NCBI GenBank assembly: GCA_902781185.1 | Contig: CACZII010000002.1 | Location: 1-36,963 of the forward strand | Length of the DNA: 36,963 bases | Reading direction: 5' to 3' | DNA from: Fibrobacter succinogenes | GTDB taxonomy: Bacteria > Fibrobacterota > Fibrobacteria > Fibrobacterales > Fibrobacteraceae | Shown here: one piece after another, positions 1 through 36,963 of the stretch | Layout of the letters: each line of letters starts with the position of its first letter | Position numbering within the stretch: the first letter of the stretch is position 1 | Made by a program: the position numbers and the translations under genes | Notes under the pieces: generated by a model | The model's input: the letters and a program-made list of their open reading frames with translations, nothing else | What the model was told of the DNA's origin: nothing | Databases searched by the model: none

Positions 1-125
1 AGGGCTTCTTGAATGGAAGACTCCATTTTTTCGGCAAACGTAAAAGACAACAACCCGCATAACCACACAAGCATTATTGCCGTGCGCATTGCTGGTAGTC
101 TTATGTCTATTCTACGATGCAGCAT
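1..125 (-). CDS. N-terminus of a secreted protein (partial)
   Basis: A reading frame starts at ATG 125, eight bases after the stop of the response regulator gene, and is open to the window edge. The 41 visible codons give a basic start, a hydrophobic core (LVWLCGLLSFTFA) and a likely signal peptidase I site before EKMESS, so the product is probably exported. A second ATG at 89 would give a shorter, more conventional signal peptide. Neither start has a strong ribosome binding site, which fits translational coupling to the upstream gene. Too little is visible to name a family. Confidence 0.6.
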   Translation of the reverse strand, partial: MLHRRIDIRLPAMRTAIMLVWLCGLLSFTFAEKMESSIQEA

Positions 126-133
126 TTGTCACA

Positions 134-841
134 TTACACATCAAATTTGTATCCGGCTCCTCTGATAGAGAGTATGATTTTCGGGTTGGCCTGGTCGTCT
201 TCCAGTTTCTTGCGGAGGTTCACGATATGGTTGTCGATAGTTCTGGTGGAGGGCATGTTGTCGGTAGTGTAGCCCCAAATATCTTGCAGAAGGTCTTCGC
301 GAAGAACCACTTCGCCCTTGTGCAGCCAGAAATACTTGAGAATTTGGAATTCCCTGGCGGACATTTCCAAGGGGGCTCCGCCCTTGGTGGCTTCGTATTT
401 CTTGAAATCCAGGTGGATGTCGGCAAAGTCCACTACGTCGGGGGATTGCACCGATTGTGCTGGGGTGGCATCGGCATCGACTCTGCGCAAAAAAGCCTTG
501 ACGCGGGCCAAAAGTTCCAAAATGGAGAAAGGTTTGGTCACGTAGTCATCGGCCCCCATTTCTAGTCCTGCTACCTTGCTGGTTTCTTCGGTTTTGGCGG
601 TGAGCATGATGATGAATGTCTGGGGATGCTTCTTGCGGATGACGCGGCAGACTTCGAATCCGCTTTTCTTGGGAATCATCAAGTCCAGAATCACCAGGTG
701 CGGCATAAAGGAATCCGCCTTGGCAATGGCCTCTTCGCCATCGGCTGCGGTTTCCACGATGTAATTCTCCAGCTCGAAGTTGTCTTGGAGACCGAGCCGG
801 ATAATTTCTTCGTCTTCTACGATGAGGATTTTATGTTGCAT
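134..841 (-). CDS. OmpR/PhoB-family response regulator
   Basis: A 235-residue two-domain regulator. The receiver domain (about 1-120) has the acidic pair at E9/D10, the phospho-acceptor D53 in VILDLMIP, T81 and K103 in VTKPF. The C-terminal half (about 135-235) is a winged-helix DNA-binding domain of the OmpR type, with the usual LSAREFQIL-like segment (here MSAREFQILKYF) and the closing RGAGYKFDV. It starts one base after the kinase stop codon, with an AGGTGG ribosome binding site inside the kinase 3' end. The two form a cognate pair. Targets are unknown; the adjacent LysM and secreted genes suggest an envelope role, which is inference. Confidence 0.95.
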   Translation of the reverse strand: MQHKILIVEDEEIIRLGLQDNFELENYIVETAADGEEAIAKADSFMPHLVILDLMIPKKSGFEVCRVIRKKHPQTFIIMLTAKTEETSKVAGLEMGADDYVTKPFSILELLARVKAFLRRVDADATPAQSVQSPDVVDFADIHLDFKKYEATKGGAPLEMSAREFQILKYFWLHKGEVVLREDLLQDIWGYTTDNMPSTRTIDNHIVNLRKKLEDDQANPKIILSIRGAGYKFDV

Positions 842-842
842 A

Positions 843-2885
843 TTAGTCCACCTTTCTAAATCGAACCGTAAAGTTGGAGCCTTTACCGGGCTTGCTGACT
901 AGGGATATGGTTGCCTTGTGGGTTTCTGCAACCCGTTTCACAATGGCAAGTCCAAGTCCCGACCCCTTTGTGCTACGGGTCATTTCGTCGCCAACCCTAT
1001 AAAAATCGTTAAATATATTTTTTTGTTCCGAAGAAGGGATGCCTACGCCGGTGTCAATTACTGAAAATACGGCGCGGTCATCTTCGTTGTAAACCTTGAT
1101 TTCAATATCGCCAGGAGCGTTGGTATATTTGATGGCGTTCTCGATTAAGTTCTGGGCCAGGCTGTAGAGTGCTGTGTAGTCTCCCATGACATAAACGTTG
1201 GGCTCAAAATGAGTCTTGAATGCAAGTCCTTTTTCTACACCGATATCTTCCACCGCTTCAAAGACCTTCTTGGCGCAGACGGAGAAATCCAGCTTTTCCC
1301 ATTTGAACGCACCAGTGCCGTGTTCCATGCGGGTGTAGTTCAGAATGGCCCCAATCAGGTTCTCTAGGCGGGAAGCCTCTTTGTTGATAAGGCCCGAGTA
1401 TTCCTGGACCTTCTCCACCTTCATGACACGGCCTCGGGCCATCATTTCGGCAAACATCTTGATAGAAGTAAGAGGCGTTTTCAGCTCGTGGGATACACTG
1501 GAAAGGAAGTTCGCCTTCATGGCCAGGAGTTTGTGTTCCTGGATAAAGAACCGTAGCATAAAGAACGAACCAAAGATTACCGTGATGAGGGAGAAGAACA
1601 GAAGTCCATACATCAGGAACATCCTGTGCCTGGATTCCTTGCGAATTTCACCCACATCCTTTTCGTAAAGGCTCAGTTGCCAGGACTGTGCTGTGCTGAA
1701 AGTGGTCTGGGAAATAATGCTTGCGCTGTCGGGAATGGAACCTAACAGAACGGAATCATTGGCGTCAGTGATGGAGAAGGGAACGTTTTTCCAACGCTGG
1801 GCCACATCCTTCAGCTTGTCCACAAGCCGATTCCGATAGGCGGCTCCGTCTATCTTGGCGATGACAACCTGGTTTCCAGAGAGCATGGGGTACGACATCC
1901 TGATTAGATCTACGTTTCCGTCGGACTTGAACAAGATTCCCGTCTTGGTGGAGCTTTCGCTATGCAGGGTATTCTGGAAAAGCTCCTGATTGTGCATCAG
2001 GATTTCGGTATAGCTCAGCTGGCGGTTGAAGTTCCCTCTCAGGTTCCAGAAGGCTTCGCGCTTTTCTTGCTTCAGGTTCTCGAAAGAAAGAATCTGGGTG
2101 AAGGCGGTCTCGAAGAAGAACCTGGTGGAGGGAATGTCCTCGATGGTCTTTTCTTGCAGGAACTGGTTCAGTACGGATAAGCAGTAGTCCTCGGCTTCCT
2201 GGTGTTTTTTCATCTTTACCAAGATGTCAAAATGAAGCAGGTTTATGGAACGGGTAAGGTCAGAATGCAGGTAACCCTGCAATTTGGGTCTTGTTTCAAG
2301 AATCCTCAAAAGCCGTAGGGCTTCACTGTAGTCTTTGTTCCTGTAGGCTAAGCGGACGAGCCCAAGAATATTCTGTGCCTGTTCGTTTGGCGAGAGCAGG
2401 GGGTTTCTGGCCAGCATTTCTCGGGAGAACAGGACTTCTTGGGTATGACTGTCGTCTTGTTCGGCTAGGTACAGGGCGCTCTCGGCAGGGGATGGCTTGG
2501 AATTGGAAAACTGGTCTGTATGGGCAAGCAGTTTTGAAGAGATGTCTGGATAGACCAGCGTGCCGTTGTTGTACAGGAATATGGCCTCGATACCGTTCAC
2601 GTCCTTGAAACTTGCGGCGTTGCCATATTCCAGCAGGCTTTTGGGAAGCTCATACAAGAATAGGGAGGCTGTCTTGGTTTCCTGGAAAATCTTGCTCTGC
2701 TCTTTTTCAAGGGCGTCTTCCAATTCTTTCTGTAGAGAGACTCTATTTTCGTCAAAGTTCTTTTGGATAAGGTAGTTTTCGTTCTGGATGTTACGAAAAC
2801 TCAAATAAGAAAGAATCGCCATCGGTAAGACGATGGCTCCAGCGAAAAAGCCAAAGAAGAGGAGGTTGTTGCGTGAGATTCTCAG
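843..2885 (-). CDS. Membrane sensor histidine kinase, probable CTG start
   Basis: Kinase partner of the downstream OmpR-type regulator. From the CTG at 2885 it has 680 residues: a signal-anchor helix (MRISRNN then LLFFGFFAGAIVLP), a large extracytoplasmic region (about 35-420) with helical segments such as LVRLAYRNKDYSEALRLL that resemble TPR repeats, a second membrane helix (about 422-446), a HisKA domain with H466 in SVSHELKTPL, and an HATPase domain with N-box NLIENAIKY, DTGVGIP and GSGLGLAIV. The first ATG (2822) lies inside the first membrane helix and has no ribosome binding site. The CTG follows a perfect AGGAGG by six bases and an in-frame stop lies just upstream of it. Kinase identity is secure; the start codon is inferred. 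Confidence 0.88.
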   Translation of the reverse strand: MRISRNNLLFFGFFAGAIVLPMAILSYLSFRNIQNENYLIQKNFDENRVSLQKELEDALEKEQSKIFQETKTASLFLYELPKSLLEYGNAASFKDVNGIEAIFLYNNGTLVYPDISSKLLAHTDQFSNSKPSPAESALYLAEQDDSHTQEVLFSREMLARNPLLSPNEQAQNILGLVRLAYRNKDYSEALRLLRILETRPKLQGYLHSDLTRSINLLHFDILVKMKKHQEAEDYCLSVLNQFLQEKTIEDIPSTRFFFETAFTQILSFENLKQEKREAFWNLRGNFNRQLSYTEILMHNQELFQNTLHSESSTKTGILFKSDGNVDLIRMSYPMLSGNQVVIAKIDGAAYRNRLVDKLKDVAQRWKNVPFSITDANDSVLLGSIPDSASIISQTTFSTAQSWQLSLYEKDVGEIRKESRHRMFLMYGLLFFSLITVIFGSFFMLRFFIQEHKLLAMKANFLSSVSHELKTPLTSIKMFAEMMARGRVMKVEKVQEYSGLINKEASRLENLIGAILNYTRMEHGTGAFKWEKLDFSVCAKKVFEAVEDIGVEKGLAFKTHFEPNVYVMGDYTALYSLAQNLIENAIKYTNAPGDIEIKVYNEDDRAVFSVIDTGVGIPSSEQKNIFNDFYRVGDEMTRSTKGSGLGLAIVKRVAETHKATISLVSKPGKGSNFTVRFRKVD

Positions 2886-2890
2886 CCGTC

Positions 2891-2897
2891 ACCTCCT
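2891..2897 (-). promoter_or_regulatory. Strong ribosome binding site deciding a CTG start
   Basis: On the minus strand AGGAGGT lies just upstream of the kinase gene. The only in-frame codon at a proper distance (six bases after AGGAGG) that gives an intact signal anchor is CTG at 2885. No ATG, GTG or TTG occurs in that frame between the upstream stop and ATG 2822. Confidence 0.65.
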
Positions 2898-2901
2898 AAA
2901 T

Positions 2902-3018
2902 CTAGAAGGGAAGGTGCGACGAGATACTTGGGAACAACAATATGAGGACGCTGGTCCCCATAAGTAAGGTAACCAGGGAGAAGGCCAAGGCCGATATGGC
3001 AATTAGGGTCTTTGTCAC
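2902..3018 (-). CDS. 38-residue single-pass membrane peptide
   Basis: A short frame starting at GTG 3018, whose GTGA overlaps the TGA stop of the LysM gene, and ending at TAG 2902, five bases before the kinase ribosome binding site. The product begins MTKTLIAISALAFS, continues with LVTLLMGTSVLILLF and ends SISSHLPF: almost wholly hydrophobic, one probable membrane helix with a lysine near the N-terminus. It fills the gap between two genes exactly, which supports a real gene translated by coupling. It could be a modulator of the sensor kinase or a leader peptide. No family is recognised, and no independent ribosome binding site is seen. Confidence 0.5.
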   Translation of the reverse strand: MTKTLIAISALAFSLVTLLMGTSVLILLFPSISSHLPF

Positions 3019-4181
3019 TTGGCTAATTGTGCTCTGTGGGTAACGGAAACCTTGTGACCCATCTCTACGCGGCGGTTGTTGGAATAAATTTCGCGAATCA
3101 GCACGGCAGCTTCATGATTGGTAGCGCGGGCAATAATGCCTCGACCCAGCAGGCGGGGCGGAATGCTATCGTCGGATTTGTCTTGTTCCCAAATGGCGAT
3201 GGCATCACCGGTGCGGAACTTTTCCTCTTTACCCTTATCAATGAGCACGTACGAATAGGCACCGATAATCAGCATGGGATCCATGGAGTAACGGATGGTG
3301 GCCATCTCGTTGATGTCCGCCTTCTGTTCCTTGCCGAACCCGCTTACGTTCAGGACCTTCGGAGCCTTTTTCAGACGGGCCTTGGATTGGTTAATCTTGA
3401 TTTCCCGGAAGCTTTGTACAATCTGGGCTCGGGACAAGGTGTCGCCCACGGCTGTAATCTTGGCGATACCTGCAAGACGCAGCATGGCGTAGGTGTCGAA
3501 ACTCTTTCCGTGGGTGCTTGGAACTTCGATGGCACGGGCATCCAGGATTTCTACCAGTTCACCCTTCTTTGCCTTGATGTCGGTTTTCTTGCCGATTCCC
3601 ACGACCACTTCCATTTCGGGAATGTGGAGGATGGGTTCCTTACGTTCTCCGGAACGGATAGAGAAGAAGGTCTCGTCTTTTTTCAGTTCGTCGACATCGT
3701 AAATTTCTGGGGCAAGAATCTGGTAGTAACCGTTAAAGATTTTTGGAGCCGGACGCTGTTTGTAGTAATAGACATCGTTGCTCTTCTTCTTTTGGGGCCG
3801 CTTGTCACGGTTGCGCAAATCACCCAGCATGTTCTCGAAATCGCCGTTTCGTGCATCGTTTTCGTCACAACCCACGGCAGAGACGCCCTTGGGCAGGTTG
3901 GTGTCGGCAATGGCGCCGCCACAGGGGTAGCGGTTCTGGGAGGTGGGGATTGCCATCGGTTCAACTCGGGAACTGTCCCCGAAGTAGATGGAATCACCAG
4001 GATAGATCCAATGGGGGTCCTGGATATGCCTGTTGTTCTCCCATAGGTCGGGCCAGGCGAAGGGGTCGTTCAGGAATTCGTCACTCAGGTCCCAAAGGGT
4101 GTCGCCTTCCTTGACGATATAGGCAGACGCAACCAGCACTCCTAGACCGAGGCACAAAGTCGCAGTTTTCAAAAATCCCAT
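3015..4181 (-). CDS. Secreted LysM-domain protein
   Basis: A 388-residue exported protein. Residues 1-20 form a signal peptide (hydrophobic LGLGVLVASA). A single LysM domain follows at once (about 21-67: YIVKEGDTLWDLSDEFL, then WIYPGDSIYF), so the mature protein begins with a peptidoglycan- or glycan-binding module. The rest (about 130-388) has no motif I recognise but looks like beta-rich domains with repeated short lysine-rich stretches. The start has AAGGA six bases upstream. The gene lies 45 bases after the TrmA-like gene and overlaps the small membrane peptide gene that precedes the two-component system. It may be a periplasmic cell-wall protein whose state the kinase follows, but that is inference. 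Confidence 0.85.
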   Translation of the reverse strand: MGFLKTATLCLGLGVLVASAYIVKEGDTLWDLSDEFLNDPFAWPDLWENNRHIQDPHWIYPGDSIYFGDSSRVEPMAIPTSQNRYPCGGAIADTNLPKGVSAVGCDENDARNGDFENMLGDLRNRDKRPQKKKSNDVYYYKQRPAPKIFNGYYQILAPEIYDVDELKKDETFFSIRSGERKEPILHIPEMEVVVGIGKKTDIKAKKGELVEILDARAIEVPSTHGKSFDTYAMLRLAGIAKITAVGDTLSRAQIVQSFREIKINQSKARLKKAPKVLNVSGFGKEQKADINEMATIRYSMDPMLIIGAYSYVLIDKGKEEKFRTGDAIAIWEQDKSDDSIPPRLLGRGIIARATNHEAAVLIREIYSNNRRVEMGHKVSVTHRAQLAK

Positions 4182-4226
4182 AGTAATCCTTGTAACTCTT
4201 TGAACGTGAACAAGTTATGTAATAAT

Positions 4227-5483
4227 TTAATCTTTTCTTTGCCTAAAAGTAGGGGCTTTTTGCACAAAAAGTGTCTTGTGGGCGGGTTTTACGGGATTTT
4301 GGGCCATTTTGGGGTATTTTCGGCCAAGTAGACCGGCTCGGTCCGGCACGAAAATGGACAAAATCTCAAAATTTCCCCTGCCGGGTTCCAAATAGAGGGG
4401 GACGGTCTTGCGAAGGACATAGCCCTGGTTTCGGAACTGCTTGATGAGTTTTTGGGCCTGTTCCAGGTCAGAGGTCTCGATCAAGATTCGTTCGGGGCGG
4501 ACTCCTGCGATTGTTTCTACGGAGCCTGCCGGTAGAGGCTCTCCCTGGGGCAGGTTGAAATAGAAGGTCCAGCGACCGTCGTTTTCGGACTTGGAAAAGA
4601 ACTTTGTCAGAAATCCAGGGTCAAAGAATCCCCTGTGGAACCGCATGTTGTCTTGGACGGCATTGCGGATGTTCTGGCGACTGGATTCCATAGAAGTTTC
4701 CCTGCAGTCCAGGCTTTCCACTTGTTCGAAAAGTGGGGAAAGGGAGGCTGCAACGAAACTTGAACCGGAATAGAATTCAAAGAACTTGTCACCCTTGGAG
4801 GGGTGGATGGTGCCCGCAATCTTTTCAGGGAACTTCAGCCAGGCATCCTTAATGCGGGGTGCCCAGTCCAGCACATGCATGCAGAAGCCGGATTCTCCGA
4901 TAGGCATAAAGTCACGACCGAAGCTACATCTGGATTCAATTCGGGTGCTCTGGTGCACGGTTGGGTCAAAGGGTACAAACGGCTGGCACTGTATCTGGTG
5001 GCAGCTTATAATCTCGGGGCAGGAACGTTCCAGAAAATCTACGAAGGTCTTGCATTCGTGGGCGGAATTCTTGCCGCGGAGGTTGGCCTGTATTACTAGG
5101 GCGAAAGTCCCGTTGCCACAGGCACGGAACCAAATGGTGCGGATGGCTTTACGGAAATTGTGCAGATGGGTTTTCTTGATTTGCTCAAAGACCAGGGCGA
5201 CTACTTCCGGGATGTCCATCCCTTTTGCAGGAGCATCCAGCAGAAGGCTTTCGTGACCGTTTACAAGCTTGCTGTAAATTTTCCAGTCGGAATTTTCGGG
5301 CTTTGCCTCTGCGGTAAACCAGGCCTGGATCTTTCCTGGAATATGCATGTCTTCAACCCAGGCGCTAAACTGCTTCTGGATATCTTCGAAGCTTGCGCCC
5401 CTACGGATAACGGGTTTTTCGAGCTTGGGGGCTTCTTTTTTTACCCGACTTTTGACTTCGGGCTTTCTAGAAAAAGGCTTCAT
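4227..5483 (-). CDS. TrmA/RlmD-like RNA methyltransferase relative lacking the catalytic cysteine
   Basis: A 418-residue protein that follows the fold of the RNA uracil-C5 methyltransferases. The SAM-binding motif is FFEFYSGSSFVAASL (234-248), with an acidic D259 at the next strand and a NIRNAVQDN segment resembling the usual A.NA..N helix. The final FEILSIF (372-378) matches the family segment with the general-base glutamate (E373). Two hallmarks are changed: the DPPR-like motif reads NLPQGE (310-315), and the SCNP motif that carries the nucleophilic cysteine reads ETSD (336-339). An iron-sulfur cysteine cluster is also absent. The N-terminus (1-30) is very basic. It may bind RNA without methylating by the known mechanism, or use another chemistry. 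It lies 30 bases after the ATPase gene. Confidence 0.65.
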   Translation of the reverse strand: MKPFSRKPEVKSRVKKEAPKLEKPVIRRGASFEDIQKQFSAWVEDMHIPGKIQAWFTAEAKPENSDWKIYSKLVNGHESLLLDAPAKGMDIPEVVALVFEQIKKTHLHNFRKAIRTIWFRACGNGTFALVIQANLRGKNSAHECKTFVDFLERSCPEIISCHQIQCQPFVPFDPTVHQSTRIESRCSFGRDFMPIGESGFCMHVLDWAPRIKDAWLKFPEKIAGTIHPSKGDKFFEFYSGSSFVAASLSPLFEQVESLDCRETSMESSRQNIRNAVQDNMRFHRGFFDPGFLTKFFSKSENDGRWTFYFNLPQGEPLPAGSVETIAGVRPERILIETSDLEQAQKLIKQFRNQGYVLRKTVPLYLEPGRGNFEILSIFVPDRAGLLGRKYPKMAQNPVKPAHKTLFVQKAPTFRQRKD

Positions 5484-5513
5484 ACTTTTTGTTCTGTCTA
5501 CTTATTGCTTCTA

Positions 5514-7241
5514 CTAAACCAGGAATCTCGGGTAAATCCAGGAGCAGTCGCGGGCCAGCAGTTTCGGGAATTCCCTGAAGGATCCGTTAATCTGGAACTG
5601 GTTCAAACCGCCTTCCACCGGAGTGAGTTTCAGCACGCTGTCTGCACGGGATTCCAGGTAGGGGTATTCGTCGTTGTTGCAGGCGGCTACCACGGCACAG
5701 CCAGTAAGGGCGATAATGGTATCTACCATCTGCATCAGAATCTGGTGTGGAACACCTGTAATGCGCATGGCCTTGGGGTTGTGGAGTACTGCCGAAATCG
5801 GGTCGATGACGATGGTGCGGTAGTTGTGGTTTTCCATCTTCTTCGCTCCTTCCACACGCTTGGCGATAAGCTGTGCTGTTTCCAGAGGAGAAAGTGCCAC
5901 ACCACGCAGGTTCAAGAAGCCGAAGTTGGCGGTGCTTGCGGGCAGTCCACGCTTGTTTGCCAGTAGGTACAGGCGGTTCAGGAATACGGACTTGGTCAAC
6001 TCGAAGTTGATGAACAGGACGTCACTCATGGAGGTGGGATTTCCGAACCATTCCTCGCCATAGCAGAGCGAAAGGCCAAGGTCCATCAGGGCCATGGATT
6101 TGCCACATTTTGGGGGAGCGGTAAACAGGAAAAACTCTCCGGCCTGCAGCATGTTCTGGATTAGGACTTCGTCTTTCTTGGGCGCTTCTTCGCTGTCGCT
6201 GGCAAGCTCAATGAGGGGCTTGCCGTCCAGGGAGTATTCTACCCACTGTTGCCATTCGGTGAAGTTCTTGGCACCCTGTTCAAGGCTAATCAAGTACTGC
6301 TGCTTTCCGCCGCGGAGCACGCCCGGCATGCGGACCATCATGTTCGGATTGCGGTTGCTGGAATCGACCTGGAAACCTTGTGAGGCCAGGGTATTGAACA
6401 AAAAGTCTACACGTTCTTCGTACTGTTCCTGGTTGTCGGCGCCGATTTTGACCCAGGCTTGCACAGAATTTGCACCGGTGTTTACTAGGGCGGCGCAGGG
6501 GAGGTTCAGTGCTTTGAAATAGGCCAACTGCTTTGCCAGGGTCATCTTGGGATTGTCCACCATCACGTAGCGGAACTTCCAACTTTCGTCCGAGGCGTCT
6601 TCGCCACCCTTGGTAGCGTTGATGCAGATGAGGGCGCCCTCGGGACTGTCCAGGCTCTTCATGATCTTCTTGAGGGAATCGTCCTGGCCTACGATGTTGG
6701 ACACCAGTTCCGACGTGGCGGTGGGGGTATCTGAAATCTTGAAGTCGATGGTCTCGTCTTCTTCAAAGGTGGCTTCCAGAAGCTTGGCCAAATCCTTACG
6801 CCAGTCGGCGGCAGGCCATGGGATAGAAAGGGCTTCCGGGTCAATCTTGAAATTCTGCAACAGTTCTAGGGACTGGGTGTCCAGGCCCATGGCCAGCATC
6901 TGTTCCATGGGTATCATGCTGGTGGCAAGTGCTGGCATGATCGTGGTTTGGGGAGGCATGGCTGCCTGCTGTTGCGGGGCTTCCCTTGCAGGCTCGGGTT
7001 TGGCCTCTTCTCGTTCAGTCTTTCTTTTTTCACTAGAGAAGGCGCGGCGCAGAATCTGTTCCACTTCGTCGTCGGCCATGCCCCGTTCACGGGCAAGTCC
7101 ACCAATCTGGAAAGAGGTGTCCATGAAGGTCCAGCCGTCTTCCATGGCGGCTTCGGCGGCTTTGTACAGCTCGCTCTTAAGGTCCTTGTCCTCGAATTTC
7201 CCTTTCAGGAACTGGTTGACGATTTTTCTTGCGCTTTCCAT
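5514..7241 (-). CDS. RepA-like AAA ATPase with a primase-like domain
   Basis: A 575-residue protein. Residues 1-70 are helical, 75-115 a charged, proline-rich linker. Residues about 165-340 resemble the primase-polymerase (AEP) domains of plasmid and phage replication proteins, ending in RNPNMMVRMPGVLRGGKQQ (297-315), much like the family's N.sR..RLPGv.R...Q. The C-terminal half (about 355-575) is a RecA-like ATPase of the AAA_25/RepA type, with Walker A APPKCGKS (375-382) and Walker B TIVIDP (476-481). The likely catalytic positions of the primase part look altered: YVMVDN where acidic residues are expected, and SVQAW where related proteins have a histidine (SLHAW-like). The chromosomal setting between RNA-modification genes is unlike a plasmid replication module. 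Confidence 0.65.
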   Translation of the reverse strand: MESARKIVNQFLKGKFEDKDLKSELYKAAEAAMEDGWTFMDTSFQIGGLARERGMADDEVEQILRRAFSSEKRKTEREEAKPEPAREAPQQQAAMPPQTTIMPALATSMIPMEQMLAMGLDTQSLELLQNFKIDPEALSIPWPAADWRKDLAKLLEATFEEDETIDFKISDTPTATSELVSNIVGQDDSLKKIMKSLDSPEGALICINATKGGEDASDESWKFRYVMVDNPKMTLAKQLAYFKALNLPCAALVNTGANSVQAWVKIGADNQEQYEERVDFLFNTLASQGFQVDSSNRNPNMMVRMPGVLRGGKQQYLISLEQGAKNFTEWQQWVEYSLDGKPLIELASDSEEAPKKDEVLIQNMLQAGEFFLFTAPPKCGKSMALMDLGLSLCYGEEWFGNPTSMSDVLFINFELTKSVFLNRLYLLANKRGLPASTANFGFLNLRGVALSPLETAQLIAKRVEGAKKMENHNYRTIVIDPISAVLHNPKAMRITGVPHQILMQMVDTIIALTGCAVVAACNNDEYPYLESRADSVLKLTPVEGGLNQFQINGSFREFPKLLARDCSWIYPRFLV

Positions 7242-7283
7242 ATGGAGTCCTTCTTAGTTGCAATCCCTTCCCAAAATAAATAA

Positions 7284-8159
7284 TTAATTCTTGATGCGGA
7301 GTCTGGCGTATTCGTACAGGCCCAAAGATAGGGCTACGGAGGCGTTGTAGGAATGGGCTTCGGGCATCATGGGAATTCGGAGTACGGCATCGCACTGTTT
7401 TTTCACGAAGGGCGGGAGTCCTACGTCTTCGCCACCTACGGCTATGACCGCATGGTCCGCAAATTCAAAGCCGGCCAGGTTCGTTTCGGTATCGGCGTCC
7501 AGGCCCAGAATCTGGTAACCCGCAAGCTTCAGTTCTCCGATGGCTCCTTCCAGGTTATCGGGCCTGCAAATCCGCATCTTCTGGAGGGCTCCTGCAGAGG
7601 TCCGCTCCACGCTGGGGGTGATACCGCACATGCCCTTGGCGGGAATCATGAACAGGTCTACGCCTAGGGCGAGGCAGCTACGTATACAGGCGCCCAGGTT
7701 TCTCGGGTCCTCGATGTTGGTGGCTACGGCGATGAGTTTCTTTTCGCCGGTATCCCTTGCGTTGAAAAATTCTTCCCGGACATCTTCCCAAGCCAACAGT
7801 TCCTTCTCGTTCATCAGGGCTACCACGCCCTGGTTGGGCCTGGCGTAAGAATCCAGAACGCGGCTGTCCACTTGCTGGATATGCACGTGGGCTTTTTTGG
7901 CCAGCTTTTGCAGACTGTAGAGCTTGGGGTTCCCGGACTGGTGCATGAAGAGCACCCGGTGGACCTTCAGTGGCTCGTTGGTAAGCAAGGCTTCCACTTC
8001 TTTGAGTCCGCCTACGGCTACTTGGGGGGCGGCGTCCTTGTCTCCGATAGCCCGTACCACGTTCTCTGGGCGAGGACGGTCAAAACGGGGCTTTGCCGCA
8101 CGGCGTTCTTCGCCGAAGTCGCGGCGTCCAAATTTTTTGTCCTTGTTTTCGGAATACAT
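7284..8159 (-). CDS. SpoU-family (TrmH/RlmB-type) RNA 2'-O-ribose methyltransferase
   Basis: A 291-residue trefoil-knot (SPOUT) methyltransferase that uses SAM to methylate a ribose 2'-hydroxyl in rRNA or tRNA. An arginine- and lysine-rich tail (1-40) precedes a substrate-binding domain (about 45-130). The catalytic domain shows motif 1 NIEDPRNLGACIRS, motif 2 VGGEDVGLPP and motif 3 IPMMPEAHSYNASVALSLGL. Motif 3 has SYN where SLN is common. Length and layout fit RlmB (23S Gm2251) best, but TrmH-like tRNA enzymes cannot be excluded. The gene starts one base after the stop of the cyclo-ligase gene, with an AGAGAGG ribosome binding site. Confidence 0.88.
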   Translation of the reverse strand: MYSENKDKKFGRRDFGEERRAAKPRFDRPRPENVVRAIGDKDAAPQVAVGGLKEVEALLTNEPLKVHRVLFMHQSGNPKLYSLQKLAKKAHVHIQQVDSRVLDSYARPNQGVVALMNEKELLAWEDVREEFFNARDTGEKKLIAVATNIEDPRNLGACIRSCLALGVDLFMIPAKGMCGITPSVERTSAGALQKMRICRPDNLEGAIGELKLAGYQILGLDADTETNLAGFEFADHAVIAVGGEDVGLPPFVKKQCDAVLRIPMMPEAHSYNASVALSLGLYEYARLRIKN

Positions 8160-8160
8160 A

Positions 8161-8745
8161 TTAGTACCTCTCTCTGCAGGCGATAACGGAATTCATCTGA
8201 ATGTCCGTGGGCTTCCGCTCTAGGGGTGTGTCTGAAATTTGGGCTGGAGTGGCAATGCCAGCCTTATAGGCACTTGGGAACTTGGCCAGGTAGCGGTCGT
8301 AGTAGCCCTTGCCGTGGCCCTGTCTGCATCCGTCCCAGTTGAACTTTGTTCCAGGGACTAGGAATACGGTGATGGGGCCCTCCCAGGGGGCAATCCCTTC
8401 GCGGGGTTCCATGATGCCGAAATGCCCTTGGACTAAATCTTTTTTCAGGTTATCGATGGGGTAAAATTCCATGGTGGTCTCGCTTGTCACCTTGGGCAGA
8501 AGAAGCCTGCCTTCCATGGCCAGTTCCTGCACGATAGGCAAAATGTTGGGCTCTCCCTTGAGAGGGTAGAAAGCGGCTACCTTCCGGGCATCCCTGTACC
8601 CTGGAATCTGGTGAATCTCTACCCAGGGCTCCTTGATGATGGAATCTCCGGCTTTGTCGTGACGCTTGCGCTGAATCAGTTCTACGATAGCGCTGGAACT
8701 GAATACGAGAATCACAAGAATTGCGATAGCGATAGATGCGGCCAT
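8161..8745 (-). CDS. 5-formyltetrahydrofolate cyclo-ligase-like protein with N-terminal membrane segment
   Basis: A 194-residue protein of the family that turns 5-formyl-THF into 5,10-methenyl-THF with ATP. The family signature is clear: QGHGKGYYDRYLAKF, preceded by VPGTKFNWDGCR, and the earlier VAAFYPLKGEPNILPIV strand. The N-terminus is odd: residues 2-20 (AASIAIAILVILVFSSSAI) form a hydrophobic helix followed by QRKRHDK, so a membrane anchor with a cytosolic domain is predicted. The usual first helix with its conserved K...R pattern is replaced. No other start fits, and GGGGTG lies upstream of the ATG. The gene begins three bases after the RNase D stop. Confidence 0.8.
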   Translation of the reverse strand: MAASIAIAILVILVFSSSAIVELIQRKRHDKAGDSIIKEPWVEIHQIPGYRDARKVAAFYPLKGEPNILPIVQELAMEGRLLLPKVTSETTMEFYPIDNLKKDLVQGHFGIMEPREGIAPWEGPITVFLVPGTKFNWDGCRQGHGKGYYDRYLAKFPSAYKAGIATPAQISDTPLERKPTDIQMNSVIACRERY

Positions 8746-8748
8746 AAT

Positions 8749-9903
8749 TTACACCCCGATCCTTTCAGCCTTGTCCAGGTGCTCTTGTAGAATTTGGGTC
8801 CAGACGATCTTTTGCCAGCCTAGCAGGTGAGCGTTTTCATAGCGGGTTTCCCAGGGAGTGTCTCCCGGTACGCCGAGCCATACCAGTTGATTCTTGTTGG
8901 CCACTAAGGAGTTGTCTAGGTTTAGCTCAACAGCCTTTTCATCCCGCCAGATTTTTAGGGCGGCCAGAAGTTCGGAATGGGGGACAACTGCTGGCGGTGC
9001 AGAACGGGGGAGCTTGGCGGGCCATTCGCTTTCGGGAGTGTCAATGGCCTGCTGGAGCATGGCCAAGAAGGAGTCCAGTCGGGTCTCTCTGAAATTGCGC
9101 GGAAGCTTGGGAAGCCTTTCCAGCTTCAGTTCTGGGAAGTCCCGCATCACATGCCGGACAATGGAAAGTATGAGTTCGGCGGGCATGACCTTGTATGGCG
9201 GACGGTCCAGGGCTTCGGCCTCTTTTTCCCGCCACTCCCACACATGCTTGAGAATATTGAGTCCCTGGGGTGGCAGTGCGTTGGAGCCTGGGATTCTCCA
9301 GGGGTCCTTTTTTACGTGCCCCTGTTCCTTGGAATGCTCAATCAGGGCGTCGCACTGTTCCATGAGCCACTGCAGACGGCCTACGTTTTGAAGTTTTTCG
9401 GCCAGGATGGCGCAAAGTTCATGCAGGTAAAAGGTATCGTGGATGGCGTATTCGCACATTTCTAGGGGGAGCGGGCGTATGGACCAGTCGGCACGCTGGT
9501 TTTCCTTTTTCAGTTCGTCACCGAAATACTTGCGGACAAGGTCTGCAAGGCCCAGGTGTTCCTCGCCCAGGAATTTGGAGGCCAGCATGGTGTCGAAAAT
9601 TTTCTTGGGAGAAAAGCCGAAGGTCTGCCACAAAAGCCGCAAGTCGTAGTCGGCCCCGTGGAAAATCAGGGTTTGCATGGCTTTTGCCTTAAAAAGTGGC
9701 GAAATGTCTAGTCCGCAGAGCGGGTCCACTATATAGTGGTGCTCGCCGATGGTAATCTGTATCAGACAAAGTTTCGATGCGTAGTGGTGCATGGAGTCCG
9801 CTTCGGTATCTACGGCCGCCATGTCGTAAAGTTCCAGGTCCTGGAGGAGTCCTGCAAGGGATTCTTCACTATCTACCAGGATATAATTTTCGTCTTTGAG
9901 CAT
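8749..9903 (-). CDS. rnd: Ribonuclease D-like 3'-5' exoribonuclease
   Basis: A 384-residue DEDDy exonuclease. The four metal-binding acids and the tyrosine are visible: D32 and E34 in VDTEADS, D85 in HGADYDL, and Y152 with D156 in YAIHD. After the exonuclease domain (about 1-170) come helical regions consistent with HRDC domains (about 210-290 and the C-terminus). RNase D trims the 3' ends of tRNA precursors and other small RNAs. It is first in the long minus-strand array and divergent from trpS, with only 62 bases between the two starts. Confidence 0.9.
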   Translation of the reverse strand: MLKDENYILVDSEESLAGLLQDLELYDMAAVDTEADSMHHYASKLCLIQITIGEHHYIVDPLCGLDISPLFKAKAMQTLIFHGADYDLRLLWQTFGFSPKKIFDTMLASKFLGEEHLGLADLVRKYFGDELKKENQRADWSIRPLPLEMCEYAIHDTFYLHELCAILAEKLQNVGRLQWLMEQCDALIEHSKEQGHVKKDPWRIPGSNALPPQGLNILKHVWEWREKEAEALDRPPYKVMPAELILSIVRHVMRDFPELKLERLPKLPRNFRETRLDSFLAMLQQAIDTPESEWPAKLPRSAPPAVVPHSELLAALKIWRDEKAVELNLDNSLVANKNQLVWLGVPGDTPWETRYENAHLLGWQKIVWTQILQEHLDKAERIGV

Positions 9904-9965
9904 TGCAGGGTGAAATGTAACAAATAAAAAAATGAGACAAATGAAAAAATACTACTTTTGCGCCC
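9904..9965. promoter_or_regulatory. Divergent promoter region of rnd and trpS
   Basis: Sixty-two AT-rich bases separate the two divergent start codons, so both promoters must lie here or extend into the genes. No hexamer pair is convincing on either strand. Confidence 0.45.
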
Positions 9966-10961
9966 ATGAAGAAAATTTCTCTTACGGGCATCAAGCCCAC
10001 CGGCACGCCGCATTTAGGCAACTACCTGGGCGCCATCCGCCCCGCTCTTGAACTTTCCAAGACCTACGATACGGTCTACTTTATCGCCGACTACCACGCT
10101 CTTACTACTGTGCAGAACGGTGCCGAGATGCGTGCGAACATCTACAAGATTGCGGCCACTTGGCTTGCGTTGGGTCTGAACCCTGAAGAGGGCCTGTTCT
10201 ACAAGCAGAGCGACATTCCCGAGATTTTCGAACTGAGCTGGGCCCTTAGCTGCTTTACGCCCAAGGGCTTCATGAACCGCGCCCACGCCTACAAGGATAA
10301 AGTGGCCAAGAATGAGGCCGCCGGTGAAGATCCGGACGCCAACGTGAACATGGGTCTTTACTGCTACCCGTGCCTCATGGACGCCGACATCCTCATGTTC
10401 AGCGCCGACATCGTGCCGGTCGGTAAAGACCAGAAGCAGCACGTGGAATTTGCCCGCGACATTGCCATCAAGTTCAACAAGCATTTCGGCGAAGACGTGT
10501 TCACCATCCCGGAACCTGTGTTCCAGGAAACCACAGGTATCATCCCCGGTCTTGACGGCCGCAAGATGAGCAAGTCTTACGACAACGTCATCGATATCTT
10601 CCTTGAGAGCAAGGCTCTCAAGAAGAAAATTGGCAAGATCGTTACGAACAGCCAGGGTATCGAGGAACCTAAGGATCCTGACTCCTGCAACGTGTTTAAG
10701 TTGTACAAACTCTTTGCTACTCCCGAACAGACCGATGCTTTGGCTGCCCGCTATCGTGCTGGCGGCATGGGCTGGGGCCACGCCAAGCAGGAACTTCAGA
10801 ACGTGCTGGAGGAACACCTAGGCGTTGCCCGCGAAAAGTACTTCTACCTACTCAGCCATACCGAAGAAATCGACAAGATTCTCGCCTACGGTAAGGAGAA
10901 GGCTCGCGTCAAGTCCAAAGCTATGATGGAAAAGGTTCGTTCCTTACTCGGGACTTATTAA
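9966..10961 (+). CDS. trpS: Tryptophanyl-tRNA synthetase
   Basis: A 331-residue class I aminoacyl-tRNA synthetase that charges tRNA-Trp. The N-terminus carries the GIKPTGTPHLGNYLGA segment (8-23) with the HIGH-type motif TPHLGN, and the signature loop is GRKMSKS (198-204). GLYCYPCLMDADILMF and VPVGKDQKQHVEFARDI are characteristic of TrpRS. The length is usual for the bacterial type I enzyme. Codon use is rich in C-ending codons, as in highly expressed genes. It appears monocistronic: no gene follows on the same strand for 367 bases. Confidence 0.97.
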   Translation: MKKISLTGIKPTGTPHLGNYLGAIRPALELSKTYDTVYFIADYHALTTVQNGAEMRANIYKIAATWLALGLNPEEGLFYKQSDIPEIFELSWALSCFTPKGFMNRAHAYKDKVAKNEAAGEDPDANVNMGLYCYPCLMDADILMFSADIVPVGKDQKQHVEFARDIAIKFNKHFGEDVFTIPEPVFQETTGIIPGLDGRKMSKSYDNVIDIFLESKALKKKIGKIVTNSQGIEEPKDPDSCNVFKLYKLFATPEQTDALAARYRAGGMGWGHAKQELQNVLEEHLGVAREKYFYLLSHTEEIDKILAYGKEKARVKSKAMMEKVRSLLGTY

Positions 10962-11017
10962 GACCGTTCGCACTAAATTCAGAGAATCTTCTCTGGCTTG
11001 TGCTCACTCTCGCCACC

Positions 11018-11039
11018 GTCCCTAGTTAATACTAGGGAC
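11018..11039. terminator. Perfect hairpin downstream of trpS, weak terminator candidate
   Basis: Two nine-base arms, GTCCCTAGT and ACTAGGGAC, flank a TAAT loop 57 bases after the trpS stop. On the plus strand only TTGTTGCT follows, a poor U-tract, so this may be a weak terminator for trpS, an mRNA-stabilising hairpin or a protein site. A smaller hairpin (CAGAGA/TCTCTG) lies at 10980-10995. Confidence 0.4.
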
Positions 11040-11064
11040 TTGTTGCTCACGGGTGAAAAATTGG

Positions 11065-11168
11065 AAAACAAAAATCCCAGGCGACCTGAACACATAAAGA
11101 TTCGCAAGTCCGTTGCTGCTTTCGCCCTGGCGAATTGCCCGCAAATAATCATTGTTCAGGGCCTGGGA
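11065..11168 (-). ncRNA. Candidate 104-nt structured small RNA
   Basis: On the minus strand the 5' arm TCCCAGGC-CCTGAAC (11168-11154) pairs over 15 bp with the 3' arm GTTCAGG-TC-GCCTGGGA (11091-11075), leaving a two-base bulge. The 3' arm is followed by TTTTTGTTTT, an intrinsic terminator tail. Inside is a further hairpin with UUCGC and GCGAA arms. A promoter-like pair (TTGTCG at 11203-11198, TAAATT at 11180-11175, 17-base spacer) predicts transcription starting at the first base of the stem. CAGG and AGCAGC flank the apical loop, as in SRP RNA domain IV, but the segment between them is five bases rather than about ten, so I do not call it ffs. No usable reading frame is seen. Confidence 0.5.
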
Positions 11169-11174
11169 ACACGC

Positions 11175-11203
11175 AATTTAGCTTGTTTTTGACCGGACGA
11201 CAA
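11175..11203 (-). promoter_or_regulatory. Predicted promoter of the small RNA
   Basis: Minus-strand TTGTCG (11203-11198) and TAAATT (11180-11175) are separated by 17 bases. A start seven bases after the -10 box falls at 11168, where the RNA's terminal stem begins. Confidence 0.4.
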
Positions 11204-11211
11204 GGGGTGGT

Positions 11212-11241
11212 TTGACTTTTCCCCGTGATAAATTGCATACT
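11212..11241 (+). promoter_or_regulatory. Predicted promoter of the serine-rich lipoprotein gene
   Basis: TTGACT (11212-11217) and CATACT (11236-11241), preceded by TG, are separated by 18 bases. This predicts an 80-base leader. Just downstream, ACATTTG (11249-11255) and CAAATGT (11273-11279) form an inverted repeat that could be a leader hairpin or an operator. A second -10-like TATGAT lies at 11286-11291. Confidence 0.45.
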
Positions 11242-11328
11242 TTTTTTTACATTTGTTGGCGAAAACGGCTCGCAAATGTTATATTTATGATACACTCTGG
11301 TTGCTTTGGGGTCGTACGGAGGGGAATT

Positions 11329-12876
11329 ATGTATAAGAAAAGTGTATTGGGCTTGGCGATTCTTGCAGCAGGACTTCTGGTCTGGTCTTGCGGTGATGGT
11401 TCTGTGGATTCGCTGACGGACAACGAGCTGATTATGATTAGCCGGTTCCCGAGTACAATCGATTACGACATGCTGGATAGCGTTGTTGAGGCATGCCGAA
11501 AGGATAATGCCTGCTGGGAAAAGGCTAAAAAGACAGGTGAAATCTACAAGGGCGACTATACTAAGGTTCTGCGTGATTCTTCGGGCAATATCATTTTCGT
11601 AGAGGGCGATTCCGCCTATGTCTGGAAAGACGGTAAGAAACTCCCGGTTTTTGATATTCCTACTAATAACTCTGGTGACGAAGACGACGATGAGTCCAGC
11701 AGTAGTACCGCTACTTCGGGCAGTTCCAGCAAGAGCAGCGGCAGTGGCTTTGAAGATGGTGGATATACGGATGACGGAACCGGCCAGGGCCCTGGTGGCG
11801 GGTCTGGCACAAGTGCGATACATGTAGATCGCAGTAGCAGTTCCAAGAAAACGGGAACTAGCAGTTCTGTGGATTTGTCCTTCTTGAGTAGTTCTTCGAA
11901 AGATAAAGTCGAACTGGATACAACTTCTACAGAGAATAAAAGCAGTAGTAGTAGCAAGGTTTCGTTGAGCGCCAACTCTGAATCCAGCGGAACAAGCGGA
12001 GGAAGTGTAAAGCCGATTGACTATAAATGTGGTCAGACTCCCATTGCGGGAACATGTAAGCCGGATAACGAATATCCGTTCCTTGGGGATGATGTTACCT
12101 ATACCTATACGCCTTCCGCAGGAACCTGCCAAAATGGAGATATTTTGTGGCGGGTTGGCGATGTGGATGTGGCCCCTCGTCAGCAGGAAGGGGGGATGAC
12201 GTTTACAGTGCTGTACGGAACGCTAGGGGATAAAACGCAAGTCACATTTACAATGGATTCGACTCGTGTGTCATGTGAAATGGTCATTCTTGAAACAGGG
12301 TGTAATTGCACGCTGAAGGGAAAAACAGTTGTTGACTGGCAGGGGAGCTCTCTTACCACCAGCGATAGCATATTTACATGGGTTGTTTCTGGTTGTGCGT
12401 CTGAAACAAATCCTAAAATAGATTCTTACTCTTGGACAATGGGCAATAAGACCGGTAATGCAAGGAAATTTGAGGTGAAGTTGGATCAAGCTGGTGTATA
12501 TACACCAGAAGTTGTCGTAACAGATAAGGGTGGCGTTGAAAGTAATCCCGTTTGTCCGTCGTTGAAAGTAAGGGTTCCTGTAAATGTCACTTCTTTGGGA
12601 ACAGAGTACACTATAGAAGACGGTCAGCAGGTCAAGTTGTCTGGAACAGCGGCTTCATCCGGTACAACATTGAAATGTAAAACGAACAGTGATTATATGC
12701 AGTCTAGTTGCACGATTGAAATGTCAGGAGTTGAAAATTTGTCAAAAAGCGTTAATAATTGTGGTAACTGGCTCGAATTCACATTTCCTGTGAGTAATTT
12801 TAGTAATGGTGTCGCAATCTTCACGATGCAAGGCTTTTCTGGAAATGACCCTGCAATTAGATGCACGGTCAATTAG
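11329..12876 (+). CDS. Serine-rich-linker lipoprotein with C-terminal Ig/PKD-like domains
   Basis: A 515-residue predicted lipoprotein. The start at ATG 11329 has GGAGGGG upstream and gives a type II signal peptide with lipobox LVWSC (C21). Residues about 30-110 form a small N-terminal domain with an ISRFPSTIDYDMLDSVVEAC segment. An acidic and serine-rich linker follows (about 118-225, with many runs of three to five serines separated by charged residues). The C-terminal part (about 226-515) has several cysteines and PKD-like strands such as KIDSYSWTMG and AGVYTPEVVVTDKGG. Poly-serine linkers of this kind are typical of Fibrobacter surface and secreted proteins. The later part is clearly more AT-rich than trpS. 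The ligand is unknown; a cell-surface binding role is likely. Confidence 0.8.
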   Translation: MYKKSVLGLAILAAGLLVWSCGDGSVDSLTDNELIMISRFPSTIDYDMLDSVVEACRKDNACWEKAKKTGEIYKGDYTKVLRDSSGNIIFVEGDSAYVWKDGKKLPVFDIPTNNSGDEDDDESSSSTATSGSSSKSSGSGFEDGGYTDDGTGQGPGGGSGTSAIHVDRSSSSKKTGTSSSVDLSFLSSSSKDKVELDTTSTENKSSSSSKVSLSANSESSGTSGGSVKPIDYKCGQTPIAGTCKPDNEYPFLGDDVTYTYTPSAGTCQNGDILWRVGDVDVAPRQQEGGMTFTVLYGTLGDKTQVTFTMDSTRVSCEMVILETGCNCTLKGKTVVDWQGSSLTTSDSIFTWVVSGCASETNPKIDSYSWTMGNKTGNARKFEVKLDQAGVYTPEVVVTDKGGVESNPVCPSLKVRVPVNVTSLGTEYTIEDGQQVKLSGTAASSGTTLKCKTNSDYMQSSCTIEMSGVENLSKSVNNCGNWLEFTFPVSNFSNGVAIFTMQGFSGNDPAIRCTVN

Positions 12877-12887
12877 AAAATGACGCC

Positions 12888-12916
12888 AAAGCCCCACTTC
12901 GCGAAGGGGCTTTTTT
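12888..12916 (+). terminator. Intrinsic terminator after the lipoprotein gene
   Basis: GCCCC and GGGGC arms enclose TTCGCGAA and are followed by TTTTTT, starting 12 bases after the stop codon. A textbook intrinsic terminator. Confidence 0.9.
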
Positions 12917-12980
12917 ATAAAAAAGTGCAAAAAAGCGTCTTTTTTATCGCTAAAATGTATACAAATCGAAACATTTCGTT

Positions 12981-13008
12981 TTGAAATAGGGAATTTATAA
13001 ATTATATT
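12981..13008 (+). promoter_or_regulatory. Predicted promoter of the cadherin-repeat gene
   Basis: TTGAAA (12981-12986) and TATATT (13003-13008) are separated by 16 bases in a very AT-rich stretch. This places the transcript start near 13015 and gives a 60-base leader before ATG 13076, which argues against the upstream GTG at 13016 as the start codon. Confidence 0.5.
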
Positions 13009-13075
13009 TAACATAGTGTGTGCCGCTCTGTCGAGGGGACTTTGCGGGATTGGGGCACTGCCCAGGAGACTGTGT

Positions 13076-16000
13076 ATGTGGTTTCTTAAAAAAAGTTTAC
13101 TTGGACTAGCTCTGGTGGTCGGGGCTGTGTGTTCGTCGTTTGCGGCGGATGTTGCTCCGCTTTATTTTGAAGCTCTCGGTGAGCTTACCGAGGTGAATAA
13201 GGAGAACCATCAGGCATACTGGGATTCCCTAATGCGCTATAAGCTTTGGGGAACGACCGGTTTTGAAATCTATGCTCAGGGGCAACAATTCCATATAGAA
13301 GAAACTGTCGGCTATAATGGTACGGGTGTAGGAGGGGATCTTATTGTACATGTGGCTAATGTCCATATTGGCGGCCCTTTTACTATTGGAGGAGATGCGT
13401 ACTTAGGCGAGAATGGGCCTGGTTTTTATCAAATGCAATTTTTGAAAGGACCGTTTAGAGTTGATGGAAATGTGACTGTAAATGAGTGGCAACAAGGTAA
13501 CTTAAATTCCGATGAAACGAAATTTGAGGGGGATTATTGCCTTGGCGGAAATGTAGCTACGAAATCTAATATTGGTAACGATAATACCATAGCCTTGTGG
13601 AAAACTAAAATTACAGGAAATACCTATTTTGGTCCTTCTGAGTATGGAAACTGTCCTGAAAGTGTTCCCAAGACGATTGTGGGCATGGAAGTCCCGAAAC
13701 TTAAGGTTCCCGCTGGTACTCAGTGGGCTCCTGAGATAAACATGAATGCTGGCGGCGATTTTTACATTCATGTTCCCCCTAAAACAAGCTCTAACTCAGG
13801 AACCTTTGATAAATATATCTCGTCTATCAGCACGGGTAATCCTGCACATTGGAATTTGTTCATCGTGATGCCGCCTGGTGGGCGAAATACCCGAATTTTC
13901 CTTAAGGATGGCTTTAATTTTACAAATTCAGCAAGCAATGCCAAAATACAGGTTGTTTATGCTACAGACAACAGCCTTTTTAACGAGTCGACTGGTACAT
14001 GGGACTTGTCCAGGGTTTCAACCTTCAAATTCATTAAGGATAGTGAATATGAGGGAAACCTGTTGTTCTATACAGACAAAAAAATATATTGGAATTCTAT
14101 GGATAACCCTCATTTCCAGGGATCTTTCATATCGACAGATACAATTGAAGTGAAGCACAGCTACAATATTGCAGGTCAGTTAATCGCTAAGTACTTGAAG
14201 TTCTGGCCGCCATTTGCAGGGGATTTCCGTTATGTTCCGTTTGATCCCCCCTTGATTGGATTGGACGTGGCTGTGAACGCGAAGCTTTATGAACCGAATT
14301 TGCCACCACCGGGTTCAGCTGCAACAGCGTTGAACATACAATTGGATAAAACATCCAAGATGCCTATAACGTTTAAGTATTGCTATACATTCCCTGCGGC
14401 AGAGGGAGGAAACGCAGCCAGTGGTAGCCTTGATGCAGGCGTTGATGATGTAGATATGACGAACCATTCGGCAGATATGCCTCTTTGTAGCCAGGGAAAT
14501 TATAAAGAAGGCGTTATTCCTGCAGGGTCGTTGAAACCTGCGGATGATATAAATATTTGGATTGTTCATGACGGGGAAATTGAAAATGAGGAATCCTTCC
14601 AGTTTAAGATTTATGACCTGGAAGGTAGTGTGTTTAAAAACAATCGAACGGAATACACAATTCCGATGTTCATAACGGATATTGATGGTCTTCCAACGAA
14701 TAAGCCTCCTGTTGCAACTGGATATACAGCAGTAATTCATGAACATGCGAATGTCGGAACAAAGGTTTGTACTAGTGACTTGTCTGTATGCAAAGTGAGT
14801 GCGTCGGATCCCGATGATGGGGATGTGTTAACTTATTCGTTTGCTTCAAATTCAAATAACGTTGATGGAGCCTTTGCAATAAATTCCACCACTGGCGAAA
14901 TTACGCTGGCAAAGAAGATATTGAATTACGATCATATCGATACCTACCCGTTGTCTATAATTGTAACGGACGGCAATGGTGGCTCTGCTACAGTCAATGT
15001 AATTGTAAATGTCCTAGATGATAACGACAGACCTACTGCACAGCCCTTGAATGTTGCAATAGATGAAAATTCTCCGGAAAATACAAAGGTTGGCCAGATT
15101 CTCTATAGCGATCCAGAAAATACGCCAAGGAATAATATGACCTTTAAGATTGTGAACAAGAATGAGAATAAGGATACCGAAGCTGGTTTGACAGAAGCCT
15201 TTAAAATTGTAAATGGCATTGTCTTTGTCAATCAGGAATTTGTAAATAAGGAAACGAAGGATCTCTACCAGTTGTCGGTATTGGTTTGTGATGATGGAAA
15301 AACTCGTACATCGACCATGGATACTCTTTGTACGACAACTGCAGTGAATATAACGATTAACAATGTTCTTGAAGAACCCAATGCTTCAAATATCACCTGT
15401 AGTATTAAAGAAAATACAAAAACTTTTGTTGGATCTTGTAAGGTCTCAGGAACAGATTCAGATGGCAGTGCGATAAAATCTTTTGAACTTCGCTTTGATT
15501 CGGATCTGTTTGGAGTTAACAAAAGTACTGGAGCAATCACGGTGAAGCAAGCTCCAGATTATGAAGCCAGTAAACAGCATAAGATATATGTCAATCTCAA
15601 AGGCAGTGAAGGGACAAAGGGCGTGGAGGTTACGATCAACGTCATTGACGTAAACGAAGAACCTGTGGTCACTGTCACGGACGCCCACGTGATGGAAAAT
15701 TCTAGGGAAGCCACTGATGTGGTTGCGGTTATAGCCAGTGATGAAGAGGATGGTTATAATCTTGACTACAAGATTTTAAGCGGGTCCCGCGGAGGTGTTG
15801 CCGTCGATACGGCCGATTTGCCTTTTGTTATCGTGACGGGCGAAAATGGTGGTGATGATGGTATTATCAGAACTCGCGGAAACATTGACTACGAAAGCTT
15901 TGCCGATACGACCAAATCCTATTATGATATAACTGTTCAGGTATGTGACAAGGGAACCTTTGACGGAACCCCCAAGACTCCCAAATGTAAGGTTGAAAGC

Positions 16001-18811
16001 CTGCGTATCAAGGTGGACGATGGTCCGGAACCGCCAACTGTGACCGGCTTTGCCATTTCGGTTAGAGAAAACGCCCCGGAGGATTCTGTTTTGGGAACGG
16101 TTACGGGTACTGATCCTGAGGGCGGTGCCATTACCTACTCGTTTATTAGTGGTAATAAGGCATATTTCGCCATTGATGCCGATGGTACGGTGAAGGTTCT
16201 CAAGGGCGTAGATTTCGAATCTCTGCCTGCTGGGGCAAATCCCTTTATCTATGTAGCCAAGGGCCTGGATACCGATTTGCTGTCTGATACTGCCCTGGTC
16301 ACCATCACCATTTTGGATATCAACGAAGGTCCCAAGGTCGACGACGCTACCATGACAGTGCCGGAAAATAAGCCTGTGGGTACTACGGTGGATACGCTTG
16401 AACTGGAAGATCCGGATACGAAGCCGGAGAACAGGCAGAATAAGTTTGAGGCTGTTGGCGGAGACACGGCGTTCTTCTCCATTGATTCTATCACAGGAGA
16501 AATTAAGACCAAGGCTGTATTCGATTACGAAGCTAAGACTTCTTATAGCTTGGTGGTACGGGTCTATGACCAGGACGGTAACGAGGATACGGCTACTGTC
16601 ACCATCAAGATTGCCGATGAGAAGGAAAATTCCAATATCGTAATCACGTATGCAGTAACGGAGAGTGGCGCCCAAGATTGGGATTACCCCACGGGTACCA
16701 TCTATACCAACGAGAGTACGGTGAATCTCCAGTGGACTGCCGATGGCAAGCAGATGCCCGACACCTTGCTTACGAACCTCCACGAAGGCCTGAACCTGAT
16801 TACCCTGACTTACACGGACCCCACCAAGAACAAGGGCGTTACCGAGACCATTGGTATTTACGTGAGCACCCGTACCCCCGAGGTGACGGTGACAACGTCC
16901 GCTAAGCCCACGACTGGTGCAAACATCTATACCCTGGTAGAGACGGTTGACGAGTCCGATACGTCGGTCTATGTGAACAAGAAGAATAACGACATCGTGA
17001 TTACGATTAAGGACCCCGTTATTGACGCAACCTATTCAGATTCCACTTGTAACTATGAAACCTACAGCTTTACGGTGAATACGGAACTGGATCCTGTGAC
17101 CATACCTTCCAGCACCTACGATGTGGTGAATAAGGTGACTGCTGCAGCACCAGTGCTTAACAGCAGTCCGGCTTCTGAGGTGACTTATTCTCAGTATAAC
17201 AATGACCAGGTCAAGGTCTCGTATACCGAAAAGGTTGCTGGTGTGGATGTGACTATCTCCTATGTGACCGACAAGGACGGCAACGTGGAAAAGATTCCCG
17301 TGATGGGCGTAAATGGAAAGATTGATTCCATCGAGGTCATTACGGTGTCTTACCAGGTGAACGTGGGTGGCAAGGTGGTGAATGTGTCTTATGTGGCCGA
17401 TGCCATTACGGGGCAGGCCTTGAAAACCACTACGGTCAACAATAATAACTCTGGCTCCAATAGTGCATCCAATTCCGGATCTAACGGCGGTGCGAATGGC
17501 GGTTCGAACTCCAGCTCCAACGGCGGCAGTGGTTCAAACAGCGGTACGGGCAATTCCGCTCCGGTGTACATGTACTCCCTGACCGATGGCGAAGTGCTCT
17601 ATACCGTGACCTATGACTTCAAGACCAAGGCCAAGGGCATGGGCGAGACTACGGTGCAGGTGAGCTATACGGTTGACCAGAAGGGCAATGTGACTAAGGA
17701 TAAGGATGGTAACGTTGGCTATGAAGTAAGCTACACCTACGTAAACGAGATGGGCAACTCTTCTACCCAGTCTGTCTATATCGTAGTTGACCTGATTCCG
17801 CCCAAGGTAAAGATTGAGACCCCGCACAACGACGACGTGCTCCATTCCAACATGGTGGAGGTGAAGTGGTGCGTTGATTTGGGCGATGGTCTCGGATGCC
17901 AGCCCCAGGACAGCCTTACGGTTGAAGGCCTGCAGCCTGGCCAGGTGAACGAGATTGTCCGCTTCTACCGCGACAAGGCCGGTAACGAGGCTTCCGATGT
18001 GGTCTATGTCATGGCTAAGAATACCAAGGACGTGGACATTTCTGTGGAAAAGCCCGTGACGGTCATTACCAAGGATGACGTGGAGAAGTATTATGCCAGC
18101 AAGGAACCTGAAAATGGCCAGACCTTCTCCATATCTATCTACAATCCCCAGACCCAAAAGGAAATCGAGACTCAGGTGGGTGGCAAGTTCAAGAATAAGC
18201 CTGCAGCCCATGACTCCGTCTATCCTAACTTGCCTGGCCACTTGGGCCCCACTCTCGGAATTCAGGCCAAGGTTCCTGTAATCAACTCTGTTGATGGCCT
18301 TGCCACTCTGGACGACCTGGTGGGTAGCGACGGGCTGATCCTCTTGGATGCCGTTGATGCCGTGGGCAGCAGGAAGGTTACTGTAGATGAGTACGTAAAG
18401 CATTGTAATGCTGATTTCAGGGCCGAACTGGGCAGCGATATCAGCAAGGCGAACCTCTACGATACCAAGATGATTGCAAAGATCTGGGTCTATACTTCGC
18501 TGGGACAGTTCGTGGATTACTTCAGCTTCACCCAGGAACTGAACGATCCGAGCTATGCTAGCGATGCTGGCGTACTGAATATGTACTTCGAAATGAAGCC
18601 CGACAAGAATGGTGACCTGCATACGGAAAACGGACGCCTGTACGCTACCGGTGCCTACGTCTACAAGACGGAAATCACCATGAAGAGCGAACTGCGCTGC
18701 GACCTGCCGCCCTTCGATGATGCCTCTAACGCTAATAAGATGGGGCAGAAGAAGAGGGTCAAGGAAGACCTGCTGAAGTCCTTCGGGTACAAGCGCCCCA
18801 CGTCTAAGTAG
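13076..18811 (+). CDS. Giant secreted cadherin-repeat adhesin-like protein
   Basis: A 1911-residue exported protein. ATG 13076 follows AGGAGA by six bases and gives a signal peptide (MWFLKKSLLGLALVVGAVCSSFA). Residues about 25-425 form a beta-rich N-terminal region (GGDLIVHVANVHIGGPF, FQGSFISTDTIEVKHSYNI). About 430-535 resembles a Calx-beta domain. Six cadherin-like repeats follow (about 540-1180), with calcium-type linkers such as VLDDNDRP, VIDVNEEP and ILDINEGP and the S.TG.I motif (INSTTGEITL). Then come Ig-like segments, a Gly/Ser/Asn linker (about 1453-1495), another Ig-like unit (IPPKVKIETPHNDDVLHS) and a C-terminal domain ending FGYKRPTSK. It is probably a calcium-stiffened surface or secreted adhesin. 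Base composition changes sharply near 15640. Confidence 0.85.
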   Translation: MWFLKKSLLGLALVVGAVCSSFAADVAPLYFEALGELTEVNKENHQAYWDSLMRYKLWGTTGFEIYAQGQQFHIEETVGYNGTGVGGDLIVHVANVHIGGPFTIGGDAYLGENGPGFYQMQFLKGPFRVDGNVTVNEWQQGNLNSDETKFEGDYCLGGNVATKSNIGNDNTIALWKTKITGNTYFGPSEYGNCPESVPKTIVGMEVPKLKVPAGTQWAPEINMNAGGDFYIHVPPKTSSNSGTFDKYISSISTGNPAHWNLFIVMPPGGRNTRIFLKDGFNFTNSASNAKIQVVYATDNSLFNESTGTWDLSRVSTFKFIKDSEYEGNLLFYTDKKIYWNSMDNPHFQGSFISTDTIEVKHSYNIAGQLIAKYLKFWPPFAGDFRYVPFDPPLIGLDVAVNAKLYEPNLPPPGSAATALNIQLDKTSKMPITFKYCYTFPAAEGGNAASGSLDAGVDDVDMTNHSADMPLCSQGNYKEGVIPAGSLKPADDINIWIVHDGEIENEESFQFKIYDLEGSVFKNNRTEYTIPMFITDIDGLPTNKPPVATGYTAVIHEHANVGTKVCTSDLSVCKVSASDPDDGDVLTYSFASNSNNVDGAFAINSTTGEITLAKKILNYDHIDTYPLSIIVTDGNGGSATVNVIVNVLDDNDRPTAQPLNVAIDENSPENTKVGQILYSDPENTPRNNMTFKIVNKNENKDTEAGLTEAFKIVNGIVFVNQEFVNKETKDLYQLSVLVCDDGKTRTSTMDTLCTTTAVNITINNVLEEPNASNITCSIKENTKTFVGSCKVSGTDSDGSAIKSFELRFDSDLFGVNKSTGAITVKQAPDYEASKQHKIYVNLKGSEGTKGVEVTINVIDVNEEPVVTVTDAHVMENSREATDVVAVIASDEEDGYNLDYKILSGSRGGVAVDTADLPFVIVTGENGGDDGIIRTRGNIDYESFADTTKSYYDITVQVCDKGTFDGTPKTPKCKVESLRIKVDDGPEPPTVTGFAISVRENAPEDSVLGTVTGTDPEGGAITYSFISGNKAYFAIDADGTVKVLKGVDFESLPAGANPFIYVAKGLDTDLLSDTALVTITILDINEGPKVDDATMTVPENKPVGTTVDTLELEDPDTKPENRQNKFEAVGGDTAFFSIDSITGEIKTKAVFDYEAKTSYSLVVRVYDQDGNEDTATVTIKIADEKENSNIVITYAVTESGAQDWDYPTGTIYTNESTVNLQWTADGKQMPDTLLTNLHEGLNLITLTYTDPTKNKGVTETIGIYVSTRTPEVTVTTSAKPTTGANIYTLVETVDESDTSVYVNKKNNDIVITIKDPVIDATYSDSTCNYETYSFTVNTELDPVTIPSSTYDVVNKVTAAAPVLNSSPASEVTYSQYNNDQVKVSYTEKVAGVDVTISYVTDKDGNVEKIPVMGVNGKIDSIEVITVSYQVNVGGKVVNVSYVADAITGQALKTTTVNNNNSGSNSASNSGSNGGANGGSNSSSNGGSGSNSGTGNSAPVYMYSLTDGEVLYTVTYDFKTKAKGMGETTVQVSYTVDQKGNVTKDKDGNVGYEVSYTYVNEMGNSSTQSVYIVVDLIPPKVKIETPHNDDVLHSNMVEVKWCVDLGDGLGCQPQDSLTVEGLQPGQVNEIVRFYRDKAGNEASDVVYVMAKNTKDVDISVEKPVTVITKDDVEKYYASKEPENGQTFSISIYNPQTQKEIETQVGGKFKNKPAAHDSVYPNLPGHLGPTLGIQAKVPVINSVDGLATLDDLVGSDGLILLDAVDAVGSRKVTVDEYVKHCNADFRAELGSDISKANLYDTKMIAKIWVYTSLGQFVDYFSFTQELNDPSYASDAGVLNMYFEMKPDKNGDLHTENGRLYATGAYVYKTEITMKSELRCDLPPFDDASNANKMGQKKRVKEDLLKSFGYKRPTSK

Positions 18812-18830
18812 TGGTTGGATTTGAAAAGTA

Positions 18831-18858
18831 AAAAAGCCCGGCTTTGCCGGGCTTTTTT
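18831..18858. terminator. Bidirectional terminator between convergent genes
   Basis: AAAAAGCCCGGC, a TTT loop and GCCGGGCTTTTTT make a symmetrical hairpin with T-tracts in both directions. It lies between the ends of the cadherin gene (plus) and the TSP3 protein gene (minus) and can serve both. Confidence 0.9.
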
Positions 18859-18869
18859 ATGTCTGCGAT

Positions 18870-20912
18870 TTACTGTTTGTCTTCTTCGTATTTCACGTCG
18901 ACAGCGACAAGCTTAATGTCGCCGCCTTTGGGCGTGAGTGTTATTTGCTTGGAATCGAAACCCTTGCCTTCCATGTATTTCATGATGGCGTCGATTTTTC
19001 CTTCGGGTCCGATAACTTCAAGGTTAAACTTGTGCCTGCGCATAAGCTCGATGGCGTCGTTCAGGGCTGTATAGCTAGAGGCAATAAGCCTGTCGGAATT
19101 CTTGAAGAACCTGATTTCTTTAGCGATGGCGTCTAGGCTTTGCTTGCTGCTGCGGGCGCAGCCATTTTCATCGACGCGGACCTTGGGAAGCGTTGTTGGG
19201 CATTTGTCCAGATGGTCAGGCACTCCGTCGAAATCGGAATCCATGATGCATCCTGTTGAATCTACCACTGCGCCTATCGGGGTTTTGGGGCACTGGTCGA
19301 TGGCGTCGGGTACGCCGTCCTTGTCTGTATCTAGCGGGCATCCGTTCTTGTCGACGGGATAATCTTTTGGCGTTTCGGCACAGTTGTCGTGCAGGTCGGA
19401 AATGCCGTCGCCGTCAGAGTCTATGGGGCATCCTTCCTTATTGACGTTCTCTCCGAGTTCTGTGCCTGGGCAGCTGTCTACTTCGTCGGGGATTCCGTCG
19501 CGGTCCTCGTCTAGGGGGCATCCGAAGGGGTTGACTTTCCAGCCTTCGGGCGTTCCCGGGCAGGCGTCATTCTCGTTCATGACACCGTCATGGTCTTCGT
19601 CCAGAGGGCATCCCTTGGCGTCTACGGGGTCGTCCTTGCGTGTGGCGGGGCACTGGTCGGCATTGTCATCGATGCCATCACCATCGGTGTCCAGCTTGCA
19701 GCCGACCGCATCTACGGCCATGCCTTCAGGGGTGTTCGCGCAGGTGTCCTTGTAGTCGGGGACTCCGTCTTTGTCTTGGTCCAGGGGGCATCCCAGAAAA
19801 TCCACCTTTACGCCCAGAGGGGTGCCTGGGCAGTCATCCACGATGTTCAGCACACCGTCCTGGTCTTCGTCCACGGGGCAACCACGGTTGTTCACCACCA
19901 TCCCGAGGGCAGAACCGGGGCACATGTCCAAGCGGTCGGGGACTCCGTCGCGGTCGGAATCTTTCCAGCTGAAGTCGATAGCCTTGCTGATGCCGAGAGT
20001 CATGGAAATCTTGGGACTTCCGGAAACGTCATAAGCAATCTTTTTACCGTTGTTGTCACGATGGACCTGGTGGCCGTTACTCAGCTTCGCTCCTCTGAAG
20101 TAGTCCAAACCGATATCCACGCCGAGCAGTAGGTTGAAATTCTGGGGTAGGTGCAACTTTAGCGCTGGCGAAAAGCGCAGCGCATCGTTCATTATGTGGT
20201 CGCTGATTCTGGTCTTTGTAATTTTTGTCTCGCCCGATATCTCGAGGATGACGGAAATTAGTTTGTATGGAAAGATGTTGAAGCCAGACCCCCACATCAC
20301 GTATTCGGTGCTGAAGTTCCCGAAGTAGTTGTTCCATTGCACAAGGTTCAGGTCTAACGTCAAGAAAAGCGTGGTGGCAAAGGACCATTCGCCGTAGGTG
20401 TAGGCGTGGGTCTCTCCGTCTTTGATGTTCCAGATGCGTCTGGGGCGGAACCCTGCATCTTTGGTGCCTGTAGGGGCGAACAACTCAAGCGAGATTGCGG
20501 GCCTTATGGGAAAGTCGGTAGGGTAGGAAGCCTTGCCGTATATCTGCATGTCGCCAAGGCCGGTAGTCTTGTATTCGGTATCCGTCACACGGCCGTCGTA
20601 GTAGATGGGCTGGTACACGCCAAATTCGAAGAAGTCCAGGGGGGCGTATGAGGCCTGGATGGCTCCGCCAGCCGAGGGAATGTTACTCGGGACTTTGTGC
20701 TTTTCACCGGTGGTGACGTCGTCGAAGCCGTCTATAGCCATGGGGGAGCCGTCACTTAGGGTTTCGTAGTTCCCGGAAAAGAAGAAAAACCCCTGACTTA
20801 GGGTGGTGGACGAGGGTACTCTGAAGCCGTCTGCGTTACGGACAGCTCCGGTGTGCGAAGTTGCGTAAGTCGTTGCTAGACAAAGAGTTACGAACAGTTT
20901 TTTGACGTCCAT
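18870..20912 (-). CDS. Outer-membrane beta-barrel protein with nine TSP3 repeats and an OmpA-like end
   Basis: A 680-residue protein from ATG 20912, which starts a good signal peptide (MDVKKLFVTLCLATTYATS). A TTG at 20939 is a weaker alternative. Residues about 25-310 alternate hydrophobic and polar strands rich in Tyr, Phe and Trp, as in a beta-barrel. Nine thrombospondin type 3 calcium repeats follow (about 314-580), each with D.D.DG..D and a CP.TP-like segment (DSDRDGVPD, DEDQDGVLN, DQDKDGVPD and so on). The C-terminus (about 590-676) resembles an OmpA domain (IRFFKNSDRLIASSYTALND), but the GHTD-like segment reads VIGPEGK and the N..LS..RA motif is missing, so normal peptidoglycan binding is doubtful. 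It probably acts as an outer-membrane structural or adhesion protein. Confidence 0.82.
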   Translation of the reverse strand: MDVKKLFVTLCLATTYATSHTGAVRNADGFRVPSSTTLSQGFFFFSGNYETLSDGSPMAIDGFDDVTTGEKHKVPSNIPSAGGAIQASYAPLDFFEFGVYQPIYYDGRVTDTEYKTTGLGDMQIYGKASYPTDFPIRPAISLELFAPTGTKDAGFRPRRIWNIKDGETHAYTYGEWSFATTLFLTLDLNLVQWNNYFGNFSTEYVMWGSGFNIFPYKLISVILEISGETKITKTRISDHIMNDALRFSPALKLHLPQNFNLLLGVDIGLDYFRGAKLSNGHQVHRDNNGKKIAYDVSGSPKISMTLGISKAIDFSWKDSDRDGVPDRLDMCPGSALGMVVNNRGCPVDEDQDGVLNIVDDCPGTPLGVKVDFLGCPLDQDKDGVPDYKDTCANTPEGMAVDAVGCKLDTDGDGIDDNADQCPATRKDDPVDAKGCPLDEDHDGVMNENDACPGTPEGWKVNPFGCPLDEDRDGIPDEVDSCPGTELGENVNKEGCPIDSDGDGISDLHDNCAETPKDYPVDKNGCPLDTDKDGVPDAIDQCPKTPIGAVVDSTGCIMDSDFDGVPDHLDKCPTTLPKVRVDENGCARSSKQSLDAIAKEIRFFKNSDRLIASSYTALNDAIELMRRHKFNLEVIGPEGKIDAIMKYMEGKGFDSKQITLTPKGGDIKLVAVDVKYEEDKQ

Positions 20913-20961
20913 CGCAAAAAATTTAATTTTTTTTCGCAAAGGTATTGACTTTTTAAAGTTT
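20913..20961. promoter_or_regulatory. Divergent AT-rich region between the TSP3 protein and small membrane protein genes
   Basis: Both promoters should lie near here. Plus-strand TTGACT (20945-20950) overlaps the palindrome ACTTT-TT-AAAGT, and a perfect palindrome ATGTATACAT covers 20962-20971 at the predicted start of the plus gene. If TATACA (20965-20970) is a -10 box, the spacer is only 14 bases and the small gene would have to start at GTG 20980 instead of ATG 20962. I cannot decide. Confidence 0.35.
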
Positions 20962-21138
20962 ATGTATACATTTCCACTCGTGGAACGAAACCGACAGCCC
21001 CAATCAGACCTGCCTGTATGGCACCGGAAGGCCCAAAAGGCCTATCGTGTCAACAGGGTAATCATCGTGCTCCAGATAGTGGCGTCATTTGTGATGTGCG
21101 GGGTTATTTTGATTGGAGTCGGCCGTGTACTGCAATAA
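20962..21138 (+). CDS. Small single-pass membrane protein (58 residues)
   Basis: A polar, basic N-terminal part (ERNRQPQSDLPVWHRKAQKAYRVNR) is followed by one hydrophobic helix (VIIVLQIVASFVMCGVILIGVG), so a cytosolic N-terminus with a C-terminal membrane anchor is likely. The start is uncertain: ATG 20962 has no clear ribosome binding site, and GTG 20980 is in frame. It lies ten bases before the acidic-protein gene and is the first gene of a three-gene unit ending in the lytic transglycosylase. The family is not recognised. Confidence 0.55.
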   Translation: MYTFPLVERNRQPQSDLPVWHRKAQKAYRVNRVIIVLQIVASFVMCGVILIGVGRVLQ

Positions 21139-21148
21139 GGAGAATTCT

Positions 21149-21352
21149 ATGTCGAACTTTGTGTACCATTGTGGCCGTAGGCCTAAGAGTGATTCTTTCG
21201 ATAATTCACTGCCTTTTCCTAACGAGGAAATTGAGGATGAAATCGAGGAGGAGGAAGAAGAACTGGACGAAGAAGTGGACTTTGACCAGCCCTCCTTTAA
21301 GCGTGACCAGATCTGGTCTGATTACGCCGAGGATTTGGACTACGACCAGTGA
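21149..21352 (+). CDS. Small, strongly acidic protein (67 residues)
   Basis: ATG 21149 follows AAGGAG by six bases. The product starts MSNFVYHCGRRPKSDSFDN and then has a nearly pure Glu/Asp run (about residues 27-45), ending SDYAEDLDYDQ. No signal peptide or membrane helix is visible, so it is probably cytosolic and partly disordered. Its TGA overlaps the GTG start of the lytic transglycosylase gene (GTGA), implying coupled translation. The function is not known. Confidence 0.7.
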   Translation: MSNFVYHCGRRPKSDSFDNSLPFPNEEIEDEIEEEEEELDEEVDFDQPSFKRDQIWSDYAEDLDYDQ

Positions 21353-23526
21353 TATGCCTTTCTAGGCATATCGCTTTTCTAGGAACTTTTCTTTCTGCAA
21401 TAGTTCTTGCCGCCTGCGCAGGGCAGGCTCCAGTCGCAAATGATGTTCCTTCGGGTGCCCCTCAGGGGAAACCCGATTCTCTTGTATATTCCGGAGTGGG
21501 CGAGGAGTCCTTCGCCCAGGTGGCCCTCAGAGAAAAGATTCACGATTCCCTGGCGGTTCGTCCTTCTTGGACTTATTACCAGTATGCCTTGGAGGCCATG
21601 GATAACCAGGAATGGTTGTTGGCTAGGCACTATCTGGATGAATCTCTGCGGCAGCTCATTGCCGAAAAGCACGACACACTCTACCACAATGTTCCGGATT
21701 CCTTAGATCAGCAGTATCGCTCGAAGATGCCGCTGCGCATTGTAGATGCCTTGGACGAGGTTTACCCGAATATCGCGGAGATTGGCGTAGATGCTGAGGT
21801 CTTTGAACAGAACGAGGTTTCTATCGAAGGGGTGGATGCCCTGGATGAAAGCGCTGCCGATAGCGCCTCGCTGCAGGTTATCGAAAATTTCTTGGACACT
21901 ATAGATGTGGCTCAGTTCACGTTGCCCGTGGTGTTTAACGAACGCGTGATGCAAGAAATCTTCTACATGTCTGGCGGAGCGCGGTCGTTTACCGAAGGTT
22001 CCCTCAATCGCAAAACTGCTTACGATTCGTTAGTTTATTCAAAATTGGATGAGATGAACATGCCCAAGGACCTAATATACTTGGCCCTTGTGGAGTCGGG
22101 TTTCAAGCTGAAGGCCTACAGCCGCGCCAAAGCCTCGGGTATGTGGCAGTTCATTCCGGAGACCGGCAAGCGTTACGGACTTACGGTGGACTACTGGGTG
22201 GACATGCGTCGTAATCCCGAGATGGCGACAACGGCAGCACTGAAGTACTTGTCCCGCTTGTACAACGAGTTTAATGACTGGCTGTTGGCCATGGCTGCCT
22301 ACAACTGCGGCGAAGGCCGTGTGCGTCGCTTGGTTAAGGAGAAGATGGCCGATTCTACCTGGGATACCACGCAGGTGGTGACGTACTGGGATTTGGAATT
22401 GCCCAAGGAGACCATGCGCTATGTGCCGAGAATCCTTGCCGCCATGGTTATCGGGCATTATCCTGAACATTATGACATGAAGATCAATCGGCAGTACAGG
22501 CCTGATTTTGATACGGTGACGGTGTTTGATTCTTTCCCCTTGGAAGAGGTGGCCAAGGTCTTGAAAGTTCCTGAAGATACCCTGCGCAGCCTGAACATGG
22601 AACTGGTAAAGTGGTGTACGCCGCCTAACAGGGATTCTTACCTGCTGCGCCTGCCTGTGGGAACCCGCAGTGCTTTTGTAGACGGTTATGACAAGATGGA
22701 GAAGAACAACTTTTCCAGCTGGCACCACCACAAGGTCAAGCGTGGTGAAAGCCTGGGCGTAATTTCTCGCCAGTACGGCATTTCGGTGAAGGAACTGCAG
22801 CAGGCCAACGACATGAAGGGGACCCGCATCCGTGCGGGACAGACCCTGCTGATTCCCATCACGGTGACGCCCAAGAAGTCTTCGGGCAAGAAACCTGTGA
22901 AGGTCAAGACCTACGTGGCCAAGCTGGGCGACAACGTGGCCTCTGTGGCCCGCCTCTTTGGTGTGTCTCAGGAGAGCCTGCGGGTGTGGAATTCCATGAA
23001 AGAAGACCACGTGGTAAAGCCTGGCGATACCCTGTTCGTGTCTAAGCCAGAACTGAAGCCCGTGGTGCCCCAGACGGTGGCTACTCCTAAGCTTGCAACG
23101 GGTGAACGCTATGTTGTGGGTGAGGGCGATACCTATGCCGAAATCGCCAAGAAGTTCGGTGTACCTGTGGTGATGCTCCTGGAAGCCAATGGCGGGTTCC
23201 AGCGTCGCCTTTCTGTAGGGGATTCTATCGTGATCCCCGAATTTACTCAGTCCGTGCAGAAGGTTTCTGCAAAGCCCAAGACCGCTGAAAAGCCTGCCGA
23301 CAAGCCCGCGGCAAAGGCGGGTAAGGTCAAGCCCGCTGATAAGCAAGAAAAGCCGGCGGCAAAGTCGGAAAAAACCGCTGGCGAGAAGGTGCATGTGGTC
23401 AAGAAGGGGGAGGGACTTTGGGACATTTCCCGCCAGTACGGCGTGACCATCGAGGACATTGTTCGCTGGAACGACCTCAAGGACACCAAAATTCGGATTG
23501 GGGACAAGCTCATTATCCGAAAATAA
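21349..23526 (+). CDS. mltD: MltD-like membrane-bound lytic transglycosylase with four LysM domains
   Basis: A 725-residue lipoprotein that cleaves peptidoglycan glycan strands to 1,6-anhydro ends. The GTG start at 21349 overlaps the upstream stop and is the only start giving the lipoprotein signal (IAFLGTFLSAIVLAAC, C23). The catalytic SLT domain (about 195-345) has E249 in ALVESGFKLKAYSRAKASG, then MWQFIPETGKRYGL and AYNCGEGRV. LysM domains occupy about 460-503, 521-564, 587-630 and 681-724, with an Ala/Lys/Pro linker (about 637-680) before the last. E. coli MltD has two LysM domains, so this one has extra wall-binding units. The N-terminal 120-190 region is acidic. Peptidoglycan remodelling in the periplasm is the expected role. 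Confidence 0.93.
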   Translation: MICLSRHIAFLGTFLSAIVLAACAGQAPVANDVPSGAPQGKPDSLVYSGVGEESFAQVALREKIHDSLAVRPSWTYYQYALEAMDNQEWLLARHYLDESLRQLIAEKHDTLYHNVPDSLDQQYRSKMPLRIVDALDEVYPNIAEIGVDAEVFEQNEVSIEGVDALDESAADSASLQVIENFLDTIDVAQFTLPVVFNERVMQEIFYMSGGARSFTEGSLNRKTAYDSLVYSKLDEMNMPKDLIYLALVESGFKLKAYSRAKASGMWQFIPETGKRYGLTVDYWVDMRRNPEMATTAALKYLSRLYNEFNDWLLAMAAYNCGEGRVRRLVKEKMADSTWDTTQVVTYWDLELPKETMRYVPRILAAMVIGHYPEHYDMKINRQYRPDFDTVTVFDSFPLEEVAKVLKVPEDTLRSLNMELVKWCTPPNRDSYLLRLPVGTRSAFVDGYDKMEKNNFSSWHHHKVKRGESLGVISRQYGISVKELQQANDMKGTRIRAGQTLLIPITVTPKKSSGKKPVKVKTYVAKLGDNVASVARLFGVSQESLRVWNSMKEDHVVKPGDTLFVSKPELKPVVPQTVATPKLATGERYVVGEGDTYAEIAKKFGVPVVMLLEANGGFQRRLSVGDSIVIPEFTQSVQKVSAKPKTAEKPADKPAAKAGKVKPADKQEKPAAKSEKTAGEKVHVVKKGEGLWDISRQYGVTIEDIVRWNDLKDTKIRIGDKLIIRK

Positions 23527-23554
23527 CGCAAAAAATCGCTTTTTTTTGAAAAAA

Positions 23555-23583
23555 TTGTGAAATTTGCTGAAAAAAAGTGTAAT
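23555..23583 (+). promoter_or_regulatory. Predicted promoter of the ankyrin lipoprotein gene
   Basis: TTGTGA (23555-23560) and TGTAAT (23578-23583) are separated by 17 bases and lie 42 bases before the start codon. The gap after mltD also has a T-run at 23520-23527 region, without a convincing hairpin. Confidence 0.5.
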
Positions 23584-23625
23584 TTTAGAAGCGTAAATCG
23601 AAAAACTATCACGGGAGCCCCGAAA

Positions 23626-24366
23626 ATGAAGAAAAAAGTACTTGGTTTGTGCGCAATCGGCCTGTTGGCTGCTGGTCTTAGCGCCTGTAACGACACCATG
23701 GATCCCAACGATCCCCAGTCTGTCCGTAAATACCTGACGAAGCAGAAAATCGCCTTTACGCCTAACCAGTTCGTTTCTTATGCGGTAAACAGCGATACCG
23801 CCAAGATGACTTTGTTCCTCCAGGCTTCCATGGAAATTGATGCCGCTGCCGACAACGGAAACAACGCTGTGGCTATCGCCGCCAACAAGGGCAACGTGAT
23901 GGTGCTGAACTACCTGTTCGACCACGGTGCAAAGGCTAACGTGCGCAATGGTAATGGCGAGCAGGTTATCGATAACGCCGTGATGATGGGCAACAAGGAA
24001 GTGGTGAACCTCCTCCTGGCCCAGCTCAAGAAAGAAGGCGTGGATGTTCAGAACTTGGGTACCGCAGTGACCATCGCCGCCAAAACTGGCAAGGTGGACA
24101 TGCTGGAACTGCTGGCTGACGCTGGTGCTCCGCTGGAAGTAAAGAGCCCCGATGGATACTACCCGATTCACCTGACGGTGAAGGGCGGTCACTACGACGC
24201 CATGATGTTCCTCATCAAGAAAGGCGTAGACGTGAACGTGAAGTGCGGTCAGGGCTATTCCGTGATGGACTGGGCCAAGAACGAAGGCTACCCCCGCCTG
24301 ATCAAGGAACTGAAGAAGGCCGGCGCCAAGAATACCGCTGCCTACACCAAGGAATTCGGCAAGTAA
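23626..24366 (+). CDS. Ankyrin-repeat lipoprotein
   Basis: A 246-residue exported protein. ATG 23626 follows GGGAG and begins a lipoprotein signal (MKKKVLGLCAIGLLAAGLSAC, C21). After a short linker, residues about 55-235 form roughly five ankyrin repeats: DNGNNAVAIAANKGNVMVLN, the segment around VIDNAVMMGNKEVVNLLL, TAVTIAAKTGKVDMLELL, GYYPIHLTVKGGHYDAMMFL and GYSVMDWAKNEGYPRLIKEL. Ankyrin arrays bind proteins, so this may be a periplasmic or outer-membrane scaffold. It has its own predicted promoter and a terminator 24 bases after the stop, so it is probably monocistronic. The partner is unknown. Confidence 0.88.
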   Translation: MKKKVLGLCAIGLLAAGLSACNDTMDPNDPQSVRKYLTKQKIAFTPNQFVSYAVNSDTAKMTLFLQASMEIDAAADNGNNAVAIAANKGNVMVLNYLFDHGAKANVRNGNGEQVIDNAVMMGNKEVVNLLLAQLKKEGVDVQNLGTAVTIAAKTGKVDMLELLADAGAPLEVKSPDGYYPIHLTVKGGHYDAMMFLIKKGVDVNVKCGQGYSVMDWAKNEGYPRLIKELKKAGAKNTAAYTKEFGK

Positions 24367-24390
24367 TTCTCCGTTGAAGTTTAAAAGAAA

Positions 24391-24418
24391 AGTCCCGCAG
24401 AAATCTGCGGGACTTTTT
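24391..24418. terminator. Terminator after the ankyrin lipoprotein gene, usable in both directions
   Basis: AGTCCCGCAG and CTGCGGGACT arms with an AAAT loop are followed by TTTTT on the plus strand and TTTTCTTTT on the minus strand. It ends the ankyrin gene and may also stop the signalling operon, whose last stop codon is at 24500. The 80 bases between (24419-24499) are GC-rich, hold no gene, and show only short CGCTTGCGCTCGCGG-like repeats. Confidence 0.88.
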
Positions 24419-24499
24419 ATATCCGCTCGAACCTTCAGCGATTCGTCAATACGAGTCGCCCGCGGCTCACCTATATCCGCTTGCGCTCGCGGTCGCTTT

Positions 24500-26386
24500 T
24501 TACAGCAGTTCTTCTAGGGTCTTGAATAGGGACTCGGGCTCTATGGGCTTGCTCAAGTGGGCGTTGAGGCCCGCCTGCAGGCTGTTCTGCACGTCTTCGT
24601 CGAAGGCGTTTGCGGTGAGGGCGATAATGGGGATGCTTTTTGCATCTTCCCGGTCCATGGCCCGTATGGCGGCGGTGGCCTGCAGTCCGTCCATTTCTGG
24701 CATGCGTACGTCCATAAGGATGGCGTCGTAGTAGCCGGGCTTGTGGTCCTTGAACATTTCTACCGCAATGCGCCCGTTTTCGGCATGCTCCACGTTGATT
24801 TTCCGCATAGAAAGAATCATGGTGGTGATTTCGGCGTTTACGGCAACGTCTTCGGCGAGCAGGATTTTGCGGCCTTCAAGGTCAACCTTCGGTTTGCCCG
24901 TTCCATCGCCGTTTGCCGTGCCCTGTCCGCACTGTCCGGATTCTTTGCGGGAACTCTTTTGCAGTGTAATGGTAATGGTGAACTTTGAACCGAGACCCTT
25001 TTCGCTTTCCACGTCGATATGCCCGTCCATAAGTTCTACGAGGCTCTTGGTAATGGGCAGTCCCAGGCCCGTGCTCCCGTACTTGCTGCTGAAGGATTCG
25101 TCTTCTTGGGCAAAAGTCTCGAATATACGGGGCAAGAAATCGGCAGCGATTCCGATACCCGTATCTTCAATGATAAAGCGGAGGGTGCATTTCTTGTTGC
25201 TGGCGGGCTCGCTTTCTACGGTCATCTTGATGCCGCCACCTTCGGGGGTGAACTTGACGGAATTCCCGAGGATGTTTATCAAGATCTGGCGCAGCTTCGT
25301 CTCGTCACCGATGTAATTGCCGGTCGCGCCCTCTTGCACTTCGTAATGGAAAAGGATGTCCTTGCTCTCGCATTGCCCCTGGATGATGTAGTTTACCTGT
25401 TCCAGGATTTTTGTAAGGGAGAATTCTTCGTTCTTGAGGGTCATGCTGCCGGAATCGATACGGCTGATATCTAGGATGTCGTTGATGATGCCTAGCAGAT
25501 GTTGTGCCGACGCGCCGATTTTTTCCAGATGGTCACGGGTAGATTTGGGAACGCTCTTGTCGGTCAGGGCGATGCTATTGAGCCCGATGATGGCGTTCAT
25601 GGGGGTGCGAATCTCGTGGCTCATCTTGGAGAGGAACACGGTCTTGGCCTTATTGGCCTTTTCGGCAACCTCCAGGGCCTCTTTCAGGGCTTCGCGGCTA
25701 ACTTCAAGCTTGTGACGGTATTCTTCCTTTTCGTCTTCTAGCACATAGCTGTGCAAGAAACTGATGCCAAGCATGTATCCCATGGCGTAGAAGGGCCACA
25801 GCGGAAAGAAAACCTGGAATAGGAGGAACACCGCCATGGCAAGGCCGAATAGCCCGATGGTCAGGTGCCGCTGCCGGACAACCCCCTCGGTTTTGGTGGT
25901 GGTGTACAGGGTGTAAATGGATGTCGAAAGGAACATGAGGATTTGCAGGGCCAGCGCCACATGGCGCATGTAACCTGTGTGGTAGCTTCCGTCGCTGTCG
26001 AACCAGAAAAAAACGGGGTAGAAGAAATTGAGGACGATGCCCACAAGAACTAGCCAGAAAATAATTTGCCCCACATGCAGGAGCCACCGCTCAAAGAAAT
26101 TCTTGCGGTCGAGATAGGATACCACGTAGCGGGTCCACAGCATGACTGTCGCAATCATGGCCACAAAATATACGGTGGTGTCTGCGAACAGGAGCTTAGT
26201 CAGGTGGTTTTCATCTAAGACGCCCCAGAGCATGTCGGTCACGTAATACACAAGTACGCCAAAAAGGAATCGCCGGTAATACTTTTTGGTAGGGGCGTTT
26301 TCCGCTCCGTCCTGCGGGCGCAACACGTCGCGGTTACCGATAAGCAACAGGATTGTTGCCAGAATGCCTATGATGGAGTATGTCAT
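24500..26386 (-). CDS. 7TM hybrid histidine kinase with receiver domain
   Basis: A 628-residue kinase, last gene of the six-gene signalling operon. Residues 1-215 hold about seven membrane helices with short loops, a 7TM-type sensory module. A coiled-coil linker (about 217-248) leads to HisKA with H257 in [14 protein letters not shown], then an HATPase domain with N375 in the NILGNSVKF N-box, DTGIGI and GSTGLGLPITKS. The receiver domain (about 505-625) has D559 in [14 protein letters not shown]591 and K613. There is no Hpt domain, so phosphate must pass to another protein. The start ATG overlaps the upstream TGA (ATGA). The second GxG box has LGLP where LGLA is usual. Confidence 0.93.
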   Translation of the reverse strand: MTYSIIGILATILLLIGNRDVLRPQDGAENAPTKKYYRRFLFGVLVYYVTDMLWGVLDENHLTKLLFADTTVYFVAMIATVMLWTRYVVSYLDRKNFFERWLLHVGQIIFWLVLVGIVLNFFYPVFFWFDSDGSYHTGYMRHVALALQILMFLSTSIYTLYTTTKTEGVVRQRHLTIGLFGLAMAVFLLFQVFFPLWPFYAMGYMLGISFLHSYVLEDEKEEYRHKLEVSREALKEALEVAEKANKAKTVFLSKMSHEIRTPMNAIIGLNSIALTDKSVPKSTRDHLEKIGASAQHLLGIINDILDISRIDSGSMTLKNEEFSLTKILEQVNYIIQGQCESKDILFHYEVQEGATGNYIGDETKLRQILINILGNSVKFTPEGGGIKMTVESEPASNKKCTLRFIIEDTGIGIAADFLPRIFETFAQEDESFSSKYGSTGLGLPITKSLVELMDGHIDVESEKGLGSKFTITITLQKSSRKESGQCGQGTANGDGTGKPKVDLEGRKILLAEDVAVNAEITTMILSMRKINVEHAENGRIAVEMFKDHKPGYYDAILMDVRMPEMDGLQATAAIRAMDREDAKSIPIIALTANAFDEDVQNSLQAGLNAHLSKPIEPESLFKTLEELL

Positions 26387-29199
26387 GCTTTTCTCCCGTC
26401 CAGTACCCGTGCAAGCGTTTTGATCATCAGCTTCACATCTACGGGTTTTGCGATGTGTGCCTGCATGCCTGCGTCTTCGGCGGCCTTTACGTCTTCGGCA
26501 AAGGCGTTTGCGGTCATGGCCACGATGGGGATTTGTGCCAGGGCCTTGTTTTCAAGGAGCCGGATGTTCTTGGTGGCGGTATAGCCGTCCATGACGGGCA
26601 TCTGGATATCCATGAGAATCAGGTCGTAGTAGCCGGGAGCGGACTTTTCCACCATCTCCACGGCGGCCTTTCCGTTTTCGGCGGTTTCTACGGCAAAGCC
26701 CGTCTGCAGAAGGATCATCTTTGCAATTTCCAGGTTCACCAGGTTGTCTTCTACCAGAAGCGCGCGCTTGCCTGCAAAGGAAACTTCGCTGGAAGCGCCT
26801 TCGTCGGATTCTTCGGGCTTGTCGCCGCCATACTTGAGCAGGTCTTCTTCGGTGGCGAGCTTGAATTTGACCCGGATAATGATTTCGGTACCGTTCCCGA
26901 GGGAGGTGAGCACCTCGATGGTACCGCCCATCATGTCGACGATGCTCTTGGTGATGGCAAGGCCGAGCCCGGTTCCTTCGGTGCGGCTGTTGGTGGAACT
27001 CCTTTCACGCTCAAAGGCGGTGAAAATCTTGCCTACAAAGTCCTTGGACATGCCGATGCCCGTGTCCTGGATTCGGATTTCGTAGAAACCGTAGCCTTCT
27101 TCGCCTGCTCCAACTTCCCATAGGGACACGTTGACGCTCCCCCTTTCGGGAGTGAACTTGAAGGCGTTGGAAAGCACGTTCAACAGCACTCGGTTCAGGT
27201 TTTTCTTGTCGCACCAGACCAGGTTATTCTTGACCTGCGACAGATGCAGCTGGAAATTGATTTTTTTCTGCTTCATCTGTTCGGCGAACAGGTCCCGGAT
27301 GCTCTCGAAAATCTTGCATAGGTCTTCGGGTGAAAATTCCAACTCTACCTTGCCGCTTTCGATACGGCTCATTTCCAGAATGTCGTTGATGAGGGTCAGC
27401 AGGTGCTGGCTCGACATGTCAATCTTTTTCAGGTAGCTGTGCAGATTTTCGGAAGCGGGCTCCTTCATGGCCAGGTTGGTATATCCGATAATGGCATTCA
27501 TGGGCGTGCGGATATCGTGGCTCATGTTGAACAGGAACTGGCTCTTGGCAAGGCTCCCTTCTACGGCACGGATTTTTTCGCGTTCCACCAGTTCGTTCTT
27601 TTTGCGGACCTGGTTCTGCACATACAGCATAACCACCAGCCCGATAAAGACAATGGCAAGGAGCACGACGCCGGTAAATACCAGCATGTCGCGGGAAACT
27701 TCGTCGGGGGCTTTTGCATACAGGAGCTTTGCCACCCACATGATGGCGGAATACAGGAGCAGGGCAAACAGCACCACGCCTGAGATGGACATGCCGCTGT
27801 ATTCGGCGAGGGAACTCCGGCGAATGGTGCTCCAGTAAAAGACAAAGCCCAGCAGGCACCACAGCGACAGGAGCAAGAAGGCTGCAGAACTCATGGCTTC
27901 CATGGCGGCAAGCCTGGGCACAAGCTGCACCACCACGAGGATAATGGATATGATAGTGCCGATACCGCCGGCCACACGAACTTTGGAGTTGTTTTCGGTC
28001 TTTGCGATTTTCCAGGCCGCAGCCGATACATAGCCGAACCCTACAATGGCGCCGAAGGATGTCAGGTCTACAAACCAGTTCAGCGTGTTTCGGCCCAAAA
28101 GCGCAAGCACAATGGAAATGACCATGATGAACAGGATGCTGTTGGTGGTCTTCGAGAATCCGTCAGAAAGGATACGGTCTTCGGCCATGGTGGAAAGGAT
28201 GCGCACGATGGCGCGGTAACCGCCTATAAGCCCGGTCAAGATGGCGGCAACGGCAGTGATTCCCAGGACCACAAGGCCAAAGGGCCCCATAATCTCTTTT
28301 ACCCCGTAGAAAACGGGCACGGAAACGACCCCTTGTAGAGTGCCGATTTTGGAGACATAGTCACTCCAGGAGCTGAATCCTTCTGGAACAACGGCCACTC
28401 CTACCAGTGCAATCGATATGTACGAAATAGCGGCCAGGATGATGGCGATGGCGATAATCCATTTGGACTTTGAGGGCGCAAACTTGAAGCGGTAGGTCTC
28501 GAAGCAGGCTACGTCAAAGCCAACAAAGGCCCACGGGGCAAGAATCACCAGGCTGAAAATGCCGTAAAACGGGTTCAGCCCGGCCGTACCGAAAACGGGG
28601 CCGTTGGTGAGTGCGCCGGTAGCGAGAGCCTTGGGCAGGCAGATAATGCCGATAATGACAATTCCTATGAACAGAATCAGCGCGAAAAAGGTCTGCAACT
28701 TGTGCAAGATTCCCTTCAGGAACAAGAACAGGGTTCCGACCATGGCGAGGCTCACCACAGATACCATGGCCTCGGTAAGGAAAACCTTGTGCCCCGCTAC
28801 CGTATAGCTGTACCCGATTTGCAGGGCGTCGCCCAACAGGAGCCTTGCCACAATGAACAAGGCGGTCGCGTTCAGGAAAACGACGGTCAGGTAAGAAAGG
28901 CACAGGAACCAGGAACTGAGAAAGGCATGGTCACGGCCGAAGGCTTCCTTGGCGTAGGCGTACACACCGCCGGGCTGGCCGTTTCGCCCCATCAGGTAAG
29001 AGAAATTGTAGCCGATCACCAGCATAATAGCCATACCCGCCAGCATGGCGATGAGGGTTCCCAACGGGCCCGCCACCGGAAGGAACGTGGTCCCCGGCAT
29101 CACGAATATTCCCCATCCGACCATGACGCCGAAAGCCATGCCCCAGACGTCTAGGCGCGAAATGTATTTTGAAATTGCTGAATCCTTGTCTTGCAGCAT
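26383..29199 (-). CDS. Amino-acid permease (APC)-histidine kinase-receiver fusion
   Basis: A 938-residue three-part protein. Residues about 12-460 match an APC-superfamily permease of about 12 membrane helices: GWGIFVMPG in helix 1, GGVYAYAKEAFGRDHAF, LAPWAFVGFDV in helix 6, and GYRAIVRILSTMAEDRILS after helix 8. Two more helices (about 471-497 and 505-527) and a short charged coil follow. The kinase part has H561 in [16 protein letters not shown]678 in the NVLSNAFKF N-box, DTGIGM and GTGLGLAITKS. The receiver (about 810-935) has D864 in ILMDIQMPVMDGY, T896 and K918. The reading frame is uninterrupted and both halves keep their motifs, so this is a true fusion. It may sense or transport an amino acid or amine and signal accordingly; CbrA (SLC5 type) is a known parallel. 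Confidence 0.92.
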   Translation of the reverse strand: MLQDKDSAISKYISRLDVWGMAFGVMVGWGIFVMPGTTFLPVAGPLGTLIAMLAGMAIMLVIGYNFSYLMGRNGQPGGVYAYAKEAFGRDHAFLSSWFLCLSYLTVVFLNATALFIVARLLLGDALQIGYSYTVAGHKVFLTEAMVSVVSLAMVGTLFLFLKGILHKLQTFFALILFIGIVIIGIICLPKALATGALTNGPVFGTAGLNPFYGIFSLVILAPWAFVGFDVACFETYRFKFAPSKSKWIIAIAIILAAISYISIALVGVAVVPEGFSSWSDYVSKIGTLQGVVSVPVFYGVKEIMGPFGLVVLGITAVAAILTGLIGGYRAIVRILSTMAEDRILSDGFSKTTNSILFIMVISIVLALLGRNTLNWFVDLTSFGAIVGFGYVSAAAWKIAKTENNSKVRVAGGIGTIISIILVVVQLVPRLAAMEAMSSAAFLLLSLWCLLGFVFYWSTIRRSSLAEYSGMSISGVVLFALLLYSAIMWVAKLLYAKAPDEVSRDMLVFTGVVLLAIVFIGLVVMLYVQNQVRKKNELVEREKIRAVEGSLAKSQFLFNMSHDIRTPMNAIIGYTNLAMKEPASENLHSYLKKIDMSSQHLLTLINDILEMSRIESGKVELEFSPEDLCKIFESIRDLFAEQMKQKKINFQLHLSQVKNNLVWCDKKNLNRVLLNVLSNAFKFTPERGSVNVSLWEVGAGEEGYGFYEIRIQDTGIGMSKDFVGKIFTAFERERSSTNSRTEGTGLGLAITKSIVDMMGGTIEVLTSLGNGTEIIIRVKFKLATEEDLLKYGGDKPEESDEGASSEVSFAGKRALLVEDNLVNLEIAKMILLQTGFAVETAENGKAAVEMVEKSAPGYYDLILMDIQMPVMDGYTATKNIRLLENKALAQIPIVAMTANAFAEDVKAAEDAGMQAHIAKPVDVKLMIKTLARVLDGRKA

Positions 29200-29201
29200 A
29201 C

Positions 29202-31667
29202 CTATTTCCTATTCTCCGCTGACCAGATGAGCTCTTCGAGAGTCTGGTACAGGTGTTCCGGTTCCACCGGTTTCGAAAGGTGAGCGTTCATGCCTACCTG
29301 CAGGGAGCGTTGCACGTCTTCGTCGAAGGCGTTTGCGGTCATGGCCACGATGGGCACCGTTCGGGCATCGCTCCGGTCCAGGGCGCGTATGGCCCGGGTC
29401 GCTTCCAGACCGTCCATTTCGGGCATGCGGATGTCCATCAAGATGGCGTCGTAGTAATTTTCGTCGCTCTTGGCGAACATGTCCAGTGCAATCTGGCCGT
29501 TTACGGCGTGATCGACAATGGCGTCTTTTACCGTCAACAGTTCCTTCATGATTTCGGCGTTGATGAGGATGTCTTCGGCCAGCAGGATATGTCGCCCGGC
29601 GAGGCTTGCACGGCATTTTTTCTTGAAAAGGTTCATGTTGTTTCGACGGGCGATACGTTCGAACTCGTCGATGACGTTGCTTGCAAAGAGCGGTTTCGCA
29701 AGGAAACTGTCCACCCCGATATGCAGCGCCTCGTCCATGATTTCGTCCCAGTTGTAGGCGGTAAGGATAATCACCGTAGTCTCGTTGTCGTAACGTTCAC
29801 GGATCTTTGTCGCCACTTCCAGGCCGTCCATGTTGGGCATTTTCCAGTCCAGAAGCACCAGGTTGTAGGGCTCGTGCTTGGCGTGCTTTACCTCCAGCAT
29901 CTGCAGGGCTTCTTCGCCGCTGGTGCTGGTGTCCGCCTTGATGCCCGCCTCGTCCAGCACGAATCGCGCGTGTTCGCAGGCGATGGGGTCGTCATCGACG
30001 ACCAGCACGCTGATATCGCGCAGGTTCACGTGGCCTATCGACACTACCTCGTGGTCGCAGTTCTTGAGGGTCACCACCACCGTGAATACGGAACCTTCGC
30101 CTTTCTTTGACTTTACCGAGATAGAACCGTTCATCATTTCCACGATGTTCTTGGTAATCGCCATGCCAAGCCCTGTGGAGCCGAACTTGTTCTTGCGGCT
30201 GGAATCTTCTTGGGTAAAGGAATCGAACACCTTCGGGATAAAGGATTCGTCCATGCCGATACCCGTGTCCTTCACCTCGAATTTCAGGGTGCTCTGGTCT
30301 TCGAACTGGGCCACCTTGGAAATGGTAAGGGTGATGCTGCCGGGGGCTTCGGTAAACTTGATGGCGTTGCTCAAGATGTTGATGAACACCTGCTTGAGCT
30401 TCATGTCGTCGCCGATAAAGTAGTCATCGACGCGGCCCTCGATATGGCATTCAAATTTGAGGCCCTTGTCCGAACACTGGGACATGACCATGGTGTTGAT
30501 TTGCTCTAACATTCCGGCAAAGGAGAATTCCTCCTTGCGCATTACCAGCCTGCCGGATTCGATTCGGCTCATGTCCAGAATGTCGTTGATGAGCCCCAGC
30601 AGGTGCCGTGCACTCCCGCCAATCTTTTCCAGGTACTCGCGGGTCCGCTCCGAAATGGCCGGGTCTCTCAGGGCTAGACTGTTGAGGCCGATGATGGCGT
30701 TCATGGGCGTGCGGATTTCGTGGCTCATGTTCGAAAGGAAGGCCGTCTTTGCCTTGTTGGCCTCTTCCGCCGCGTCCAGTGCTTCGCTCAGGGCCTGGTT
30801 CTTGGCCATGGAATCCCGCATTTCGGCATCGATGATGGTAAGCCCCATTCCTACCGCATGTACCATGTGGTCCTTGCGGTCTTCAGGGTGATGCACCCCA
30901 GCCATGCGGATCATTTCGTAGTATTCCTTGCCGTCGCGGCGGGCCAGGTAGCGGTAGGCGATCAGCTGTTCGTTCTGGAGCGCCTCGCGGATGTTCGCGG
31001 GCTCGATGAACTTCAAGAATCCTTCGCGGTATTTTTCCGTAACGCAGTTGTTGCCGTAGTCCCGGAACCGTTCCAGGTAGGGGAAATGCACTCCTTCGGC
31101 GTGCTGTTGGTGGTCTTCGGGGTCGCCGCGGTAACAGACGGCGTCATCCTTGTCGAGGTCCACGTGATAGACGCTGCGGTAGTCCGAGGCCATGGCGGTA
31201 ATCATGCTGTCCAGCTGCGCCCGCTGTTTTTGGCCTTCCAACAGCTTCTGTTCAATCTGTTCGTGCTTTTCGGTAATGTCCGAAATAAACACGTAGTAGA
31301 GCCCGCCGTAGTTTTCGCTGTCGGCGTAGTGTCCGTAATCATCTACCCAACGGAGCTTTCCGTCTTTGCGCTTGATGCGGTACTCGACATAGTCCAGTTT
31401 TTCGTTTGATTTAACGATTTGCTTCTCGATAGAGGACTGAATTTTTTCGTAATCCTCGGTGTAAACCATGCCCTTGAAGGTGAAACCGGTCAGAGACTTG
31501 AATTCGTCCAGGTCACGGCACCCGAAAATATCGAACACCGTGTGGTTTGCGTAGAGCAGTTCTCCATCACCTTGAGCCTTGTAGATGAAGAATCCACCGG
31601 GCATGTAGCGCCCGATGTCTTCTACGATGGACATGTTCTTGTCGTTCAGCTTGAAATGGTTGAACAT
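29202..31667 (-). CDS. Cytosolic PAS hybrid histidine kinase with two receivers
   Basis: An 821-residue protein without membrane helices. Residues about 15-135 form a PAS domain with a PAC-like end ([31 protein letters not shown]). About 148-285 is a second PAS-like domain ([20 protein letters not shown]). HisKA has H316 in [14 protein letters not shown], HATPase has N434 in [15 protein letters not shown] and [12 protein letters not shown]. Receiver 1 (about 552-672) has D607 in [12 protein letters not shown]; receiver 2 (about 692-812) has D745 in [13 protein letters not shown]. No Hpt domain is present. It lies 23 bases after the Hpt gene and two bases before the permease-kinase gene. A cytosolic signal such as a redox or small-molecule ligand is likely. 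Confidence 0.93.
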
Positions 31668-31690
31668 GGTTGCACCTTTCGGTTAAGTGT

Positions 31691-32032
31691 TTATGCGCAC
31701 AGTTCCGACAGTTTGTCCCTGAGGTTAAGCAGTTCCGACACCATTCCGCTGTAATCCATGGCGGTACGGTTACGCAGTGGCTCCGTAATCTTTACCGCCA
31801 TGTCGAACATGGGCGTGAGGGCCAGGTTTCCAAGGACCCCTTTCAGGGCATGGACCGCGTCGAAGGCCTCGTCCAGGTTGTTGCTCTCGATAGACGTCTT
31901 GAGCTTGTCAAAGTTCTTTTCGGCAGGTATTGTGGCTACCAGCCGCAAGTACAGCGCCTCGTTTCCCATGCAGCGGCCAAGACCCTCTTCGGTATTGGCG
32001 CCGAAGGCTTTCAGTTTTTCGATAGTAATCAT
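31691..32032 (-). CDS. Stand-alone Hpt phosphotransfer protein
   Basis: A 113-residue four-helix Hpt protein. The phosphorylatable histidine is H61 in DAVHALKGVLGNLAL, matching the family's H..KG...NLG pattern. The start overlaps the stop of the REC-GGDEF-EAL gene (ATGA). It is the only Hpt domain in this operon of four hybrid kinases, all of which lack their own. It is therefore the obvious hub that takes phosphate from the kinases' receivers and passes it on, probably to the receiver of the neighbouring EAL protein. Confidence 0.92.
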   Translation of the reverse strand: MITIEKLKAFGANTEEGLGRCMGNEALYLRLVATIPAEKNFDKLKTSIESNNLDEAFDAVHALKGVLGNLALTPMFDMAVKITEPLRNRTAMDYSGMVSELLNLRDKLSELCA

Positions 32033-33732
32033 GGGGCGTTTCTCCTATGTTCGATGTCCTTTTCTATAAACTTTGAGAATTCTCCGGGCGGCACCGGCTT
32101 CGAGAAGTAATATCCCTGAATGATGCCGCAACCCATTTGCTTTAGGGTTTTCAGCTGGGAATCGGTCTCTACGCCTTCGGCCACCGTTGGCACGTTCAGG
32201 AACTTGGCGATATCGATGACCAGTTCCACCAGCTTCATGTTGCGTTCGTCCTTTTCCATGTTGCGGATGAACGACATGTCGATTTTCAAAATATCGATGG
32301 GGAGGCTCGTAATCATGTTGAGGGAGGAGTACCCGGAGCCGAAATCGTCCATCTCGATACGGAAACCTTTCTTGCGCAGGTTCTCTACGACCTCGATGAG
32401 CCTTCTTGCGTTTTCGGAGTAGGCGCTTTCGGTAATCTCCAGCATGTATTCGCTGGGAGAAAGGCCGTTTTCCTTGAGGATGTTGTCCAGCTTGGATTCG
32501 AGACTCGGGTCCAGAATGTCAATGCGGGAAACGTTCACCGAGACGGGAACGGTAATTCCGAACTGTTCCTTCCACTTGCGAATCTGGGCGGCGGCTTCGC
32601 TCCACACGAAATTGTCCACCTTCTGGATAAGCCCGTTGGATTCGAAAAGCGGGACAAAATCACCCGGATTCACGAACCCGAGTTTCGGGTGGTTCCAGCG
32701 GATAAGCGCTTCGGCGCTGGTAAGTCGTGGCGTGTCGCCTTCGATGTTGTACTTGGGCTGGTAATAGACCACCAGGTCCTTGTTGGCAATGGCTTCGGGC
32801 AGGTCCCGGATGAGGGTCTCTTCAAACACATGCCTGGCGTGGATTTCTTTGTCGTATCGGGCGAGGGTATGGGTGTAGTCGCCCCGAATCTGGTTGCAGG
32901 CGATTTTTGCACGGTCAAACCAGGCCTCGATTTCCACATTCTTGTCAACGTTTTCCCAAAGGCCGCAGCGCACGCGGATGTTGTTCATCTTGAAATTCGC
33001 GAGTACGTTCTGGATGGTTTGTCGTACACTTTCGTAATCAACTTGGTGGGCCGCATAGATGTAGAAAATGTCTGCGTTGGCACGGCAAGCGATGGCGTTC
33101 ATCTGGGGGAGTTCCCTGTCCAGAGCCTCCGCGATTTTTGAAAGCAGCAGGTCGCCAAAGGACCTTCCGCAGAATTCGTTCACCAGGTGGAAATGCTCGA
33201 TGTCGATGACCAGGGCGTCTCGTGGTGTTTCGCTGTCCCAAAGTTCAATCTGCCGGATATACTCGAAGAAATATTCGTTGGTATAGAGCCCCGTGACGGA
33301 GTCCCTTTCGGTCTGCTTGATGAGGCTCTGGTCTTCGAACAGCTCGATAATGCGTTCGCAGCGGGCAAGCACCACCTCGGGCATGTCGAAGGGCTTCTTG
33401 ATAAAGTCTTCTGCTCCCAGCTTGAGGCTTCGGACTTCGGATTCCTTTTCCGAGGTCATCACGATGACGGGAATCCGCTTGAGGGCTTCGTCTTCGCTCC
33501 GTTTCTGCAAGAACTGGAAACCGTCCATGACAGGCATGAGCAGGTCCAGAAGCACCAGGGAATAGCTGGAATCCTTTTCCGCAAGTTTTTCCAGGGCGTC
33601 TTTCGCGTTGTCGGCGTAGCTGACCGTATATTCCTGCGAAAGGATATTCCCGAGAATCTCGCGGTTGATCAGTTCGTCATCTACGATGAGGACGTTCCTC
33701 TTGATGGTCCTGTTCTGTCGAAGCTTTTTCAT
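32029..33732 (-). CDS. REC-GGDEF(degenerate)-EAL c-di-GMP phosphodiesterase
   Basis: A 567-residue response regulator. The receiver (about 12-130) has D19/D20-type acids in LIVDDE, D63 in LLDLLMPVMDG, T93 and K113. A GGDEF-fold domain (about 140-295) has the signature changed to ANADI (218-222), so it should not make c-di-GMP. The EAL domain (about 307-555) keeps its catalytic residues: E341 in SAEALIRWNHP, the asparagine in VSVNVSR, the glutamate in LEITESAY, both aspartates of DDFGSGYSSL, the lysine in LKIDMSF, AEGVE and IQGYYFSKP. It should hydrolyse c-di-GMP. It starts 12 bases after the first kinase gene with a GGAGA ribosome binding site, and is the only evident output of the operon. 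Confidence 0.94.
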   Translation of the reverse strand: MKKLRQNRTIKRNVLIVDDELINREILGNILSQEYTVSYADNAKDALEKLAEKDSSYSLVLLDLLMPVMDGFQFLQKRSEDEALKRIPVIVMTSEKESEVRSLKLGAEDFIKKPFDMPEVVLARCERIIELFEDQSLIKQTERDSVTGLYTNEYFFEYIRQIELWDSETPRDALVIDIEHFHLVNEFCGRSFGDLLLSKIAEALDRELPQMNAIACRANADIFYIYAAHQVDYESVRQTIQNVLANFKMNNIRVRCGLWENVDKNVEIEAWFDRAKIACNQIRGDYTHTLARYDKEIHARHVFEETLIRDLPEAIANKDLVVYYQPKYNIEGDTPRLTSAEALIRWNHPKLGFVNPGDFVPLFESNGLIQKVDNFVWSEAAAQIRKWKEQFGITVPVSVNVSRIDILDPSLESKLDNILKENGLSPSEYMLEITESAYSENARRLIEVVENLRKKGFRIEMDDFGSGYSSLNMITSLPIDILKIDMSFIRNMEKDERNMKLVELVIDIAKFLNVPTVAEGVETDSQLKTLKQMGCGIIQGYYFSKPVPPGEFSKFIEKDIEHRRNAP

Positions 33733-33744
33733 CGGGAATCTCCG

Positions 33745-36354
33745 TTATGGAATCATCGTTTCCAGGGTTTCAAAGAGGGTTTCGGGCTGCACGGGCTTTG
33801 AAAGGTGGGCGTTGAGGCCCGCCTGCAGGCTCCGCTGCACGTCTTCGTCGAAGGCGTTTGCCGTAAGGGCGATAATCGGGATTTTCTTGGCGTCGGCCCG
33901 GTCCATCTTTCGGATGGCCATGGTGGCCTGCAAGCCGTCCATTTCGGGCATGCGCATGTCCATGAGAATGGCGTCGTAATAGCCTTCGGGTTGCTTGCTG
34001 AACATCTCCACGGCAATCTTGCCGTTTACGGCGATGTCCGTTTTCATGCCGCGCATTTCCAGAACGTTTTCCATAATCTGGGCGTTGACTTCTACGTCTT
34101 CGGCAAGGAGTATGTGCCTGCCCTTCAGTTCCGCCTTTTTGCGGGTGGACTGTTCTGCGCTCCGTTTTTTCTTGAGCACGGTCTTGAATTCGTCCAGCAG
34201 CGCTCCCGTAAAGATTGGCTTTGCGATAAAGCTATCTACGCCAGCCTGGATGGCCTCGTCCAGGATGTCGTCCCAGTTGTAGGCGGTAAGGATAATGATT
34301 GCCGACTCGTCGCCGGTGGTGGCGCGTATCTGCCTTGCGGTCTCTACGCCGTCCATCTCGGGCATCTGCCAGTCCACGATAATCAGGTTGAAAGGCTCCC
34401 TGCGGGCGTGGCGCAGCTTGACCATCTCCACGGCCTCCTTTCCGGAATTGGCCGTTTCGGTGGCGATTCCCGCCAGTTCCAGCACCAGCTTTGCATGCTC
34501 CAGGGCCACCGGGTCGTCATCCACCACAAGCACGCTCAGTTCGTTCAGGTGGATGTCGATGTCTCCGTTGTCCTTCTCGTGCTTTTTCGTAGAATCTTGC
34601 AGGGTGACGGTAATGGTAAAGGTGGTGCCCTTGCCCTTTTCGCTTTCTACCTCGATGTTTCCGTTCATCAGTTCCACGATACTCTTGGAAATGGCAAGGC
34701 CCAGGCCAGAACCGCCATACTTGCTGGAACTGCTTGTGTTTTCTTGGGTAAAGGTCTCGAACAGCTTGGGCAAAAAGTCCTTGCTCATGCCGATACCCGT
34801 GTCCTTGATGGTAAACCGGAGGGTGGATTTGCTGTTGAACGAGGCTGTCTTCTGGACGCTGAAATCGATGCTCCCGCCCTTGTTGGTGAACTTGACGGCG
34901 TTCCCGAGGATGTTGATGAGCACCTGCCGGAGCTTCATGTCGTCGCCTACGAAGTATTCGTCGATGTTCCCGACAAAGTGGCAGTTGTACAGGATTCCCT
35001 TTTCTTGACACTGCACGCTGAACATGGTATTTACCTGTTCCATGAGCTTGGAGAAGGGGAATTCCTCGTTCTTCAGGGCGAACTTGCCCGATTCGATGCG
35101 GGACATGTCCAGGATTTCGTTGATGAGGTTCAGCAGGTGTTCGGCGGAGCCTCCGATTTTTTGCAGATAGTCCTTGACCTTGTCCGAAAGCCCTGGTTCA
35201 TGGAGGGCGAGACTGTCCAGCCCGATGATGGCGTTCATGGGAGTGCGAATTTCGTGGCTCATGTTGGAGAGGAATATGGTCTTTGCCCTGTTGGATTCTT
35301 CTGCCACCTTCAGTGCTTCGGACAGGGCCTCCCGCTTGATGCGGTCCTCGGCTTCCTGGATTTCGTGCTGGAGCGAAGCCCTTGTGGTGCGCCGGACATG
35401 CAAGATGATAAAGACGAACATGGCGACGAGCACAAAGGCCGTTATCGCCGAAAGGAACTGGCTCCGGACGATGATTCCCGAAGAGATGCTGCCAATCTGG
35501 TTGCTGATGACACTTTCCCGGATGAGGTAGGTGAGCATCCAGTCTGTATTGTGGATAGGCACGTAGTACAGGGTCTCGCGAATGTTGTTGTAGGTGAACG
35601 AGACTTCGCCTTCGATGTGTCCGTTGAAATCGTCCTTTACCTTTTCAAAGGAATAGCCCATGTCGTAATCGGCGTGGCTGAGGGCGTTCAGCAGGTTGTC
35701 TTCGCTGGCAAGGCCGCCCAGAACCATGTTGGTGAGGGCTTTCCCGTCTTTGGTGTAGATGTTACAGAAGGTGGAGTTGTTGTTGCCCCCCTGCAAGGAG
35801 AGCCCTTCTAGCAGGTTCGGGATACTCAATTCCATGAAGCACACCACCAGGACCCGGTCTTCTAGGGGTAGCCGGTCAACGGGGATGGCGATGATGATGG
35901 TCTTGTTCTCGGCGCTTACATTCTTGATGGAAATCTCGGGTTTCTGGAGGTTGTTGTAGTCGATGTTGTACAGTTGGATGTCGGTGCGGGTTCCGCGGGA
36001 GGTGTAGATAAGTCCCGTAGTGTCCACGAAGGCAAACTTTTCGAGCCCGTAGAGCTGTTTCATACGGGCCTGGTAGGCTTGGAGTTTTTCGATGCTCTTG
36101 AGGTCGTCTTTTTCGATAAGGCCTACGGCGATGTCCATGTCGCTGATGTAGTCTGCAAGCCTTGCGGCTACCACTTGTTCACGACGTTCGGCCAGTTCGT
36201 TCAGGTAAAGGAGGCTCACGCTCCTGACAGCCTTTTCGGTGTCTGCGCCGGCGCTTTTGCCGTTCCAGAAAGAGCCTACAATCAGAATGGCCGTTACAAC
36301 GATTGCCGCCGTGATGGCGGCCCGCATAATGCCGGCCTGTTTTTTCGATTCCAT
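33745..36354 (-). CDS. Cache-type membrane hybrid histidine kinase with two receivers
   Basis: An 869-residue protein, first gene of the operon. ATG 36354 is preceded by GGAGG at eight bases; an in-frame TTG at 36372 lies before that site and is rejected. Residues 11-29 are membrane helix 1, about 30-295 a periplasmic double-Cache-like domain (KFAFVDTTGLIYTSRGTRTD, FCNIYTKDGKALTN, NTDWMLTYLI), and about 300-320 helix 2. HisKA has H367 in [14 protein letters not shown], HATPase has N485 in NILGNAVKF, DTGIGM and GGSGLGLAISKS. Receiver 1 (about 606-725) has D661 in IVDWQMPEMDGV; receiver 2 (about 746-865) has D799 in [13 protein letters not shown]. Receiver and kinase sequences are close paralogues of the PAS kinase. 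A small extracellular ligand is likely. Confidence 0.94.
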   Translation of the reverse strand: MESKKQAGIMRAAITAAIVVTAILIVGSFWNGKSAGADTEKAVRSVSLLYLNELAERREQVVAARLADYISDMDIAVGLIEKDDLKSIEKLQAYQARMKQLYGLEKFAFVDTTGLIYTSRGTRTDIQLYNIDYNNLQKPEISIKNVSAENKTIIIAIPVDRLPLEDRVLVVCFMELSIPNLLEGLSLQGGNNNSTFCNIYTKDGKALTNMVLGGLASEDNLLNALSHADYDMGYSFEKVKDDFNGHIEGEVSFTYNNIRETLYYVPIHNTDWMLTYLIRESVISNQIGSISSGIIVRSQFLSAITAFVLVAMFVFIILHVRRTTRASLQHEIQEAEDRIKREALSEALKVAEESNRAKTIFLSNMSHEIRTPMNAIIGLDSLALHEPGLSDKVKDYLQKIGGSAEHLLNLINEILDMSRIESGKFALKNEEFPFSKLMEQVNTMFSVQCQEKGILYNCHFVGNIDEYFVGDDMKLRQVLINILGNAVKFTNKGGSIDFSVQKTASFNSKSTLRFTIKDTGIGMSKDFLPKLFETFTQENTSSSSKYGGSGLGLAISKSIVELMNGNIEVESEKGKGTTFTITVTLQDSTKKHEKDNGDIDIHLNELSVLVVDDDPVALEHAKLVLELAGIATETANSGKEAVEMVKLRHARREPFNLIIVDWQMPEMDGVETARQIRATTGDESAIIILTAYNWDDILDEAIQAGVDSFIAKPIFTGALLDEFKTVLKKKRSAEQSTRKKAELKGRHILLAEDVEVNAQIMENVLEMRGMKTDIAVNGKIAVEMFSKQPEGYYDAILMDMRMPEMDGLQATMAIRKMDRADAKKIPIIALTANAFDEDVQRSLQAGLNAHLSKPVQPETLFETLETMIP

Positions 36355-36377
36355 GAGAAAGACCTCCGACAACTAGA

Positions 36378-36383
36378 ATTATA
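36378..36383 (-). promoter_or_regulatory. TATAAT box, possible promoter of the signalling operon
   Basis: A perfect minus-strand TATAAT directly follows the T-tract of the ilvD terminator, 24 bases before the kinase start codon and just upstream of its GGAGG. No good -35 hexamer is seen at 16-18 bases, where the terminator hairpin lies. A start near 36371 would give a leader of only 17 bases. Confidence 0.35.
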
Positions 36384-36384
36384 A

Positions 36385-36412
36385 AAAAAGCCCCTCCAAA
36401 GGAGGGGCTTAA
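36385..36412 (-). terminator. Intrinsic terminator of ilvD
   Basis: On the minus strand, AAGCCCCTCC and GGAGGGGCTT arms with a TTT loop are followed by an unbroken T-run, about 50 bases after the ilvD stop. It separates ilvD from the signalling operon. Confidence 0.9.
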
Positions 36413-36462
36413 TGCCTTTGTTATCGCCGGTTTTTCCCGACATTGTCGTCTTCGGCTTATTC

Positions 36463-36963
36463 TTATTTAACGCCAATCAGAGATAGGTCTCTGACTGCGC
36501 CTTTATCTGCACTTGAGGCCATTGCCGCATATGCTTGAAGTGCTTTGGAAACTTGCCTGTCTCTGTTCTCAGGTTTCCATGCCTTGGCGCCGCGGGCTTC
36601 CATTTCCTTGCGGCGGGCGGCAAGTTCTTCGTCGGTAAGCTGCACGTTGATGCTGCGGTTCGGAATGTCGATTTCGATGACGTCGCCCGTGTGCACGAGG
36701 CCGATGTTACCCTTGTTGGCGGCTTCCGGAGAAGCGTGACCGATAGAGAGACCGCTCGTACCGCCGGAGAAACGTCCGTCGGTAAGGAGTGCGCAGGACT
36801 TGCCGAGGTGACGGCTCTTGAGGTAGCTGGTAGGGTAGAGCATTTCCTGCATGCCGGGGCCACCCTTCGGGCCTTCGTAGCGGATGACGACCACGTCGCC
36901 AGCCTTCACCACGTTCGGGTCGAGAATGCCCTTCACGGCATCTTCCTGGCTTTCGAACACCAC
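36463..36963 (-). CDS. ilvD: Dihydroxy-acid dehydratase, C-terminal part (partial)
   Basis: The last 166 codons of IlvD/Edd-family dehydratase, open to the window edge. Recognisable segments are [40 protein letters not shown] and the C-terminal swivel domain with [15 protein letters not shown]. IlvD converts dihydroxy-acids to 2-keto acids in valine, isoleucine and leucine synthesis. The [12 protein letters not shown] ending favours IlvD over 6-phosphogluconate dehydratase. The N-terminal part with the iron-sulfur cysteines lies outside the window. Confidence 0.95.

Follow-up and report, generated by a model that had tools for sequence, protein, structure and literature searches.

What kind of RNA, if any, is encoded on the minus strand between positions 11065 and 11168 of the window, by which we mean the whole 36,963-nucleotide stretch of Fibrobacter succinogenes DNA that was analysed? 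The initial annotation placed here a structured small RNA equipped with a promoter and a terminator of its own, a proposal that our results support, and remarked that its CAGG and AGCAGC motifs recall SRP RNA, an identity that it set aside on account of wrong spacing. The resemblance was well seen, while the objection does not hold. The covariance search against Rfam that had been suggested (cmscan) returned a match to RF00169 (Bacteria_small_SRP) on the minus strand at 11168–11072, which covers model positions 1–97 of 97 and, with a spacing short by two bases, scores 48.2 bits against a curated gathering threshold of 40. The odd spacing reflects the loss of an apical base pair throughout the lineage and does not speak against SRP RNA. 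It is near certain that the candidate small RNA is SRP RNA, a component of the machinery that brings newly made proteins to the cell membrane, and an unnamed candidate has thereby become an identified essential gene. By the Rfam bounds the RNA itself runs from 11168 to 11072; the end originally given, 11065, takes in the entire T-run of the terminator. We have very high confidence in the full description of the locus as ffs, a 4.5S-type SRP RNA gene with its own sigma-70-type promoter, an intrinsic terminator, putative Ffh and FtsY binding and a 2-bp tip, made up of the following parts:

11198..11203, minus strand: −35 box TTGTCG, followed by a 17-nt spacer; read from the sequence, with TTG recurring in the genus and a weak consensus score
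11175..11180, minus strand: −10 box TAAATT (TATATT in most relatives), conserved in both location and sequence ahead of the RNA among family members
11072..11168, minus strand: SRP RNA gene ffs, small bacterial type, from the full-length RF00169 match
11126..11130, minus strand: CCAGG, forming the 5' strand of the symmetric internal loop; invariant in alignment A1 (26 relatives)
11118..11125, minus strand: apical hairpin GC-GAAA-GC, a 2-bp stem with a GNRA tetraloop, from the 2-nt deletion in the cmscan alignment, the relatives and covariation
11113..11117, minus strand: AGCAA, forming the 3' strand of the symmetric internal loop; invariant in alignment A1 (26 relatives)
11065..11074, minus strand: T-rich tail TTTTTGTTTT, forming an intrinsic terminator with the closing stem, from a terminator scan; the T-run is kept in relatives

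Apart from the score, membership of the family is indicated by an extended single hairpin whose CAGG/AGCA symmetric loop adjoins the tip, as judged from the minimum-free-energy fold, 26 relatives and covariation, and by a GNRA tetraloop at the tip, which is GAAA in the window and GAAA or GAGA in relatives. The stem under the tetraloop has two base pairs in place of three: in the cmscan alignment two bases are absent at the tip, equivalent to one lost apical base pair, and this is the only real departure from the model. A 3-bp apical stem is a consensus feature of RF00169 that the curated threshold does not demand, and the shorter stem is no bar to membership, since Rfam-positive Treponema and large-type Dehalococcoidia RNAs have it. 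The window RNA scores 48 bits against RF00169, compared with 53–71 bits for members from the outer phylum. Within the whole assembly, which is 72% complete, the 11168–11072 locus is the sole RF00169 match. Other Rfam families were rejected as candidates, as SRP alone matched at E-values up to 1, and so were tRNA and tmRNA, none of which was found in the window.

The predicted structure is unusually stable. The 104 nucleotides from 11168 to 11065 on the minus strand fold at −43.4 kcal/mol, against −28.0 ± 3.4 kcal/mol for shuffled sequences (z = −4.5, with none of 200 shuffles as good), and the fold contains the elements originally drawn, a terminal stem interrupted by a 2-nt bulge and an internal stem, together with the apical hairpin, the tail TTTTTGTTTT standing straight after the stem. 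Conservation of the stem in relatives had been named in advance as a point on which the proposal could fail; the stem is kept, with compensatory changes. Among 17 distinct family sequences, 98.5% of the cells of a 32-pair structure hold standard pairs, and double-sided changes occur in 10 pairs against a shuffle mean of 4.0. The covariation score of this structure was reached by none of 500 shuffles, and sliding the register reduces pairing to 29–42%.

For the tip itself we compared 26 sequences from three families, where f1 denotes the family of the window, f2 a family in the same order, and f3, f4 and f5 families in the same class. The outer pair of the f1, f3 and f5 tips changes from G-C to A-U (GC/GC to AC/GU) in eight sequences, which share ancestry and may represent one event, and the inner pair is constant. 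This swap in sister families supports a predicted apical stem of two base pairs. When the apical 22-mer is folded alone the energy model does not form the drawn tip, which does form in the full RNA, so that the evidence for the 2-bp stem is the covariation of one pair together with the fold of the full-length RNA.

Upstream of the RNA lies the pair that had been read as a promoter with 17-base spacing, TTGTCG-17-TAAATT. It agrees with the sigma-70 consensus at 8 of 12 positions, which is why it is absent from the list produced by a mechanical scan. Nevertheless, of 39 family sequences taken from upstream of the RNA, most have a TATATT-like −10 box that ends six bases short of where the RNA begins, and TTG near −35 recurs in the genus of the window; because of this conservation, the predicted promoter is very probably right. 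Transcription would start from a sigma-70-type promoter belonging to the gene itself and would stop at the intrinsic terminator formed with the closing stem. In 12 relatives, a tblastn search with TrpS gave no hit closer to the RNA than about 2 kb, and the neighbourhood is therefore not conserved. In the window, trpS (9966–10961, plus strand) is followed by a perfect palindrome, GTCCCTAGTTAATACTAGGGAC, at 11018–11039, which has a poor T-run after it and is probably the trpS terminator. On the other side, a serine-rich, lipoprotein-like ORF at 11329–12876, which has no Pfam match, adjoins a 1931-aa ORF at 13016–18811 in which repeated cadherin-like motifs are visible by eye.

The distribution of the shortened tip was followed across the phylum, where RF00169 matches 104 of 151 genomes. 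A lineage model, R1, built from 17 family members, recovers many genomes of the family that RF00169 misses and finds the RNA in nearly all members; the altered tip accounts for the low scores and misses of standard SRP RNA searches in this lineage, where the Rfam model finds fewer RNAs than the lineage model. Of the 94 sampled f1 genomes, 88 carry the short tip CAGR-GC-GARA-GC-AGCA; an f2 genome (G092) has a short tip too, and ten f3 genomes and one f5 genome carry it with AC/GU (GC/GC in one case). The usual 10-nt form, in which three base pairs carry a GGAA loop, is seen in two f4 genomes and in all 30 outer-phylum loci that were read, and the lone pattern match in the outer phylum (G058) is a site with two mismatches that lies off the SRP RNA of that genome. 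This distribution over the families indicates that the shortening most likely arose inside the class of the window. In the remaining six f1 genomes, two of them more than 90% complete, and in one f2 genome, no match emerged even from a search restricted to this small set in which more candidates were scored, and draft gaps are the likely cause. Two genomes of the same genus, G017 and G117 (99% and 94% complete), yielded no SRP RNA by RF00169, the lineage model or the tip pattern. A further genome, G122, has three SRP RNA copies (L166 on C7, L062 and L063); the 97-nt sequence on C7 is identical to that of the window and the other two differ, which suggests that the assembly contains mixed strains or contamination.

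Short tips also occur in other phyla. A pattern scan of the collection, in which the flanks were fixed as CGCCAGG/AGCAACGG and tips starting with G were excluded, such that short tips elsewhere are undercounted, picked up the same 8-nt tip in records of Treponema (two) and of Chloroflexi/Dehalococcoidia (five), all Rfam-confirmed SRP RNAs. As it is seen in Treponema and Dehalococcoidia as well, the short tip is a small, recurrent structural variant that is not unique to Fibrobacteria. A literature search that covered few subscription papers found no title or abstract on Fibrobacter SRP RNA or on a 2-bp tip, which is not proof of novelty.

Does the shortened tip still serve the receptor? The genome of the window encodes both Ffh and FtsY (TIGR00959 and TIGR00064, over the NCBIfam cut-offs). 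When the alignment is anchored on the R of DTAGR in its FtsY, which we take to be E. coli R386, K, R, K and K stand at the positions equivalent to E. coli K399, R402, K405 and K406, and the lysine at 399 is shared by all 20 genomes in the comparison, whether short-tip or usual-tip. In E. coli these residues form a basic patch that faces the RNA, and recognition by FtsY involves mainly the GGAA loop and two adjacent base pairs (PMC11404819). In contrast to the identity, fold, covariation, promoter box and Ffh and FtsY genes, which come from the present analysis, the binding steps are taken over from established SRP biology. Ffh would bind the symmetric loop CCAGG/AGCAA, of which CCAGG is by homology the putative site for its M domain, and FtsY would be captured early at the tip and then relocate to the distal site, as described for the known system (PMC4737761, PMC5454536). 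In the lineage, the apical stem has gone from 3 to 2 bp, and the loop is GAAA in place of GGAA. Because the basic patch is kept, with K399 in short-tip and usual-tip genomes alike, comparison of the receptor sequences favours a mechanism unchanged in both capture and relocation, and since recognition depends mainly on the tetraloop and two adjacent base pairs, the shortened tip most likely functions as the usual one does.

Alternatively, the RNA could be an SRP RNA whose tip is not neutral, with altered recruitment of FtsY that is matched by changes in Ffh or FtsY. Such a scenario would fit a tip that is one base pair shorter and has GAAA for GGAA in several families, with the older form preserved in f4 of the same class. 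We consider it unlikely, given that genomes with either kind of tip share the FtsY lysine in contact with the tetraloop and that the shortened stem still has both of the base pairs that are reported to be recognised (PMC11404819). A broader version, in which the tip was shortened separately in Fibrobacteria, Dehalococcoidia and Treponema, alters FtsY capture and is compensated by the SRP GTPases, seems slightly less probable still. That the locus encodes a different regulatory sRNA merely resembling SRP RNA, the true one lying elsewhere, is highly improbable: the apical spacing is two bases under the Rfam consensus and a second copy could be missing from an assembly 72% complete, but the genome holds no second RF00169 match, near-complete relatives likewise have just one short-tip RNA, and the putative Ffh-binding loop is invariant. 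We retain the reading as SRP RNA with a tip that most likely still functions: the locus is an ordinary, essential gene of an already described kind with a small lineage-specific change at the tip. It offers a naturally occurring alteration, placed in one class, of an SRP RNA element that hardly varies otherwise, and this can be used to test how much of the tip is needed by the receptor.

Compared with known systems, the window RNA resembles RF00169 and 4.5S RNA in its length, in its one long hairpin with the CAGG...AGCA symmetric loop and a GNRA tip, in its full-model match over the curated threshold and in its occurrence in a genome that also encodes Ffh and FtsY, and it differs in an apical stem of 2 rather than 3 bp and in a GAAA rather than a GGAA tetraloop. 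The large SRP RNAs of Dehalococcoidia and the small ones of goat-gut Treponema share with it an 8-nt, 2-bp apical hairpin (CCGRAAGG, ACGGAAGT), whereas they belong to distant phyla, their tetraloop is mostly GGAA, and those of Dehalococcoidia are of the large type of about 260 nt (RF01854). The chloroplast SRP RNA of Physcomitrella likewise has an atypical tip, with a loop grown to about 10 nt and weaker binding of SRP54 (PMC5115805), whereas in the window RNA the stem is shortened and the GNRA loop is kept.
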